Below, piece by piece: positions 1 through 64,000 of a DNA stretch of 64,000 nt. The stretch spans positions 744,001 through 808,000 of the forward strand of contig NZ_JAFEWD010000001.1 of NCBI RefSeq assembly GCF_017355855.1, written 5' to 3'. Numbering within the stretch: the first letter of the stretch is position 1; the number at the start of each line of letters is the position of its first letter. The notes beneath the pieces were generated by a model that did no database searches, was not told the DNA's origin, and worked only from the letters and a program-made list of their open reading frames with translations. The translations under genes and the position numbers were made by a program. Source of the stretch: Pedobacter sp. SYSU D00535. GTDB taxonomy: Bacteria > Bacteroidota > Bacteroidia > Sphingobacteriales > Sphingobacteriaceae.

Positions 1-1417
1 GGCTTTTATGTATATGGGTTTGGCATTACTAGTGCTCGGCAACGGCTTCTTCAAACCTAATATGACTTCTATCCTTTCGGAGATGTATAAAAAACACCCG
101 GAGAAAAAGGACGGAGCTTACACCATCTTCTACATGGGAGTGAATGCCGGCGCATTTCTCGGGATGTTGCTTTGCGGTTATATAGGAGAAAATCCCAACT
201 GGGGATGGAGCTATGGCTTCGGCCTGGCAGGTATTTTCATGTTTATCGGAATGCTTCAGTTCTATTTTACCCAGAACATTTTTGGCACTATTGGGCTAAA
301 ACCTGTTGAAGACAAAGAAACAAGGGAAGACCTAGGCGATCCTGCGGAAGCTCAACGGAATCCCTTTTCAACTTTCGACCTTGTTTTGATTGGCATTATC
401 TCTATTACCGGATTGATTTGGGTAATAAATGATCCGCTTTCCAAAATCACTTCTGTCAATTTCTTCAATTTTACGGTAGGAGATATATCCGGAAGCAACG
501 TAGCCATTAGTGTTGCCTTGATTCTCTTCCTCATTATCTTGATAAAAAGGATTTCTCAGTATACTCCTGTCCTGCGCGACAAAATGATTGCAGTAATAAT
601 CCTTGCCTTTATTACCATTTTCTTCTGGGCATCTTTCGAACAAGCTGGAGGTTCGATGACCATCTTTGCAAAAGATTACACAGCCCGGGTTTTGGAAGGC
701 AATTACAAGGTGATCTTCAACGTCGTTAACACGCTTATCACCATTATCCCCCTTGCTATCATCAGCTACGTATTATTTAAACTGTTCAGGAACACCTTCG
801 GTCGTTTTGCCCTCGGGAATATTATACTCGCTTCCGGTTTTATAGTTATCTGGGGAATTGTGATTTACATGCTGTCGAATCAGTACAATGCAGTGCAGGC
901 AGAAGTACCGGCGACCTGGTTTGGTGTATTAAACTCCTTATTCATTATTACCTTTGCACCCCTGATTTCAAAGATCTGGGAAAGTAAATTCAACCCTTTT
1001 GCAACAATCAAGTACGGTCTGGGTATGATGCTTTTGGGGCTGGGATTTGCAGTGCTCTCTTACGGTGCCAGTGACATCCCTCAGGGAGCCAAAGTAGCTT
1101 CTGTTAGCATGGTGTGGCTTGTATTCGCCTACTTTTTCCATACCATGGGAGAACTTTTTATATCGCCGGTGGGCTTATCTTACGTAAGCAAACTTGTTCC
1201 GGGAAGAATGATAGCAATTATGTTTGGAATTTGGTACCTGGCCATTGCCATTGGAAATAAAATTGCCGGAACTTTAGGTGGGATGATTGACCAAATTACC
1301 GCGCAGTATTCGATGTCAACTTTCTTCCTGATCTTTACACTAATACCGATAGGTCTAGGTTTATTGATCATGTTACTTACTCCGTTGGTCAAGAAATTAA
1401 TGCACGGCGTCCACTAG
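1..1417 (+). CDS. Proton-dependent oligopeptide transporter (POT/PTR2 family), 5'-truncated
   Basis: Inner-membrane symporter that takes up di- and tripeptides with protons. The window opens inside the gene: the frame is already open at base 2, so the ATG at 8 is probably internal. The 469 residues visible contain the PTR2 signature region (GNGFFKPN, then IFYMGVNAGAF), roughly ten hydrophobic helices and a C-terminal tail ending LVKKLMHGVH. Members of the family are usually near 500-550 residues, so perhaps 50-100 residues are missing at the N-terminus. A strong intrinsic terminator follows 14 bases after the stop, so the gene ends its transcription unit. The family assignment is secure; the exact peptide specificity cannot be read from sequence. 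Confidence 0.9.
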   Translation, partial: AFMYMGLALLVLGNGFFKPNMTSILSEMYKKHPEKKDGAYTIFYMGVNAGAFLGMLLCGYIGENPNWGWSYGFGLAGIFMFIGMLQFYFTQNIFGTIGLKPVEDKETREDLGDPAEAQRNPFSTFDLVLIGIISITGLIWVINDPLSKITSVNFFNFTVGDISGSNVAISVALILFLIILIKRISQYTPVLRDKMIAVIILAFITIFFWASFEQAGGSMTIFAKDYTARVLEGNYKVIFNVVNTLITIIPLAIISYVLFKLFRNTFGRFALGNIILASGFIVIWGIVIYMLSNQYNAVQAEVPATWFGVLNSLFIITFAPLISKIWESKFNPFATIKYGLGMMLLGLGFAVLSYGASDIPQGAKVASVSMVWLVFAYFFHTMGELFISPVGLSYVSKLVPGRMIAIMFGIWYLAIAIGNKIAGTLGGMIDQITAQYSMSTFFLIFTLIPIGLGLLIMLLTPLVKKLMHGVH

Positions 1418-1431
1418 CATTAACAATATTT

Positions 1432-1460
1432 ACCCCCGGTTTTTGCCGGGGGTTCTTTTT
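1432..1460 (+). terminator. Intrinsic terminator after the peptide transporter
   Basis: Perfect 8-bp stem ACCCCCGG (1432-1439) / CCGGGGGT (1446-1453), 6-base loop, then a T-rich tract. It overlaps the longest possible reading frame of the next gene (opening at 1443), which argues that that gene starts later, at 1503. Confidence 0.9.
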
Positions 1461-1475
1461 TCTGTTTCAAAAAAT

Positions 1476-1483
1476 TACTTTTG
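1476..1483 (+). promoter_or_regulatory. TAnnTTTG promoter box for the polyprenol glycosyltransferase
   Basis: TACTTTTG matches the Bacteroidota -7 consensus TAnnTTTG. It lies about 20 bases before the GTG start at 1503 and just after the upstream terminator. Confidence 0.65.
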
Positions 1484-1502
1484 CTCCTTTCACTGCCCCG
1501 AC

Positions 1503-2240
1503 GTGTTATCAGACAGCTTAGTACTTATTCCGACATATAACGAAAAAGAGAACATCGAGAAAATTATTCGAAAGGTTTTCTCTTTAACTCACCCCTTCCA
1601 TATCTTGATCATCGATGACGGCTCGCCGGACGGCACTGCTGATATAGTGAAGCACTTACAGGGAGAGTTCGACGGGAAATTATATATCGAAGAGCGGAAA
1701 GGGAAACTTGGACTTGGCACGGCTTATATTCACGGTTTTAAGTGGGCACTGCGTCATAATTATGAATATATCTTTGAGATGGATGCAGATTTCTCTCATA
1801 ACCCCGACGACCTTATCCGCCTTCGTGAGGCTTGTGTTCACGGAGCAGACGTTGCGATTGGCTCACGATATATTAAAGGCGTAAATGTTGTAAACTGGCC
1901 GATGAACCGTGTTTTGATGTCCTATTTTGCATCGGTGTATGTTCGGTATGTTACGGGCATCCCTATTCAGGACGCTACGGCAGGCTTTAAATGCTACCGC
2001 CGTAAAGTGCTCGAAACGATAGAGCTTGACCGGATCAAATTTGTAGGTTACGCCTTTCAGATCGAGATGAAGTTTACGGCCATTCAGCACGGGTTTAAGG
2101 TAGTAGAAGTACCTATCATTTTCACAGACCGGACGGAAGGCACCTCGAAGATGAGTACAAAAATCTTCCGGGAAGCCTTTCTTGGTGTTATTCAAATGAA
2201 AGTAGGCAGCTTGTTCAGAAAATATAAAAAGGCCTCTTAA
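1503..2240 (+). CDS. Polyprenol monophosphomannose synthase-like glycosyltransferase (GT2)
   Basis: Cytoplasmic family-2 glycosyltransferase that would transfer mannose or another hexose from a nucleotide sugar to a polyprenyl phosphate, giving a lipid-linked donor for envelope glycans. The sequence shows the N-terminal LIPTYNEKENI nucleotide-binding start, the acidic MDADFSHNPDDL metal/donor motif and a C-terminal IFTDRTEGTSKMS segment typical of the DPM1-like branch. There is no added transmembrane domain. The GTG at 1503 is preferred over an opening at 1443, because the latter begins inside a terminator and a promoter box sits at 1476-1483. That gives about 245 residues, normal for the branch. 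Confidence 0.85.
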   Translation: MLSDSLVLIPTYNEKENIEKIIRKVFSLTHPFHILIIDDGSPDGTADIVKHLQGEFDGKLYIEERKGKLGLGTAYIHGFKWALRHNYEYIFEMDADFSHNPDDLIRLREACVHGADVAIGSRYIKGVNVVNWPMNRVLMSYFASVYVRYVTGIPIQDATAGFKCYRRKVLETIELDRIKFVGYAFQIEMKFTAIQHGFKVVEVPIIFTDRTEGTSKMSTKIFREAFLGVIQMKVGSLFRKYKKAS

Positions 2241-2343
2241 ATTCTTGTTTCGAGTACCTGTTATCTGGCAGCAAGCGATAGTCGAGCCCCCCGCCTCTCA
2301 TCCATAAAATGTAAGTTTTTTCCATCATTACCTAAACGCTTCA

Positions 2344-2351
2344 TATATTTG
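2344..2351 (+). promoter_or_regulatory. TAnnTTTG promoter box, almost touching the aminotransferase start
   Basis: TATATTTG is a perfect consensus -7 box. The ATG at 2357 follows only 5 bases after it, so the transcript is probably leaderless or nearly so. Confidence 0.7.
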
Positions 2352-2356
2352 CGCTT

Positions 2357-3574
2357 ATGAGTATTTTATCGAACAGAATTAATAATCTTGCTGAGTCGGC
2401 AACTATTAAAATGGCCAAACTCGGAAGAGAGCTAGCAGCACAAGGTGTTGACGTGATCAGCCTTAGTCTTGGTGAAACAGATTTTTTTACCCCTGATTTC
2501 GTTAAAGACGCTGCCAAGAAAGCTATTGATGAAAACTATTCTTACTACACTCCTGTTGCAGGTTACCCAGAGCTGAGAAAGGCTATCGCAGCCAAACTTA
2601 AGCGCGAAAATAATATAGATTATAACTTCGATCAGATTGTTGTTTCAACCGGTGCAAAACAGTCTTTGGCAAACGCAATTCTTTGTCTTGTTAATCCTGG
2701 CGAAGAAGTGATTATCCCAACTCCTTATTGGGTATCTTATTCTGAGCTAGTAAAATTAGCTGATGGTGAGTCTGTTTTCATCAACGCGACCATCGATTCT
2801 GATTTCAAAATCACTCCGGAGCAACTAGAAGCAGCAATAACTCCGAAAACGAAGCTGTTCATGTTCTCCTCTCCAAACAACCCTACAGGTACTGTTTACA
2901 CTCGCGAAGAGCTGGCCGCGCTGGTGGCTGTTTTTGAGAAATACCCGAATATCTACATCATTTCTGATGAAATTTATGAACACATCAATTTCATTGGTCA
3001 GCATACGTCAATAGCAGAATTTGAAAGCGTGAAAGACCGTGTAATCATTATCAATGGCCTATCTAAAGCTTATGCGATGACAGGCTGGAGATTAGGTTTC
3101 TCTGCCAGTAACAAAGAAATTGCTAATGCTATAGACAAACTTCAGAGCCAGGTTACTTCGGGAACATCTTCTATTACGCAGATGGCCGGTGTTGCAGCTT
3201 ACAATGGGAGTCTGGACAGCGTAAAGGAAATGCAGAAAGTTTTCTTGAAACGCCGCGACCTTGTGTACGGATTACTTAAGGAAATCCCAGGCCTGAAAGT
3301 AAACTTACCAGCTGGAGCTTTCTACTTTTTCCCTGAAGTGAGCTCATTCTTTGGAAAATCGGTGGATGGAGAAGTAATTAAAAATGCCGATGATCTTTCC
3401 TTATACCTTTTAAATAAAGGTCATGTGGCAACGGTAAGTGGCGACTCTTTTGGCGATCCAAATTCAATCCGTCTTTCTTACGCAGCTGCAGAAGACAAAT
3501 TAATAGAAGCTTGTAAACGTATTAAATTTGCATTAGAACAGTTAAAAGATGAAAAAACTGTTCCAGCAGTTTAA
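2357..3574 (+). CDS. Pyridoxal-phosphate aminotransferase, class I (aspartate aminotransferase type)
   Basis: Cytoplasmic PLP enzyme of the AspAT I-gamma type, exchanging amino groups between aspartate (or related amino acids) and 2-oxoglutarate. Visible landmarks are SLSLGETDF near residue 35, STGAKQSL for phosphate binding, the SSPNNPTGTVY substrate motif, SDEIYEHI, and NGLSKAYAMTGWRLGF holding the PLP-binding lysine near residue 239. Its 405 residues are normal. The 3' end overlaps the next gene by 26 bases, so the two are translated as one unit. The start is supported by the N-terminus MSILSNRINNLAESATIKMAK, usual for this branch as I know it, despite the very close promoter box. Confidence 0.9.
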   Translation: MSILSNRINNLAESATIKMAKLGRELAAQGVDVISLSLGETDFFTPDFVKDAAKKAIDENYSYYTPVAGYPELRKAIAAKLKRENNIDYNFDQIVVSTGAKQSLANAILCLVNPGEEVIIPTPYWVSYSELVKLADGESVFINATIDSDFKITPEQLEAAITPKTKLFMFSSPNNPTGTVYTREELAALVAVFEKYPNIYIISDEIYEHINFIGQHTSIAEFESVKDRVIIINGLSKAYAMTGWRLGFSASNKEIANAIDKLQSQVTSGTSSITQMAGVAAYNGSLDSVKEMQKVFLKRRDLVYGLLKEIPGLKVNLPAGAFYFFPEVSSFFGKSVDGEVIKNADDLSLYLLNKGHVATVSGDSFGDPNSIRLSYAAAEDKLIEACKRIKFALEQLKDEKTVPAV

Positions 3575-4523
3575 TACCCTTAATATTCTTATAATAGGCG
3601 ATGTCATGATGGACTCCTACCTTTGGGGAAGTGTAGAACGCATTTCCCCGGAGGCGCCTGTTCCTGTTGTATCTGTAAAAAAGAAGGAAAACCGTCTGGG
3701 TGGAGCTGCTAATGTGGCCCTGAACATTCAGGCCCTGGGAGCTAATGCTCTCATTTGCGCTGCGATTGGCGACGATCTGGAAGGCGACGAGTTTATACGC
3801 TTAATGGAGCATCAGGAATTGAACACTGATGGCTTGATCCGCCTAAGCAACCGTCCCACCACCGTAAAAACCCGAGTTATTGGCCATCGCCAACAAATGC
3901 TCCGTATTGACGCTGAGATGGACGAGGAGCTTTCAGAGGCTGATTCTGGCAAGCTCCTTTATAAGGTTCGCGAACTTTTGGATGAGAGACAGATAGACGC
4001 TATAATTTTTGAAGACTACGACAAAGGAGTGCTGTCTGAAAGGCTGGTGAAAGAAGTAGTAACGGAAGCAAACAGACGCAAAATTATTACCGTTGTAGAC
4101 CCGAAGAAACGGAATTTCCTTTGTTATAAGGATGTCACTCTTTTTAAACCCAACCTGAAAGAACTTCGGGAAGGCTTAAAAGTAGAAATTGACGTAACAC
4201 AGCCGGAGGAACTGGAGTCAGCTGTTAAGCTACTTCAAGACAAACTTGGCGCCCGCCAAATAATGGTAACCCTCTCCGAACACGGTGTGTTCATTCAGTC
4301 GGAAAAGGGAAAAAAGATTATTCCCGCTCACATACGGGACATTGCGGACGTATCCGGAGCAGGAGACACCGTAATTGCAACAACGGCAGTTTGTCTTGCG
4401 GCCGGCCTCGATGAGTTTCAAACCGCCGCTATAGCTAATCTAGCGGGGGGACTCGTATGTGAATATGTGGGCGTAGTACCTATTAATAAAGAGCAACTAC
4501 TTAAAGAAGCTGAGTTAATCTAA
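3549..4523 (+). CDS. rfaE1: D-glycero-beta-D-manno-heptose-7-phosphate kinase (PfkB family, single domain)
   Basis: Ribokinase-type sugar kinase that phosphorylates heptose 7-phosphate at C1 on the route to ADP-heptose for lipopolysaccharide core. The sequence has GDVMMDSYLWG near residue 17, the RfaE-specific ERISPEAPVPVV, the sugar-binding GGAANVA, and the PfkB anion-hole/catalytic signature DVSGAGDT with the catalytic Asp at about residue 273. At 324 residues it is the kinase half only; the adenylyltransferase half found in fused HldE is absent and must be elsewhere. It begins inside the 3' end of the aminotransferase gene. Substrate assignment rests on the SPEAPVP motif. Confidence 0.88.
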   Translation: MKKLFQQFNTLNILIIGDVMMDSYLWGSVERISPEAPVPVVSVKKKENRLGGAANVALNIQALGANALICAAIGDDLEGDEFIRLMEHQELNTDGLIRLSNRPTTVKTRVIGHRQQMLRIDAEMDEELSEADSGKLLYKVRELLDERQIDAIIFEDYDKGVLSERLVKEVVTEANRRKIITVVDPKKRNFLCYKDVTLFKPNLKELREGLKVEIDVTQPEELESAVKLLQDKLGARQIMVTLSEHGVFIQSEKGKKIIPAHIRDIADVSGAGDTVIATTAVCLAAGLDEFQTAAIANLAGGLVCEYVGVVPINKEQLLKEAELI

Positions 4524-4614
4524 AAGGTCAAAACTGTTTTATCAAAGTTTTGTCTTTTAATTGTTTAAAACTAAAACGGCGGGGCAAATTGGTAAAATGT
4601 CGTCTATTTTTCAC

Positions 4615-4622
4615 TAAATTTG
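4615..4622 (+). promoter_or_regulatory. TAnnTTTG promoter box for queA
   Basis: TAAATTTG, a perfect -7 match, 25 bases before the queA ATG. Confidence 0.7.
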
Positions 4623-4647
4623 CCCGCTAAAAAATTTATATTATTTT

Positions 4648-5697
4648 ATGAAATTATCGCAGTTCAAGTTTAACCTACCCGAATCTTTAATCGCTCATTC
4701 TCCTGCAGATCAGCGTGATGAGGCGCGTCTAATGGTACTAGATCGTCAGACCGGTGCTATTGAGCACAAGATTTTTAAAGACGTCCTGGGTTATTTTAAT
4801 GAACACGACGTGATGATTTTGAATAACACCAAGGTTTTTCCAGCCAGAATGTATGGCAATAAGGAAAAAACAGGTGCCACTATCGAAGTTTTCCTTTTAA
4901 GAGAATTAAATAAAGAACTACGTCTGTGGGATGTACTGGTTGATCCGGCACGCAAAATCCGCGTAGGAAATAAATTATATTTTGGAGAGGACGATCTTTT
5001 GGTTGCAGAGGTGGTTGACAATACCACTTCGCGGGGAAGAACAATCCGCTTCTTGTTCGATGGAACTGACGAAGAATTCCGACGCAACATCGAGATCCTT
5101 GGAGAGACTCCCCTTCCCAAATACATTAAACGCAAGGCAACAGAAGAAGACAAAGAGCGCTATCAAACCATCTTTGCAAAAAAAGAAGGCGCAGTGGCTG
5201 CTCCAACTGCCGGCCTCCATTTTAGCCGCGAGTTGATGAAACGTTTGGAACTTAAAGGCGTTGAGTTTGCTGAGGTTACCCTTCATGTTGGCTTGGGGAC
5301 TTTCCGCGCTGTAGAAGTAGAAGACTTAACAAAGCACAAGATGGATTCTGAACAGTTCATCATTGAACAGAAGGACGCTGACATTGTAAACAGAGCAATC
5401 GAAGACAAACGTCGGGTTTGCGCCGTAGGGACTACTTCGATGCGAGCAATCGAATCTGCAGTCTCCGCAAACAGAACCTTAAAAGCGGCTAACGATTGGA
5501 CAAGCAAGTTCATATTTCCTCCGTATGACTTCAGCATTGCCAATAGTATGATTACCAATTTTCATACGCCGGAGTCTACTTTGCTTATGATGATTTGCGC
5601 TTTCGGTGGATACGAAAATGTAATGAATGCTTATGAAGTAGCGGTAAAAGAGAAATACCGATTCTACAGCTATGGAGATGCCATGCTGATTATTTAG
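4648..5697 (+). CDS. queA: S-adenosylmethionine:tRNA ribosyltransferase-isomerase
   Basis: Catalyses the penultimate step of queuosine synthesis, moving the ribosyl part of SAM onto preQ1 at the wobble position of GUN tRNAs. The protein starts [20 protein letters not shown] and contains the family landmarks [34 protein letters not shown] and the C-terminal [12 protein letters not shown]. The length of 349 residues matches the family. It is monocistronic here: its own promoter box lies 25 bases upstream and a terminator 40 bases downstream. Confidence 0.96.
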
Positions 5698-5738
5698 AAT
5701 TGCCCTTACCCGTTAAATATAAAAGCAAAATAAATAGG

Positions 5739-5766
5739 TGGAGATTGTGATCAATCTCCATTTTTT
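5739..5766 (+). terminator. Intrinsic terminator after queA
   Basis: Perfect 9-bp stem TGGAGATTG (5739-5747) / CAATCTCCA (5752-5760), loop TGAT, then six T. Confidence 0.9.
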
Positions 5767-5796
5767 GGTTTAAGCGTACTCCTTTCGTCCCTTTTA

Positions 5797-6468
5797 ATGA
5801 AAACATATGCCATCATAGTAGCAGGAGGCTCTGGTAGCCGAATGGGAACAGAATTGCCAAAACAGTTTCTAGAGGTAAATTCCAAACCGGTTCTGATGCA
5901 TACATTACTTGCTTTCCACCGCTCATCAGTTAAACCTGAAATACTTTTGGTGCTCAATAAGCATTATCATAACTTTTGGAAAGAACTGTGCGCCCTTCAT
6001 CAATTTGATGTTCCTCATATCTTGGTAGAAGGTGGCGAAGAAAGATTTCATTCAGTGAAAAATGCACTCAATTTAGTACATCAACCCTCTCTTGTCGCTA
6101 TTCATGATGCAGTAAGACCAGTAATAAGTAATGAATTGATAACGCGTTGCTTTAATGAAGCTGAAGAGAATTTAGCCGTAATTCCTGCAGTCAGCAGCCG
6201 AGACTCCTTACGTCAAAAACAAGGAAATGGTACAGTAGCACTCAACCGATCTGAGGTTCTGATTGTACAGACACCTCAAGTTTTTCATTCCGACATTTTG
6301 AACAAGGCCTACCTGCAGCCCTATTCCGACAATTTTACTGATGATGCATCAGTAGTAGAAAGAAACGGAAACGAAATCGTTATCACAGAGGGAGATTCGA
6401 AAAATATAAAAATCACGTATCCGGAAGATTTGGAGATAGTTGCGCTATTTCTAAAAAGTGAGGCATAA
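5797..6468 (+). CDS. ispD: 2-C-methyl-D-erythritol 4-phosphate cytidylyltransferase
   Basis: Third step of the non-mevalonate isoprenoid pathway: joins CTP and methylerythritol phosphate. The N-terminus MKTYAIIVAGGSGSRMG carries the nucleotide-binding GGxGxRMG loop with a downstream lysine in ELPKQF. AIHDAVRPVIS holds the conserved DAVRP motif, and IVQTPQVF and FTDDASVVE are also in place. The 223 residues are normal. The gene stands alone between two terminators; I could not identify a clean TAnnTTTG box upstream. Confidence 0.94.
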   Translation: MKTYAIIVAGGSGSRMGTELPKQFLEVNSKPVLMHTLLAFHRSSVKPEILLVLNKHYHNFWKELCALHQFDVPHILVEGGEERFHSVKNALNLVHQPSLVAIHDAVRPVISNELITRCFNEAEENLAVIPAVSSRDSLRQKQGNGTVALNRSEVLIVQTPQVFHSDILNKAYLQPYSDNFTDDASVVERNGNEIVITEGDSKNIKITYPEDLEIVALFLKSEA

Positions 6469-6473
6469 AAAAA

Positions 6474-6500
6474 AATCCGGGCTGAACCCGGATTCTTTTA
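6474..6500. terminator. Intrinsic terminator shared by ispD and the small membrane gene
   Basis: Perfect 8-bp stem AATCCGGG (6474-6481) / CCCGGATT (6487-6494) with A-rich and T-rich flanks, so it can act for ispD (+) and the converging 6524-6676 gene (-). Confidence 0.85.
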
Positions 6501-6523
6501 AAACCTATTTTTATTGGTGGCTA

Positions 6524-6676
6524 CTAAACGGCCCCACGTATCACTCGTAATAAAATTGCAATAATTGCTATTACCAATAGAATGTGGATAATTCCTCCGG
6601 TAGCATATCCTCCAAAAAAGCTCACAGCCCAGATTATTACCAGGATAACTGCGATGAAATAAAGTAAATTTCCCAT
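6524..6676 (-). CDS. Small lmo0937-family membrane protein (50 aa)
   Basis: Read directly from the minus strand: starts MGNLLYFIAVILVIIW, ends AIIAILLRVIRGAV. Two hydrophobic segments (about residues 3-20 and 28-45) are separated by a glycine-rich turn (FFGGYATGG). This matches the short lmo0937/DUF5670 membrane proteins found across Bacteroidota and Firmicutes; their function is unknown and a link to stress is often assumed. It is too short for most gene callers. It shares a terminator with ispD. The intergenic sequence upstream is AT-rich, with a near-match to the -7 box (TATCTTTC on the minus strand). Confidence 0.85.
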   Translation of the reverse strand: MGNLLYFIAVILVIIWAVSFFGGYATGGIIHILLVIAIIAILLRVIRGAV

Positions 6677-6865
6677 AGTAGTATGTTTTTCGTTTTAGAT
6701 TGATTATTTCATTTGAAAGATATATTACAAAAAGCGGACCAGTTATTTGGCGTTAGCTAGCTGTGTAGTTTTCGCTATACAAGAAAAACAGATACTCAGG
6801 GGTAAAAAGGCAGGAAGATAGAGAAGGTAAGTTACTGATAATTTTTTAGTTGGCTAATGCCTTAA

Positions 6866-6890
6866 CAAAAAACCCTGCGGGTGCAGGGCT
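6866..6890 (-). terminator. Intrinsic terminator of the DUF2795 gene
   Basis: On the minus strand GCCCTGC-ACCC-GCAGGG followed by TTTTTTG, just past the stop of the gene at 6895. Confidence 0.8.
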
Positions 6891-6894
6891 TCTA

Positions 6895-7116
6895 TTAATA
6901 TTCGTCTTCGTTAAAAAAGAAATCATCCTTTGTAGGATAATCAGGCCATATTTCCTCTATATTTTCATAAGGCTCGCCGTCATCTTCGAGAGCCTGGAGA
7001 TTTTCAATCACTTCAACAGGCGCTCCTGAGCGGATAGCATAGTCAATTAACTCATCTTTTGTAGCAGGCCATGGAGCGTCTTCCAGGTGCGATGCTAATT
7101 CTAATGTCCAATACAT
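6895..7116 (-). CDS. DUF2795 domain protein (73 aa)
   Basis: Short acidic cytoplasmic protein, start MYWTLELASHLEDAPWPATK, strongly conserved across Bacteroidota as I recall it and assigned to DUF2795. Function unknown; the fold is thought to be small and helical. The C-terminus is very acidic (DDFFFNEDEY). It is a single-gene unit with its own promoter box (7150-7157) and terminator (6866-6890). The compact, conserved sequence suggests a housekeeping or stress role, but nothing in this context says which. Confidence 0.85.
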   Translation of the reverse strand: MYWTLELASHLEDAPWPATKDELIDYAIRSGAPVEVIENLQALEDDGEPYENIEEIWPDYPTKDDFFFNEDEY

Positions 7117-7149
7117 ATTTTCAAAGTTTAAGCTTCTCTAAATTTGTCG

Positions 7150-7157
7150 CAAAAGTA
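7150..7157 (-). promoter_or_regulatory. TAnnTTTG promoter box for the DUF2795 gene
   Basis: TACTTTTG on the minus strand, 34 bases before the ATG at 7116. Confidence 0.65.
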
Positions 7158-7196
7158 TAATAAAAAATATAAGAATTTGAAATTTAATTTTAAAAC

Positions 7197-7745
7197 TCAC
7201 ACGCGCGGAACCCACTTATTTTCCTCGATTCCTTCATCCAAACACATCTTTCTAGCCAAAACAAACAGATAATCGCTCAGACGGTTAAGATACATTACAA
7301 CTTTCTCTTCTACAAAACTTTCTTCCGAAAGTTGCACTACCAGCCGCTCTGCCCTTCTGCACACACACCTAGCTATATGGCAGAAAGAAACAGCGGTAGC
7401 ACCGCCGGGCAATATAAAATGCTTAAGCGCAGGAAGCTCCAATTCCAACAAGTCCATTTCCTTCTCCAGGAACTCAATATCCGAATCATACAGGTCGGGA
7501 ATCTTCATCCGTGACTTCTCAGGGTCAGAAGCAAGACTAGCGCCTATTGTGAAAAGGCGGTCCTGAATCTCCTTTAGTATATCCTTCTGCCGATCGTTCA
7601 GCTGTTGGTCTCTTACCAGTCCTATGTACGAGTTTAATTCGTCGACTGTCCCATACGCTTCGATGCGCTGGTGGCTTTTAGCAACGCGTACTCCACCTAT
7701 CAGAGAGGTTTTTCCGCTATCCCCGGTTTTTGTATAAATCTTCAT
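7197..7745 (-). CDS. ATP:cob(I)alamin adenosyltransferase, PduO type
   Basis: Transfers the adenosyl group of ATP to cob(I)alamin to make coenzyme B12. The N-terminus MKIYTKTGDSGKTSLIGG is the diagnostic PduO ATP-binding start. Also present are AYGTVDELNSYIG, FILPGG and the RAERLVVQL helix with CRR upstream, giving 182 residues as usual. An upstream extension of the frame (to 7796) lies inside the neighbouring gene and lacks family sequence, so ATG 7745 is chosen. Its ATG follows the regulator's stop codon after one base, so translation is probably coupled. Confidence 0.93.
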   Translation of the reverse strand: MKIYTKTGDSGKTSLIGGVRVAKSHQRIEAYGTVDELNSYIGLVRDQQLNDRQKDILKEIQDRLFTIGASLASDPEKSRMKIPDLYDSDIEFLEKEMDLLELELPALKHFILPGGATAVSFCHIARCVCRRAERLVVQLSEESFVEEKVVMYLNRLSDYLFVLARKMCLDEGIEENKWVPRV

Positions 7746-7746
7746 G

Positions 7747-8184
7747 TTACAGCTTAATTTCAGCTTCTCTCTCCAAAGCTTGTCTTCTGGCTTCAAATAT
7801 ATGAGTCATATTCTCCGTGGCCCAATCTGATAGATGCATCAATTGTACCAGCAGACTCCTTCCCAGCTCTGTTAATTGATACTCTACCCGCGGCGGAATT
7901 TCTGGGTAAACTGTTCTTGTTACCAAGCCGTCTTGCTCCAAATGTCGCAATGTAACCGTCAGCATCCGTTGCGACACGCCATGAATCTTTTTCATCATCT
8001 CCCCAAATCGCAACTTGTCACTTTTCCCTAAAACTATGATGGCATGAACAGACCATTTATCGCTAATGCGGTCTATCACGTCACTTATTGGACACATCGT
8101 CTTTGTCGGCATACTGTCAGGAAATCGTTTCCCAACTTTTTCTGAACTCGCTCCTGAGCCCTTTGATCCATTAGTTACTTCCAT
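7747..8184 (-). CDS. HxlR-family winged-helix transcriptional regulator
   Basis: DNA-binding regulator of the HxlR/MarR-like type. Around residue 31 is the conserved cysteine (TMCPISDVIDRISDKWS), followed by FGEMMKKIHGVSQRMLTVTLRHLEQDGLV (recognition region) and the wing VEYQLTELG. The 145 residues include a low-complexity N-terminal tail. It is divergent from a nitroreductase, a common HxlR arrangement in which the regulator represses its neighbour in response to oxidants or electrophiles through the cysteine; that response is inferred from relatives. It precedes the adenosyltransferase in an operon. Confidence 0.9.
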   Translation of the reverse strand: MEVTNGSKGSGASSEKVGKRFPDSMPTKTMCPISDVIDRISDKWSVHAIIVLGKSDKLRFGEMMKKIHGVSQRMLTVTLRHLEQDGLVTRTVYPEIPPRVEYQLTELGRSLLVQLMHLSDWATENMTHIFEARRQALEREAEIKL

Positions 8185-8224
8185 ACAACCTTGTATTAAA
8201 AAAGTGCCTTATTGTTTTATACTA

Positions 8225-8259
8225 AGTTACTAAATAGTTTTGAGTTATTAAAAGTAACT
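8225..8259 (+). promoter_or_regulatory. Nitroreductase promoter boxed by an inverted repeat (candidate HxlR operator)
   Basis: AGTTACT at 8225-8231 and its reverse complement AGTAACT at 8253-8259 flank a consensus -7 box TAGTTTTG (8235-8242). A third AGTTACT occurs at 8173-8179, inside the start of hxlR. A dimer bound to the repeat would cover the promoter. The binding protein is inferred from the divergent regulator. Confidence 0.6.
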
Positions 8260-8283
8260 AAAAAAATAATAATAATCGAAGTT

Positions 8284-8937
8284 ATGGACATCTTATCATT
8301 ATTAAACTGGCGCTACGCAGCCAAACGAATGACCGGACAGGAAGTTCCACAGGAAAAAATAGACCGCATACTAGAGAGCATTCAATTATCCGCATCTTCA
8401 ATCGGTATGCAACCATTCCGCGTGTTAGTGATCAAAGACACTGAGTTAAAGTCAAAGATACGGGAAGTTGCAGCAAACCAACCACAAATAACAGAAGCCT
8501 CACACTTGTTGGTGTTTGCAGCCTGGGACACGATAACTCAAGAGCGGGTTGAGGACTACTTAAACAGAACAATTGAAGTACGTCAGGTGACTCGAGAATC
8601 CCTTGCTCCTTTAAAAGCTTACGCGGATAGCATGCTCAACAACTCTCCGGAACAAAACTTTAATTGGACATCGAGACAGGCCTATATCGCCCTGGGAACG
8701 GCTCTTATTGCTGCTGCAGCAGAAAAAGTAGACGCAACTCCAATGGAAGGATTTAATCCACAAGCCTTGGATGAACTTCTAGGACTACAGGAATTAGGAT
8801 TAAAAAGTGTGACTTTGCTACCCCTTGGCTATCGGGACATTGAAAACGACTGGCTTGTAAATCTTCCTAAAGTCAGAACTAAAAAGGAAGACCTTTTCAT
8901 CACTGATAAAGAATTGCAGGCTACTGCAAGTGCATAA
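8284..8937 (+). CDS. NAD(P)H-dependent oxidoreductase, nitroreductase family
   Basis: FMN enzyme of the NfsB type that reduces nitroaromatics, quinones or similar electrophiles with NAD(P)H. The protein begins MDILSLLNWRYAAKRMTG, with the FMN-contacting RYAAKRM, then LSASSIGMQPFRVLVI, a helix with ASHLLVFAA, and the C-terminal LLPLGYRDIENDW. Start ATG 8284 gives 217 residues, the normal size; the longer frame to 8212 would pass through the promoter. It is divergent from hxlR, with an operator-like repeat around its promoter and a strong terminator after it. Confidence 0.9.
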   Translation: MDILSLLNWRYAAKRMTGQEVPQEKIDRILESIQLSASSIGMQPFRVLVIKDTELKSKIREVAANQPQITEASHLLVFAAWDTITQERVEDYLNRTIEVRQVTRESLAPLKAYADSMLNNSPEQNFNWTSRQAYIALGTALIAAAAEKVDATPMEGFNPQALDELLGLQELGLKSVTLLPLGYRDIENDWLVNLPKVRTKKEDLFITDKELQATASA

Positions 8938-8980
8938 ACAGAAGCGCTTGTCCCCAGCAAACAGCTAGCATTGAAACAAA

Positions 8981-9015
8981 AAAAAGGCGTCTTAGCAACT
9001 AAGACGCCTTTTTTT
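8981..9015. terminator. Bidirectional terminator between the nitroreductase gene and rpmA
   Basis: Stem AGGCGTCTTAG (8985-8995) / CTAAGACGCCT (8999-9009), 3-base loop, A-run on one side and T-run on the other. Confidence 0.92.
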
Positions 9016-9031
9016 ATTAAATCTGAATTTC

Positions 9032-9304
9032 TTATTCTGCAGAAGCTGCTGCTACTGGGATTACAGAAACGTATGATTTGTTATCTGCTTTCTTTCTGAA
9101 AACTACCTGTCCATCAACTAAAGCAAATAAAGTATGATCTTTACCCAAACCTACGTTTTTATCAGGATGGTGTTTTGTACCCCGCTGACGTACGATGATA
9201 TTTCCTGCAATTGCATTCTGACCACCGAAAATTTTAATACCTAAACGCTTGCTATGCGACTCGCGACCGTTCTTCGAACTACCGGCTCCTTTTTTGTGTG
9301 CCAT
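9032..9304 (-). CDS. rpmA: 50S ribosomal protein bL27
   Basis: Large-subunit ribosomal protein near the peptidyl-transferase centre. The N-terminus [20 protein letters not shown] is the canonical bL27 start, with no cleavable Firmicutes-type extension, and [19 protein letters not shown] is diagnostic. The 90 residues are normal. It follows rplU by about 92 bases on the same strand, as in most bacteria, and ends at a bidirectional terminator. Confidence 0.98.
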
Positions 9305-9396
9305 TTTTTCTTATCTTTTTAACCGGGAAACCCAATTATGTTTTAAACTCTGTTTTTTAAGTCGTTCGGACTTTTAACTCACTACTTCCTGCTTTA

Positions 9397-9708
9397 TTAT
9401 AAAGCGATGTCAGTAATTTGAATTTTTGTAAACTGCTGACGGTGACCATTTTTCTTCTTGTAGCCTTTACGACGTTTTTTCTTGAAGACGATCACTTTAT
9501 CTCCTTTTAAATGAGACAAAATTGTAGCCGAAACTTTAGCTCCTTTCAATGCATCAGCACCTACTTTAATATCACTTCCGTTAGCAGCTAACAATACCTT
9601 GTCAAATTCAATACTAGCGCCCTCGTCACCTTGTAATCTGTGTACAAAGATCTGCTGGTCTTTTGCAACTTTGAATTGCTGTCCTGCTATATTTACTATT
9701 GCGTACAT
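9397..9708 (-). CDS. rplU: 50S ribosomal protein bL21
   Basis: Large-subunit ribosomal protein bL21. It starts MYAIVNIAGQQFKVAKDQ and contains VIVFKKKRRKGYKKKNGHRQ, the bL21 signature. ATG 9708 gives 103 residues. The frame stays open upstream to 9759, but that extension passes through the promoter box at 9735-9742. It is first gene of the rplU-rpmA operon with a short leader of about 20 bases. Confidence 0.98.
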   Translation of the reverse strand: MYAIVNIAGQQFKVAKDQQIFVHRLQGDEGASIEFDKVLLAANGSDIKVGADALKGAKVSATILSHLKGDKVIVFKKKRRKGYKKKNGHRQQFTKIQITDIAL

Positions 9709-9734
9709 TGTTAGTATGTTTTTTAAATGAGGTG

Positions 9735-9742
9735 CAAATATA
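9735..9742 (-). promoter_or_regulatory. TAnnTTTG promoter box for rplU-rpmA
   Basis: TATATTTG on the minus strand, 26 bases before the rplU ATG. Confidence 0.75.
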
Positions 9743-9933
9743 GGGAATAAAAGTTTCAATCAAAACCTTTTTTGTTTTTTGAAACTAGCATTTATTTCTC
9801 CATTTTTATTGGTCCTGTTGTTAGTTATAGCAGTTTCTACCTCCCCCTTAAAAACTACTTTCGCAAAAAAAGCTGCTGCTCCTACCAGGCTCAATTTAGA
9901 CGGCAAATATTTCATCACCGTTTACAGCAATTA

Positions 9934-10212
9934 CTATTTCCTTACATTAACCAATCGGAACGAGCGCAGGCCGAGTCGTTTTTTAAACCACGCTACGGCT
10001 GAGATCAATTCATCTGTACCCCCACCCCTTAGTCCAATATTCTCAAAAATAAAAAAAGCATCTCTGGCTACACCGTAAAATCCCTCTACTAAGGGTAAAC
10101 AGCTCACGTCCGGAACTCTTGTAACCTTTACCCGTGTGTGGCCCCCGTATTCACAGATAAAATCGCTATCGGGAATGTCCTTATACCACAAAATAAAATA
10201 CTTTCTTTTCAT
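9934..10212 (-). CDS. Uncharacterised protein, third gene of the receiver operon (92 aa)
   Basis: I do not recognise a family. The protein starts MKRKYFILWYKDIPDSDFIC, is basic (final segment KKRLGLRSFRLVNVRK), has no signal peptide or membrane helix, and contains a central EGFYGVARDAFFIF. It overlaps the receiver gene upstream by 4 bases (ATGA), so it is translationally coupled to it. Together with the gene at 10583 it appears to form a dedicated accessory set for the receiver protein. It could be a binding partner or a small output module; no enzymatic motif is visible. Confidence 0.7.
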   Translation of the reverse strand: MKRKYFILWYKDIPDSDFICEYGGHTRVKVTRVPDVSCLPLVEGFYGVARDAFFIFENIGLRGGGTDELISAVAWFKKRLGLRSFRLVNVRK

Positions 10213-10586
10213 AAGTCAACGTTTTTAGCATGAATACAAGCTTCCACTGTAGCCAAAAGCATGCTCAAGTCGAAAGGTTTAGATATTATGTCATTACAGC
10301 CGCAAGTACTGGCAATCTTCAGCAAATTAGGATACGCAGATACAATAACTACGGGTAAATGACACGTAGCAGAATTTCGCTTGATCTGCCGACACACTTC
10401 ATCACCTGTTGTACCGTTCAGAAGGTAATCCACTAAGACAATGTCTGGCGAAAAGTTGGCTATCATTACGAATAGTTCTTGACAACTCTCTATTGTTTTT
10501 ACCTCGTAATCAGCATATGTGAGAACTTCTTCCATCACATCAAGCACTTCTGCGTCGTCATCTAAAATTAAGACCCGTTTCTTCAT
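10209..10586 (-). CDS. Stand-alone CheY-like response regulator receiver
   Basis: Single receiver domain with no output domain (125 aa). The acidic pocket DDDAEV (residues 8-13), the phospho-acceptor in IVLVDYLLNG, the switch serine in VVIVSAYP and the lysine in IISKPFD are all present, so it should be phosphorylatable. No histidine kinase sits beside it. It lies between two short uncharacterised genes with 4-base overlaps on both sides, a strong sign that the three act together. A LuxR-type response regulator gene follows upstream of the operon but is separately arranged. Confidence 0.9.
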   Translation of the reverse strand: MKKRVLILDDDAEVLDVMEEVLTYADYEVKTIESCQELFVMIANFSPDIVLVDYLLNGTTGDEVCRQIKRNSATCHLPVVIVSAYPNLLKIASTCGCNDIISKPFDLSMLLATVEACIHAKNVDL

Positions 10587-10912
10587 AAGCTTTCATATGC
10601 ATCCCTAGTGATTTTTAGCTTATCAAGCCTTTGAAGCCCCCGTTGGCACCGAAATGCCTCCTTACTGCTTAACGACACTACAAACTCTGTATCGTCGACT
10701 CCCTTTGCCATCTGCCTAGGCTCTGCATCCAGACTGAAATAAGTATCGTATTGCATCGGCATATCTGAAAGATTAGGACGGTATCGCACCGGAGTTAAAT
10801 TGAGGACAACAAGGGTCTTTGACGAAAAAACAGATGTGGTCTTGGAAAGGAGAAACTTATACCCCCTCTGTTTCAAAAATTGTAGTAGATAAGGAGTCAG
10901 AAGTCTTTTCAT
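10583..10912 (-). CDS. Uncharacterised protein, first gene of the receiver operon (109 aa)
   Basis: No family recognised. It starts MKRLLTPYLLQFLKQRGYKF, is basic, lacks a signal peptide, and contains VRYRPNLSDMPMQYDTYFSL followed by a helical C-terminus rich in Arg/Lys (FRCQRGLQRLDKLKIT). Its promoter box (10937-10944) is the only one seen for the three-gene unit. The 4-base overlap with the receiver gene indicates coupled translation. The reading frame is the longest on either strand here, and codon use is like that of neighbouring genes. Confidence 0.7.
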   Translation of the reverse strand: MKRLLTPYLLQFLKQRGYKFLLSKTTSVFSSKTLVVLNLTPVRYRPNLSDMPMQYDTYFSLDAEPRQMAKGVDDTEFVVSLSSKEAFRCQRGLQRLDKLKITRDAYESL

Positions 10913-10936
10913 AAGCTGATGTTGCTACAACAAAAG

Positions 10937-10944
10937 CAAATTTA
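10937..10944 (-). promoter_or_regulatory. TAnnTTTG promoter box for the three-gene receiver operon
   Basis: TAAATTTG on the minus strand, 25 bases before the ATG at 10912. Confidence 0.7.
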
Positions 10945-11027
10945 GTTCCCACTGAGAACAAAAAAATCTGAAGAAATACTGGTTTTAGGTTCGGGAAATA
11001 CGGCTTTCTCTCCTACTAAGGTGTTGC

Positions 11028-11666
11028 TTAAGCGACTAATCCGCTCTGAACGGCAAATCGGATCAGGGCAGCAGTATTTCGCGTTCCGGTTTTTTCAAGC
11101 AAATTTTGACGGTGACCTTCCACCGTCCGGCGACTCGTGAAAAGCTTCTCGGCAATTTCGTTATTGGTAAAACCCTCGGCAATAAGAAGGAGCACCTCTT
11201 TTTCCCGTCGGGAAAGCTCAATACCTGAACCGGTATTGGGCGCAGAAAAAGCAGCTTTATTCAAGAGTTTTACACTCATTTCTGAACAAATGTACTTCGA
11301 GCCCGCAGCCACGTGCTTAATCGCAAAAAGGAGCTCGTCCCGGCTAATATTTTTCAAAAGATATCCCGCAGCTCCAGCGCGCATAGCTTCCAACAGATAC
11401 TGTTCGTTATCTACCATCGAAAGAAAAAGCACCTTCAACTGTGGATTATTCCTTTTTATCTCCTCCAGTAAACCGAGTCCGTTAAGTCCGTTCATATTCA
11501 GATCGGTTAAAAGGATCTGTGCATCCACTCCATTGGCTAGTTTTTGTATTGCCTCTATGCCATTCACTGCTTCATCTACAACTACAATTTCATTTTCCTT
11601 CTCAATCAGCGACTTTATTCCGTTTCGTACAATGTTGTGATCCTCTGCTAAAAATACCTTTATCAA
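11028..11666 (-). CDS. NarL/FixJ-type response regulator (receiver plus LuxR helix-turn-helix)
   Basis: Two-component transcription factor of 212 residues. Receiver domain (about 1-120): AEDHNIV acidic pocket, phospho-acceptor in LLTDLNMNG, FLSMVDN and the lysine in YLLKNIS. DNA-binding domain (about 148-210): ELSRREKEVLLLIAEGFTNN, then SRRTVEGHRQNLLEKTGTRN, the LuxR recognition helix. No cognate kinase is adjacent. A minus-strand GATATTTG about 45 bases upstream is one mismatch from the -7 consensus. Confidence 0.93.
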   Translation of the reverse strand: MIKVFLAEDHNIVRNGIKSLIEKENEIVVVDEAVNGIEAIQKLANGVDAQILLTDLNMNGLNGLGLLEEIKRNNPQLKVLFLSMVDNEQYLLEAMRAGAAGYLLKNISRDELLFAIKHVAAGSKYICSEMSVKLLNKAAFSAPNTGSGIELSRREKEVLLLIAEGFTNNEIAEKLFTSRRTVEGHRQNLLEKTGTRNTAALIRFAVQSGLVA

Positions 11667-11810
11667 TTCCTGTAATCTTACTTGTCCTGAAAAAATTCAG
11701 CTCAGCCAAATATCAAAATTTTATGCATTGACGGAGATAAGGGTAAATACCTGTTTTTAGGGAGGGAAAAATACGCAGTAGCTATTCCGACTACTTTCAG
11801 GGAGGAAAAT

Positions 11811-11850
11811 AAAGGGAAAAAACGATAAAAGCCGGCGCTTCTACACCGGC
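11811..11850 (-). terminator. Intrinsic terminator of the PAP2 gene
   Basis: On the minus strand GCCGGTG-TAGAAG-CGCCGGC (one G-U pair) followed by TTTTATCGTTTTTT. Confidence 0.8.
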
Positions 11851-11908
11851 ATGAAAACAATATAAAGGGCCAGGAGCAATACTTGTTCGCCTTTAAGGAT
11901 TTGCAGCA

Positions 11909-12730
11909 CTAAAAGGTGTAAGAAAGCTGTAAGCCACTGTAACTTGCCCCACCGAAGGGAACTACGCTTAAGTTATTGTTTGCCTTTTTATGAAGATGCG
12001 GCACCAAAATTCCCGCACCTGCGCCAACTGCATAACCAATCAGGTTATCGCTCAAGAAATGCATGCCGGCCCTCAAGCGGTAGTAACCGACTGTTGCTGG
12101 TACCAGGGCTGCCGCAGCCCATACATAAGGTTTCGCTTTTGATTCAGGATTAAAATCACTGAACACTTTCGCCGCAAAAAAGGTTGCTGAAGCTGTTGCC
12201 GCAGTATGCCCTGCAAAAAAGGATCGTTGCGCACCTTTCTTTGTCCTTTCCCCCAAAGGCGCCGCAGTACCATAGGTAAAAGGTCGACTCCTGTTTACAG
12301 CCCCCGCCGTGATAGTGTACATTGCTCCTGTTACAGCCATTGTTTCCAGGTATAAGGCCATCACTTGACCAGCTTTACTCCCAACATTCCTGTTTAAGAG
12401 CAAAGCAACCGGCATGGCAAAAGAAGCATAGAAAGGATAATAACTCAACTTGTCCGCATTTTCTGAGTAATCCCCGGCAGAAAACCTGTCGAAAGCGGGA
12501 ACATCATTTTTAGACATCTGAGCAAGTTCCGACTCTGTGAGTCCTTCTTTATTTTGGATAAGCTTAAAACCTAAAACGTTTAAACCAATCCCAACTGCTA
12601 TTGCCGGGCCGTCCACCTTGAGACTAGTTTTATAGGGAGACCAATTCCGTCCAAGGGAATCAGTCTGACTAAATGCACCTTGCGTGTATGCTGTAAGAAG
12701 GAAAAATAAAAATGTTATATTTCTTATCAT
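11909..12730 (-). CDS. PAP2-superfamily phosphatase (membrane lipid phosphatase), secreted N-terminus
   Basis: Acid-phosphatase-type enzyme acting on phosphatidate or polyprenyl pyrophosphates at the periplasmic face. A signal peptide (about 1-22, ending AFSQ) precedes several hydrophobic stretches. The three catalytic motifs are visible: AVNRSRPFTYG (motif 1), RSFFAGHTA (motif 2, with A replacing the usual serine-glycine pair order) and YRLRAGMHFLSD (motif 3, with the nucleophilic histidine). The 273 residues end in a beta-rich tail, GLQLSYTF, reminiscent of outer-membrane targeting. Substrate is unknown. Confidence 0.88.
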   Translation of the reverse strand: MIRNITFLFFLLTAYTQGAFSQTDSLGRNWSPYKTSLKVDGPAIAVGIGLNVLGFKLIQNKEGLTESELAQMSKNDVPAFDRFSAGDYSENADKLSYYPFYASFAMPVALLLNRNVGSKAGQVMALYLETMAVTGAMYTITAGAVNRSRPFTYGTAAPLGERTKKGAQRSFFAGHTAATASATFFAAKVFSDFNPESKAKPYVWAAAALVPATVGYYRLRAGMHFLSDNLIGYAVGAGAGILVPHLHKKANNNLSVVPFGGASYSGLQLSYTF

Positions 12731-12814
12731 GTTGTATAGTGTTTATAGCCTTAACACGATAAGATTTTAAATAGTTTGATTGTGCAGGTTGCTTCTACTG
12801 TCTGGATAAAAAAG

Positions 12815-13273
12815 TCACATTAAAAATCTTTTCTGCGCCATCACATACCCTAAATGCAATCCTTCGTGCATACAGACATATTTTAAAGCATCATCAATAT
12901 TGTTTAGGGCAACGCCTGAACTGGTGGTATAGGCGGTGTAGTTTGAAAATAATCCGCTTTTTAGATCGGCCCGCAACTGTTCAATCGTCGCTGTTAAATA
13001 GGCTTTTAGTTCTTGAATTTCTTCCTCAGTTACCGTTGCTTCTGGCTTTGTTCCTCGCCCATACCGGCCCACTATTTCGGCAGGAACTATTAATGGTTCA
13101 TTTCCTAGCTTGTAACACAGCACTTGTTGACTCGCCACCAAGTGCCCAAGATGCCATGCAATATTATTATTAAAATTTGGAGGGACGGTATTAAGGCTCT
13201 CAATAGAAAGCCCCTCAATCAATTTAAGAAAGCTTTTGCGAGCATTTTCTATCACGTCAATGTACATATTCAT
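12815..13273 (-). CDS. DinB-superfamily protein (four-helix, metal-binding type)
   Basis: Helical-bundle protein of 152 residues. The metal-binding histidines are seen in NIAWHLGHLVASQ (first helix pair) and CMHEGLHLGYV (C-terminal). DinB/YfiT-like proteins include thiol-dependent transferases, but most are uncharacterised. The promoter box at 13278-13285 lies right before the first ATG (13273), so the transcript may be leaderless. The second ATG (13267, MYIDVIENA) is an alternative start. Confidence 0.85.
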   Translation of the reverse strand: MNMYIDVIENARKSFLKLIEGLSIESLNTVPPNFNNNIAWHLGHLVASQQVLCYKLGNEPLIVPAEIVGRYGRGTKPEATVTEEEIQELKAYLTATIEQLRADLKSGLFSNYTAYTTSSGVALNNIDDALKYVCMHEGLHLGYVMAQKRFLM

Positions 13274-13277
13274 AAAA

Positions 13278-13285
13278 CAAAAATA
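13278..13285 (-). promoter_or_regulatory. TAnnTTTG promoter box for the DinB gene
   Basis: TATTTTTG on the minus strand, 4 bases before the first ATG; suggests a leaderless message. Confidence 0.6.
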
Positions 13286-13449
13286 TGATCTGCCGTCTTA
13301 GAGTTAAAATGATCTTCTTCGAGTACAGGACGATCAGTAACTATTATTTAATATTTCATTAAACTTTATTTATATTTAATGAAAATTTTACAACAATTAT
13401 TTTTATTTGTTGTAATACTATTAGATCTTATCAGAATAACACAAACGCT

Positions 13450-13668
13450 ATGAAAACATACACAGTCAATATCAACGGAGTTCCTTACTTTATTGAGCAG
13501 CCAAGCAGTGATTATAATATTTTCTATGTTAACAGAAAAAAAGGAACCTGCTGTATCGCGAAGGATGCGAACAAGAAGTGGATTATTGAAACTCAAGTAA
13601 ATCCTGAAGCTCAGATTCCAGTAGAGCAGATAGGCCGTTTTCTCGAAGACCAATTGAGCATTAACTAG
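13450..13668 (+). CDS. Short conserved-looking protein of unknown function (72 aa)
   Basis: Not assigned to a family. Starts MKTYTVNINGVPYFIEQPSS, compact and probably beta-rich at the N-terminus, with a C-terminal helix (PVEQIGRFLEDQLSIN). No signal peptide or membrane segment; two adjacent cysteines (GTCCIAK). It lies alone between the DinB gene and a long non-coding stretch. The amphipathic composition and absence of a competing frame support a real gene, although a long open frame exists antisense to it (13366-13653). Confidence 0.65.
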   Translation: MKTYTVNINGVPYFIEQPSSDYNIFYVNRKKGTCCIAKDANKKWIIETQVNPEAQIPVEQIGRFLEDQLSIN

Positions 13669-14125
13669 GGTGCAAGGTGCAGATTACGCAGTGTATCTGC
13701 GAAATCTGCAGTCGCAGCTAGATCAGCTTATTCTGAATCTATATTACAGCCTTTTAGGAGCTATAGATTTAGTTATGCCCTTTATCTCCCCGCTTTCTAT
13801 TTTCTAAGCGTTACCATTGACTAGACTACCTTATTTCAAGCAATTTTATAAGCGATATTTCGGAGCCTACAAAGTTTGGTGAGAATTTCCTGCCTCAATT
13901 TCTACTCCCCATTCCTCAGTTTTCCCCAGAGCAGAAATAGCCTGAATAATTCCTACTTGGAACTTATTTCTTTTTAAGAAAAAAGCTAAAGAAATAGGGC
14001 AAAAAACGGGAGATTAATGAAAATGTTGTACTATTTAAGCGAGACAAGCGTTTAGGCATCAAAGTTGGATATATCAACCCAAGTTGATTATTGAACAACA
14101 AAGATGTTTAATAAATTAGCGCCTC
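13669..14125. other. Non-coding stretch between converging genes
   Basis: About 460 bases with no open frame longer than a dozen codons. It contains a 9-bp inverted repeat (TATTTCTTT at 13965-13973 / AAAGAAATA at 13988-13996) and ends in a strong terminator that no visible gene requires. It may encode a small RNA or be a decayed gene; no sequence was recognised. Confidence 0.5.
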
Positions 14126-14160
14126 AGGCCTTAAATTCCGATTTAAGGCCTTTTTAATTT
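14126..14160 (+). terminator. Orphan intrinsic terminator
   Basis: Perfect 11-bp stem AGGCCTTAAAT (14126-14136) / ATTTAAGGCCT (14141-14151), loop TCCG, followed on the plus strand by TTTTAATTTTT. The nearest plus-strand gene ends 457 bases upstream. Confidence 0.85.
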
Positions 14161-14165
14161 TTCGG

Positions 14166-14666
14166 CTATTTTTTGGCACGACTTTGTGCTTCGGCAATTC
14201 GATCGTTTACTTCCTGAATCAATCTCCTTGCAGCGTCTTTCAACTGTGGTTTTCCATTATAATCCACGTCAAAATCGATGTGTTTTGTTTTCTGCTGATA
14301 CTTAAACTCCAAATAGTATCGAGGGTCCACTGAACCATCCTCCCTATTGCCTTCCATACTCTCTGGAAAATTCCAAAACCCAAGATCCGCTGCCTTCCTG
14401 TGGAGATAAAGAAGGTCATCCTTATTTAGCTTCACATTGGTTCTAACCAGGGAGTCGCGGTCATTTAAGTATTGAAACTCGCCAGTTTTAGAATTATACT
14501 GATTAACCAAGCTATCGCCTGGGCCATACTTAAAAGTCAAGGACTCAAATTCAGCAAACTTGTAGGGTGCGTTTTTCACCATCATACCATAGTAGTACAT
14601 ACAGTAGACTAAAAATGGGACTACTATACTTAAACCCAAAAATATCCTTTTTGATCTATCGCTCAT
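14166..14666 (-). CDS. Uncharacterised single-pass membrane protein (166 aa)
   Basis: No family recognised. Residues 8-28 (FLGLSIVVPFLVYCMYYYGM) form an N-terminal transmembrane anchor; the remainder is probably periplasmic, hydrophilic and mixed alpha/beta, with LNKDDLLYLHRKAADLGFWNFPE and a basic tail. It is followed by the dicarboxylate symporter gene upstream on the same strand, 52 bases away, so a shared transcript is possible. A role as an accessory to the transporter cannot be shown from sequence. Confidence 0.75.
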   Translation of the reverse strand: MSDRSKRIFLGLSIVVPFLVYCMYYYGMMVKNAPYKFAEFESLTFKYGPGDSLVNQYNSKTGEFQYLNDRDSLVRTNVKLNKDDLLYLHRKAADLGFWNFPESMEGNREDGSVDPRYYLEFKYQQKTKHIDFDVDYNGKPQLKDAARRLIQEVNDRIAEAQSRAKK

Positions 14667-14718
14667 CTTAATTTAACTATTAATAAACAGGTAACAATAA
14701 CTTATCCAGCGTCCGAGC

Positions 14719-16089
14719 TTATTCAAAAACCTGATCATCCACAGGTTTATACTCCTTCTCCCACTTGGCAATTACAATGGTAGCCAGGCAATTTCCAATA
14801 ACGTTGACCGATGTTCTTGCCATGTCCATTAGCTCATCAATTCCAAGAATTGCCATGATTGGCCAGGCGGGCAAACCAAAAGAACTTGCCGTCCCCAGTA
14901 AAATAACCAGGGAAGCACGCGGTACGCCAGCCACTCCTTTGCTTGTAAGCATTAAGGTAAAGACAATTAACAATTGCTCGCCGATACTAAGATCAACTTT
15001 TGCTGCTTGAGCGACAAAGATAGCCGCCAGCGACAAATACAAAGTAGTACCATCTAAGTTGAAACTATAACCCGTGGGCATTACGAAAGCAACAATCTTT
15101 CGTGGAACACCCAATTTCTCCATATTCTCCATCGCTCGGGGAAGTGCAGCCTCTGAACTGGTGGTAGCAAAGGCAATAGAAACTGGCCCAGACACAGCTT
15201 GGATGAATTTTTTTATGGGCACTCCTACAAACAGCGCTATTGGTAGCAGCACGCCAAAAAGGAAAAACAGAAGCGCAACATACAATGTAATAAGCAACTT
15301 GATCAGATTAAGCAAAATATCTAACCCCATGTGCCCAACGGTTGCTGCAATGGCAGCTCCCACACCGATAGGCGCAAAGTACATGACAATGTTGGTAAAC
15401 TTGAACATCACTTCGGCCAGGCTTTCAGTGAAATTTAACATCGGCACGCGCTTATCCTCTCGTACCATTGCAAGGGCAACCCCAAAAATCACGCTGAACA
15501 CTACGATTTGAAGTATCTGTCCTTCTGCAATAGATTTAGCAATGTTTTCAGGGAAAATATGGAGGATAATGTCATTCCAGGACTGTGAAGGAACACTGGG
15601 CAACTCTTCATGAAAACCGGCAGGAAGGGAAATCCCAGCTCCTGCCTGAGAAATATTAATAGCAACCAGACCTATAGAAAGAGCAATGGTAGTGACAATT
15701 TCGAAATAGATGATAGACTTCCATCCCATTCTCCCCACCTGCCTCAGATCGGCATGTCCTGCAATCCCGTAAACCAGCGTAGCAAATAACAAGGGTGCCA
15801 CAATAGTTTTAATCATTTTCAAAAAGACCTTACTTAATACCTGCAGGTTTTTAGCTACTTCCGGAAAATCATTGCCTATTTCAGCGCCTACAATCATCGA
15901 AACCAAAATCCACGACGTCAGGGAGTTTTTCTTTATTCCGTAAAGCAAAAGCACAACTATCGCAAGCCACCTTGAAAACAGAAGCACCGATGGAGTAACG
16001 GGCACAAGATTATATGAATTGAGAAAAGCGAGAATTGCAGCAATAGAAACCGCAATTATAGCAGCAAAACCTGCTTGTTTTAACTTCAT
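14719..16089 (-). CDS. Dicarboxylate/amino acid:cation symporter (DAACS family)
   Basis: Inner-membrane symporter for C4-dicarboxylates, glutamate or aspartate with protons or sodium. Eight transmembrane helices and two re-entrant loops are expected; the family motifs TTSSEAALP (HP1), PTGYSFNLDGTTLY (TM7) and DMARTSVNVIGN (TM8, substrate arginine and asparagine) are intact. The 456 residues include a short N-terminal extra helix. Substrate is uncertain within the family. The promoter box is 20 bases upstream of the ATG. Confidence 0.93.
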   Translation of the reverse strand: MKLKQAGFAAIIAVSIAAILAFLNSYNLVPVTPSVLLFSRWLAIVVLLLYGIKKNSLTSWILVSMIVGAEIGNDFPEVAKNLQVLSKVFLKMIKTIVAPLLFATLVYGIAGHADLRQVGRMGWKSIIYFEIVTTIALSIGLVAINISQAGAGISLPAGFHEELPSVPSQSWNDIILHIFPENIAKSIAEGQILQIVVFSVIFGVALAMVREDKRVPMLNFTESLAEVMFKFTNIVMYFAPIGVGAAIAATVGHMGLDILLNLIKLLITLYVALLFFLFGVLLPIALFVGVPIKKFIQAVSGPVSIAFATTSSEAALPRAMENMEKLGVPRKIVAFVMPTGYSFNLDGTTLYLSLAAIFVAQAAKVDLSIGEQLLIVFTLMLTSKGVAGVPRASLVILLGTASSFGLPAWPIMAILGIDELMDMARTSVNVIGNCLATIVIAKWEKEYKPVDDQVFE

Positions 16090-16109
16090 GGAAAGGATTA
16101 ATGATCAGG

Positions 16110-16117
16110 CAAAGGTA
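16110..16117 (-). promoter_or_regulatory. TAnnTTTG promoter box for the DAACS symporter
   Basis: TACCTTTG on the minus strand, 20 bases before the ATG at 16089. Confidence 0.7.
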
Positions 16118-16206
16118 GTTATTTAGATTCACCACAGCAACGCTGGTTGGGGAAACCAGATGTGGAATTTAGAGAAAGGAAGAAGACGGAGCCCCTTCCT
16201 TTTATT

Positions 16207-16497
16207 CTACTTATCCTGACGAGCGACAAATTTGTGAAAGGTACTCACTTCTCCGTCAGCTTTTTTATCCTGATATAGAAAATCGAGTTTCTTTTCTTCA
16301 AATTTTTCAAAAAAGTCTTCCCATTCAATTTGCTCAAAACGATCGTCGTTATCGCTGTGATCAGGAAAATGAATTCGAAGAACCCCCTCGTCGTCACCTC
16401 TACCGGTATTTTTCACAGATGCGGGAACTCCTCCGCGGGCTTCAGCCCATTCTTGAATTTTTTTATGATCGTGTGTTGTCTCTGATGAACTACTCAT
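16207..16497 (-). CDS. Short conserved protein, often mislabelled as a branching enzyme (96 aa)
   Basis: Small acidic protein, start MSSSSETTHDHKKIQEWAEA, with the segment RGGVPASVKNTG, GVLRIHFPDHSD and WEDFFEKFEEKKLDFLYQDK. Proteins of this shape are widespread in Bacteroidota and Proteobacteria and have been labelled 1,4-alpha-glucan branching enzyme by propagation; the catalytic domain of that enzyme is plainly absent. Function unknown; stress-inducible expression is reported for similar small genes in general, but nothing here shows it. Confidence 0.8.
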   Translation of the reverse strand: MSSSSETTHDHKKIQEWAEARGGVPASVKNTGRGDDEGVLRIHFPDHSDNDDRFEQIEWEDFFEKFEEKKLDFLYQDKKADGEVSTFHKFVARQDK

Positions 16498-16513
16498 GGT
16501 TATTATTATTTAA

Positions 16514-16552
16514 GAGGTCATCCCTGGCCGTAATTGCATTAGGGATGACCTC
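16514..16552. repeat. Perfect 12-bp inverted repeat
   Basis: GAGGTCATCCCT (16514-16525) and AGGGATGACCTC (16541-16552) around a 15-base loop, between two minus-strand genes. Without a clear T-run on either side it is a weak terminator or an mRNA-stabilising hairpin for the gene ending at 16581. Confidence 0.7.
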
Positions 16553-16580
16553 GCTGTTGCTACTTAAATTATATGCACTA

Positions 16581-16883
16581 TTACAGAAGCAGGATCAACA
16601 ATAGGATGATGATAATAATTGCTCCTACAGACAGATAAACTCCACCGCCGGTTACGGCACGTGCCTGCTGTTTCATTTCTTTAAGCTCTTTTCTCAATTC
16701 CTTACGTTGTTCACGCGTAAGTTGAGATTTATCCATAGCTTTAATTTCTTCAACACGACGTTGTATGGACTGAATTTGAGCAGTCTGCTCTTCAGTTAAC
16801 TGCTTCGGTTTGTCTGCAGCGGAGGCAGAAAATGAAAGGCTCAGCATAACAGCAGCCATTAGCGTAAAAATGAACTTTTTCAT
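16581..16883 (-). CDS. Small exported/membrane protein with coiled coil (100 aa)
   Basis: Signal peptide (about 1-21, MKKFIFTLMAAVMLSLSFSA, ending ASA), then a charged helical segment (residues 25-70, EEQTAQIQSIQRRVEEIKAM and REQRKELRKELKEMKQQ) and a C-terminal hydrophobic tail (VYLSVGAIIIIILLLILLL). The layout suggests an inner-membrane anchored periplasmic coiled coil. Function unknown; similar short proteins are common in Pedobacter-like genomes. ATG 16883 is preferred over an upstream start at 16916 because it begins a clean signal sequence. Confidence 0.78.
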   Translation of the reverse strand: MKKFIFTLMAAVMLSLSFSASAADKPKQLTEEQTAQIQSIQRRVEEIKAMDKSQLTREQRKELRKELKEMKQQARAVTGGGVYLSVGAIIIIILLLILLL

Positions 16884-17025
16884 AAAAGGTGTTTTTAATT
16901 GTTTCCCTTTTAACACCGGCTTTCAGAAAACTGTTTTTCAATAAGCGAAAGTTAAATGCTTCTCTACGCAGTTCAATTCTTATCTTTTCTATAGACAATA
17001 CGGATTGAGCTTTTATATTTAGGGC

Positions 17026-17865
17026 ATGAATAAAACCCTGGTTCTAATCGAGTGCAAAGATGAAGTTGGTCTTGTAGCTATCATATCGCAAGTTCTTGCC
17101 AGACACCAGTTGAATATTGTTGCAATGCGGGAATTCGTGGACGAAGCTGCCAATCGCTTTTTTGCCAGAATTGAATGTTACGGAGAAAACTTTAACGAAG
17201 ATAGCCTGCAGCACGAATTAACCTCTGGCCTACCTGCACTTGCAAAGGTTACTATCAACCCAAAATCCGAAAAGCGAATTGCGGTACTTGTTACTAAAGA
17301 ATATCACTGTCTGGCAGATATCCTGGTAAGACATTTCTTTAATACTCTCGGAGCTAAGGTTTGTTGTATTGCAGGAAACTATGAAGCATTACGCTCGTTC
17401 ACCGAGCGTTTTGATATCCCTTTCCACTACGTAAGTCACGAGAATAAATCGAAACAAGAGTTTGAAAGCGAGTTAATCAATTCGATTGAACCATACACCC
17501 CTGATTACATTGTACTTGCTAAATTCATGCGTATTCTCTCACCGGAATTCGTAGCCCGCTTTCCAAATCGCATTATTAATATCCACCACTCGTTTCTTCC
17601 GGCCTTTATCGGCGCCAGCCCCTACAGACAGGCTTTTGAAAGAGGGGTAAAACTGATAGGCGCAACCGCTCACTTTGTGACAAATGATTTGGATGAGGGC
17701 CCTATCATTGTCCAGCAGACAAATCCGGTAAATCACACCTTTGGCGTTTCTGAAATGGTTATTGCAGGAAAAGAAATTGAGAAGTCAGTATTAAGCAAGG
17801 CACTTCAACTTGTATTTCAAGATCGCGTTTTTGTTACAGGCAACAAAACGATTATTTTCGAATAA
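17026..17865 (+). CDS. purU: Formyltetrahydrofolate deformylase
   Basis: Hydrolyses 10-formyl-THF to formate and THF, feeding formate to purine synthesis and balancing one-carbon pools. N-terminal ACT-like domain (residues 1-85; IECKDEVGLVAIISQVLARH) and C-terminal formyltransferase-like hydrolase domain with NIHHSFLPAF (active-site His) and HFVTNDLDEGPII (catalytic Asp). The 279 residues are normal. A one-base-off promoter box (TATATTTA, about 17009-17016) sits just upstream, and a U-poor hairpin follows (17871-17905). Confidence 0.95.
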   Translation: MNKTLVLIECKDEVGLVAIISQVLARHQLNIVAMREFVDEAANRFFARIECYGENFNEDSLQHELTSGLPALAKVTINPKSEKRIAVLVTKEYHCLADILVRHFFNTLGAKVCCIAGNYEALRSFTERFDIPFHYVSHENKSKQEFESELINSIEPYTPDYIVLAKFMRILSPEFVARFPNRIINIHHSFLPAFIGASPYRQAFERGVKLIGATAHFVTNDLDEGPIIVQQTNPVNHTFGVSEMVIAGKEIEKSVLSKALQLVFQDRVFVTGNKTIIFE

Positions 17866-17870
17866 AGGCG

Positions 17871-17905
17871 GGCGGATGAGAGTGATCTTCACCCACTCAT
17901 TCGCC
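17871..17905. repeat. Imperfect 10-bp inverted repeat after purU
   Basis: GGCGGATGAG (17871-17880) / CTCATTCGCC (17896-17905), one G-U pair. It has no T-run, so it is a doubtful terminator and may only stabilise the purU 3' end. Confidence 0.5.
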
Positions 17906-18048
17906 AACCTCATCCTTTCCCAGGCAAAGCAATCCAGCAAAACCGTCAGAAAGAAGAAAAAATCGAATAAAATGTCAGAAAAACAGTAAAATTTTATACA
18001 GTTTTCCAAAAATCGTTACTAAAAATTTATTTTACACTAGATTTCGAA

Positions 18049-18056
18049 TATATTTG
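18049..18056 (+). promoter_or_regulatory. TAnnTTTG promoter box for the ammonium transporter
   Basis: TATATTTG, a perfect -7 box, 28 bases before the ATG. Confidence 0.72.
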
Positions 18057-18083
18057 CCGCAACAACACAACCAAAATTGACTT

Positions 18084-19400
18084 ATGGCAAGAAAATTATC
18101 CAGGATTCCATTCCTGTTTATTCTATTTTTTACTGTTCTCTGCTTCTTTTTCCCTTCGGTTCCTAAAAACATCAACAACACAGCAAACCTAAACCCAACG
18201 GATATTGCATGGATGCTTACTGCTACAGCCCTGGTTTTGATCATGACCCCAGGTTTAGCATTTTTCTACGGGGGAATGGTGAATAAAAAAAATGTCATTT
18301 CCACCATGCTCCAAAGCTTTATTTGCATGGCAGTGGTAACGGTTATTTGGTTTGTATTCGGTTTCGGCTTAGTATTTGGCAAGAGCCAAAATGGAATTAT
18401 CGGCAATCCAGCCGACTTTTTTATGATGCAAGGTTTATTAGAGGGACAACCATGGGAACTGGCGCCAACAATTCCACTTGCTCTTTTTGCCATGTATCAA
18501 CTTAAGTTTGCCATTATTACACCTGCACTTATTACCGGTGCATTCGCCGAACGCATCCGCTTCATCTCCTACGTTTTTTTCATATGCCTGTTTTTCATTT
18601 TCATTTACGCCCCTTTAGCCCATGCAACCTGGCATCCGGAAGGAATCTTATTTGAACTTGGGGTCCTGGATTTTGCAGGCGGAACAGTAGTGCATATGTC
18701 CGCAGGCTGGGCGGCGCTTGCCTCCGCTCTTTATTTGAAACGCAGAAACGAACCCAATCATAATCCTGCAAGAATCACTTATGTTATGCTCGGAACCGGA
18801 CTCTTATGGTTCGGCTGGTTTGGCTTCAACGCTGGATCTGCATTCCATGTAGGAAGCCTGTCAGTCACTGCGCTTTCAACTACTATGGCTGCTTCAGCGG
18901 CAGCTGCTCTGGCCTGGATATTTTTTGACGCATTCAAAGGCCGTAAACCCTCAGCAATGGGAACCTGTATCGGCGCAGTTGTTGGACTAGTAGCTATTAC
19001 ACCCGCTGCCGGATTTGTCACCATCCCTCATTCGTTAGCAATTGGAATCATCTCCTCGATTGTAAGTAACCTGGTAGTTGATTGGCGTACAAGAACTTCT
19101 ATAGATGATACGCTAGACGTATTTCCGTGCCATGGCGTTGGTGGTATGGTGGGGATGCTACTAACAGGGGTTTTTGCATCACAAGCGATCAATCCAGCAA
19201 ATGAAACAGGTAACGGGCTTTACTACGGCGAAACAAAACTTTTCATCGTTCAAACAGTCGCGCTTATTGGCGTTTCTATTTTTGCTTTCCTTGGTTCCCT
19301 TTTATTGTTAAAAGTTACTGACTTGATAACTCCATTACGGGTTTCAGAGGAAGATGAACGTCTTGGTTTGGATATAAGCCAGCACGGCGAGAGTTTGTAG
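18084..19400 (+). CDS. amt: Ammonium transporter
   Basis: Inner-membrane Amt/Mep/Rh channel that brings in ammonium. Signal-like first helix, then about eleven transmembrane helices. The conserved substrate-site parts are visible: FYGGMVNKKN, GAFAERIRF, the twin-histidine pair (APLAHATWHPEG and FPCHGVGGM) and WFGWFGFNAGSA. The 438 residues are normal. Bacterial amt is usually next to glnK; no PII gene is seen here, so control by PII, if present, must come from elsewhere. The gene is closed by a terminator and is physically apart from the nitrate island 4 kb downstream. Confidence 0.95.
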   Translation: MARKLSRIPFLFILFFTVLCFFFPSVPKNINNTANLNPTDIAWMLTATALVLIMTPGLAFFYGGMVNKKNVISTMLQSFICMAVVTVIWFVFGFGLVFGKSQNGIIGNPADFFMMQGLLEGQPWELAPTIPLALFAMYQLKFAIITPALITGAFAERIRFISYVFFICLFFIFIYAPLAHATWHPEGILFELGVLDFAGGTVVHMSAGWAALASALYLKRRNEPNHNPARITYVMLGTGLLWFGWFGFNAGSAFHVGSLSVTALSTTMAASAAAALAWIFFDAFKGRKPSAMGTCIGAVVGLVAITPAAGFVTIPHSLAIGIISSIVSNLVVDWRTRTSIDDTLDVFPCHGVGGMVGMLLTGVFASQAINPANETGNGLYYGETKLFIVQTVALIGVSIFAFLGSLLLLKVTDLITPLRVSEEDERLGLDISQHGESL

Positions 19401-19427
19401 TATTATTTGTTATACAATTAATAGAAG

Positions 19428-19450
19428 AAGGCGCGAAAGCGTCTTTTTTT
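19428..19450 (+). terminator. Intrinsic terminator after amt
   Basis: Stem AAGGCGC (19428-19434) / GCGTCTT (19439-19445) with a GAAA tetraloop and a T-run. Confidence 0.85.
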
Positions 19451-19526
19451 ATATCTGAGCAGCTAAGAATCTTTGCGAAGCTAAACCCTATCCATCTTTA
19501 TCGGTTATAATCAGCAAAAAGCTAAC

Positions 19527-20696
19527 GTGATTAAACTTCCTTCGCTTCTAGATAATGACTTCTACAAGTTCACCATGCAGAATGGTGTAATAAAACTTTT
19601 TCCGAGAGCAAAAGCTAAATACGAATTTATCAACCGGGGAAAGCATAGGTTTCCTCCAGGGTTTGCTGCAGCTTTAAGAGAGGCGGTAGACAACATGTCA
19701 CTTCTTAAGCTAACTACGGATGAAAAGCAATTCCTCGCTAAGAACTGTCCTTTCCTCGACCCTACATACCTTGACTTCCTTCAAGGTTATTGTTACAACC
19801 CAGACGAAGTTATCATACGGCAGACAGAAGAAAACCTGCAGGTTTCGATTGAGGGATATTGGTATCGAGCTATTTTATGGGAAGTTCCCTTGATGGCCTT
19901 AATTTCGGAATTGTACTACCAACTTGTTCAGGCACAACCAGAGTCAGATAAAACGATAAGCGAGAAAACCAAAGCTAAAATTGAAAAATACACGGAGCTG
20001 GGAGTATCAGTTGCAGATTTTGGAACGAGGCGCCGGCACTCTTTCCATGTACACTCCCTGGTGGTAGAAACGCTCAAAAAATTCGGAGGTAAGACTTTTG
20101 TAGGGACAAGCAACGTGTATTTGGCATTTCTGAATAAAACGAAACCGATTGGGACACATGCACACGAATGGTTTATGTTTCATGCCGCTAAATACGGTTT
20201 TAAAATGGCAAACGCCGTTGCTCTCGAAAACTGGACCAATGTGTACCGGGGCGATTTGGGTATTGCCCTTTCTGATACATATACTACAGAGGCCTTTTTT
20301 CAACAATTCGATAAGAAGTTTTCTAAGCTTTTTGACGGTGTACGTCACGATAGTGGAGACCCTGTAGAATTTGCCCAAAAAACAATCAAGCATTATTCCT
20401 CCCTAGGAATTGATCCATCATCAAAGACAATTATTTTTTCAGACGCCCTGAACTACGAAAAAGTTAAAAAGATCGCGGCGTTTTGCGCGAAAAAAATCGG
20501 AATGTCCTTCGGCATAGGAACTAATTTGACAAATGATGTAGGCCTCAATCCTCTCAACATCGTAATAAAAATGACAGAGGCGTTGCCAGAGGACCAGCAG
20601 TGGCAAAACGTGATTAAGCTATCAGATGAACCAGGGAAGCACACCGGAAATTTGGAGGCGATTGCGCTCGCGAAAAAGATTTTAAATATCGAATAA
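19527..20696 (+). CDS. pncB: Nicotinate phosphoribosyltransferase
   Basis: Makes nicotinate mononucleotide from nicotinate and PRPP in NAD salvage. The GTG start at 19527 gives MIKLPSLLDNDFYKFTMQNG, the family N-terminus. Also present are DFGTRRRHS (active-site region), GTSNVYLA, GTHAHEWFM, and GVRHDSGDP (PRPP-binding). The 389 residues are a normal size. There is no neighbouring NAD gene; it follows the amt terminator and precedes a small AraC gene by 34 bases. Confidence 0.95.
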   Translation: MIKLPSLLDNDFYKFTMQNGVIKLFPRAKAKYEFINRGKHRFPPGFAAALREAVDNMSLLKLTTDEKQFLAKNCPFLDPTYLDFLQGYCYNPDEVIIRQTEENLQVSIEGYWYRAILWEVPLMALISELYYQLVQAQPESDKTISEKTKAKIEKYTELGVSVADFGTRRRHSFHVHSLVVETLKKFGGKTFVGTSNVYLAFLNKTKPIGTHAHEWFMFHAAKYGFKMANAVALENWTNVYRGDLGIALSDTYTTEAFFQQFDKKFSKLFDGVRHDSGDPVEFAQKTIKHYSSLGIDPSSKTIIFSDALNYEKVKKIAAFCAKKIGMSFGIGTNLTNDVGLNPLNIVIKMTEALPEDQQWQNVIKLSDEPGKHTGNLEAIALAKKILNIE

Positions 20697-20730
20697 GGAT
20701 CTTGTTGGTTTTTTTATTTTGCAGCCAGCT

Positions 20731-21294
20731 ATGGAGAAAATCTACATTAAAAGTATGGTGTGTCAGCGGTGCATTTATGCGGTTGAGCAACAACTAAATG
20801 CCCTCGGCATTACCCCGCTCAACGTACAGCTGGGAGAAGTGACAATAGAACAACCCTTGACCCGAGATCAAGAGTCTGTATTGAAAGCTAATCTGGCGGC
20901 CATCGGCTTTGAGGTACTGGACGACGAAAAACAAAAGTTGATAGAAAGAATAAAAACTATTGTCATTGAAAAAGTACACTATCAGGAAGGCGATGAAAAA
21001 TTGAAGTTCTCCGCAATGTTATCCCAGCAGCTGAACAAGGACTACTCTTACCTCAGCAACCTCTTTTCGGAAGTTGAAGGAATCACAATAGAAAAATTCA
21101 TCATCGAACAAAAAATAGAGCGTGTAAAGGAGCTTCTTATTTATGACGAATTAAATTTAAGCGAAATTGCTTTCAAAACAGGATATAGCAGCGTAGCGCA
21201 CCTTTCAGCCCAATTCAAAAAAATCACGGGTCTCACTCCTAGCGCCTTTAAGCAGATGGGAATTCGAAGCAGGAAATCCTTGGACAAGATATAA
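20731..21294 (+). CDS. AraC-type regulator with an HMA-like CxxC N-terminus
   Basis: Transcription factor of 187 residues. N-terminal part (about 1-70) resembles a heavy-metal-associated ferredoxin-like fold with a CxxC motif (VCQRC, cysteines 11 and 14) in the place where HMA domains bind Cu+ or Zn2+. The C-terminal half has an AraC helix-turn-helix (NKDYSYLSNLFSEVEGITIE; SEIAFKTGYSSVAHLSAQFK). This suggests a direct metal-sensing repressor or activator, which is inference. The ATG at 20731 is preferred to an upstream TTG (20719), because a TATTTTG promoter-like tract lies at 20715-20721. Confidence 0.85.
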   Translation: MEKIYIKSMVCQRCIYAVEQQLNALGITPLNVQLGEVTIEQPLTRDQESVLKANLAAIGFEVLDDEKQKLIERIKTIVIEKVHYQEGDEKLKFSAMLSQQLNKDYSYLSNLFSEVEGITIEKFIIEQKIERVKELLIYDELNLSEIAFKTGYSSVAHLSAQFKKITGLTPSAFKQMGIRSRKSLDKI

Positions 21295-21646
21295 CAAAAA
21301 CGTTACAGTAAACCAGAGTGAAATCGTAACGAATTGATTATTAATTAAAAAGCGGAGCCAGAACTAAGATTTTTCAATTATACATCTTTGCTGAACTAAA
21401 ATTAATAACATTTTCGCCACTGCTATGTTAATTTAACAAAACCAGCCAGCTTCTGATTATCGCTTTCGATTTAGTAAAACATAAACACGTTTAGTCAGTG
21501 AGTCTGTAATTTGAATTTTTATTGATGCGACAACTTTTTTTTTTACATCTTCACGCCCGGCTAAAAAAAGGTCATTTGAACAGAGTCGCTTTACAACAAA
21601 GTGGATCAGTTGGAATTAATATTGATGTAAATACCCGGGAGTCACT
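21295..21646. other. AT-rich non-coding stretch
   Basis: About 350 bases with no convincing open frame. It holds a weak inverted repeat CGTTAC / GTAACG (21301-21331) without a T-run and several AT-rich tracts; no promoter consensus or RNA family is recognised. Confidence 0.5.
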
Positions 21647-22024
21647 ATGCTAAATTTGTACCGCCAACTTATTAGTAACAACCTAAACAATACTATCTTC
21701 GAGGAACTCTCGGAAGAGTGGATTGAGAGGCTGTCACCAGGAATAAGCGGTGAACTAGTAAATGGATTCTTCAACGCGGGCATTCTCACAGTGAACATGT
21801 CAGACTTTAATCGAGACGACTTTTATGATAAAGAAATTAAAAATAAGTTTGAGTATTACTGTGAAAGGCTCTATTTAGAGCTTGCACCTATAATAGAGAA
21901 GTGCCTTCGTAGAATGTTTCTTGGCTTTAATGACAATTTAAGTGAATACAAGGTCGTCCTATTCATGGAAGGACGAGAGGAAGATCATTTGGAAGCCGTG
22001 AAGTACAATATTCACATTTTTTAG
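21647..22024 (+). CDS. Uncharacterised small protein (125 aa)
   Basis: No family recognised. Starts MLNLYRQLISNNLNNTIFEE, acidic overall, predicted mostly helical, no signal peptide or transmembrane segment; ends EAVKYNIHIF. It is preceded by a long non-coding stretch and followed by another of 140 bases. No functional neighbours are obvious; a lower GC content than the flanking genes is apparent by eye and could mean recent acquisition, but I could not quantify this. Confidence 0.6.
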   Translation: MLNLYRQLISNNLNNTIFEELSEEWIERLSPGISGELVNGFFNAGILTVNMSDFNRDDFYDKEIKNKFEYYCERLYLELAPIIEKCLRRMFLGFNDNLSEYKVVLFMEGREEDHLEAVKYNIHIF

Positions 22025-22165
22025 GACTTCCCTTTACAACAGCCCCCTCCTCTAATTCTTCAAACATTTCCCCTATCTTAGAGCCCTTATTATCACAGGA
22101 TTTGAAACTGTTTTCCAACAAATCAGTAAAAGAACTTTTTAAACGTTAGATATCACACAAAGCGA

Positions 22166-22975
22166 ATGAGGCCTATATCTATACCCCATCACATTTTAAA
22201 ATTTTGGTCACCCAGCAAAGACACTCAGTCCCTCATTGAAGATACACGAAGAGCTTATCGAGAACTATTGAAGGGAGAACCTGAAGTATCGATCGTGATA
22301 CCTGCTTATAACGAAGAAGAAAACATTGTACAAACCCTCGCTTCGCTAGCTCACAATAAAACAGAACGGTCTGTTGAAATAGTTGTAGTCAACAATAACT
22401 CAAAAGATAACACTGAAGCCCTTGTTAAGGCTTGCGGCATTTCCTGCATTCTTGAGACTACCCAAGGAATTACTCCCGCTAGAAACTGTGGTTTAGCACA
22501 AGCACGCGGCAAGTACATTCTAAACGCTGACGCGGATACTATCTACCCAAGCGACTGGATCGAAGAAATGATCAGGCCTCTGGCTACTAACAACAACGTT
22601 GCGATAACTTATGGCCGATTTTCTTTCATCCCTATCGGAAACACGGGGAGATTCACTTACTTCTTTTATGAGTACTTTGCAGATTTCACCCGAAGACTCA
22701 ATAAATATATAAAGGATGAAGCTGTTAACGTATATGGCTTCAACTCCGGGTTCAGGAGAGACCAGGGACTGGAGGTAGATAGCTTTAACCATCCACCGGG
22801 AACTAACGAGGACGGCTACCTCGCACTGAAACTAAGAAACAAGGGCTTCGGCAAGTTACATTATGTAACCAACACCAAGGCTTTAGTATGGACCACTGAC
22901 AGGCGGATCCAGATAGACGGAGGATTATGGAAAGGCACCTCGAAAAGAATCAAAAGAGTGTTACTAAGGAGATAG
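22166..22975 (+). CDS. Family-2 glycosyltransferase
   Basis: Cytoplasmic GT2 enzyme of 269 residues that transfers a sugar from a nucleotide donor. It has VSIVIPAYNEEENIV (nucleotide-binding start), a DADT metal motif in NADADTIYP and the downstream GTNEDGYLALKL acidic region; ARNCGLAQARGKY is also typical. No membrane helix is added. It could be involved in envelope or glycolipid synthesis; the acceptor is unknown. A strong terminator follows. Confidence 0.88.
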   Translation: MRPISIPHHILKFWSPSKDTQSLIEDTRRAYRELLKGEPEVSIVIPAYNEEENIVQTLASLAHNKTERSVEIVVVNNNSKDNTEALVKACGISCILETTQGITPARNCGLAQARGKYILNADADTIYPSDWIEEMIRPLATNNNVAITYGRFSFIPIGNTGRFTYFFYEYFADFTRRLNKYIKDEAVNVYGFNSGFRRDQGLEVDSFNHPPGTNEDGYLALKLRNKGFGKLHYVTNTKALVWTTDRRIQIDGGLWKGTSKRIKRVLLRR

Positions 22976-22992
22976 TCGAAAACCAAACACCA

Positions 22993-23031
22993 AAAGGAGC
23001 ATTAGGGAAAAACCAAATGCTCCTTTTTTTT
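22993..23031 (+). terminator. Intrinsic terminator before the nitrate island
   Basis: Stem AAAGGAGCATT (22993-23003) / AATGCTCCTTT (23016-23026) followed by eight further T, separating the glycosyltransferase from the nirB control region. Confidence 0.88.
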
Positions 23032-23145
23032 TACAAAACCATCAAAAAATTTCACCTAAATACGAGATAAAAACACAAAACCTAGCGGAACTAACTAAAA
23101 CTATAGCAACAAAACCAATATTTAGATATAAAAAATTGCAAAATA

Positions 23146-23180
23146 CAGCCATTTTTTACTGATTTAATTTAATTTCTCGT
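23146..23180. promoter_or_regulatory. Shared upstream element, copy A (nirB side)
   Basis: CAGCCATTTT (23146-23155) and TTTCTCGT (23173-23180) recur exactly in the long nitrate operon's control region (29599-29608 and 29636-29643). Start-to-start spacing is 27 bases here and 37 there, a difference of about one helical turn. Confidence 0.5.
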
Positions 23181-23204
23181 AAAAATTACCAAATCACCTA
23201 ACTT

Positions 23205-23226
23205 TTATATGATATATATCATATAA
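23205..23226. promoter_or_regulatory. 22-bp perfect palindrome, FNR-like operator of nirB
   Basis: Perfect dyad with core TGAT-ATAT-ATCA, matching the half-site spacing of FNR/CRP boxes. Its centre (23215.5) is about 31 bp upstream of the middle of the -7 box, thus roughly -40, where class II activators bind. The likely protein is the Crp/Fnr regulator at 28560-29285. Confidence 0.65.
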
Positions 23227-23242
23227 TTTGAGCCTTTTATAC

Positions 23243-23250
23243 TACATTTG
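23243..23250 (+). promoter_or_regulatory. TAnnTTTG promoter box for nirB
   Basis: TACATTTG, a perfect match; start of transcription would fall about 23254-23258, leaving a leader of about 80 bases that contains the conserved hairpin. Confidence 0.7.
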
Positions 23251-23262
23251 TTATAAATCAAA

Positions 23263-23326
23263 CGGAAAAACAAGAAGTCGCAGCCTTATTTCCGGGAGAG
23301 TAGAAGAAAATAGGTGCTTTAACAAA
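23263..23326 (+). promoter_or_regulatory. Conserved leader hairpin plus tail, copy A (nirB leader)
   Basis: CGGAAA (23263-23268) pairs with TTTCCG (23289-23294), inner pairs AAG (23272-23274) / CTT (23285-23287), presenting GTCGCAG (23277-23283) in the loop. A conserved tail GTGCTTTAACAAA (23314-23326) and TTAAAACCAT lead straight into the nirB ATG. The same loop and tail recur before the long nitrate operon (29785-29852) on a stem of different sequence. Confidence 0.55.
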
Positions 23327-23335
23327 ATTAAAACC

Positions 23336-25837
23336 ATGACAAACGAGAAAGAAACAATCGTAGTAATTGGAAATGGTATGGTTGGTTACAAGTTTTGTGA
23401 GAAACTTGTTGCAAAAACAGATGCTTACCAGATAGTAGTTTTTGGAGACGAACCGAGGCCAGCTTACGATCGCGTTCATTTAAGTGAGTATTTCAACGGC
23501 AAGACCGGCGATGACTTACTGATGAACACACTCGAGTGGTACTCAGACAAAAAGATTAGTTTACACCTGAACGATCCGGTTCAGGAGATTGACCGACATA
23601 ACAAAACAGTCCACTCTCTTAAAGGAATCACACAATCCTACGATTACCTTATTCTAGCTACAGGCTCATCTGCATTTGTACCCGATATCCCCGGCGTAGA
23701 AAAAGAAGGGGTCTTTGTTTATAGGACCATCGAAGACCTGGAACTGATCAGCGCCTATTCGAAAAAGGCTAAAAATGGAGCCGTAATGGGAGGCGGACTT
23801 TTAGGACTGGAAGCCGCGAAGGCCCTACTCGACCTTGGAATTCAGGAAACTCACGTTATAGAGTTCGCACCCCGGCTAATGCCGAGGCAGATTGATTCGG
23901 CCGGAAGCAATATGCTTCAAATGAAACTAAGAGCGCTTGGGCTCCAAATTCATCTGAACAAGAGCACGGCACTTATCGCGGGAGATGGAAAAATTGAGGC
24001 ACTGAACTTTACAGACGACACCACACTACCAGTAGACATGCTGGTTATATCGGCGGGTATTCGCCCACGGGACGAACTCGCTAAGTTAGCAGGATTAGAA
24101 GTTGGAACAAGGGGCGGCATAGTTGTAAATGAGCACATGCAAACGTCTGATGCCAACATCTTTGCAATCGGGGAATGTGCTTTGCACAGCGGCATGATTT
24201 ATGGCTTAGTAGCACCAGGATATGAAATGGCCGAAGTAGCGATTAGCAAAATCGCCGGCGGCGACAAGCAGTTTACCGGGTTCGATATGAGCACTAAGCT
24301 AAAACTGATTGGTGTGGATGTCGCAAGCTTCGGAGATCCGTTTATCAACGAACCTGACTGCAGGACAATCGCTCTTGAGGACACCAGCAAAGGCATCTAC
24401 AAGCGGATCAACATCAGCAAGGATGGAAAAGAATTACTTGGCGGCGTGCTTATTGGCGACGCAGCAGACTACAATATGCTGCTTCAAACCGTTAAGAACA
24501 AACTTGCCCTTCCTCCAAATCCGGAAGATCTGATTCTAGGAGCACGAGGCGGAGCCGTAAATGAAGGCGCAGGAGTAATGAGCCTGCCCGACGATGCCTT
24601 AATATGTTCTTGCGAATCAGTAACGAAAGGAGACATTTGCTGCTCCGTAAAAGAAGAGGGTGTAACATCGCTGGATGGGATAAAAAAATGCACAAAAGCC
24701 GGAACCGGCTGTGGCGGCTGTATTCCGATGGTAAAGGACATCATCACCGGAGCAATGAAAGAGCAAGGCATGTACGTTAAAAACGTGCTCTGCGAACACT
24801 TTGACTACTCCAGACAAGAGCTTCTTGATCTGATTAAGATGAACAATGTCCGCAGCTATGACGAAGTCCTGGATCATTACGGCAGAGGCGATGGTTGCGA
24901 AGTATGCAAGCCAGCAGTAGCGAGCATTCTTTCAAGCCTCTGGAACGATTTGATCGTCAAACAACAACCCATTCAGGACAGTAATGACAGGTACCTGGCC
25001 AACATTCAGAAAGGCGGAACCTACTCTGTTGTACCACGCATTCCAGGAGGTGAAATTACCCCTGAAAAACTGATTGTAATTGGACAGGTAGCAAAAAAAT
25101 ACAACTTATACACCAAAATTACCGGCGGACAGCGCATTGACCTCTTCGGCGCTCACGTCAATGACCTTCCAAACATCTGGGAAGAACTGATCGACGCTGG
25201 ATTTGAAAGTGGACATGCTTATGGAAAATCGCTTAGAACCGTTAAAAGCTGTGTTGGCAGCACTTGGTGCCGCTTTGGCCTACATGACAGTGTATCTTTT
25301 GCAATAGAAGTGGAAGACCGCTACAAGGGAATACGCTCTCCGCACAAGCTAAAAGGCGGAGTAAGTGGCTGCATCCGCGAATGCGCAGAAGCACAGGCAA
25401 AAGATTTCGGGATTATTGCAACTGAAAAAGGCTGGAACCTATACATCTGCGGAAACGGAGGATCAAAGCCACAACACGCCCAGCTACTTGCCGCAGACAT
25501 CGACAAAGAAACCTGCATAAAATACCTGGACAGGTTCCTGATGTTCTACATCAAAACAGCAGACCCGCTGGCGAGAACAGCAACCTGGCTGAACAAAATG
25601 GAAGGCGGAATGAGCTACCTTAAAAACGTGATCATTAACGATAGTCTCGGAATTTGCGAACAACTGGAAGAAGAAATACAAGGCTTGATTGACACGTACC
25701 ACTGTGAATGGGCTGAAGTTGTTAGAAATCCGGAGCTAAGAAAGCGCTTCAGCCATTTTGTAAACGCACCTGAAGAGAAAGATCCAACAGTAGCGTTTGC
25801 CCCTATGCGTGAACAAGTGAAAGCTAAAGAATGGTAA
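23336..25837 (+). CDS. nirB: Assimilatory nitrite reductase [NAD(P)H], large subunit
   Basis: Reduces nitrite to ammonium with NAD(P)H. Domain order in the 833 residues: N-terminal FAD/NAD(P)-binding flavoprotein (VVIGNGMVGYKF near residue 9, second dinucleotide motif MGGGLLGLEAAK near 150); two BFD-like [2Fe-2S] units (CSCESV ... CGGC near 425; CEVC near 520); nitrite/sulfite reductase ferredoxin-like half; siroheme/[4Fe-4S] domain with the ligand motifs CVGSTWC (about 638) and CIREC (about 678). ATG 23336 is chosen over an upstream frame opening at 23228, which would pass through the promoter and the leader hairpin. First gene of nirB-nirD. Confidence 0.95.
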   Translation: MTNEKETIVVIGNGMVGYKFCEKLVAKTDAYQIVVFGDEPRPAYDRVHLSEYFNGKTGDDLLMNTLEWYSDKKISLHLNDPVQEIDRHNKTVHSLKGITQSYDYLILATGSSAFVPDIPGVEKEGVFVYRTIEDLELISAYSKKAKNGAVMGGGLLGLEAAKALLDLGIQETHVIEFAPRLMPRQIDSAGSNMLQMKLRALGLQIHLNKSTALIAGDGKIEALNFTDDTTLPVDMLVISAGIRPRDELAKLAGLEVGTRGGIVVNEHMQTSDANIFAIGECALHSGMIYGLVAPGYEMAEVAISKIAGGDKQFTGFDMSTKLKLIGVDVASFGDPFINEPDCRTIALEDTSKGIYKRINISKDGKELLGGVLIGDAADYNMLLQTVKNKLALPPNPEDLILGARGGAVNEGAGVMSLPDDALICSCESVTKGDICCSVKEEGVTSLDGIKKCTKAGTGCGGCIPMVKDIITGAMKEQGMYVKNVLCEHFDYSRQELLDLIKMNNVRSYDEVLDHYGRGDGCEVCKPAVASILSSLWNDLIVKQQPIQDSNDRYLANIQKGGTYSVVPRIPGGEITPEKLIVIGQVAKKYNLYTKITGGQRIDLFGAHVNDLPNIWEELIDAGFESGHAYGKSLRTVKSCVGSTWCRFGLHDSVSFAIEVEDRYKGIRSPHKLKGGVSGCIRECAEAQAKDFGIIATEKGWNLYICGNGGSKPQHAQLLAADIDKETCIKYLDRFLMFYIKTADPLARTATWLNKMEGGMSYLKNVIINDSLGICEQLEEEIQGLIDTYHCEWAEVVRNPELRKRFSHFVNAPEEKDPTVAFAPMREQVKAKEW

Positions 25838-25879
25838 AAGTATTTTGAACCTCAGTTTAACCCTTAAAAAAATTTGGTG

Positions 25880-26248
25880 ATGGAAATAGAATTAGCAACA
25901 GATCTGAAGTGGATATTAGCATGCAGCACCCTTGATGTTCCTGAGAACGGAGGTGCGTGTATAAAACACGAAGATGAACAGATAGCAATTTTCAATTTCA
26001 GCAGAAGAAACGAGTGGTTCGCCACTCAAAACCTATGCCCTCATAAACAGCAAATGGTTTTATCAAGAGGCATGATTGGCAGCACTGGAGATACTTGCGA
26101 ACCTAAAGTGGCCTGCCCCTTTCACAAGAAAACGTTTTCTTTAGTTACCGGCGAATGTCTAAGCGGAGACGAAGAATATGAAATAAAGACCTACCCCGTT
26201 AAAGTAATCGGCGATAAAGTCTACGTGGGGATAAGATCAACAACTTAA
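25880..26248 (+). CDS. nirD: Nitrite reductase [NAD(P)H], small subunit (Rieske-like)
   Basis: Small partner of NirB with a Rieske fold. Both ligand pairs of a true Rieske [2Fe-2S] centre are visible, CPH (in NLCPHKQQM) and CPFH (in VACPFHKKTF), whereas some NirD proteins lack them. TTG, GTG and ATG lie side by side at 25874-25882; the ATG at 25880 is chosen, giving 122 residues. It follows nirB by 42 bases and ends at a strong terminator. Confidence 0.93.
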   Translation: MEIELATDLKWILACSTLDVPENGGACIKHEDEQIAIFNFSRRNEWFATQNLCPHKQQMVLSRGMIGSTGDTCEPKVACPFHKKTFSLVTGECLSGDEEYEIKTYPVKVIGDKVYVGIRSTT

Positions 26249-26276
26249 AAAAAAGTTGCTGTTGTTAAATATCGTT

Positions 26277-26307
26277 TCCCGGCAGCAATGCCGGGATTTT
26301 TGTTTTT
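26277..26307 (+). terminator. Intrinsic terminator after nirBD
   Basis: Perfect 8-bp stem TCCCGGCA (26277-26284) / TGCCGGGA (26289-26296), GCAA loop, T-rich tail. Confidence 0.92.
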
Positions 26308-26359
26308 AGAAAGGCACTAACAAAAGACCAGCAACAAAAGCAAAAGCAATTTTCAGTTA

Positions 26360-26367
26360 TATCTTTG
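26360..26367 (+). promoter_or_regulatory. TAnnTTTG promoter box for moaCB-moeA
   Basis: TATCTTTG, 24 bases before the ATG at 26391. It shows that this unit is transcribed separately from nirBD. Confidence 0.7.
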
Positions 26368-26390
26368 CGTAAAGAAAGAAATTAGAATCC

Positions 26391-27341
26391 ATGAGGGATA
26401 TCGCACACAAACAAATAACGCTGCGGACGGCAAAAGCTACGGGAATCATTTTTTGCTCTGCCGAAACAATTGAGAGGATCAAGAACAATGGCTTACCGAA
26501 AGGAAACTTGTTTGATGTAGCGCGGGCAGCAGGGTTTATTGGTGCTAAACTTACCCCTCAACTACTTCCTCATTGCCATCCGGTTACCATTGATGGCATG
26601 GAGATTAGCTTTGATTTTCTAAGCCAGGAAAAGCACGCAGAACTTTTTCCTGATGCTGTTTTTTCTCGAATTGGGATCGTAATTTCAGGCGAAGCCAAAT
26701 CTATAGGCAGAACCGGGATTGAAATGGAAATGCTTACGGCAGTAAGCGTAGCTGCTCTGGAGATCTACGACATGCTTAAACCCGTCGACACCACACTCGA
26801 AATTGGACATATTCGACTTTTAGAAAAAAAAGGCGGTAAGAGCGATCGAAAAAAATACTTCAGCACCTCCCCTGTTTGCGCTGTGCTTGTTTGTTCTGAC
26901 TCTTGCGCCGAGGGAAAAAGGGAAGATCGGAGCGGACAACTGATCAAACAAATGCTCGAAAACATCAAGGCCGAGGTTAAATACTACAAAATCCTACCTG
27001 ACGATAAAGAACAAATCCAATCACAAATCAAAGAATGGGTTACTGAGGATGTACATTTTATTTTCACAACGGGCGGCACGGGACTAGGTCCCCGCGACAA
27101 CACAGTTGGTGCTGTAAAGGAAATTTTGGAACGTGACGCGGATGGAATCACGGAGGCCATGCGGAATTTCGGACAAATGCGTACCCCTTTAGCGATGATG
27201 AGCCGTGGCGTTGCGGGATCTATTGCTCAAAGTCTTATTGTCACCCTTCCGGGAAGCACTGACGGAGCACGTGAGTCGCTCGAAGCCATCCTTCCTGCAG
27301 TTTTTCACGCCCGGAAGATGATGAAAGGCGGGGGACATTGA
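26391..27341 (+). CDS. moaCB: Bifunctional MoaC-MoaB (cyclic pyranopterin synthase / molybdopterin adenylyltransferase)
   Basis: Fusion of two molybdenum-cofactor enzymes. Residues 1-150 are MoaC, which makes cyclic pyranopterin monophosphate, with LLPHCHPVTIDG and GRTGIEMEMLTAVSVAALEI. Residues 160-316 are a MoaB/MogA domain, which adenylates molybdopterin, with TTGGTGLGPRDNT and VTLPGSTDGARES. The combined 316-residue form is common in Bacteroidota. It precedes moeA by 27 bases. Confidence 0.93.
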   Translation: MRDIAHKQITLRTAKATGIIFCSAETIERIKNNGLPKGNLFDVARAAGFIGAKLTPQLLPHCHPVTIDGMEISFDFLSQEKHAELFPDAVFSRIGIVISGEAKSIGRTGIEMEMLTAVSVAALEIYDMLKPVDTTLEIGHIRLLEKKGGKSDRKKYFSTSPVCAVLVCSDSCAEGKREDRSGQLIKQMLENIKAEVKYYKILPDDKEQIQSQIKEWVTEDVHFIFTTGGTGLGPRDNTVGAVKEILERDADGITEAMRNFGQMRTPLAMMSRGVAGSIAQSLIVTLPGSTDGARESLEAILPAVFHARKMMKGGGH

Positions 27342-27368
27342 AACAAATTATCTTAAAAGAAACAAACA

Positions 27369-28559
27369 GTGACCGACTTCCACGAAGCACAAGAGACCGT
27401 AATATCTAAAGCCCGTTCTTTTGGGAGCGAAACTATTAATCTGGAAGATGCAGACGGTCGTGTTCTGGCGGAAGATGTTTTTGCTGATCGAAATTACCCA
27501 CCCTTCAATCGCGCAGCAATGGACGGCTTCGCGATCAAATACTCTGACTGGGTAGCAGGCAAACGGAAATTCGGGATACAGGAGCTAATTTTTGCGGGAG
27601 AACAAGCAAAAACTTCCCTTTCCTCGGGGAATGCTTATAAAATAATGACTGGCGCATCTGTTCCTGAATCTGCAGACCTCGTAATCCGCCGGGAGGATGC
27701 CTTGGAAAAGAACGTACAAGAGGTAAGTTTCAACTTGACACAAGTTGTCCCTTTTCAAAATATAGCCAGACAGGGGGAAGATTTAACAGCGGGTGCTCTC
27801 GCCATAACTGCTGGCACAATTTGCAATCCCGCAGTAATAAGCACGCTGGCCACCTTAGGAAAATCGTCTATAAGAGTAGCAAAACTCCCCAGAGTTGCCC
27901 TATTTACCACAGGCGACGAGGTCAAACCCATAGACTCAGAGTTAAGCCCTGTCGAAATCCGGAACAGCAATCAATGGCTGATAAAATCATTGTTGAAGAC
28001 TTGGTTGATAAAGCCGCAAAAGATTCAACATATCGCTGACGAAATGAGCGCCCTAAAAGAAACTATCGCTACTGCCATTAATTTTGATATCATTATTATG
28101 TGCGGGGGAGTATCTGCGGGCGACGCAGATTTTGTTCCTGATGCATTAACAGCGCTGGGAGTCCAAAAACTGTTTCATAAGGTAGCGATAAAGCCTGGAA
28201 AGCCGGTTTGGTGCGGACTGCTTCCCCATGGCGGAATTGTCTTCGCACTACCGGGAAACCCTTTCTCCTGCTTAGTGAATTTCAAGTTACTGATTGAACC
28301 CTACCTCCGGTCGTCTTTCGGCCTCGAGCCCTTAAATACTCGAATTCTTCCATTTGAGGGTCAGCGCAAAAGGAAATCTAATTTAGATGAATTTTTTCCA
28401 GCAAAAATCAAGGGATTTCCGTCACGCTTAACACCAACAGAGATTAATGGATCGGGAGACATCCGGCTAGGCATCGGCGCTGAAGCTTTGGCCTGTCATT
28501 CAAAAAAACATCCCGAACTTGAATCCGGGATGCTCGTCGAATACTATCCTCTCCACTAA
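27369..28559 (+). CDS. moeA: Molybdopterin molybdotransferase
   Basis: Inserts molybdate into adenylated molybdopterin. The GTG start at 27369 gives a 396-residue protein beginning MTDFHEAQETVISKARSF. Landmarks: FNRAAMDGFAI, IMTGASVPESAD, CGGVSAGDADF, KPGKPVWCG and ALPGNPFSCLVNF. Its stop abuts the stop of the converging Crp/Fnr gene, and its last 60 bases also encode that gene's terminator on the other strand. Confidence 0.94.
   Translation: MTDFHEAQETVISKARSFGSETINLEDADGRVLAEDVFADRNYPPFNRAAMDGFAIKYSDWVAGKRKFGIQELIFAGEQAKTSLSSGNAYKIMTGASVPESADLVIRREDALEKNVQEVSFNLTQVVPFQNIARQGEDLTAGALAITAGTICNPAVISTLATLGKSSIRVAKLPRVALFTTGDEVKPIDSELSPVEIRNSNQWLIKSLLKTWLIKPQKIQHIADEMSALKETIATAINFDIIIMCGGVSAGDADFVPDALTALGVQKLFHKVAIKPGKPVWCGLLPHGGIVFALPGNPFSCLVNFKLLIEPYLRSSFGLEPLNTRILPFEGQRKRKSNLDEFFPAKIKGFPSRLTPTEINGSGDIRLGIGAEALACHSKKHPELESGMLVEYYPLH
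28502..28532 (-). terminator. Terminator of the Crp/Fnr gene, lying inside moeA
   Basis: On the minus strand a stem CATCCCG (28532-28526) / CGGGATG (28515-28509) is followed directly by seven T (28508-28502). It lies about 28 bases beyond the regulator's stop codon and wholly within moeA coding sequence. Confidence 0.75.
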
Positions 28560-29285
28560 TTAGAAAACAGGAACAGGAGTATCAGCGATAGAAAAGTCAA
28601 CATCCTGGGTCAACATCAACAGCCTATTCTCGTCGATGATTTTAATATCTTTACCTCTTGTCTCAATGGCCTTCTCCCCAAGCAATTCATTTATAGTACG
28701 AAATACAGTTTCATAAGTAGCCCCGGCGTAAGAAGCAAGATCCTGCCGGGTCAGCTCAAGGCCTATAAACCCATCATCGGTAAGCCCAAACTTTTCTTTT
28801 AGCGTTAGCAACGCCTGAGCTACCCTACCCTTCACCGGCATATGAGCTAAATTACGCATCTTCCTTTCAGACTCCTGCAGTTCATCAGCAAAAAACATCA
28901 TTAGCTTATAAGTAAGTTCGTGATTCACTTTTAGAGTCGCTTCAAAAAAATCTATCGGAATAAAACACACTACACCATTCTCTAGTGCTGTACCGGAAAC
29001 CGGGTAATATAGATTTGTACCAAGCCCGCGATGACCGACAATCGCACCCTCCTGCGCAAAGCGAATGATCAGCTCTTTCTCTGGCCCCCATTTTTTGTGA
29101 ACTTTCACACTTCCCTCGTGGACAAAATAAACCCCGGTTACCGGTTCTCCCTCCCGAAATATGACTTCTCCCTTTTTTACATTATAATTTACCCGATGCA
29201 AACTCAGCGCCGGATGCCACTCTCTTAAACATGATTTACACAGAAAACATCGATTAAGATCACATTGACTTTTACTCCTCTTCAT
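28560..29285 (-). CDS. Crp/Fnr-family regulator with an N-terminal four-cysteine cluster
   Basis: Cyclic-nucleotide-fold transcription factor of 241 residues. Cysteines at about positions 8, 13, 16 and 19 (CDLNRCFLCKSC) form a Cx4Cx2Cx2C cluster of the kind that can hold an iron-sulfur centre, as in oxygen-sensing FNR. The sensor domain follows (VKKGEVIFREGEPVTGVYFV). The helix-turn-helix reads LTRQDLASYAGATYETVFRT, with the E-T-V-x-R recognition residues expected for a TGA...TCA site. The ATG at 29285 is preferred to a 57-codon upstream extension with no family sequence. It lies between the two nitrate-pathway transcription units and is the best candidate for their regulator. Confidence 0.88.
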   Translation of the reverse strand: MKRSKSQCDLNRCFLCKSCLREWHPALSLHRVNYNVKKGEVIFREGEPVTGVYFVHEGSVKVHKKWGPEKELIIRFAQEGAIVGHRGLGTNLYYPVSGTALENGVVCFIPIDFFEATLKVNHELTYKLMMFFADELQESERKMRNLAHMPVKGRVAQALLTLKEKFGLTDDGFIGLELTRQDLASYAGATYETVFRTINELLGEKAIETRGKDIKIIDENRLLMLTQDVDFSIADTPVPVF

Positions 29286-29784
29286 AGCAACATTCTTATT
29301 TTTTAAATAAACGCGAAACAACAAAAGAGAAAAACGAGGGAAACAAAACGATGTGCAACAAAAAAAATCGCCTAAAAATACATTAAAATAAAGCAAAGAC
29401 GACAATGACAAGCAAAATAAAGCCATGAACCTTAAAAAAACGAAGTAAAACTTCAAAAAATCGGCCTCAATCCGAATAAAAACAGCTAAAATTTCTTACA
29501 ACTTTCTTCAGACACCAAAAAAATAACACTATTTCCTATTAAAGAAGTGTCAAAATGAAGCTATCTAGCAATTATATCTTTATTAAAATCAAAATTTGCA
29601 GCCATTTTCATTAAATAAATCATATTAATTCACTTTTTCTCGTGATAAAATTGACATTAAGTATTAATTACAATAACTTTATCACATTCAAAAAGAGAAA
29701 AACAAGCAGAAAAATCAAAAACGATACTAAAAATGATAAAAAGGAGAAGAATTTGAGGTAGAAAAACTTAAAAACCATAAAAAA
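29286..29784. other. AT-rich divergent control region of the regulator and the long nitrate operon
   Basis: About 500 bases without a gene. It contains the shared blocks CAGCCATTTT (29599-29608) and TTTCTCGT (29636-29643), the inverted repeat at 29642-29685, and the first copy of a 14-base repeat, AACTTAAAAACCAT (29765-29778). The only plus-strand -7-like box is TAACTTTA (29674-29681), one mismatch from consensus; no FNR-like palindrome like that at nirB is seen. Confidence 0.6.
29642..29685. repeat. 8-bp inverted repeat in the nitrate operon control region
   Basis: GTGATAAA (29642-29649) and its complement TTTATCAC (29678-29685), with a 28-base spacer. The right arm overlaps the -7-like box TAACTTTA. 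It may be a binding site for a dimeric or looping regulator. Confidence 0.5.
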
Positions 29785-29852
29785 CCCCGAATGGAGGTCG
29801 CAGTCCAGCCGGGGCATAAAGTTTCAAGTGCTTTAACAAACTTAAAAACCAT
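29785..29852 (+). promoter_or_regulatory. Conserved leader hairpin plus tail, copy B (long nitrate operon)
   Basis: CCCCG (29785-29789) pairs with CGGGG (29810-29814), and TGGA (29792-29795) pairs with TCCA (29804-29807), leaving GGTCGCAG (29796-29803) in the loop. After 24 bases follows GTGCTTTAACAAA (29828-29840), then AACTTAAAAACCAT (29839-29852), ending 4 bases before the ATG. The loop and tail match copy A at nirB while the stems differ in sequence but keep pairing. Confidence 0.58.
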
Positions 29853-29856
29853 TCAA

Positions 29857-31404
29857 ATGTACAAAAAACTTATCACTCACAAATCCAAAGTGAAAGTTGT
29901 GAGCGGGATGTCGCTACTGCTCACTATTTCATCTACAACACTTGGCCAGGTTGCAATCGACGGACAACTTCGTGGTCGTGGGGAAGTTAGAAACGGCACA
30001 GGAACCCTCAGGCCTGTCACTTACGATGCCGCTGCTTTCATTTCGCAACGAACCCGCCTTAACTTCAACTACAAGTGGACAAGATTGAACTTTAGAGCAT
30101 CGATTCAAGATGTAAGAGTGTGGGGACAGGATGCTTCGACCATCAGTATGGCCGACGGGAACAGACTCACGGTCCACGAAGCTTGGGCAGACGTTATCCT
30201 ATCAAACAAAAAAGACTCAACCTTCAAGAGCTCTCCTTTTGAATTTTTAAGTACAAAACTTGGTAGGCAGGAAATTGTGTATGATGACGCCCGCCTTCTA
30301 GGCAACCTGGACTGGCTGCAGCAAGGTCGCCGGCATGACGCGGTTATTCTGAAATTAGTGCAAAAGGGGTGGCAAATAGATTTAGGAGCAGCTTTCAATC
30401 AAAACACCGACGCATTCAACTACAACGGCACGTATTATACTCCGGCAAACATCAACGCTACCGTCAAAGACAGCAAGGGCAATTTGGTTAACACGCCGAC
30501 TGGACTCATTCCCCTTGTAAATGCCAGCGGATTGAGTTCAAAAAATGGAAGCCCCGCTTTTAATGGCCCCATATCTACCAATGCAGCCACCCAGAATTAC
30601 AAGAGCTTCGAGTATCTATACGTGGCCAAAGGCTTTAATAAGCTGAAACTTTCCGGATTGTTTTTCATGGATCAATTCGCCAAGTACAGATTAGACTCGG
30701 TAGCAAATAGCGCTGGTTCAGACGCGGCCTATGTTTACGGCAGAAGATTCAATCAAAAAGGCACTAATAATCGATTTACAACAGGTTTATTTCTCACGGC
30801 TCCAATTGGTAGCAAAACACAATGGATGTTAAACGCAAGTGCCTACTACCAAGGTGGAAAAGACCGCGACGGACTCGATCTGAGTGCCTACATGGCTACC
30901 TTTTCTATAGGATACAACAGAGCACTTTTCAACTACAGTATCGGACTTGATTATCTATCGGGCAACGATGCTTCCACACCCACTACTGAGAACCGCCGGT
31001 TTGATCCCCTTTACGGGACGCCGCATAAGTTCTGGGGGCTGATGGATTACTTCTATGCGGGAACAGGAGCGCCTGTAGGCGGACTTAGTAACCCTTTTGC
31101 AAAGATCAAGTACAGCAGCAAAAACAAGCGCTTTGTTTCCAATCTGGACTACCATTATTTCGCCTTTGCGAATGACAGACTAGATGCAGCGGGAAATCCT
31201 TTGAAAGCCTATCTGGGTAGTGAGATCGACTTTATCAATTCCTACACACTCAACAAGATCACCGCAGTAGAATTAGGTCTGGCTTATCTGGCTGCAACCA
31301 GAAGCATGGAATATGCAAAAGGCGTAACCCCGAACTCCACCAAGCTAAACAATACCTGGGCTTATCTTCAAATAAACATCAAACCCGACTTCCTTTCAAA
31401 ATAA
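29857..31404 (+). CDS. Outer-membrane beta-barrel (alginate-export-like porin)
   Basis: Predicted outer-membrane channel, first gene of the long nitrate operon. Signal-like N-terminus (MYKKLITHKSKVKVVSGMSL ... TTLGQ, cleavage about residue 31), then alternating beta-strand sequence and a C-terminal strand ending LQINIKPDFLSK. The opening RGRGEVRNGTG and TKLGRQEIVYDDARLLGNLDW resemble the alginate-export family (Alginate_exp). Given its place next to NrtABC, it probably passes nitrate or nitrite through the outer membrane, which is inference. ATG 29857 gives 515 residues; an earlier ATG (29791) would lie in the leader hairpin. Confidence 0.75.
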   Translation: MYKKLITHKSKVKVVSGMSLLLTISSTTLGQVAIDGQLRGRGEVRNGTGTLRPVTYDAAAFISQRTRLNFNYKWTRLNFRASIQDVRVWGQDASTISMADGNRLTVHEAWADVILSNKKDSTFKSSPFEFLSTKLGRQEIVYDDARLLGNLDWLQQGRRHDAVILKLVQKGWQIDLGAAFNQNTDAFNYNGTYYTPANINATVKDSKGNLVNTPTGLIPLVNASGLSSKNGSPAFNGPISTNAATQNYKSFEYLYVAKGFNKLKLSGLFFMDQFAKYRLDSVANSAGSDAAYVYGRRFNQKGTNNRFTTGLFLTAPIGSKTQWMLNASAYYQGGKDRDGLDLSAYMATFSIGYNRALFNYSIGLDYLSGNDASTPTTENRRFDPLYGTPHKFWGLMDYFYAGTGAPVGGLSNPFAKIKYSSKNKRFVSNLDYHYFAFANDRLDAAGNPLKAYLGSEIDFINSYTLNKITAVELGLAYLAATRSMEYAKGVTPNSTKLNNTWAYLQINIKPDFLSK

Positions 31405-31421
31405 TCTAAAACCCACCCGAT

Positions 31422-32678
31422 ATGAAACTTTTCAACTCAACGAAAAACAAAATTAAATCCGCAGTAATCCTTTTAGCAGCCATTGCTTTGATTACCTCTT
31501 GCGGTACCACCGAAAAAACTGCCTCTTCTGGCAGTGATTCATCCAGCAGCGCAGAACCGATTAGGCTAGGTTTTATTCCCCTCACCGACTGTGCTTCCTT
31601 AGTGATGGCAAAAGAACTGGGTTTGTTCGAAAAATATGGTGTAAACGTAGAGTTGTCCAAGGAAGCATCTTGGGCAAATGTTCGGGACAAGCTGTTAACC
31701 GGAGAATTGCAGGGTGCACACTGCCTGTTCAGCATGCCGTTCTCTGTGTACACAGGTGTTGGTGGAAAGTCGGGAAGTGTGATGAAGATTGCAATGATTC
31801 TTAATAATAATGGTCAGGGAATCACCCTTTCAAATAAATTTTGCGATCTCCTCGGATCCAATGAAGTAGCAAAAGTACAAGGTGCCGTCTCAAAGTTGAA
31901 CGCACAAAAGCAGTTGCAGTTTGCGATGACTTTTCCTGGTGGAACCCACGATATCTGGTTGCGCTACTGGATGGCAGCAACCGGCATCGACCAAAAAGCT
32001 GTAGGTATCAAAACCATTCCTCCTCCTCAAATGGTGGCCAATATGAAGGTGGATAATATGGATGGCTATTGTGTTGGAGAACCTTGGAACGGCGTAGCGG
32101 TAAAAGAGAAAATCGGATTTACGCACATCGCTTCGCAGGAGATCTGGCAGAACCATCCGGAAAAAGCACTTGTGGTAAATGAAGCATTTAGCAATGCAAG
32201 TAAAGAAGATCTTAAGAAAATAATGAAGGCAGTGATCGAGGCCTCTATCTGGCTCGACAGCCTGCCAAACCGGAAAAAGGCAGCTCAGATCTTATCGCAC
32301 ACACAATACGTTAACGCCCCTGCAGAAGTGATCGAAGCTCGCTTGATGGGCACGAATAACGTGGGATGCAAATTCGGAGACAGGAAATACACCGACTACA
32401 TGAAATTTTACAACGAGGGGATGACAAACGCACCTCGCAAGTCCTACGGCATCTGGTTTATGACGCAGTTTGTGAGATTCGGTATGCTTTCTACCCCTCC
32501 CGCTGACTATAAGGCAGTGACTGATAAAATAGTAATGACCGATCTGTTCAAAGAAGTGGCAGACGAAATAAAGCTTACCGTTCCGGACGACGACATGAAG
32601 CCTTTTACCATTACCATCGATAAAGCGGTATTTGACCCGAACAACGTTAACGGATACCTCGCTGCTGCAAAGAAATAA
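31422..32678 (+). CDS. nrtA: Nitrate-type ABC transporter substrate-binding lipoprotein
   Basis: Periplasmic receptor for nitrate/nitrite in the NrtA/CmpA family. Lipoprotein signal peptide with lipobox LITSC near residue 29, a serine-rich linker, then RLGFIPLTDCASLVMAKELG, GAHCLFSMPFSVYTG, TFPGGTHDIWLRYW and YCVGEPWN typical of NrtA. The 418 residues match. It is anchored in the inner membrane and delivers substrate to the permease encoded next. Confidence 0.9.
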   Translation: MKLFNSTKNKIKSAVILLAAIALITSCGTTEKTASSGSDSSSSAEPIRLGFIPLTDCASLVMAKELGLFEKYGVNVELSKEASWANVRDKLLTGELQGAHCLFSMPFSVYTGVGGKSGSVMKIAMILNNNGQGITLSNKFCDLLGSNEVAKVQGAVSKLNAQKQLQFAMTFPGGTHDIWLRYWMAATGIDQKAVGIKTIPPPQMVANMKVDNMDGYCVGEPWNGVAVKEKIGFTHIASQEIWQNHPEKALVVNEAFSNASKEDLKKIMKAVIEASIWLDSLPNRKKAAQILSHTQYVNAPAEVIEARLMGTNNVGCKFGDRKYTDYMKFYNEGMTNAPRKSYGIWFMTQFVRFGMLSTPPADYKAVTDKIVMTDLFKEVADEIKLTVPDDDMKPFTITIDKAVFDPNNVNGYLAAAKK

Positions 32679-32697
32679 AGAAAAAAATCCGATACCC

Positions 32698-33468
32698 ATG
32701 AATAAGAATCTATTATCAGTAGCATATTTTATTGCAGGATTCGCAATATTGTTTGCCGGTTGGGAATTAGCAAGTCTAAGTACGAAGGGGGAGCTTCCCT
32801 CCCCTTTCGCTACCATGGCTGTCTTTTTTGAAATGTGGTCCCGACCCTTTTACGATGCAGGACCTAACGACAAAGGAATAGGCATCCAACTACTTGCATC
32901 GTTAAAAAGAGTATTCGTTGGTTTCGGCATCGGGACATTGATAGCAGTACCGGTCGGGTTCCTTATCGGTTCAAACCGCATCGTGTTCAACATCCTCAAC
33001 CCGGTGATCCAGGTGTTAAAGCCAGTATCACCTCTGGCCTGGTTTCCACTTGGACTTGCCATGATGAAAGTATCCGATAAAGCAACCCTGTTCGTTATCA
33101 TCATCACCTCACTTTGGCCTACCCTGATCAATACTGCTCTTGGAGTAGCATCTGTTCCTCAGGACCATAAGAACGTGGGCAAAGCCTTCGGATTCTCCAC
33201 CTGGAAATACATCACCAAAATTTTATTACCTGCCAGTCTTCCACTAATTATCACGGGACTGCGTCTCAGCATTAGTGTTGCCTGGCTGGTAATTGTAGCG
33301 GCTGAAATGCTGTCAGGAGGAGTTGGAATAGGATTTTTTGTATGGGATAGCTGGAATGCACTCAGCCTCGAGAAAGTTATTTCCGCCATTCTGATCATCG
33401 GAATCATGGGACTGCTGCTCGACAAGATCTTCGCAGTGATCCAAAAGAAATTCACCTACGCTATCTAA
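32698..33468 (+). CDS. nrtB: Nitrate-type ABC transporter permease
   Basis: Inner-membrane permease of the NrtB/SsuC type with about six helices. The EAA-like loop is seen in KNVGKAFGFSTWKYITKILL followed by PASLPLIITGLRLS. ATG 32698 (MNKNLLSVAYFIAGF) gives 256 residues; a longer open frame to 32632 only overlaps the end of nrtA. It partners the ATPase encoded next. Confidence 0.9.
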   Translation: MNKNLLSVAYFIAGFAILFAGWELASLSTKGELPSPFATMAVFFEMWSRPFYDAGPNDKGIGIQLLASLKRVFVGFGIGTLIAVPVGFLIGSNRIVFNILNPVIQVLKPVSPLAWFPLGLAMMKVSDKATLFVIIITSLWPTLINTALGVASVPQDHKNVGKAFGFSTWKYITKILLPASLPLIITGLRLSISVAWLVIVAAEMLSGGVGIGFFVWDSWNALSLEKVISAILIIGIMGLLLDKIFAVIQKKFTYAI

Positions 33469-33494
33469 AACGTAACACTTAAAATTTGATTGAG

Positions 33495-34370
33495 ATGGAA
33501 ACAGTTGAAATACACACTCCCACAGAAAAAAGCTTCGCAGAATCAGTTATCGCAGAAGCATTAAATACTCCATTAAGTATCGATGTTGACAATGTTACCG
33601 TCAGCTTTCCTTCCTCCAAGGGTAAAGGCATTTATACTGCGGTAAAAGAAATCAGTCTAAAAGTTAAAAAAGGAGAGATTATTTCTCTGATTGGCCACTC
33701 CGGCTGTGGAAAATCAACCTTAATGGGAACAATAAGCGGAATGGTAAAACCCACTACGGGGACGGTCACCGCGAACGGAAACCGGGTAACAGGTCCTGGT
33801 CCTGACCGCGGCATTGTGTTCCAAAACTACTCGCTCCTCCCCTGGCTCACGGTTTTTCAAAATATTTACGAGGCAGTCGACTCTGCCATCAAAGGAAAAT
33901 CTACCTCTAAAAAAAAAGAACTAGTTGAGCAAAATTTAAAGATGGTGAACCTCTGGAGTCACAAAGACAAACTTCCGGGGCAGCTCTCCGGCGGAATGAA
34001 ACAGCGTGTCGCCATCGCCCGGGCCTTCGCCATCAACCCTAGTATTCTACTACTCGACGAGCCTTTTGGCGCGTTGGATGCGCTAACGAAAAGCTCCATG
34101 CATGTAGAACTTCTCAAGCTCTGGAACCTGGATAACCGCCAAAAGACAATTGTAATGGTGACTCATGATATTGAAGAAGCAATATTCCTGTCGGACAGAG
34201 TTGTAGTGTTGAACAACGGCCCGGCGGCCACCATCAAAGAAATTGTAGACGTTCACCTTGAACGACCAAGAAACAAAAAGGATATCGTTCACGATCCGGA
34301 ATACATGAAAATCCACGACCGCCTCTTAAGCTTACTGATCGACAAATTTTCCATCCACGACATCCATTAA
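33495..34370 (+). CDS. nrtC: Nitrate-type ABC transporter ATP-binding protein
   Basis: Cytoplasmic ATPase of the importer. After a 25-residue N-terminal tail come Walker A (GHSGCGKST), Q-loop ([10 protein letters not shown]), signature LSGGMKQR, Walker B ([12 protein letters not shown]) and switch His (MVTHDIEEA). ATG 33495 gives 291 residues, slightly longer than NrtD alone and lacking the second, NrtA-like domain found in cyanobacterial NrtC, so the symbol is approximate. Confidence 0.88.
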
Positions 34371-34394
34371 TAACATATACAAATACGAAAGGTA

Positions 34395-35708
34395 ATGAAT
34401 AAGCCACTATCGAAATTAAACATCTTCAGTGCAAAAGGTATACAGATGAGAACGTTTCACATCACCTGGGTTACATTCTTCTTCTGTTTTTTTGGTTGGT
34501 TTGGGATTGCGCCGCTGATGCCGGTTGTGAGAGAACAACTTGGGCTGAACAAAGAGCAAGTAGGAAACATTATCATCGCTTCTGTTTCAGCAACAATCAT
34601 CGCACGATTGGTAATTGGAAAACTATGTGATAGCCTGGGCCCACGCCTTTCATATACCATTTTGCTACTCGTCGGCTCGATTCCTGTAATTGGGATAGGC
34701 TTAAGCAATAGCTACGAGAGCTTTCTCTTGTTCCGGTTCATGATCGGGATTATCGGAGCTTCATTCGTGATTACCCAGTTTCACACTTCCATGATGTTTG
34801 CCCCAAATGTCATCGGCACAGCCAATGCTGTATCGGGCGGCTGGGGAAATTTGGGCGGCGGGGTTACCAACCTCGCGATGCCTTTGATAGCGTCAGTATT
34901 TGTTTCCCTCGGCTTTTCCACAGAAGCAGATTCCTGGAGATACGCCATGATTATTCCGGGTGTGATCCTGATTGTCATGGCTTTCATCTATTTCAAATAC
35001 ACAAAGGATACACCTGCAGGCAACTTCCGTGAGATCAGCAGAGCAAAAAAGGTCAAAACCAAAGGCACTTTCACTTTGGCGATGAAAGACTACCGGACCT
35101 GGGCGCTGGCATTTGCCTACGCCGCTTGTTTCGGTATTGAAATAACCGTCGACAATGTTGCTGCAACGTTTTTTGTTGACAACTATAACGCTTCGCTAAT
35201 CCTGGCCGGCGCACTTGCTGCCTCTTTTGGCCTGATGAATATTTTTGCAAGAGCCCTGGGTGGGTACTTCAGCGATAAAGTCGGACAGATCTACGGTTTA
35301 AGAGGTAAAGGTTTATTACTAGGCCTGTTCCTTGTACTGGAAGGGATCGGCATTGCCTATTTCGCCCAAGCCGGATCGTTAACTGCTGCAATTGTAGCAA
35401 TGTTGATCTTTGCTTTATTTTTAAAAATGGCAAATGGTGGAACGTACTCAATCGTCCCATTTGTAAATAAAAAAGCTATCGGTTCTGTCAGCGGCATTGT
35501 GGGAGCTGGAGGAAACATCGGCGCAATGCTCGCAGGATTCCTGTTCAAGGCAACCTCGATCACTTATGCAGATGCTTTTTTGTATCTGGGAATAGCAGTA
35601 GTGGTGATCGGAGTGATAATCGCCGTGATTCCATTCGAGACAGAAACTTCTAGAGCAGAGGCAGACGTATTAGATGCCGAACTGAAACCAACACTACAAA
35701 CTGTTTAA
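34395..35708 (+). CDS. NarK/NasA-type nitrate/nitrite major facilitator transporter
   Basis: Twelve-helix MFS transporter of 437 residues in the nitrate-nitrite porter family. Both nitrate signature motifs are visible: GGWGNLGGGVTNL in helix 5 and GIVGAGGNIGAML in helix 11. The arginine in FRFMIGI corresponds to the substrate-binding residue of NarK. A second, proton-coupled uptake or nitrite-export route beside the ABC system is thus present in the same operon. Confidence 0.92.
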   Translation: MNKPLSKLNIFSAKGIQMRTFHITWVTFFFCFFGWFGIAPLMPVVREQLGLNKEQVGNIIIASVSATIIARLVIGKLCDSLGPRLSYTILLLVGSIPVIGIGLSNSYESFLLFRFMIGIIGASFVITQFHTSMMFAPNVIGTANAVSGGWGNLGGGVTNLAMPLIASVFVSLGFSTEADSWRYAMIIPGVILIVMAFIYFKYTKDTPAGNFREISRAKKVKTKGTFTLAMKDYRTWALAFAYAACFGIEITVDNVAATFFVDNYNASLILAGALAASFGLMNIFARALGGYFSDKVGQIYGLRGKGLLLGLFLVLEGIGIAYFAQAGSLTAAIVAMLIFALFLKMANGGTYSIVPFVNKKAIGSVSGIVGAGGNIGAMLAGFLFKATSITYADAFLYLGIAVVVIGVIIAVIPFETETSRAEADVLDAELKPTLQTV

Positions 35709-35731
35709 TTCACCAAATTCAAGGAGATTGC

Positions 35732-38700
35732 ATGGAGCATAAGAAAGGCGGAAACTCATTCACAAGCACTTGCGGCTATTGCGGAGTGGGATGTGGAGTA
35801 GTGGTAGATATTGAGAAAAATGGCTCGATAACGGTAACTGGTGATAAAGATCATCCGGTAAACAAGGGGATGCTCTGCAGCAAAGGGATGAACCTGCAGT
35901 ACACGGTGAACGATAAAAGCGACCGCTTACTGTATCCGGAAATGCGGTTTAACAAAAACATGCCGAGACAACGGGTCTCCTGGGATGCTGCCTTGGAGCG
36001 CACAGCTGCTGTTTTTAAAACCTTTATCGATAAATACGGCCCTGACTCGGTTGCATTTTACGCTTCTGGACAGTGTTTAACCGAAGAGTACTACGTTATC
36101 AACAAGCTGATTAAAGGCTTTATTGGAAGTAATAACATCGACACGAATTCCCGCCTGTGTATGAGCAGCGCGGTAGTGGGATACAAAATGTCCTTAGGGG
36201 AAGATAGTGTTCCTGTTTGTTATGACGACATCGAACTGGCAGATTGCTTTTACGTGACGGGAGCTAATCCCGCCTGGTGTCATCCCATCTTATGGAGACG
36301 AGTTGAAGCCCACAAATCCGCCAATCCCGATGTAAAAATCATTGTGGTAGATCCAAGGGTTACGGATACCTGCTCTGTTGCTGATCTTCATCTTCAGATT
36401 AATCCGGGAACAGACGTTACCTTAAATTACGCCATCGGCAGGGCCCTGATCGAGCGGGGCGATATCGACACCGAATTTATAAACAACCACACAGAGGGCT
36501 ACCTGAAATACCGGGAGATGGTATTTCGGAAGAGTTTGTACGAAGCCGCTATCATTTGCGGAGTCAGTGAAGACGATATCAGGCTGGCAGCCGAATACAT
36601 CGGGAACGCCCGCGGCTTTCTGACTATGTGGACTATGGGGCTTAACCAAAGTGCCGTTGGCGTAAATAAAAATCTCAGTCTGATAAATCTCAATCTGATC
36701 ACCGGTCATATTGGCAAGCCCGGTTCAGGTCCGTTCTCTTTAACGGGACAACCCAACGCTATGGGTGGCCGGGAAGTAGGTGGTTTGTCGAACTTGCTTC
36801 CAGCACACCGCAACCTGGCCAATCCTCTTCACCGCGGAGAGGTACAAAAATTTTGGGGAAGCGGACCCATCGCTGAAAAGCCCGGCTTAACTGCTACCGA
36901 AATGTTTGAAGCCTTGAACGACGGTCGCTTGAAAGCTATTTGGATCCTTTGTACCAACCCGCTCACTAGTTTGCCAAACGCACGTTTCGCGGAAGAAGCG
37001 TTAAAAAAGGCAAAATTTGTGGTAGTTCAGGAAATCAGCAATAAGCCTGAAACTTTAAAATACGCAGATGTGGTGCTCCCTGCTGCAGCATGGGCAGAAA
37101 AAGAAGGCACCATGACTAACTCTGAAAGACGCATCAGCCATCTTAACAAAATTGTGCCCCCCCCTGGAGAGGCCCTTCCTGATGCTGAAATCATCTGTCG
37201 TTTTGCACAAAAGATGGGATTCTCTGGATTTGACTTCGCTTCGTCGGAAGAGATCTATAAGGAACATGCTAAACTTACTGACAAAACCAGTATCAATATA
37301 AAAGGGCTGGACTACAGCATAATTAAAGCCAATAAAACCATACAATGGCCATTCAATAAAAGAAATAACACGAGCACTAAGCGGCTTTTCGTGGACAAAA
37401 AATTCTATACTCCTTCTCAAAAAGCAATTCTTCATGCACCTGAGGATATTTTCAGCAGTGAGGCCCCTGATGCTGACTTTCCATTTATCCTCACCACCGG
37501 CCGTATCCGTGACCAGTGGCATACTATGAGCAAAACAGGCAAGGTAAATAAGCTAAAACAGCACATTTCACAGGCGTTTATCGAAATCCACCCGGAAGAT
37601 GCAGAGCGATTAGGACTTAAAGAAGGTGAAATAGCGGTGGTGAAATCCCGTCGTGGTGACGTCCGGGTGAGGGCAAAAGTTTCGGCTACGATAAAGCCCG
37701 GAGTGGTCTTCCTTCCCATGCATTGGGGTAAAATTTTAGGTAGCGATTTGAATCGTGCCAACAACGTTACCAGTGCTTTACTCGACCCCCTCTCTAAGGA
37801 ACCCGACTTCAAATACTGTGCAGTTAGCGTAGAAAAATATAAGAAACCGGCACAACGAATTGTAGTCATCGGCGCCGGAGCAGGTGCTTTCGGATTTGTT
37901 AAAAGCTACAGGGAAATTAATCAGGACGATCAAATCACCATTTTCAGCAAGGAAAACTTTCCTTTTTACAATCGGGTGATGCTGCCAGACTATATCAGTG
38001 GTGAGCAACAGTGGGAACAACTGGTAAAGATGAAAGACTCGGAAGAACCTGAATACAATATCAGGCTTTTAAGAGGAGTGAGCGTGGAGAAAGTAAACAG
38101 GGAAGAGAAATACGTTATCGACTCGAGAGGTCAGAAAACAGAGTATGACATTCTTATCATGGCAACCGGTAGTCGTGCAGCAGTTCCGAAGAACGTCCCT
38201 TCCCTGCCTGGTATTTTCACGATGCGCAGTCGTACGGATGCCGACAACTTCAAGAAACATATTCCCAAGCAAGCCCATGTGCTGATCGTTGGCGGCGGAC
38301 TGCTGGGACTGGAAATGGCAGCCTCGTTGCGGGAAATCGGAGTTAAAGTAACGATCGTGCAACGTATTTCACGATTCCTTAATCGCCAGTTAGATGCTCT
38401 TGGAAGCCAGTTATTACACGAAGAGATGGTAGACCAGGGCTGCGATATTTATTACAACGACGAAGTTCAACTTTTCTACGGAAGAAATAAATTAACGGGA
38501 GTTGGACTGGCAAGTGGCAGAAAGATCGATTGCGATGCCATGATTCTTGCTATCGGAACAGTTCCGAATATAGAATTGGCGAAGGATATAGATCTGGATT
38601 GTAAGCGCGGGGTAGTGGTAAACGAAAGACTCCAGACTTCAGATCCATCCATCTTTGCTATTGGAGAAATCGCAGAGTTTGAAGGCACGCTGTACGGTAT

Positions 38701-39253
38701 CACGGCAGCAGCAGAAGAACAGGCAGATGTAGTGGCAAAGTTCCTTAACGGCGATATCGCCAGCTACTATAAAGGCAGCCTCTTCATGAATATCATAAAA
38801 ATCCAAGGTTTTGATCTTTGCAGCATTGGTTTGCCTGAATCGCCGGATGACAAACACTATGAAGAGATCGTGTTCATAGACAAAGCAAAAAGATATTACA
38901 AGAAGTGCATTATCCATGAGGACCGGCTTGTTGGTGCCATATTAATTGGCGACAAAACCGAGTTTCAGGAGTTTCGGGAGCTCATCGGCAAGAAAATCGA
39001 ACTGAGCGAGAAACGAATTCAGCTGCTAAGAAGCGGTAAAAAAGCAGATCCGGTACTGGGAAAACTGGTTTGCAGTTGTAATAATGTTGGTTCTGAAAAC
39101 ATCAAAAGTAAAATTCAGGCCGGTTGCACAGACCTCAAACAACTTTGTGCCGCTACTGGCGCGGGCACTGGTTGCGGCTCTTGTCGCCCGGAAGTAAAAC
39201 GCCTACTGGAAGTGAGTTTAGAGGAACTAATCACAGAAAATGCTGTTGTATGA
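35732..39253 (+). CDS. Assimilatory nitrate reductase fused to a flavin/NADH and [2Fe-2S] module (NasC-NasB-like)
   Basis: Reduces nitrate to nitrite. Three parts in 1173 residues: (1) about 1-705, molybdopterin oxidoreductase with an N-terminal [4Fe-4S] motif (cysteines 14, 17, 21 and 49) and the molybdenum-ligand cysteine in NSRLCMSSAV (residue 143); (2) about 709-1100, FAD/NAD(P) oxidoreductase (VVIGAGAGAFG; LIVGGGLLGLEMA); (3) a C-terminal BFD-like [2Fe-2S] unit (CSCNNV ... GTGCGSC). The last two resemble NirB's N-terminal half. In Bacillus the reductase and electron-transfer parts are separate proteins. An AAGGAG lies 10 bases before the ATG. Confidence 0.93.
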   Translation: MEHKKGGNSFTSTCGYCGVGCGVVVDIEKNGSITVTGDKDHPVNKGMLCSKGMNLQYTVNDKSDRLLYPEMRFNKNMPRQRVSWDAALERTAAVFKTFIDKYGPDSVAFYASGQCLTEEYYVINKLIKGFIGSNNIDTNSRLCMSSAVVGYKMSLGEDSVPVCYDDIELADCFYVTGANPAWCHPILWRRVEAHKSANPDVKIIVVDPRVTDTCSVADLHLQINPGTDVTLNYAIGRALIERGDIDTEFINNHTEGYLKYREMVFRKSLYEAAIICGVSEDDIRLAAEYIGNARGFLTMWTMGLNQSAVGVNKNLSLINLNLITGHIGKPGSGPFSLTGQPNAMGGREVGGLSNLLPAHRNLANPLHRGEVQKFWGSGPIAEKPGLTATEMFEALNDGRLKAIWILCTNPLTSLPNARFAEEALKKAKFVVVQEISNKPETLKYADVVLPAAAWAEKEGTMTNSERRISHLNKIVPPPGEALPDAEIICRFAQKMGFSGFDFASSEEIYKEHAKLTDKTSINIKGLDYSIIKANKTIQWPFNKRNNTSTKRLFVDKKFYTPSQKAILHAPEDIFSSEAPDADFPFILTTGRIRDQWHTMSKTGKVNKLKQHISQAFIEIHPEDAERLGLKEGEIAVVKSRRGDVRVRAKVSATIKPGVVFLPMHWGKILGSDLNRANNVTSALLDPLSKEPDFKYCAVSVEKYKKPAQRIVVIGAGAGAFGFVKSYREINQDDQITIFSKENFPFYNRVMLPDYISGEQQWEQLVKMKDSEEPEYNIRLLRGVSVEKVNREEKYVIDSRGQKTEYDILIMATGSRAAVPKNVPSLPGIFTMRSRTDADNFKKHIPKQAHVLIVGGGLLGLEMAASLREIGVKVTIVQRISRFLNRQLDALGSQLLHEEMVDQGCDIYYNDEVQLFYGRNKLTGVGLASGRKIDCDAMILAIGTVPNIELAKDIDLDCKRGVVVNERLQTSDPSIFAIGEIAEFEGTLYGITAAAEEQADVVAKFLNGDIASYYKGSLFMNIIKIQGFDLCSIGLPESPDDKHYEEIVFIDKAKRYYKKCIIHEDRLVGAILIGDKTEFQEFRELIGKKIELSEKRIQLLRSGKKADPVLGKLVCSCNNVGSENIKSKIQAGCTDLKQLCAATGAGTGCGSCRPEVKRLLEVSLEELITENAVV

Positions 39254-40743
39254 AAGAGATCACCGAGACAAATTATATCATAAAAGTCAACTTGCCCGGC
39301 GGCATTGTGGCCGCCGGCGACCTGTTAGAGATCTTAAAAGCAGCAGAGAAAGCGGGCATTACTAAAGTCAGCCTGGGCAATCGCCAGCAACTCTTCTTGA
39401 ATGTTAGCGAGCAGGAACTGGAAGACCTGGAACACGAATTTCTCATTGCAGATATTGAATACGAGAAAAACGAGGACAGCTACCCAAACATCATCAGTTC
39501 TTATGTCTCGGAAGATATCTTCAGTACGTCGAACTGGTTACGGGAAGGAGTATATAAGGACATCCTTGATTTATTTGATTATCAGCCCAAACTGAAAATC
39601 AACCTGGCGGATAACAACCAGACATTCATCCCATTTTTTACCGGAAATCTCAATTTCATCGCTTCGGCAGTAAGTAATTTCTGGCATCTCCACATCCGCT
39701 TCCCCAAAACAAACACCTTCTTCTACTGGCCCTCCCTGGTGTACACAGAAGATATTCCTTTACTGAGCAAGCTGATAGAGGAGAAAATTTTTGGACAGAA
39801 AGAGCTATTCTACGACAAGGAAGGCATCGACGGACAGGAGCTCTTTGACTCTGTTACTTCCGAGAAACGTTTTATAGATCAACCAATCACAGAGCCACTC
39901 CGTCTACCTGATTTTCAACTCCCTTATTACGAAGGGTTTAATAAATATGGTAATAAATTCTGGCTGGGTATCTATAAACGCAACGAAGAATATTCGGTAG
40001 CGTTTCTAAAAGATATCTGCTCTGTTTGCCTGCAAACTCGTGTGGGGCAGATTTATACCACGCCCTGGAAGTCGCTCATTATAAAAGACATCAACCCGGA
40101 AGACCGCAAGCTATGGAACTTTGTGCTGGCTAAGAACCGGATCAACGTTCGCCACGCTTCTAACGAGCTTAACTGGCAGATCGAGGATCAATGTGCCTAC
40201 GGACTACAGCTTAAACAAAAGCTCGTGAGATACTTCGATCAGGAGGACATTCGAACATTTAAGCTCTGTTTCGCTATTAAAACCAATCCTAAAACGGGCT
40301 TGTTCGGATCGGTTATCATTCGAAAACAGTTTGAAGTTGGCCCAGAAGCTCAGGAACAGTTCGACATACTTCACACGCGTGATTTCAATCCCAACTCCAA
40401 AGACTTCATCCTGTATCGCAATAACGTTAGCCTCGAAAAATTACCGGAAGAGCTCGCCGGGCTGACCGACTATTTTTATGATCTCCAAATCGGAGACAAC
40501 ACCTTCACGACTACCAGTTTAGCCAATCAGGAGGAGACATCAAACTTCGAGGATGAAAAAGTGTTAATCCATCAGTGTAAACATTGTGGAACAATCTATG
40601 ACCCAACTTATGGCGACGATCTTAATAACATTAAAGCAGGCACAACTTTTAATTTTTTACCGGAAGCCTATAGCTGCCCTACCTGCGATTCTCCAAAGTC
40701 AGATTTTTTAGAGGTAGATAAAAATTCATTGGTACATTTGTGA
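39250..40743 (+). CDS. Rubredoxin fused to a sulfite/nitrite-reductase-like scaffold without siroheme ligands
   Basis: The 497-residue protein starts MKEITETNYIIKVNLPGGIV at 39250, overlapping the reductase stop (ATGA). The first about 430 residues resemble nitrite/sulfite reductase ferredoxin-like repeats (GITKVSLGNRQQLFLNV; CLQTRVGQIYTTPW), but the Cx5C ... Cx3C set that holds siroheme and [4Fe-4S] is absent. The last 60 residues are a rubredoxin (CKHCGTIYDPTYGD near 442, CPTC near 475). It probably passes electrons within the nitrate pathway; this is inference from context. An upstream frame extension to 39124 lies inside the previous gene. Confidence 0.8.
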   Translation: MKEITETNYIIKVNLPGGIVAAGDLLEILKAAEKAGITKVSLGNRQQLFLNVSEQELEDLEHEFLIADIEYEKNEDSYPNIISSYVSEDIFSTSNWLREGVYKDILDLFDYQPKLKINLADNNQTFIPFFTGNLNFIASAVSNFWHLHIRFPKTNTFFYWPSLVYTEDIPLLSKLIEEKIFGQKELFYDKEGIDGQELFDSVTSEKRFIDQPITEPLRLPDFQLPYYEGFNKYGNKFWLGIYKRNEEYSVAFLKDICSVCLQTRVGQIYTTPWKSLIIKDINPEDRKLWNFVLAKNRINVRHASNELNWQIEDQCAYGLQLKQKLVRYFDQEDIRTFKLCFAIKTNPKTGLFGSVIIRKQFEVGPEAQEQFDILHTRDFNPNSKDFILYRNNVSLEKLPEELAGLTDYFYDLQIGDNTFTTTSLANQEETSNFEDEKVLIHQCKHCGTIYDPTYGDDLNNIKAGTTFNFLPEAYSCPTCDSPKSDFLEVDKNSLVHL

Positions 40744-40746
40744 GAG

Positions 40747-41475
40747 ATGGATTACAATGTACTCTTGGCTTTATCCCTTTTCATTATTGGCTTTTTGTAC
40801 GCTTCAGTTGGCCATGGCGGTGCTAGCGGGTACCTGGCCGTGCTTTCCATTTTTTCCATTCCAGTGGCAGAATACAAGCCGCTGATTCTTGTGTTGAACA
40901 TCCTGGTAGCCGGCACCGGATTTGTCCAATTTGCTCGGGCAGGTTATTTCAAATGGAAACTGTGTTGGCCATTTCTACTAACGTCTATTCCTGCCGCCTT
41001 TGTCGGGTCAAAAATGGCCGTGAAAGGCGACATATATAACTTACTGTTGGGTCTGGCCTTAATAATTCCAGTTATACGTCTGCTAGGCTTTTCCCCCGCA
41101 GAAAAAATTAAAAAGGAAGTACAAGTACCATTGGCTATCGGACTCGGCATTGTCCTCGGTTTCCTTTCGGGCATGTTAAGCATCGGAGGTGGTATCTTTT
41201 TAAGCCCGCTGCTCATGCTTTTAGCATGGGCGAATGCCAAAGAAGCTGCTACCGCCTCTGCATTATTTATAGTACTGAATTCTGTTTCAGGACTGTTGGG
41301 ACATCCGGGAGAGATTGTTGCTACTCCTTCGGCTACAATATGGTTTCTTGCTGCTTTCGCAGGAGGCATCACCGGAGCTTATTTTGGAAGCCAGCAATTC
41401 AGGATGGCTACAGTACGTTATCTGTTAACAGCAGTTTTAGCCATTGCTTCGGCAAAGCTGATATTTTTTATGTGA
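40747..41475 (+). CDS. TauE/SafE-family permease
   Basis: Inner-membrane protein of 242 residues with about eight helices. Characteristic motifs are GHGGASGYLAVLS near the N-terminus and SGMLSIGGGIFLSPLLMLL in the middle repeat. TauE proteins usually move sulfite, sulfoacetate or other small anions out of the cell. In this operon a nitrite or related anion is a reasonable guess. It starts 3 bases after the rubredoxin gene's stop and overlaps moaA by one base (TGATG). Confidence 0.88.
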   Translation: MDYNVLLALSLFIIGFLYASVGHGGASGYLAVLSIFSIPVAEYKPLILVLNILVAGTGFVQFARAGYFKWKLCWPFLLTSIPAAFVGSKMAVKGDIYNLLLGLALIIPVIRLLGFSPAEKIKKEVQVPLAIGLGIVLGFLSGMLSIGGGIFLSPLLMLLAWANAKEAATASALFIVLNSVSGLLGHPGEIVATPSATIWFLAAFAGGITGAYFGSQQFRMATVRYLLTAVLAIASAKLIFFM

Positions 41476-42437
41476 TGAGAGAGCTAAGAGACGAATTTGG
41501 GAGAAGGTTTAAAACCCTTCGGGTCAGTTTAATTAACACCTGCAATTTGGGTTGCGTGTACTGCACCTGTGGAACAGAAGATCTCAAGGAAAATCACATA
41601 TTACGCCAGGAACTGGGACTTACGCCAGAAGAGCTTTCTTCGGTTATAAAGCAGCTGCACCAGATGTTGGATCTGGAAACGGTTCGGTTCACGGGCGGAG
41701 AACCTCTACTCTATAAAAATCTTGCAAAAATAATAAGACAGGTAAGGGAGCTTGGGATACAAGACCTGAAACTGACTACGAATGGCTTACTGCTCGAGCA
41801 ACAAGCAGCCGAACTTAAAGAAGCCGGACTAAGGTCAGTAAATGTCTCACTCGATGCAATCGATGAGGATATCTTTTATAAAGTCAGCCGTCGTAGCGGG
41901 ATAGACCGGATCTTGAACGGCATTGAGGCAGCGATTGGTGTGGGAATTGAAGTAAAGATAAATTCGGTGATCATGAAGGGATTGAATGAAAGCCAGCTGC
42001 TTCCCCTGCTCGATTTTGCCTTTCAACGAAATATAAAAATTCGCTTTTTAGAAATTATGGCGATGGGACATTTGCACGGACAGGCTGATCAATACTTCTT
42101 TTCGCAAGAGGAAATGCTCGAACGTATTGGAACCCAATACAGCTTCAGCCGATTGCTGCGCAAACACGCTTCAACAGCCAACTACTGGCAGACTACTGAA
42201 GGACAGATTTTCGGTGTGGTGGCCAATGAAAGCGAACCGTTCTGCGGCGATTGTAACCGGCTAAGACTAGATTCTCTTGGGAATATTTATGGTTGCCTGA
42301 GCAGTAATCATCCCATCTCTGTGAGGAGTATCCTAAGCGAGGATCAGCTGGCGGAAAAGCTGCAACAAGCCTTAAAGCAGAAGCAGAGCTTAAAGTTTAC
42401 CGGCAGCAGCCTGAGTATGTTAACTATTGGAGGATAA
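41475..42437 (+). CDS. moaA: GTP 3',8-cyclase (radical SAM)
   Basis: First step of molybdenum-cofactor synthesis: converts GTP to 3',8-cyclo-GTP. It has the radical-SAM cluster motif CNLGCVYC (Cx3Cx2C) and the second C-terminal [4Fe-4S] cluster (FCGDCNRLRLDSLGNIYGCL). At 320 residues it is normal size. The start is the ATG overlapping the tauE stop; the longer open frame to 41226 is an out-of-frame overlap with tauE. Confidence 0.94.
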   Translation: MRELRDEFGRRFKTLRVSLINTCNLGCVYCTCGTEDLKENHILRQELGLTPEELSSVIKQLHQMLDLETVRFTGGEPLLYKNLAKIIRQVRELGIQDLKLTTNGLLLEQQAAELKEAGLRSVNVSLDAIDEDIFYKVSRRSGIDRILNGIEAAIGVGIEVKINSVIMKGLNESQLLPLLDFAFQRNIKIRFLEIMAMGHLHGQADQYFFSQEEMLERIGTQYSFSRLLRKHASTANYWQTTEGQIFGVVANESEPFCGDCNRLRLDSLGNIYGCLSSNHPISVRSILSEDQLAEKLQQALKQKQSLKFTGSSLSMLTIGG

Positions 42438-42438
42438 A

Positions 42439-42672
42439 ATGGAAGTTGAAGTTTTTGCATTGCTGAAGGACTATTTCGATAAAAAGTTCATTGTTCCTGC
42501 TCGTCTTTCTGATATTGAATCATTGAAGCAGCACCTGCTTGATCTAAATCCAGCAGCAGAACAAGTGCTAAGTTCTTGCCGTTTTGCCGTGGAAGATGAA
42601 TTTGTTGACCACAATTATCAATTGAAAGAAAATGACTACATCTGTATCATCCCTCCCAGCAGTGGAGGTTAG
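42439..42672 (+). CDS. moaD: Molybdopterin synthase small subunit (sulfur carrier)
   Basis: Ubiquitin-fold sulfur carrier; its C-terminal Gly-Gly (PPSSGG) is thiocarboxylated and donates sulfur to molybdopterin. GGAGG lies just before ATG 42439, giving 77 residues. The 3' end overlaps moaE by 41 bases in a different frame. The enzyme that adenylates it (MoeB) is not in the window. Confidence 0.9.
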   Translation: MEVEVFALLKDYFDKKFIVPARLSDIESLKQHLLDLNPAAEQVLSSCRFAVEDEFVDHNYQLKENDYICIIPPSSGG

Positions 42673-43147
42673 CACCTATATTTCTGATCAGCCGCTTGAT
42701 CTTGTCGGACTACTGGCCGGTGCTCATCACCCATTGGCTGGGGCCGTAGTTCTTTTCAGTGGAGATGTGCGCGACAATAACCTTGGAAAGCAGGTGGCCT
42801 ACCTCGAGTACGAAGCACGTGCCACGATGGCCGCAAAGATGATAGCGGAAATACTGGACGAAGCAAAACGCAAGTGGAATTTAAACATTGCCGTTGCACA
42901 ACACCGGGTAGGCAAAGTAGCAGTCGGAGAATCTGCGGTTGTGGTAATTACAGCTACACCTCATCGTCGTGAGGCTTACGAGGCTAACCGCTACATAATA
43001 GATCGGATCAAACACGAGGTTCCCATTTGGAAGTGTGAGTTTTTTACGGATGGAACTAAAAAATGGGGAGGTAATTGCAATTGCCATGAATTAACGGGCG
43101 ATCCTCATAAACATATTTACGAAGTGGAAAAAGAGACCAATCAATAA
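42632..43147 (+). CDS. moaE: Molybdopterin synthase large subunit
   Basis: Catalytic subunit that inserts two sulfurs into precursor Z. Motifs: FSGDVRDNN, YEARATMAAKM, HRVGKVAVGESAVVV and KHEVPIWKCEFFTDG (active-site lysines). The 171 residues include a short non-conserved start and a C-terminal tail. It overlaps moaD by 41 bases, and ATG 42632 is the only good start. Confidence 0.93.
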   Translation: MTTSVSSLPAVEVSTYISDQPLDLVGLLAGAHHPLAGAVVLFSGDVRDNNLGKQVAYLEYEARATMAAKMIAEILDEAKRKWNLNIAVAQHRVGKVAVGESAVVVITATPHRREAYEANRYIIDRIKHEVPIWKCEFFTDGTKKWGGNCNCHELTGDPHKHIYEVEKETNQ

Positions 43148-43173
43148 TCCCACTGATAAAAAACAACGCTAAG

Positions 43174-43461
43174 ATGAAGCCCAATATCACTGTTGAATAC
43201 TGTCCGAAGTGCGGCTGGATGCTGCGATCGGCTTACTTTGCCCAAGAGTTACTGACGACGTTCAGTGAAGATATCTACGGCGTTACGTTAAAGCCTAGTG
43301 AAACCAGTGGAACTTTTAAAATATTTATTGACGAGGCAGAAATCTTCGACAGAAAAGCAGCGGGAGGTTTTCCTGAGATCAAAGAACTGAAGCAGAAAGT
43401 ACGAGATATGGTAGCGCCGGGTAAGAGCTTGGGGCACTCGGACAGAAAGCAGGAGCAGTAA
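43174..43461 (+). CDS. SelW/SelT/SelH-family (Rdx) redox protein, cysteine form
   Basis: Small thioredoxin-fold protein of 95 residues. VEYCPKCGWMLRSAYFAQEL carries the family CxxC (cysteines 10 and 13), with cysteine where animal relatives use selenocysteine. The C-terminal part GGFPEIKELKQKVRDMV also fits the family. The role is unknown; its position between moaE and mobA suggests a link to sulfur or redox chemistry of the cofactor or of the reductases. Confidence 0.82.
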   Translation: MKPNITVEYCPKCGWMLRSAYFAQELLTTFSEDIYGVTLKPSETSGTFKIFIDEAEIFDRKAAGGFPEIKELKQKVRDMVAPGKSLGHSDRKQEQ

Positions 43462-43499
43462 TTTTAGTCGACATGCAATATCATAACCAAACAGAGAAA

Positions 43500-44066
43500 A
43501 TGAATACCCTCCTGGGTGTCGTTTTATGCGGTGGGCAAAGTAAGCGGATGGGTAGCGACAAAGGACTTCTTAATACCAATGGAAAACCGTGGGCGATAAT
43601 GGTGGCAAACAAGCTGGAAGAACTTGATCTGCCGGTAGCTCTCTCAATTAACCCAACTCAGCAGGAAAGTTATGAAGCCATTTTCCCCAACGGAACCTTG
43701 ATCGTTGATAATCTCGAGATAGAAGGTCCTCTTGAGGGCTTGCTTACCGTGCATAAGAATTTCCCGGATAAAGACCTACTGCTCATGGCCTGTGACTTGA
43801 TTGATATGGACAACAGCACGCTTCAAGGCTTGTTGAACGTTTATAGCTCGGAACCGGGTTATGATTATTACGTTTATGATCAGGACGGCTTTGCACAAAC
43901 ATTCTGCGCTATCTATACCTCAAAAGCGCTTAAAGAGGTTTTCAGGAAATTTGAAAACAAAGCGTTTAAGAAATACAGCCTCCACGATCGCTTTTTAGAA
44001 GGTAAGACTAAGTTGATTCCCCTTTTAGACAGCACACCTTTCAACAACTATAACAACCTTCACTGA
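43500..44066 (+). CDS. mobA: Molybdenum cofactor guanylyltransferase
   Basis: Converts Mo-molybdopterin with GTP to the guanine dinucleotide form that the NasC-type reductase requires. The N-terminal signature VVLCGGQSKRMGSDKGLL and the middle MACDLIDMD fit MobA. ATG 43500 gives 188 residues; an alternative ATG at 43473 adds nine. Last gene of the operon: its stop is 5 bases from the converging DUF4249 gene, with no strong terminator between them. Confidence 0.9.
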   Translation: MNTLLGVVLCGGQSKRMGSDKGLLNTNGKPWAIMVANKLEELDLPVALSINPTQQESYEAIFPNGTLIVDNLEIEGPLEGLLTVHKNFPDKDLLLMACDLIDMDNSTLQGLLNVYSSEPGYDYYVYDQDGFAQTFCAIYTSKALKEVFRKFENKAFKKYSLHDRFLEGKTKLIPLLDSTPFNNYNNLH

Positions 44067-44071
44067 TCATA

Positions 44072-44863
44072 TCAGGGGATAACAACCGATTCTCGCTGCA
44101 CCGTATGCGCACTAAAGTAGCCGAGTGCGCCACCCTTAATATTGGTGACCGGATTGGCAGGCGTAGTAGAAGCGCCTCCCCTATTCTCATTCTGGTCGAG
44201 CCCTTGCCAGTAGCGATAAAGAACAGCATCAATGCAATGCATTTCTACATGTGCAATGTCGCCGGTTTTTAGGTTGAGATCGAAATCAAAAAGCTCCCGG
44301 TTCACTTTTCGCCCATCCGTAAACTCATCATTATACGCAAAAATATTGCGGGATTTCTTACCATTTACTCCAAGTACATAACGATAGTAGTTTGCCCGAT
44401 TAGGTGGATCACTAAATAGCAACTGCACCGTTTTCTGCTCTTCATCAAAAAAAGAAGTCATCGATACACCAATCGAATCGATAGCGACTTGAGCCGGCAT
44501 TCTTGAGCTTGCCGTAAATACATTCCCCTCAACCTGAACATTTAAGGTATATGTTCTACCGGGGGTTCCTCTTAGGCGCCTCGAGCTATACACACCCGGT
44601 CTTCTTTCACGAAAGGCAAACTGCCCACCCTGGTCATCAGTAACAGTAACCGTAGCACCTGAAACCGCAGGAAACACACTAGCATCGCTTACCGCAACAG
44701 ACCGTGAAATTTTAACTACCTGACTATCTGCCTGATTTACAACTGTACCCTCTACCACGTATTGGTAGCCCGCTGAGTTAAGATCAACATCGATAACTTT
44801 TTCACAAGCGTATTGAAAAACAGTCGACAGAAATAGCGCTAAAAACCCCAGCTTTTTTCTCAT
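44072..44863 (-). CDS. DUF4249 outer-membrane lipoprotein
   Basis: Predicted lipoprotein of 263 residues, lipobox near residue 20 (FQYAC), followed by an Ig-like beta-sandwich with DVDLNSAGYQYVVEGTVVNQ, typical of DUF4249. In Bacteroidota these genes usually follow a TonB-dependent receptor, as here (5 bases after it), and probably help bind substrate on the cell surface. Confidence 0.85.
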   Translation of the reverse strand: MRKKLGFLALFLSTVFQYACEKVIDVDLNSAGYQYVVEGTVVNQADSQVVKISRSVAVSDASVFPAVSGATVTVTDDQGGQFAFRERRPGVYSSRRLRGTPGRTYTLNVQVEGNVFTASSRMPAQVAIDSIGVSMTSFFDEEQKTVQLLFSDPPNRANYYRYVLGVNGKKSRNIFAYNDEFTDGRKVNRELFDFDLNLKTGDIAHVEMHCIDAVLYRYWQGLDQNENRGGASTTPANPVTNIKGGALGYFSAHTVQRESVVIP

Positions 44864-44868
44864 TTCTC

Positions 44869-47223
44869 CTAAAATTTAAAATTCCAGGTAACAGACGGAA
44901 TTATCCCAAAGAGCGCTGTCTGCACAGCCTGTGTTTTTGATGGATCGTCCGGGTTATCCCGAAAATCAACAACGTATGCATTCTGCCGGTTATAGGCATT
45001 GTAGAAGCCAAACGTCCAGCTCGACTTATACTTCTTTTCCGGCCTTCCCTCTAAGGTAGCGGCGAGGTCCAACCTGTGATAGTTTGGCATTCTGTAACCA
45101 TTCCGCTCCGTATAATAAAACCTCGTCTGCCCTTCTACCTGGTACTTGCCACTTGGGAAAGTAATGGCATTGCCGGTATTGAAAACAAAGGTACCGGAAA
45201 ATGTCCAACGCTTACTGAGGTTATATATACCAACAGCAGATATGTCGTGGGTACGATCTTGTTTCGCAGGGAAGTAATTTCCGTTATCGATCCCTGTGAA
45301 GGAGCGTTCTGTACGCGAAAGTGTGTAGCCCAGCCAGCCGTTAATATTTCCGTACCTTTTCTTCAGAAACAGTTCAATACCGTAAGCACGTCCAAGACCA
45401 AAAAGCAGTTCAGATTCGACGTTCTCATTCGCCCGCAACTCCGCCGCATTCCTGTAATCGATTTGATTCTGCATATCCTTATAATACACTTCCGCCGAAA
45501 ACTCCCAGTTGTCGTTGTTGAAGTTGCGATAATAACCCAAAGCAACCTGGTCTGCAATTTCGGGCTTTACGTTGTTACTGCTCATAATCCAGAGATCGGT
45601 AGGTAGAGCCGACGTGGAGTTGGACAACAGATGGAGGTTTTGAGTATTTCGGGTATAGGACGTTTTGATGGAAGTGTTTTCATTAAGACGGTAGCTTACC
45701 GCAAGCCTGGGCTCCAAATTCAAATAAGATTTCACTACTTCTCCCTTGCGGAAATTCTGCGTCCTCGTTATACGCCCCTCATCGCTATAAGTATTAAAGC
45801 TACCCGGACCGAGAAGATGAAATGAACTCAGGCGCAAGCCATAGTTTAGATTAACCGCATCCGATACATTCCATTCATTCGATATATAAGCCGCTAACTC
45901 CAAGCCACTTCGTGTTTCCACAGTTTTGCTGGTGATGGAAGATTTTTGAGAGGAAGTAATTTTTCCTGGCTGAATGCGATGGTGATTTGCGTTCAATCCA
46001 AACCTCAGGGTATGATTATTGGCGAAATACTGGTAGTCCTGCTTCAGATTCCAGTCGCGGATAATGGAGGTGACTCTAAAATCGCTCCTTTGATCTAGGT
46101 TTTCGATTTCGTAGTTATAATCGCTATAGATTAAAGTGGTGTTCGAAAACATTTTACGGCTCAGCAAATGATTCCAGCGAAACGTGGCAGTTGTATTACC
46201 CCAGTTCATTCTAAAGGCATCGTTCAAACCCAAAATATCCTTACCCAGGTAGGTCGAAAAATAGATTGTATTCTTATCGTTCAACTTGTAGTTGGCTTTG
46301 GCATTCAGATCATAAAAATAAAGCGTGCTATTTTTCAAGGCGGTATCGGTAGACAGTTTTAAAAAAAGGTCGGCGTAGGTTCTTCTGCCACTTACCATAA
46401 AAGAGCCCTTTTCTTTCACAATTGGTCCCTCTACTTTTAATCTGGAAGCAATAAGTCCGATCCCTCCTTCAGCAGTGTATCGCTTTTCGTTACCCTCATT
46501 CATTTTTATGTCAACCACGGAGGCTAGTCGGCCGCCGTACTGCGCCGGCATTCCCCCTTTGTAGACGGCTACATCTTTTATCGCATCTGAATTAAACGTA
46601 GAGAAAAATCCGAGCAAATGGGAGGCGTTATATACATTGGCTTCATCCAACAAAATCAGATTTTGATCGGCAGCCCCTCCACGCACATAAAATCCGCTGT
46701 TCCCTTCGCCAGCGGCCTTAATTCCTGGCAGTAATTGGATTGTTTTCAACACATCCCGCTCGCCTAGCAGCACTGGAACATCCTTGATATTTTCCATATT
46801 TAGCCTTTCAAGACTCATTTGAGGTGATCGGATCTGTTCCTTTGCTGATCGGCCGCTTACCACCACTTCCTGAAGAAAGGCATTGGCATTAAGTTGGACA
46901 ACCAGACGAACGTCTTTGTTTAAGTTAAGGCTTCTAGTACTTGTCTGATAGCCGATGTAACTTACCTGCAAATTGTATTGACCTTCGGGCACGGTAATGG
47001 AGAAGAAGCCGTACGAGTTTGTTATTGCGCCCTTCTCTGATTCAGCAACTCTCACGCTGGCACCAATCAAGGTTTCCCCTGTGCTAGCATCCTTCACGGT
47101 CCCGCTGATCGTAAATCGTTGCTGAGAAAATGAGAGGTGAGGCAACAGAGCCAGTAATAATAAAAAAAAGAATGCTCTTCTGATTTGGAAATCGATTAGA
47201 TAAGACTGGCCGGCTTTGCCCAT
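44869..47223 (-). CDS. TonB-dependent receptor with N-terminal carboxypeptidase-like domain
   Basis: Outer-membrane transporter of 784 residues. Signal peptide (to about residue 33), a carboxypeptidase-regulatory-like domain (ISGTVKDASTGETLIGASVR, about 38-125), a plug domain (LKTIQLLPGIKAAGEGNSGF and GFYVRGGAADQNLILLDEA), and a 22-stranded barrel ending SVTWNFKF. It is smaller than SusC proteins and is paired with DUF4249, not SusD, so its substrate is not necessarily a glycan. Confidence 0.92.
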   Translation of the reverse strand: MGKAGQSYLIDFQIRRAFFFLLLLALLPHLSFSQQRFTISGTVKDASTGETLIGASVRVAESEKGAITNSYGFFSITVPEGQYNLQVSYIGYQTSTRSLNLNKDVRLVVQLNANAFLQEVVVSGRSAKEQIRSPQMSLERLNMENIKDVPVLLGERDVLKTIQLLPGIKAAGEGNSGFYVRGGAADQNLILLDEANVYNASHLLGFFSTFNSDAIKDVAVYKGGMPAQYGGRLASVVDIKMNEGNEKRYTAEGGIGLIASRLKVEGPIVKEKGSFMVSGRRTYADLFLKLSTDTALKNSTLYFYDLNAKANYKLNDKNTIYFSTYLGKDILGLNDAFRMNWGNTTATFRWNHLLSRKMFSNTTLIYSDYNYEIENLDQRSDFRVTSIIRDWNLKQDYQYFANNHTLRFGLNANHHRIQPGKITSSQKSSITSKTVETRSGLELAAYISNEWNVSDAVNLNYGLRLSSFHLLGPGSFNTYSDEGRITRTQNFRKGEVVKSYLNLEPRLAVSYRLNENTSIKTSYTRNTQNLHLLSNSTSALPTDLWIMSSNNVKPEIADQVALGYYRNFNNDNWEFSAEVYYKDMQNQIDYRNAAELRANENVESELLFGLGRAYGIELFLKKRYGNINGWLGYTLSRTERSFTGIDNGNYFPAKQDRTHDISAVGIYNLSKRWTFSGTFVFNTGNAITFPSGKYQVEGQTRFYYTERNGYRMPNYHRLDLAATLEGRPEKKYKSSWTFGFYNAYNRQNAYVVDFRDNPDDPSKTQAVQTALFGIIPSVTWNFKF

Positions 47224-47349
47224 TATGCATCAACGCTAATTCCTGAGAAATCTTACTAAGATAACAAGCTGACTGAAAATCACCAGAGATACAACAAGGA
47301 ATTTGCCCGGAAGTGGCCGACGGACTTATTTTTAGACCTACGGCTCAGG

Positions 47350-47378
47350 AATAACAAAGGGGGCTGTCTCCAGTCCCC
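47350..47378 (-). terminator. Intrinsic terminator of the gene at 47414
   Basis: On the minus strand GGGGACTG-GAGA-CAGCCCCC (one mismatch) followed by TTTGTTATT. Confidence 0.6.
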
Positions 47379-47413
47379 TCTGCGTTAAGTATTTTATTGT
47401 TTGCTCTATTTTT

Positions 47414-47884
47414 CTACGAAAGTAGTTTTTCCTCTGTCGACCGGTTTCCTGCAACATCTGAAGCGACGATAACAATTTTATCCCCCGGAAGTGTACTGGA
47501 ACTTTGGATGGTGTAAATCCACTCAATCTCATTTTCTGATCGCAGGGCAATCCCCTCTTCGGCAAGGGTGTCGTCAGGGTTATAGATGCTTACCCTCACA
47601 TCGGCGGCCTGCAGCTCATAAGTAACGGTAATTTTGATCTGGTCACCCTGCAGCCCTCTATAATTACTCATGTCGATCTTTTCAATATCCGGAGCCTGCA
47701 ACATGTCCGCGATAGCGATTTCAAAATCAGAACTAATGTTTTGCTGATTCCGGTAAATCACAACTTGCTGATTTTTCTGAAGAAGGGAGTCGCTGGTAAG
47801 TCTATCGCGCTGGGAAAAAACGAGCACGTTTCCTTGTTTACCGCTCAAACCATGTGTGATTACATTGTTTGTAAAAGAGTTCAT
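47414..47884 (-). CDS. Uncharacterised protein, possible Ig-like C-terminal half (156 aa)
   Basis: No named family. The N-terminus MNSFTNNVITHGLSGKQGNV resembles a short conserved element I associate with small Bacteroidota proteins of unknown function (permissive similarity only). The middle and C-terminal parts are beta-rich (VTYELQAADVRVSIYNPDDT; KIVIVASDVAGNRSTEEKLL), suggesting a single Ig-like or CARDB-like domain. No signal peptide. It sits alone, with its own terminator, between the TonB receptor and the hybrid kinase. Confidence 0.65.
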   Translation of the reverse strand: MNSFTNNVITHGLSGKQGNVLVFSQRDRLTSDSLLQKNQQVVIYRNQQNISSDFEIAIADMLQAPDIEKIDMSNYRGLQGDQIKITVTYELQAADVRVSIYNPDDTLAEEGIALRSENEIEWIYTIQSSSTLPGDKIVIVASDVAGNRSTEEKLLS

Positions 47885-48052
47885 TTTTGTGAGATTTAGA
47901 TTGTGTTATATTAATTGTGATCAATTATCTACTTCCTATGTTCAATTAACAAAACAGATAATAGCACATCAACATCTCTTAAATCCCACTCACTGGCAAC
48001 TCTGTTCAAAAAGCCGTTAATTTGCTTCGAAATCAAGGATTTCGCTCCGACT

Positions 48053-48109
48053 AAGATAAAAACTAATAGCAGTTAAAAGAAGAAATTATATTTATTTAAC
48101 TGCTATTAG
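48053..48109 (-). terminator. Long-stem terminator of the hybrid kinase gene
   Basis: Perfect 15-bp stem CTAATAGCAGTTAAA (48063-48077) / TTTAACTGCTATTAG (48095-48109) with a 17-base AT-rich loop. On the minus strand it is followed by TTTTTATC. Confidence 0.75.
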
Positions 48110-48139
48110 AAAAACACAAAATAATAATAAAAACGATTT

Positions 48140-51100
48140 CTAAACTTTCAAGGAAGTTGCCTGTAACAGCTTCACGAGTTCTTCCAGTTTAATTGGTTTC
48201 GACATGTAATCATCCATCCCCGCGGCGAGGCAAGCCTCTCTGTCTTCTACCATTGCATTGGCTGTCATTGCCACAATCTGCGGTTGCTTTTTGTACCTGC
48301 TTCGTACCTGCCGCGTGGCTTCCAGACCGTCCATCTCCGGCATCTGTACATCCATAAATATCAGGTCGAAATACTCGGCGTCCAGTTTGCTCAATACTTC
48401 CAACCCGTTCTGTGCCAACTCTGGTTGATAGCCTAACTTGTTCAGGACTCTTAGTATCAGCTTCTGATTGATTGGATTGTCTTCAGCTACCAATATTTTA
48501 AACGGATATTTAACTGCAATATCTTCTGTCAGCAATGATGGAGTAGTAGGTTCCGGTTGTTTCTCCTTTTCGCGATTGGCTTTTAACTCCTGCTGCACTA
48601 CATTGCAAAGCTGTTGTTGTTTCACCGGTTTGGTCAATACTGCATTGAACAAGTGCGAGAAGCGCTTCCGAGTTTCGTCACCTATGGAACTAAGTAAAAT
48701 AACCGGTAGGTTGGGATGATTTCTCTTCACGATTTCGGTAAGCTGTACGCCATCCATCTCTGGCATCTGCATATCGGAGATCATTAAATCATACGTTTTT
48801 CCCGCTGCCAGCATTCCCAACGCCTGCTCAGCAGATATCGCCAATTCAGCGTTCAGTTTCCATTGCTCCAACTGAAGTTTTAGGATCTTCAGATTAGTTT
48901 CATTGTCATCTACCACCAAAATGCGCTTACCTTCGCACCCCACCATGTTACAATATGTATACTTGGTTTGCACTTGTTCACTTACTTTGGCTTTGATCGT
49001 AAAGCTGAAAGTAGTGCCTTTACCAAACTCACTATCCACATTAATTGAGCCGCCCATCAATTCGACCAGTCTATCACTAATAGCCAGACCAAGGCCGGTT
49101 CCGCCGTATCGGCGGGAAGTGGCGGAATCAACTTGAGAGAAGGCTTTAAACAGTGTGTTTAACTTATCCTCGGGAATACCAATACCTGTGTCCCTAACGT
49201 CGAATTTCAACTCCAGCTCGCGATCTGAATTCTGGTTTAATAGTGATACACGAATGAATACCTCTCCTTTTTGAGTGAATTTCACTGCGTTTCCAACCAA
49301 GTTCAGCAGCACCTGACGCAGTCGCAGTCCATCAGCAACAATCACGGCAGGCAGCTGCGCATCCAGCTGATAAATCAAATCGAGACCAATTTGAGCTGCC
49401 TTGCCTGAGAACAAGTCCAGCACCTCTTCTACACACTGCCTAAGCTCGAAATCATGCGGATCCAGCTCCATACTTCCCGACTCTATCTTAGAGAAGTCGA
49501 GAATGTCATTGATCACATTCAAAAGCGCCTCGCCACTGGTATAGATTGTTTCTGCATAATCTCTTTGTTCCCTGTCAAGATTCGTCTCTTTCAGTAAAGA
49601 CGCCATTCCGAGCACGCCATTCATCGGTGTCCTGATCTCATGACTCATAGTGGCAAGGAACACGCTTTTCGCCTGGGTTGCCCTTTCTGCTTCCTGTTTG
49701 GCCAACTCTGCCTCTTTCCTGGACAGTTGTTCCTGCTCTTTTTGTTCGTGCAACTCTTCGTTCAGAACCTTCAGATGCTCAGTTTGTGCCATCAGTTCCT
49801 CGTTAAGGGTTTGCATCTCTTCTGACTGGACCTGTAACTCTTCCGACTGCTCCTGAAGCTCTTCCGACTGCGTTTGTAGCTCCTCATTCATCGCCTGCAA
49901 TTCCCGAGACTTTCTAACCACTTCCTCCGTCCGCTCTTCCACGAGACGCTCCAGTTCCCTTTTCTGATTTGCTACTCGCTTTAACCGATATCGGTCAAGA
50001 CCGAGAAGAAGTCCGGCTAAGGCCAACAAAGCAGCCGTTCTGAACCACCACGACTGCCACCAGGCGGGTTCAATAATTACCCAGACACCGATCCCTTTCT
50101 CATTCCAAACTCCATCATTATTCGACGCTTTCACCCGGAAGTAGTATTTGCCAGGATCTAAATTGGTATAGCTAGCCTTTCGCTGACTGCCGACGTAATT
50201 CCAGTCCTGATCAAAACCATCCAGTTTATAGGCATACTGATTTTTTTCGGCAGAGGTGAAATCGAGGGCTGCAAATTCGAAAGTAAAATAAGACTGTCGA
50301 TGATTGAGTGTGATTTCATCAACCGTAGTTATTGTCTCCTGCAAAGGTGAACCATTGCCGACAGAGACAGCTTTATTCAACAGATAAAAATTGGTAAATA
50401 CGACAGAAGGAACCCGCTTATTGAACTTCATCCGTTCAGGATGAAAAATATTCAAACCACTAATTCCTCCGAAATACATGGTTCCATCTGCGCTCTTGAA
50501 ACTCGCATCGCGAAAGAACTCATTGCTCTGTAAGCCGTCTGCAGGAGAATAGTTCTTAAATTCCTTTGTATTGGGATTGTACTCGGAAATGCCGTTATTG
50601 GTGCTGATCCAGAGGTTTCCTTTCGCGTCTTCTTGAATCCCGTTGATAAAATCGTTGGATAGGCCGTCCTTTTTACGAATTTTTGTAAAACTGTTAGTTT
50701 TTCTATCATAGATATTAATACCGCCGCCGCCAGTACCTGCCCAAACTCTATCCCTACTATCCACGAGGACACAGTTTATGATATCACTACTCAAACTGCG
50801 AGGATTCTTTTTCTCGTGTTTAAAATGGATAAACACCTGCTTTTGAGTGTCAAAAAAATCTAAGCCTCTGTCGGTTGCTATCCACAAATTACCGCTCTTA
50901 TCACCATCAATGCTATACACCAGATTGGCGACGATGCTATTTGGGTTTTTGGAATCGTTTTTATAGCTGGTAAACTTCCCGCTTTTTTTATCAAAAAGGT
51001 TTAATCCCCCCAACCAGGTACCTACCCAAACGTTCCCTTTTACGTCCAGATAGATTTTATTCACTCTGTTGTCCGACAACGAATTGGGATTCCCTTCCTG

Positions 51101-52462
51101 CCGTCTGTAGTGCGACACTTTTCCAGTTCTTTCATCAAATAAATCCATTCCCCCGAGATGAGTTCCTACAGCCATGCTATCCCGACCAATTCTGGCAACT
51201 GTATAGATATTATTATGGCTGACCGAAGACAAATCATTTGGACGATACGTCTTATGGATAAAATTCCCTGTTTTAGTATCCAAGATGTCTAAGCCGCTCT
51301 CTGTTCCGATCCAAATATTGCCCTTGGAGTCTTCGGCGATGGCTTTTACTAAATTGTTGCTAAGACTATTGGTTTTATAAGCTACTGCACGATGATGCTG
51401 AAACTTTTCCGCAGTTTTTAAAATATAGCTTATCCCACCACTATTGGTACAAAGCCATATAATCCCGGTGTAGTCTTCATAAATATATCTAACCGTATTG
51501 TGACTCAAACTTCTTCCGTCAAAAGGATCATGCCGGTAAACCTCGAACTTATTTCGATCCGGATCGAAGATCGATAAGCCTCCAGCTTCAGCTCCCACCC
51601 AGATCTTTCCGTCTGAGCTCAAACTCATCGCAATAAGCTCATTACTGCCTAGCGAGTTGGTGTTATTGGGATCGTGACGAAAATGCTTGCATTTACCGCT
51701 AGAGGGGTCGAACTGAGAAAGACCACCACCTTCTACTGCCAGCCATATCCTTCCTCTCTTGTCCTTAATAATTCCCTTTACGTTATTACCACTCAGACTT
51801 TCGCTGATATTCTTATCGCGCTTTATTGTTTTAAAGGTTTGGCTGTGCGTATTAAAAATATTCAGCCCCCCGGACGTGGTTCCTATCCAGAGCTCCCCTC
51901 TTTTGATTTCAACGATCGTATTGATATCGTTGTCGGAAATTGCATTTGGTTTCCCTGGGTCAGCAAAGTAGCCCTTAAACTTGCCCGTTTTCGGGTAGAA
52001 AAGATAAAGACCTTTTTTTGTACCAATCCACATTCTACCCTCGGTGTCTTGCAGGATGCTCTTCACGTTGACAGTACTTCCCTCCGGGTTATAGTTCGTA
52101 AACGAGTTGGTCGCCCAATCATACTTATCCAGACCGCCTGTACTGCCTACCCATATGTTTCCGTCCTTATCCTCGAAAACTCTACTGATGTAGTCGCTAC
52201 TAATGCCGTTCTTCTTGTCAGCATCATACTTAAAGACCGTGAACTGGTATCCGTCGAATCTATTCAATCCGTCGCGGGTAGTTACCCACAGAAAGCCCCT
52301 TTTATCCCTCACAACGCTTGTAACATTGCTCTGAGATAAACCGCTACGGGTAGTGAGTCGCTTAAACTTCAGCTCCCCTGGCTGGGGATAACCTTCGACT
52401 GAAAAAAAGCATAAGATTAAAGCAAATAAAAAACACCTGACGAATTGCAGAGATCTACGCAT
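48140..52462 (-). CDS. Propeller-type hybrid sensor histidine kinase with two receiver domains
   Basis: Membrane two-component sensor of 1440 residues. Signal peptide; two seven-bladed Reg_prop propellers (about residues 35-720, repeated [10 protein letters not shown]-, GNIWVGS-like blades); a Y_Y_Y domain ([15 protein letters not shown]); one transmembrane helix near 850; a long coiled coil of EELQ repeats; HisKA ([11 protein letters not shown]) and HATPase ([17 protein letters not shown]); then two receiver domains ([22 protein letters not shown]). It resembles the Bacteroidota one-protein HTCS regulators but ends in a second receiver, with no AraC helix-turn-helix, so it needs a separate output protein. 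It probably senses a glycan or its breakdown product, judging from relatives. Confidence 0.93.
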
Positions 52463-52576
52463 ACTAATTGATTAGCGGCCGTTGTTGAACGAACTTGATA
52501 CGAAACTTTCATTATACTAGATAAAGGATAGTTTAGTTACAACGAGTTCTTGCCAACCGGTTCGCTAAATCGCTAT

Positions 52577-55522
52577 CTAGAAGCGCTTAAGTAGTAAGAT
52601 CCAAGCTTCCAGCCCTGGTTTTTTAATACTTGTTTCCATACTGATCCCCTCGGCAACTTCAAGGAGGGCTCCCGTTACGGGATTAAACCAAATAGCCTTA
52701 TAGCTTTCTGTTCCCTGGTGCATATTGAAGGAAATGGATGGGCCTTCTAAGGAATAGATCAAAATAGAATTGCGCCCCTTATCCGACAGGCACCAATTAG
52801 TTTCGTCAGCTTTAAACAGGTTATCGACTGGCAGCATGTTCATCAGGTCGTCTGGCAGATATTTCTGCACAAACTTATCCAGATCAGTGACGTCCAGTAC
52901 ACGGCCTTGACCATGACCAGCTGTTGGATTTTGAGTTAACACCTGGGCAGTGCCAGCCATCAAAGCTGCTACCTGACCGGCACCAGCATGCCACACCACA
53001 ACTGCCTTATCAGGGAACCTATCGCGATATTCCCTTACCTGCCTGTAAATTTGCTGAGGCGTTGTAGGATCACCAAATTCCCGCGGGTGCATTTCTCGAA
53101 AAGCTAGATTCCGACCGGCTTTGGGAGCCCAAAGCGTTCCGTCGGGGAGATAGTGCCAGTAACGCATGTCTATGACGGCAATTTGTTTGGACAGCTCCGG
53201 ATCTGCCAAAATAGAATCAGTAATGTCTTTTCCGGTATCAATCACCAAACGTACTTTCCTCCCGTTTTTGCGTTCCCACTCCGCCACAGTGCGTTGAAAA
53301 AATTGCTGGAAGGCAAGAGGACCCGAATACTGAAAGCTAAGACCGAAAATAATATTCTCTGCCGATCCAAGTTGATCTAATACGTGGGTGATGTATGCAT
53401 GGTGAAGCTTACGCAAGTCGGGATTATTTACATCATAAAATTGATTAGCGACGTGAATACGCTCACGAGGTTCCAGGGGAGGAGGTTCTGGCAGGCCAGT
53501 TGTATTAATATTATTGGCAGGTCTCCAAGGGAAATCGGCCCAATGGGAGGCGGTCTCAAGAAGGTTATGATTATTGTACAAGTGGTGGTAGAGCACGATA
53601 CCGTGCTGATCGGCCAATTTGGAGAAGTCGCGTGTGCGATTGAAGTACCAGGGGTTATAACGAGTCAGGTCGTACTTGCTTAGGCCATCCCAGGCAAGTC
53701 CTGTGCCGCTCCTTGCCCATGGCAACTCGTAGAAAGCTGCCCAGACATCAGCATTCTTTCGTTTTATTATCGTATGATCATCCCGCCGGCGATCGTACCA
53801 GATGGCGGGCCCACTCTGGAAAAACGGAGTTCCCTGCGTCTTCACTTGTTTTGCCAATTCGGAGAGATTTTCTGTCATTCCGGGGCCTTCCTTGCCGGGA
53901 ACATAACGAGAAATACTGCGGCCTGCATCAAGAGCATTGCTTTCGGTGCTATGCCCCAGCCACCACGCATCATTTACAGATCCCCCCCAAACTGCTTTTC
54001 CACCCACAACAAACCGACCATTCACAATATCCAGCTTCTGCATAGTGAGAGCAGTGTCTGCTGAGGCGTCGGTCGCACGGTGAAAAACAGGCACCTCCGC
54101 TCGGGTATAAACTGGTTTGATTGACTTAAGAATCTCCTCTGCCGCCTTTTTTCCCAGCCTCGCCTGCAATAAACGGGAGTACAATCCTTTCCTCGATTTC
54201 ATCAGATGGTTTGCAGCTTCTTGTGGTCCGAGGGCTTCCAAACCTGATGCTTCACAATTCCACAGCAAGGAGTTTGCAGCTGTCCATCCCCCTGCCTGAG
54301 TCCTTGCTGTGTTATAGCCGATGATAAGTGGAGCGCCTTCTATCTTCACATTCTCATAAAGAACACCGGAAGCCCAGCTTTCATAAGATCCACTCGCTCC
54401 TTTGGCATTGATGGCCCTACAATTGAAAAACACGTTAGGACCAGCCGAACAAAAACCAGCAGCAAAAGCGTTTACTGCATCCTCTGCAGTGCAATCCTTC
54501 ACCAACACCTGCTGTCCTTCAACCCAAAAACTCAATCGTCTGTACCCTCCTACTTCTGCTACCGGCTGCTGACTGACACATCGTTCAACGGTTATCCGGC
54601 TTCCTGTCTGTCCCACTTTCACTAACGAGGAAACAAAATACCGCGCTCTTACATCTCTCACCCAGGCATCCTGTACATTATCGATCAGAACTGCGAACCA
54701 GGAATGTTCCTCGTCCGCACTATTTAACCTATCGAAATCACTCTCGAACACCAGGTTCTCAATACCAATATTTTTCACGAAAGCCGTATCGCTCACTTTT
54801 GCAACAGATGCGCCGCCGAAGACAGGATCAAGGGTGGAGGTTATAGGAGCGTCGAGCGTAATGGTTCGATTATCACGGGTTATGCCGGTAATGGTCCTAT
54901 ACCAGTTCAGATCTCTCGAGCCCGGAGTCCACCGAAAGCGAAGATCTGCGAAAGTTCCCTTCAGGGTGTCCATTCCCAGTGAAGATATCCACTCTTTAGT
55001 GCTTGGACGTGATATCACCACCCGATCTCCAACTTTTAAATTGTCTACACTTTTTAACGCCAGGTGCATTGCCCCTGCGGCAACTTGTCCTTCTACCGCT
55101 ATAGGAAGTCCTTTCGCGATTTGGCGGTTTGCACCTACCCGTATCAAGCCCCTCCTGTCAATACCGGAAGCAACAATAGTTGTAGCCTGCTCGCCATTGC
55201 CTCGGATAACAATTCCGCTTGAATCCAGTCGTAGTTGACCCGACACTCTAAAGATCCCCGGTCCCAATAATAAGGCACCGCGGAAGCCATCCGCTTGCAA
55301 CTCCCGCTTGCTCAATTCATCAATTGCAGCTTGTAAGAGCCGCGTGTCATCACCCCCTTGAGGCCGAACTTGTATTACCGCCGGAACAAAAGGAAGCCTA
55401 TCCCCGCCCTGGTAACCGGTCCGGGAAAAGTCGATAGAATTAACGACGCTTAATGTTTTCTGGGAAAACACTAAAGAAAATTGGCTTAAAAAGAATAGAA
55501 AGGAGATAAATAGCTTATTCAT
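52577..55522 (-). CDS. Large secreted protein: right-handed beta-helix plus glycoside-hydrolase-like domain
   Basis: Signal peptide (about 1-20, LVFSQ), then a pectate-lyase-type beta-helix (about 50-480; repeated short strands such as IRGNGEQATTIVASG and ENVKIEGAPLIIGY), then a domain with TIM-barrel-like order (about 520-880; NPWYFNRTRDFSKLADQHGI, VIDMRYWHYLPDG). This combination resembles proteins annotated DUF6298, and a polysaccharide-degrading role is likely but unproven. The 981 residues end in a beta-rich C-terminus. It is next to the propeller kinase on the same strand, 114 bases away, and would be an obvious target of it. Confidence 0.75.
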   Translation of the reverse strand: MNKLFISFLFFLSQFSLVFSQKTLSVVNSIDFSRTGYQGGDRLPFVPAVIQVRPQGGDDTRLLQAAIDELSKRELQADGFRGALLLGPGIFRVSGQLRLDSSGIVIRGNGEQATTIVASGIDRRGLIRVGANRQIAKGLPIAVEGQVAAGAMHLALKSVDNLKVGDRVVISRPSTKEWISSLGMDTLKGTFADLRFRWTPGSRDLNWYRTITGITRDNRTITLDAPITSTLDPVFGGASVAKVSDTAFVKNIGIENLVFESDFDRLNSADEEHSWFAVLIDNVQDAWVRDVRARYFVSSLVKVGQTGSRITVERCVSQQPVAEVGGYRRLSFWVEGQQVLVKDCTAEDAVNAFAAGFCSAGPNVFFNCRAINAKGASGSYESWASGVLYENVKIEGAPLIIGYNTARTQAGGWTAANSLLWNCEASGLEALGPQEAANHLMKSRKGLYSRLLQARLGKKAAEEILKSIKPVYTRAEVPVFHRATDASADTALTMQKLDIVNGRFVVGGKAVWGGSVNDAWWLGHSTESNALDAGRSISRYVPGKEGPGMTENLSELAKQVKTQGTPFFQSGPAIWYDRRRDDHTIIKRKNADVWAAFYELPWARSGTGLAWDGLSKYDLTRYNPWYFNRTRDFSKLADQHGIVLYHHLYNNHNLLETASHWADFPWRPANNINTTGLPEPPPLEPRERIHVANQFYDVNNPDLRKLHHAYITHVLDQLGSAENIIFGLSFQYSGPLAFQQFFQRTVAEWERKNGRKVRLVIDTGKDITDSILADPELSKQIAVIDMRYWHYLPDGTLWAPKAGRNLAFREMHPREFGDPTTPQQIYRQVREYRDRFPDKAVVVWHAGAGQVAALMAGTAQVLTQNPTAGHGQGRVLDVTDLDKFVQKYLPDDLMNMLPVDNLFKADETNWCLSDKGRNSILIYSLEGPSISFNMHQGTESYKAIWFNPVTGALLEVAEGISMETSIKKPGLEAWILLLKRF

Positions 55523-55605
55523 TTAGAGCAAAGGAAAGCCCTAAACTATCGGAAAGTAGAAAAAGAAACAACCTAAGAAGGTAACAAAAAAGGGAGAGAG
55601 CTAAT

Positions 55606-56190
55606 TTAGCTTAAGTGAACAACAGTGGTAAAGATGTTAGAACCGGTAACCGGATCGAAGGTGTAGAAGAATTCATTGGAGAGCTTGGTCAAAATCAGCA
55701 AGCCATAGTGTTCCAACAGATTGGTTTCGACGTTAACATCTTCTATCGGATATTCCAGCAGTTCAAACACAATTCGGTTCTCATTATGAATAATCGAATA
55801 AAGATGAGAAATATCGTCTTCGTAGATTTTAATCCTGCCCCCTACATATTCTTTACGGAAAGGCAAATTTAGAGGTGGGATTCCCGAATAGTGAGCCAGG
55901 TAAAACTTCCTTCCGGTATCTGACTTACTGATTTCAATCCGGTTATTACCAATAGCAACACTGACGGTCGTATTTTCTGCCTCCGAGTGTTTTACAGCGT
56001 TGGTAAGAAGTTCAATAATTATCTGCTTACAACTACTTATCTTGTCGTCATAGGCCTCCGAGGGAAGGTGAATCTTAAGAAAGGCCGTCATCTCATTTAA
56101 CAAGCTTCCCATACTGGCTGTTTGGTTGTTAAAAAGAAACTCCTTCCTTATATCCTCACTCACAATAAGCGTATTTTTATGCAAAAGCAT
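55606..56190 (-). CDS. Anti-sigma-type serine kinase (HATPase/GHKL fold)
   Basis: Protein of 194 residues with the GHKL N-box IIIELLTNAVKHSEAENTTV and no HisKA domain, so it fits the RsbW/SpoIIAB-like switch kinases. Such proteins phosphorylate a STAS partner and hold a target protein in check. The usual G-boxes are less clear here than in classical RsbW, so its exact biochemistry is uncertain. It overlaps the STAS gene by 14 bases; no sigma-factor gene is nearby. Confidence 0.8.
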   Translation of the reverse strand: MLLHKNTLIVSEDIRKEFLFNNQTASMGSLLNEMTAFLKIHLPSEAYDDKISSCKQIIIELLTNAVKHSEAENTTVSVAIGNNRIEISKSDTGRKFYLAHYSGIPPLNLPFRKEYVGGRIKIYEDDISHLYSIIHNENRIVFELLEYPIEDVNVETNLLEHYGLLILTKLSNEFFYTFDPVTGSNIFTTVVHLS

Positions 56191-56506
56191 CGGGTAAGGA
56201 ATTAAAGACTTTGAACACTTTATTCATCCTGATAAGGTTGAAAAGGTTGCTGATATCTTTGTTCAGTCCCGCAACGGCGATGTCTCCTTTTTTTGACATG
56301 CAGTACTTTAGTACCGACACCAAAGCTCCGAGGAACGAGCTATCAACATAAGCTACATTCTCAAAATTCACAATAATGTGTGTATGCCCACGGTCTACCA
56401 GATGCTGGATTTCAGATTTAAATTGCTCTGCAACATCAAGGTTAGCCTCTTTAATTAAAAGCTTAGCTTCTGTGTAGTTGCTACGCTGGTGTGTTTCTAT
56501 CATCAT
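56177..56506 (-). CDS. STAS-domain anti-sigma-factor antagonist (RsbV-like)
   Basis: Single STAS domain of 109 residues. NVAYVDSSFLGALVSVLKY holds the phosphorylatable serine in the DSS segment, the usual target of the switch kinase. It is encoded between the phosphatase (6 bases away) and the kinase, completing a partner-switching set. Confidence 0.88.
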   Translation of the reverse strand: MMIETHQRSNYTEAKLLIKEANLDVAEQFKSEIQHLVDRGHTHIIVNFENVAYVDSSFLGALVSVLKYCMSKKGDIAVAGLNKDISNLFNLIRMNKVFKVFNSLPDAFA

Positions 56507-56512
56507 ATCTGA

Positions 56513-57652
56513 TTAATTTTTTTCTATAAAAATTAAGCTGCAATCATCAATTAACTCTTTACTCTTTTCGGTAGAAAAAGTTTCATTTTTTATTTGCGTG
56601 AACGAGGTGTGTTGACCTAGCTTATTCCGCATTTTTTCAAAGAAAAGCTCATAGTCTGTTTTCTTGCTCCCCTCCTCTTCAAAGTCAATCATTCCATCCG
56701 AAACCATTATCAACTGGTCTCCAGATTCCAGTTTAATGATGCGCTCATCATAGCCGCCATCTTGCCGGACGCCAAGCAACAAACCATCCGACGACAACTG
56801 CTCGCAGCTTTGATCTTTAGCTTTATACCATATAATGGGAAGGTCGCCAGCACCTGAATAATGCACTTTACCGGTAGTATGCTCTAACATAAGAAGAGAG
56901 AGCGTGGAGAGGACATCGCCCAACACCGGATCCATCAAAATAACCTTATTGATCTTCTGGAGAATGCTGGCTGTAGAAAAATCTCCGTCAAATACACAAA
57001 GGCGGACCGCAGATCGGATGTAACTAAGGAAATTGAAGGAGAAGAACCATGCACCCCATTTTTTTCCCATTACATCTCCCAGAATAACAAAGGTGTATTT
57101 ATCTTCAATTTCGATAAAATCGATAAAATCTCCTCCGGGATAGTTTTCAAAGCTTTGATACAGAAAGTTTATATAGTACTCGGAAACTTGTGGTGGTTGT
57201 GCTGGTACAGATCGCAAATTTAAAGCCTCCGCAGCTACCCGGATTTCATAAATCGATTTTTCGTGCTGTTTGCGAATGGTATGTAAAATGTTGTTCAACT
57301 TCGAAACCACCACGTTCACCGGTGTTTCCTTGTCGATATAATCCACAGCTTCCATCTCCAGTCCGCGCTGCATCAACTCGGTATTAGTAAATGAAGTAAG
57401 AAATACAAAGGGAATGTTCTTCAGACGCTTATCGTTTAAGATACGCCTCCTGAACATGAAGCCGTCGAAAATCGGCATGTGATAATCAGAAAGAATAATA
57501 TCGGGCAGCTCGCTTTTAAGTATAATAAGCGCTTCCTGGGCCGAACTTGCCGGGAAACAATGAAAACCCTGATCGCTCAGTGCCCTGCAAAAAAGCTGCA
57601 ATGTTAACCGGTCGTCGTCAACCAACAATATTTTCTTCTGTGAACTAGACAT
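56513..57652 (-). CDS. Receiver-PP2C phosphatase (RsbU/SpoIIE-like response regulator)
   Basis: Receiver domain (about 1-125; LLVDDDRLT, phospho-acceptor in IILSDYHMPIFDG, lysine in DYIDKETP) joined to a PP2C/SpoIIE phosphatase (about 165-375; VILGDVMGKKWGAWF, YSGAGDLPI, MVSDGMIDFEEE). When the receiver is phosphorylated it should dephosphorylate the STAS protein, starting the switch. It is 379 residues and lies one base after the membrane gene. Confidence 0.92.
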   Translation of the reverse strand: MSSSQKKILLVDDDRLTLQLFCRALSDQGFHCFPASSAQEALIILKSELPDIILSDYHMPIFDGFMFRRRILNDKRLKNIPFVFLTSFTNTELMQRGLEMEAVDYIDKETPVNVVVSKLNNILHTIRKQHEKSIYEIRVAAEALNLRSVPAQPPQVSEYYINFLYQSFENYPGGDFIDFIEIEDKYTFVILGDVMGKKWGAWFFSFNFLSYIRSAVRLCVFDGDFSTASILQKINKVILMDPVLGDVLSTLSLLMLEHTTGKVHYSGAGDLPIIWYKAKDQSCEQLSSDGLLLGVRQDGGYDERIIKLESGDQLIMVSDGMIDFEEEGSKKTDYELFFEKMRNKLGQHTSFTQIKNETFSTEKSKELIDDCSLIFIEKN

Positions 57653-57653
57653 A

Positions 57654-58196
57654 CTATTCGGACTTGCCGACTTTACTTACCGAGGTTACAAATAAATATA
57701 CACCTGCAAAAACAATTAAAAGGGCTATTAAATCCATTAAAGTAACTCCATCTTCTGCTGTAAGATATACAATCGTGTACATTTCGAATGCAGGTGTAGC
57801 AGGCATTACAATCATGGCAAACCCCAAGGCTATCATCACTAAGCCGGCAAGCACCTTCACTAACCTGATTACTTTATCTACCAGGATAAATCGCTTAGAC
57901 ACTTCACTGTCCAGCTTGTAGTGAGAAAGCAAATTTTCAAGATTATCCACCAACTCCAACCTCGATGCTTCTGGGTTGTCAAGTTTACGAAACAGTTTTA
58001 AACTATCAGAAGATATTTTCGTCTGCTCTACAGCTTCGTTGAACTTGTCTTGTAGTTGGGATACGGCATCGCTATCTAGATCGCTACTTTCAAGCAAAAA
58101 AATTAACTCATCTAATTTTTTATCTATAGCTTCCGACGAGTTACCGAGTTCCCGAAATCTGTCTATCTGTTCAGTTAAGCTCTTTCTTTTTTCCAA
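57654..58196 (-). CDS. Uncharacterised membrane protein of the partner-switch operon (180 aa)
   Basis: Residues 1-105 are charged and helical (EQIDRFRELGNSSEAIDKKL; coiled-coil-like); then come two transmembrane segments, about 113-133 (LAGLVMIALGFAMIVMP) and 153-172 (DLIALLIVFAGVYLFVTSV). It is the first gene of the operon, one base before the phosphatase gene. It may tether or feed signals to the switch; no enzymatic motif is seen. Confidence 0.75.
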   Translation of the reverse strand: MEKRKSLTEQIDRFRELGNSSEAIDKKLDELIFLLESSDLDSDAVSQLQDKFNEAVEQTKISSDSLKLFRKLDNPEASRLELVDNLENLLSHYKLDSEVSKRFILVDKVIRLVKVLAGLVMIALGFAMIVMPATPAFEMYTIVYLTAEDGVTLMDLIALLIVFAGVYLFVTSVSKVGKSE

Positions 58197-58265
58197 TGCC
58201 GCTTTCGTAATTTATTGTATCTTCCCGGTTTAAATGAGCGTAAAAGAATTTTTCTTTTCAGATAA

Positions 58266-59186
58266 ATGAAAAAAGTTTCTGTAATCACAGTCAATTACAA
58301 TCAGCCAAAAGTCACAGAAGAACTTCTTCAATCTATTTTTTCAACCAACACTTATCCTGATATTGAAATCCTGGTTGTGGACAATGGAAGTAAAACCAAT
58401 TCCGTTCCCGAATGGAATCAAAAGTATCCCGACGTCCGTTTTATACGGTCAGAAGAGAACTTAGGTTTTGCTGGTGGAAATAATTTAGCAATTAAAGCAG
58501 CAAAAGGAGATTATTTGTTCCTGGTTAACAACGATACCGAGTTCACAGCAGGTTTAATTGAAGCATTGGTTCGCATTCTGGATCAGAACCAACAAGTAGG
58601 TATGGTCTCTCCGAAGATTCGCTTCCATCAACAGCCCGACACGCTTCAATATGCAGGGTTCACATCGATGAACTTCAATACTGCGCGAAACGCATGTATA
58701 GGTGAATTTGAGAAAGACAAAGGGCAATACGACGATAAAACCGGCCCTACCGGCTTTATTCACGGAGCAGCGGTGATGGTCCGCCAGCAGGCGATTGCTA
58801 AGGCTGGACTGATGGCGGAGCACTTCTTTTTGTACTATGAGGAAATGGACTGGTGTGAGCGCGTGAAGCGTGCGGGTTACGAGGTTTGGGTAGAACCCAA
58901 AGCCTTGATCTATCACAAAGAGTCGATATCAGTAGGTAAAAAGAGTCCGTTGAAAGAGTTCTTCATGAACAGAAACCGCATCCTTTTTATCAGAAGAAAC
59001 GCACCTGCTATTTCCAGGCTAATCTTTTATTTCCATTTTTGCGCCCTTGTTACCCCAAGAAACCTCTTGAATTACTTCAAAGAAGGCAGAACAGACCTGG
59101 CACCGCAATTATTAAAGGCCATTTGGTGGAATTTAAGACACTCTAAGAACAGTACAGACCTCGGTTATCCGTTAAATAAAATCTAA
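58266..59186 (+). CDS. Family-2 glycosyltransferase (rhamnosyltransferase-like)
   Basis: Cytoplasmic GT2 of 306 residues, starting MKKVSVITVNYNQPKVTEEL. Motifs are LVVDNGSKT, RSEENLGFAGGNN, VNNDTEFTAG and YEEMDWCERVKRAGYEVWVE, as in the RfbN/WbbL-type rhamnosyltransferases. It is divergent from the partner-switch operon and overlaps the next glycosyltransferase by one base (TAATG), so the two are a pair, probably for exopolysaccharide or O-antigen. Confidence 0.9.
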   Translation: MKKVSVITVNYNQPKVTEELLQSIFSTNTYPDIEILVVDNGSKTNSVPEWNQKYPDVRFIRSEENLGFAGGNNLAIKAAKGDYLFLVNNDTEFTAGLIEALVRILDQNQQVGMVSPKIRFHQQPDTLQYAGFTSMNFNTARNACIGEFEKDKGQYDDKTGPTGFIHGAAVMVRQQAIAKAGLMAEHFFLYYEEMDWCERVKRAGYEVWVEPKALIYHKESISVGKKSPLKEFFMNRNRILFIRRNAPAISRLIFYFHFCALVTPRNLLNYFKEGRTDLAPQLLKAIWWNLRHSKNSTDLGYPLNKI

Positions 59187-60361
59187 TGCAAGTTATTTTC
59201 TGGCTTTCTATATTCATTATTTTCTATACGTTCCTTGGATACGGAATCTTCCTGTTTGCCCTGGTGAAACTCAGGAGGATTTTCAAAGGCAGACGAGTGC
59301 CTCCTACAGTCGATGAAGAGCAGCTTCCCTCCTGCACATTAGTAGTTGCAGCATACAACGAAGAGGGCTTTATTCGCGAGAAGATTGCTAACACGTTGGC
59401 TCTAAACTATCCGCCCTCGAAACTGGAGCTCCTTTTTGTGACGGACGGATCAAATGATAAAACTCCTGATATAATTTCAGAATATCCCCAGATCCGCCTG
59501 ATGCACAAGCCGGAACGAAATGGAAAAATTGCTGCAGTACACCGGGCTGTGAACGAAATCACCTCCGATGTAATTGTGTTTACTGATGCAAATACCTTCC
59601 TTAACAAGGATGCACTAATCAATATTTGCCGTCATTATGCAGATGAAAAAGTAGGAGCAGTAGCCGGAGAAAAACGAGTATTGGCCGATGAACAGGCGGA
59701 CGCAAGCGCAGCAGGTGAAGGCTTCTATTGGAAATATGAATCGACTCTGAAAAAGTGGGATTCTGAGCTTTACTCGGTAGTAGGTGCTGCCGGCGAATTG
59801 TTTAGTGTACGGAGAAACCTGTATAAGCCAGTAAGTAAAGACGCCATCCTTGATGACTTTATGATCTCTATGCTCATTGCAAAGCAAGGTTACCGGATAG
59901 TTTACGAACCAGAAGCTTATGCAACAGAAACAGCTTCAGAAGACGTATCAGAAGAGCTGAAAAGGAAAGTGAGAATTGCCGCAGGCGGAATCCAGTCGAT
60001 TATTTGGCTAAAAAGCCTGCTCAACATCTTCAAGTATCCCATGTTAAGCTTCCAGTATATCAGCCATAGGGTATTGAGGTGGACCGTGACACCATTCCTC
60101 CTTATATTGGTGCTTATTTTAAATGTGTTGATAGCCGCCAAGACAACCACCTGGTTTTATATATTGTTGTTGGCGGGTCAGGTACTATTTTATGGGCTAG
60201 CCTTTGTAGGATATATTTTTGAGAAAAAGCAGCTTCGTATCAAAGTCCTTTTTATTCCATATTACTTTTGTGTCATGAATTATGCCGTTATTGCAGGGAT
60301 AAATCGTTATTTCAGAAAACAGCAAAGCTCCGCCTGGGAGAAGGCAAAACGAAAAACATAA
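59186..60361 (+). CDS. Membrane-bound family-2 glycosyltransferase
   Basis: Processive-type GT2 of 391 residues. N-terminal membrane helix, cytosolic catalytic domain (VVAAYNEEGFI, VTDGSNDKTPDI, FTDANTFLN, DDFMISMLIAKQGYRI) and three C-terminal membrane helices. The layout fits poly-beta-1,6-N-acetylglucosamine or hyaluronan-like synthases, but the product is not determined. It is translationally coupled to the upstream glycosyltransferase. Confidence 0.9.
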   Translation: MQVIFWLSIFIIFYTFLGYGIFLFALVKLRRIFKGRRVPPTVDEEQLPSCTLVVAAYNEEGFIREKIANTLALNYPPSKLELLFVTDGSNDKTPDIISEYPQIRLMHKPERNGKIAAVHRAVNEITSDVIVFTDANTFLNKDALINICRHYADEKVGAVAGEKRVLADEQADASAAGEGFYWKYESTLKKWDSELYSVVGAAGELFSVRRNLYKPVSKDAILDDFMISMLIAKQGYRIVYEPEAYATETASEDVSEELKRKVRIAAGGIQSIIWLKSLLNIFKYPMLSFQYISHRVLRWTVTPFLLILVLILNVLIAAKTTTWFYILLLAGQVLFYGLAFVGYIFEKKQLRIKVLFIPYYFCVMNYAVIAGINRYFRKQQSSAWEKAKRKT

Positions 60362-60511
60362 CTTTTTCAACTGATGCTCTGCAAATTAGATTAAAGAGGT
60401 ACATTCATCTTGAAAAAGCCAAAACAAACGCTTCAGGCAATTTGTTTACCAATATTTCTATTGTTGCGGCTGTAGCAGTGTGATGAACATTTAAAGACAC
60501 TTTCACTACGA

Positions 60512-61984
60512 ATGATTCTAATAGTTGATGATAAACCTGAAAATATATTTTCGCTAAAAAAGGTTTTAGAGTTAAATAAGTTTGAGGTTGATTCTGCTTT
60601 ATCAGGGGAAGAGGCACTAAAAAAAATTCTAAAAAACTCATACATCCTTATCATCCTCGACGTTCAAATGCCGGGAATGGACGGGTTTGAAGTAGCGGAA
60701 GCTATTTCCGGTTACAGTAAGTCTAAAGACATTCCTATTATTTTCTTATCTGCGGCTAATACTGACGTGAAATTTATTACGAAAGGTTACGCGTCTGGCG
60801 GTATCGATTATATTACCAAACCTGTAGATCCCGATATTCTTTTACTAAAGGTGAAAACCTTCCATCGCCTTGCCACCCAAACTATCGAATTAAACGCTAT
60901 TCAGAAAACACTGCGTGAAGAGATAGAGTTCAGAAAACAGGCACAGGCAGAACTCCGGGAAAGGGTACAAGAGTTACGCTCGACACTTGAGACAATCCCG
61001 CAGATAGCATTCACAGCGAAAGGCAATGGAGAGCTTGAGTTTGTAAACCAGCAGTGGTTTGAGTACAGCGATCAGGAGGATACCTTCCCTCCTTCTGACG
61101 GAGAAGAAAATTATATTCAAACGAGGTGGGAAGAAGCTGTAGCCGCAGGAAAGCCGCTTAATATTGAAGTTAGACTTAAAAAATTGATTGACGGCAAGTA
61201 CTACTACCACTTGTTACAGGCATCACCCATTACTGAAGGAGATCAAGTGGTAAGGTGGGTAGGAACATTCACAAATATCGAGGAACAAAAACAAGTTCAG
61301 CAGAAGAAAGATGAATTCTTAAGTATTGCCAGCCACGAATTAAAAACACCGCTTACCAGTATCAAGGCATACATGCAGTTACTGGAAAGAGCACTTAAAA
61401 AAGACGAGACAAGAACATCTGAAGAGTCGGCCAATTACTTAGAGCGCACCAGGATACAGCTCGATAAACTCCATAGCCTCATAGCCGATTTATTGGATAT
61501 TTCGAAAATAGAAAGCGGCAAACTGGAATTTAACAAAAAGGAGTTTGAGTTTGAGCCGCTTCTGGAAAACGTAGTCGATATTATCCGCCAAACAAATCCT
61601 GCGATCAAAATTATCCGAAAAGGAAAAGCAAACGCACGTGTTTTCGCTGACGAAATCCGGATTGAACAGGTGCTCGTCAACTACCTTACCAATGCAATCA
61701 AATACTCTCCTGACTCCAGCGAGGTACATGTTTGCGCTAAAGTAAGTTCCGATCAACTAAAAATCAGCGTAAAGGACTTTGGGGTAGGCATTCCTAAAGA
61801 GAAACAAGAAGATATTTTCAAGAAATTTTATCGGGTAGAAGAGAACTCACATCGCTTTCAAGGGCTTGGCATCGGGCTCTATATCTGTTCAGAAATCGTT
61901 AGAAGACATAAAGGAACTTTTGGAGTGAAAAGTGAAGAAGGAAAAGGTTCAGAGTTCTATTTCAGTTTACCCACAATATCATAA
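60512..61984 (+). CDS. Receiver-PAS-histidine kinase (490 aa)
   Basis: Cytoplasmic hybrid signal protein. Residues 1-120 are a receiver (LIVDDKPENI, LIILDVQMPGMDG, ITKPVDP), followed by a coiled segment, a PAS domain (about 150-260, SADTIPQIAF-like; WVGTFTNIEEQKQVQQKKDE linker), HisKA (IASHELKTPLTSI) and HATPase (DFGVGIPKEKQ, GLGIGLYICSEI). No membrane segment is present. The next gene begins 6 bases later, so they form an operon. Confidence 0.9.
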   Translation: MILIVDDKPENIFSLKKVLELNKFEVDSALSGEEALKKILKNSYILIILDVQMPGMDGFEVAEAISGYSKSKDIPIIFLSAANTDVKFITKGYASGGIDYITKPVDPDILLLKVKTFHRLATQTIELNAIQKTLREEIEFRKQAQAELRERVQELRSTLETIPQIAFTAKGNGELEFVNQQWFEYSDQEDTFPPSDGEENYIQTRWEEAVAAGKPLNIEVRLKKLIDGKYYYHLLQASPITEGDQVVRWVGTFTNIEEQKQVQQKKDEFLSIASHELKTPLTSIKAYMQLLERALKKDETRTSEESANYLERTRIQLDKLHSLIADLLDISKIESGKLEFNKKEFEFEPLLENVVDIIRQTNPAIKIIRKGKANARVFADEIRIEQVLVNYLTNAIKYSPDSSEVHVCAKVSSDQLKISVKDFGVGIPKEKQEDIFKKFYRVEENSHRFQGLGIGLYICSEIVRRHKGTFGVKSEEGKGSEFYFSLPTIS

Positions 61985-61990
61985 TTTAAC

Positions 61991-64000
61991 ATGAACAAGG
62001 TTTTTAATAAGTTGCCGTTTCCGGTAAAGCTGTTTCTTATTGGACTTATTCCAACTGTCTTTCTTATTTACTTTGCTTTTGCGCTGGTGAAAGAAAAAAC
62101 TGAAAGGCTGGCAGTGGTAGAAAGCGTACAAAAAACTATCCATACCAATTTGGCCATTTCTGCCCTGGGCAACGAGCTTATTCAGGAGCGACGCACAACT
62201 TTCAGATATTATTTAGAAGAAGCGACGGAAGCCGAATTAGTGACACAACGAGCTAAGACCGATGCCCTGATTCAGGGTCTAAAAAAGGAATTAGGGCAAG
62301 GGTTTGATTCTTTTGCCAACTATACCTTGTTAAACCAGCTTAGCATTAATCGTCCCTTATTTCTTCGAAAACAGTTGAGTGTACACCAGGTTATCAATTA
62401 CTATACTAACCTGCTCGTTCGGTTTAACAACTCTACCAACGTATCCATTGAAAATATTCCCTATTTAGACCGCGTCAGCCATGAGCTAATAGGACAACGG
62501 CTGATGTCGGAGCTCGTAAATCAGTTTGGAACGTTGAGAAATCAGATTTTCCTGTTTAGCTACACCAGACAAAGCAATCAGCTGGATATAGAAGCTATTC
62601 AGAGAAACCATGCTTTGGTTCTCTCCTACTGGGCGGAATATCAACTGAAATCACCGGCATCCTCTACAATGGCCTTCCAGAGACTAGAGAATTCAGAGGA
62701 GGCAAAATACCTTAATGGGGTGCTGGACGCAATCAGCCGCACCGGCAAGATTCCCGCCGAGGTTGACCCGAATGAATGGTGGCGCAAGTCGGGAATTGTG
62801 CTTGATAAAATAGCTAATATTCAATCCAACTTGATGGGTGAAGTGCAAAGGATCACTGCTCAAGTAGCCGAGGAAGAAGAAGAGAGCCTGCATCGGTATC
62901 TGTTTTTCCTTGCATTTATCCTGATAATTACCATAGTTCTTATCTTCTACACTACCAAAAACATATCAGATATCCTGCTGGGCTTAAAGGAGAATGCAGA
63001 GCGAATCGCTAGAGGAGCCACGGGCACAACTCACGAGGTTAAGACTGAGGACGCAATTGGTAGCCTTTCTAAATCAATCCGACTTATAGACGTTAACAAC
63101 TTGCACCTGGCGGAAGCAGCAGCGGCTATTGGTCAAGGCAACTTCAATGTTTCCCTAACTCCACGAAGCAACGATGACGTATTGGGCAACGCGCTTTTAA
63201 AGATGAAAGAGGATCTGATGGAGTTATCGCGGGAAAGTAATGAAAAGATTTGGATCCAGTCGGGGGTATCCTTACTAAACGAAAGCGTGATCGGAGAAAA
63301 GGCAGTAGAAACAATTGCTAAAGATGCGCTGAATGCGTTAGTCAACTTCCTTTCTGCCGAATTTGGTCTTTTCTATGTTTATCAGGAAGGCAATTTCCAA
63401 TACTCGGCAGGATATGCTGTTCCGGTAAACCACCGTGTTCCTACCATTATCGCACCTGGCGAAACTTTATTAGGACAAGCAGCTATTCACCAACAAATTA
63501 AATACTTTCAAAAAATTCCTGATGATTTTGTAAAGATTAGTTCAGGTTCGGGAGAAAGCAAACCACAACACCTGTATGTGGTACCATTACTTCTAAATCA
63601 ATCTGTTGAAGGTATTATTGAAATCGGATCCATCCAGCCATTCCCTCCTTCTACCCTCGATCTGTTGGAGGAAGTTTCCCGTACCTTGGCTATCACCTTA
63701 CATACAGCGAAGAACCGCGCCCGAGTGCAGGAACTGCTGGAAGAAACACAGGCGCAGGCGGAAGAACTGCAGGCCCAGCACTCGGAGTTGGAAAACATCA
63801 ACACCGAATTAGAGGTGCAATCAAGCAAGCTGCAGGCTTCAGAGGAAGAACTGAAAGTGCAACAGGAAGAACTATTGCAGGCAAACCAGGAGTTGGAAGA
63901 ACGCAGCAAGATGCTCGAAGAAAAAAACCAGCTTATCGTGGAAAGAAACCTCGACATCCAAAAAAAAGCGGAAGAGCTGGAACAGAGCACGCGCTACAAA
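61991..64000 (+). CDS. NIT/HAMP/GAF hybrid sensor kinase, 3'-truncated
   Basis: An open frame running from ATG 61991 to the window edge (670 codons). N-terminal transmembrane helix (about 12-31), extracytoplasmic helical NIT-like domain (about 50-290; ISALGNELIQERR fits the NIT start), second helix (about 303-322), HAMP (about 325-410), GAF (about 425-585; SAEFGLFYVYQEGNFQYSAG) and a coiled coil of EELQ heptads (about 585-670). The kinase and any receiver domains would lie beyond the window. NIT domains in other proteins bind nitrate or nitrite, but this one may respond to something else. Confidence 0.88.
   Translation, partial: MNKVFNKLPFPVKLFLIGLIPTVFLIYFAFALVKEKTERLAVVESVQKTIHTNLAISALGNELIQERRTTFRYYLEEATEAELVTQRAKTDALIQGLKKELGQGFDSFANYTLLNQLSINRPLFLRKQLSVHQVINYYTNLLVRFNNSTNVSIENIPYLDRVSHELIGQRLMSELVNQFGTLRNQIFLFSYTRQSNQLDIEAIQRNHALVLSYWAEYQLKSPASSTMAFQRLENSEEAKYLNGVLDAISRTGKIPAEVDPNEWWRKSGIVLDKIANIQSNLMGEVQRITAQVAEEEEESLHRYLFFLAFILIITIVLIFYTTKNISDILLGLKENAERIARGATGTTHEVKTEDAIGSLSKSIRLIDVNNLHLAEAAAAIGQGNFNVSLTPRSNDDVLGNALLKMKEDLMELSRESNEKIWIQSGVSLLNESVIGEKAVETIAKDALNALVNFLSAEFGLFYVYQEGNFQYSAGYAVPVNHRVPTIIAPGETLLGQAAIHQQIKYFQKIPDDFVKISSGSGESKPQHLYVVPLLLNQSVEGIIEIGSIQPFPPSTLDLLEEVSRTLAITLHTAKNRARVQELLEETQAQAEELQAQHSELENINTELEVQSSKLQASEEELKVQQEELLQANQELEERSKMLEEKNQLIVERNLDIQKKAEELEQSTRYK

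Follow-up and report, generated by a model that had tools for sequence, protein, structure and literature searches.

Two operons of the nitrate pathway in Pedobacter sp. SYSU D00535 open with leaders that share a hairpin loop and a tail just ahead of the start codon. Are these two copies of one cis-acting regulatory RNA, as originally predicted, or two different elements that resemble one another? We addressed this in a 64 kb stretch of DNA holding both operons (hereafter the window), and in related genomes.

Two nitrate-pathway operons and their leaders

The first operon has the gene order nirB, nirD, moaCB and moeA (Pfam). In the second, the porin gene is followed by NrtABC-like transport genes, an MFS transporter, nitrate reductase and molybdenum-cofactor genes. 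A Crp/Fnr-type regulator gene (28560-29285, minus strand; Pfam) lies between both operons. The plus-strand features are as follows.

23243 to 23250, plus strand: -7 box TACATTTG of the nirB promoter, assigned by sequence
23263 to 23294, plus strand: nirB leader hairpin, the proposed target, with stem CGGAAA/TTTCCG (covariation, plus-strand wobbles)
23316 to 23324, plus strand: GCUUUAACA of the nirB leader, which ends 11 nt upstream of the ATG and is kept in nirB-type leaders
23336 to 25837, plus strand: nirB, nitrite reductase large subunit, first gene of nirBD-moaCB-moeA (Pfam)
29651 to 29681, plus strand: likely porin-operon promoter, TTG-N20-TAACTTTA (sequence and a conserved box in 32 aligned upstream regions)
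29857 to 31404, plus strand: Alginate_exp-type outer-membrane porin, first gene of the nitrate operon (Pfam, E 1.9e-11)

The nirB leader carries the loop motif AGTCGCAG at 23276-23283 and the tail GTGCTTTAACAAA at 23314-23326, ahead of the nirB ATG at 23336. The porin-operon hairpin (29785-29814) pairs CCCCG with CGGGG and an inner TGGA with TCCA around the loop GGTCGCAG at 29796-29803; its tail, again GTGCTTTAACAAA, lies at 29828-29840 and the porin ATG at 29857. Rechecking the coordinates bore out the hairpins, the shared loop and the tail of the original prediction, and its observation that the stems differ yet both pair; however, one hairpin looks like a target and the other like the terminator of a small RNA (sRNA). 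The 8-nt loop reads GGUCGCAN in most of the relatives seen; the window's nirB copy, AGUCGCAG, departs from it in its first base. Given the position of its -7 box, the nirB mRNA would begin near 23255, a few bases ahead of the hairpin, placing this hairpin at the 5' end of the transcript. The likely porin promoter lies approximately 100 nt upstream of the porin hairpin.

The exact pattern GTCGCAG-N10-40-GTGCTTTAACAAA occurs only in these two leaders in the 4.9 Mb genome, with 0 occurrences of the reversed control. For more sensitive searches we built two covariance models, R1 from porin-type leaders and R2 from nirB-type leaders. R2 detected a looser third copy in the same genome (G000:C14:247530-247608; R2 45.2 bits, E 4.4e-5), which is target-like and has a -7 box of its own; no such copy was found at thioesterase homologues in two other Desertivirga and four Mucilaginibacter genomes. 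Of the eleven places proposed by the covariance models that we inspected by eye (this third copy and ten others), the third copy alone was convincing.

Strand constraint and signals of a predicted antisense RNA

We aligned 33 of 38 unique porin-type rows (A1) and 32 of 33 nirB-type rows (A2), omitting identical or near-identical rows. For the nirB-type stem, 82.8% of cells pair across 32 leaders, versus 33-52% in slid versions, and its covariation score was reached by 0 of 500 shuffles. The non-Watson-Crick pairs of 64 unique nirB-type hairpins comprise 153 G-T versus 29 A-C, an excess as expected of a plus-strand RNA. The nirB leader is thus, from its pattern of substitutions, a conserved plus-strand RNA hairpin.

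The porin-type hairpin shows the opposite bias, with 6 G-T versus 32 A-C pairs in the core of 40 unique hairpins (Fisher 7e-16 for the asymmetry between the two types). Plus-strand A-C pairs become G-U wobbles when the other strand is read, so the porin hairpin fits a minus-strand RNA. The asymmetry is also seen when pairs beyond the core are counted (35 A-C versus 22 G-T, Fisher 1.2e-10), and the count without end trimming is 26 G-T versus 43 A-C. When each independent origin on a NirB tree of 63 genomes is counted once, it shrinks to 12 A-C versus 5 G-T, from 56 and 5 filled cells respectively, and this is a weak point of the sRNA reading. Of 49 unique porin-type hairpins folded with their flanks and the loop held open, 35 were more stable as the minus strand and 11 as the plus strand. 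The covariation originally proposed for both stems hence applies to the nirB stem as a plus-strand RNA, and not to the porin hairpin, whose wobbles fit the minus strand.

On the minus strand, the porin leader contains the signals expected of a short transcription unit.

29779 to 29850, minus strand: predicted sRNA gene of approximately 72 nt, with its 5' end at 29850 or 29849 and its 3' end in the U-run 29784-29779
29854 to 29861, minus strand: TACATTTG, -7 box of the promoter predicted for the sRNA, which overlaps the start codon of the porin gene (CAAATGTA on the plus strand)
29880 to 29883, minus strand: possible -33 element TTTG, 18 nt from the -7 box, proposed from sequence only
29785 to 29814, minus strand: predicted terminator hairpin, a GC-rich stem followed by U6 (minus-strand wobbles)
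29796 to 29803, minus strand: terminator loop CUGCGACC, complement of GGUCGCAG, proposed to kiss the nirB loop
29830 to 29838, minus strand: UGUUAAAGC, complement of GCUUUAACA, proposed second pairing site

The motif counts that follow, over 68 unique porin-type loci, used regular expressions requiring GTCG loops and GCTT(T/A)AACA, and for porin-type loci also ATGTA(C/T), so that worn copies (L249, L263 and the nirB leader of G006) fall outside them. The predicted sRNA block has 91% mean identity and is bounded by the -7 box and the U-run. Its predicted fold has an energy of -21 kcal/mol (z -2.25), and 4 of 200 shuffles fold equally well. The minus-strand box TACATTTG is found in 68 of 68 loci under an expression that itself required ATGTA(C/T), and in 64 of 64 without the ATG requirement; it agrees with the Bacteroidota -7 consensus TAnnTTTG, described at -12 to -5 (PMC9723704). 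The four bases after the box are the least conserved (55% identity), flanked by blocks of 97% and 91%, and the predicted +1 is a purine in all 68 loci (43 G, 25 A). A variable spacer followed by a purine at +1 fits a -7 box at -12 to -5, as that source places it (PMC9723704). The upstream element is a weak point of the predicted promoter, as the -33 spacing is short or atypical and is not conserved, with TTG at 17-23 nt in 3 of 68 loci and at 16 nt in 41.

Within the -7 box, all 68 porin-type loci have C at -3 of the porin start, a position that in nirB-type leaders is G in 34, A in 17, C in 9 and T in 6. As A at -3 is described to favour translation initiation in Flavobacterium (PMC6847099), translation leaves the invariant C unexplained. 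At the other end, an A-run of at least four bases, a U-run on the minus strand, adjoins the stem in 68 of 68 loci, and conservation falls to 61% upstream of it. The minus-strand hairpin that an automatic terminator scan chose overlaps the predicted one but is shifted, which counts against the sRNA reading. The statement that no terminator run follows the hairpins is true of the plus strand, and does not extend to the minus strand, where U6 (29784-29779) comes directly after the porin hairpin. The columns of UGUUAAAGC are 100% conserved in the 68 loci, under an expression that fixed this motif save for its fifth base. Two features of a base-pairing sRNA, a promoter of its own and an intrinsic terminator, are accordingly both predicted at this locus, the former with an atypical -33 spacing.

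These observations bear on the reading of both leaders as one plus-strand cis-regulatory RNA, in which GGUCGCAN and GCUUUAACA would bind a metabolite or an RNA-binding protein controlling translation. This would account for an identical loop and tail near both start codons, for the plus-strand covariation of the nirB-type hairpin, and for upstream promoters that place both elements within mRNAs. It does not account for the C-A mismatches of the porin-type hairpin, which are wobbles on the minus strand, nor for CAAATGTA being invariant, the variable four-base stretch, the A-run and the C at -3. The Rfam scan of the 64 kb window also counts against it, with 0 families matched at the gathering score and weak matches only at E up to 10, in line with the original remark that no known riboswitch family is recognisable. 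We regard the cis-regulatory RNA as unlikely. Conserved leaders and a covarying nirB stem remain from the original prediction of a shared element; two copies of one riboswitch-like hairpin are not supported, because the strand constraint is opposite and the porin copy bears minus-strand promoter and terminator signals. The -7 box, the spacer, the +1 purine, the U-run, the C at -3 and the persistence of the leader (see below) seem hard to explain by a plus-strand leader alone, and the porin-leader twin is better read, on these signals, as the putative terminator of an antisense sRNA that targets the nirB leader.

Distribution of the two elements

Among 80 named loci gathered by NirB, the strict motif precedes nirB in 31 and a porin-type start (MYK...) in 29; within this set it is missing from the nirB leaders of Pedobacter, Pontibacter, Hymenobacter and Chitinophagaceae. 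Stricter filters applied wherever an R1 or R2 search covered more than 40 genomes. A search of 247 genomes across the phylum yielded 8 R1 matches at E up to 0.1, strong only in the window's genome and in one Mucilaginibacter; the six weak ones lacked the motifs when inspected by eye. R2 gave 13 matches in 121 genomes of the family, the strong ones in the genus of the window's genome and in Mucilaginibacter.

We identified the R1 porin-type element in 76 of 149 Mucilaginibacter genomes (E up to 0.01) and NirB in 76 (E up to 1e-150), with both together in 73. Among the matches listed, an R2 nirB-type match is present in at least 73 of the 76 NirB genomes, and directly ahead of nirB in at least 72. 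The remaining four NirB genomes comprise three with a partial NirB match (G631, G632 and G639) and one (G140) whose NirB is only 70% identical. Three genomes have an R1 match without NirB (G638, G641 and G647), and one of these, G641, holds a partial nirB with the motif that falls below the NirB cut. Orthologous leaders thus keep the loop and tail in Desertivirga and in about half of the Mucilaginibacter genomes. Nor is the element scattered: across the 149 genomes, the convincing matches listed precede nirB or the porin/narK operon, bar two relic or orphan copies (L249 and L263). Both of these stray leader copies lie beside Crp-type genes by sequence, and L263 has lost CAAATGTA.

The porin-type leader is kept even where the porin ORF has decayed to 39 or 67 aa, or where it is replaced by a protein unlike the window porin (porin absence being defined as no tblastn match at 1e-8). 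In one genome of another genus of the family (G212), the porin-type locus lies on one contig and nirB on another, with a leader that lacks the motif. This counts against the trans pairing; there, the sRNA would act in cis only, or the locus would be a recent acquisition.

The neighbouring regulator gene suggests a second reading, in which the minus-strand hairpin would attenuate transcription within the leader of the divergent Crp/Fnr-type regulator gene, and the nirB match would be bound by the same factor. The regulator does lie downstream on the same strand, and the stray copies beside Crp-type genes are consistent with such a link. However, the gene begins approximately 490 nt beyond the terminator, five loci (L019, L029, L031, L032 and L042) hold the element with no Crp/Fnr-type neighbour detected by tblastn in the fetched locus, and the nirB element is left unexplained, making an attenuator very improbable. 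We give similarly little credence to a mere insulating terminator against antisense transcription, with the shared motifs as remnants of an old leader duplication: the relic or orphan copies show that the region can duplicate, but loop and tail stay near-invariant across the genus while stems and spacers diverge, and drift would not keep the loops and spare the stems.

Predicted pairing with nirB and a proposed circuit

We consider it probable, from the sequence signals above, that a minus-strand sRNA of approximately 72 nt (29850 to 29779) is encoded here, acting as a cis antisense to the porin leader and pairing in trans with the nirB leader. Its promoter would overlap the porin start codon, and its terminator would be the second of the hairpins originally noted. 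Two recognition sites are proposed, one being UGUUAAAGC, close to the 5' end, and the other the UGCGACC of the terminator loop. In cis, the sRNA would be antisense to the leader of the porin/nitrate-operon mRNA; in trans, its terminator loop would kiss the GGUCGCA loop of the 5' hairpin of the nirB mRNA, and UGUUAAAGC would pair with GCUUUAACA just upstream of the nirB start codon.

Conserved complementarity to a target near a start codon was found. In the window, the predicted duplex between the sRNA and nirB has an energy of -55.2 kcal/mol, and the next best non-cis start of the 29 tested -35.5. Across 62 genomes (one pair of 63 was skipped), the mean is -40.7 versus -19.8 for shuffled leaders, and in 60 of the 62 none of 40 shuffled leaders did as well, although these energies follow from the shared motifs and so are not independent evidence. 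Against the proposed pairing, some nirB loops mismatch the sRNA loop (GGTCGCTC and GGTCGTAT, and AAACGCAG in G006, whose nirB copy retains only CGCAG). Trans covariation at the base before GCUUUAACA is weak, with few changes: among 63 nirB/porin pairs, C/T occurs in 0, A/C in 3, and A/T, C/A and G/T in 1 each. A second stem around GCUUUAACA had no covariation support. A pseudoknot or kissing contact within the leader itself, between the loop GCA and the UGC before UUUAACA, was rejected by eye, as several clades have GCAC or GCUC alongside ACGC.

We compared the predicted sRNA with known families and systems. NsiR1 (Rfam RF02399), the nitrogen-stress-induced RNA 1 of cyanobacteria, gave a weak minus-strand match at the porin locus (20.5 bits, E 0.029; gathering score 39) and no match in four other loci, two of them with an intact porin-type element (L246 and L280), and probably reflects a shared terminator shape. 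ANTAR target RNAs, which act in antitermination of nitrate operons, carry a pair of hairpins whose six-base loops have A in the first and G in the fourth position; the loop here has 8 nt, GGUCGCAN, and we rejected this assignment. The pairing proposed for nirB resembles that of OxyS with fhlA in its two short loop contacts, one of them near the start codon. The sequences are, however, unrelated, and OxyS is purely trans-encoded and relies on Hfq.

Within Bacteroidota, DonS and DonS-like RNAs are described as cis-antisense sRNAs of Bacteroides polysaccharide loci (PMC7366714), and antisense RNAs of this kind are, by that description, already known. The predicted RNA shares with these an antisense position over the beginning of an operon for nutrient uptake whose first gene encodes an outer-membrane protein, and repression is proposed for both. 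It differs in that the operon serves nitrate and the overlapped gene is an Alginate_exp-type porin rather than a susC-like gene of a polysaccharide locus, and in that the sRNA would have a further, trans-acting role on nirB, exerted through a conserved target hairpin. GibS of Bacteroides thetaiotaomicron similarly pairs over the start codons of metabolic genes, but by its description in PMC7366714 it has a single-stranded 5' seed, is approximately 145 nt long and responds to N-acetylglucosamine. Among literature titles and abstracts we found no report matching the element or the circuit; judged at that level, neither the sRNA family nor the nitrate circuit nor the cis-plus-trans design seems to have been described before.

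As Bacteroidota initiation is described to use an A-rich stretch before the start codon (PMC6847099), in which GCUUUAACA lies 11 nt ahead of nirB, repression is the likely outcome, and pairing would block translation of both nirB and the porin operon. With its promoter approximately 100 nt upstream of the hairpin, the porin mRNA would overlap the whole sRNA, and convergent transcription should oppose the sRNA. Transcription of the porin operon across the locus would thus lower or titrate the sRNA, and we propose that nitrite reductase would consequently rise only with nitrate import switched on. A complete three-part circuit is a possibility that on balance we doubt: in it, the porin-leader antisense sRNA kisses the nirB 5' hairpin via its terminator loop, represses both operons and is cleared by nitrate-operon transcription, the RNA of the C14:247530 copy serves as a sponge, and the sRNA locus has survived where the overlapped gene was lost or replaced.

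More generally, counting wobbles strand by strand can separate what looks like a single recurring leader motif, here into a predicted sRNA gene and its proposed target. If the proposed pairing is true, it would provide an RNA link between nitrate import and nitrite reduction in Bacteroidota.

Genes and motifs around porin-type leaders in relatives

At several loci of relatives, the porin leader and first codons were retained where the gene behind them had shrunk or been replaced. In L034, L040, L102 and L113, just 67 or 39 codons remain of the gene following the conserved leader, and a protein of 440-479 aa, with no match to the porin of the window, occupies its place in L016, L025, L033, L035, L036 and L037. 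We additionally identified two stray porin-type leaders, each adjoining a Crp-type gene with no porin:

G625:C15:382546-382622, stray leader of locus L249
G211:C19:137875-137947, stray leader of locus L263

The first retains the hairpin, U-run and -7 box and has lost GCTTTAACA; the second is in decay. Many Mucilaginibacter porin leaders (e.g. L012, L034) also share a short conserved GCCTATG, absent from the window, about 40 nt upstream of the hairpin.

Sequences upstream of nirB

A perfect palindrome is centred about 40 nt upstream of the likely nirB start, a placement that we take to be as expected for a Crp/Fnr-type activator site:

window 23205-23226, TTATATGATATATATCATATAA

Similar sites were found in relatives both with and without the RNA element. 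The Niastella nirB leaders (L059, L062, L063, L068, L069) share a short inverted repeat, TTGCCTGCG or TTGCTGCG, followed 3' by CGCAG close to the ATG, possibly constituting a different leader element.

A third copy in the same genome

The genome of the window itself (G000) contains a third copy of the element:

G000:C14:247530-247608 (L127:1501-1579), between SelO (minus strand) and a 4HBT thioesterase (plus strand)

Its stems are unrelated to those of the other two copies, and a TATATTTG box lies a short way upstream. Downstream, inspection by eye revealed a possible 13-codon ORF with a GTG start, and a 7-pair stem followed by UUUU. Thioesterase homologues inspected in two other Desertivirga genomes are without this copy, which may represent a sponge, a leader or a relic.
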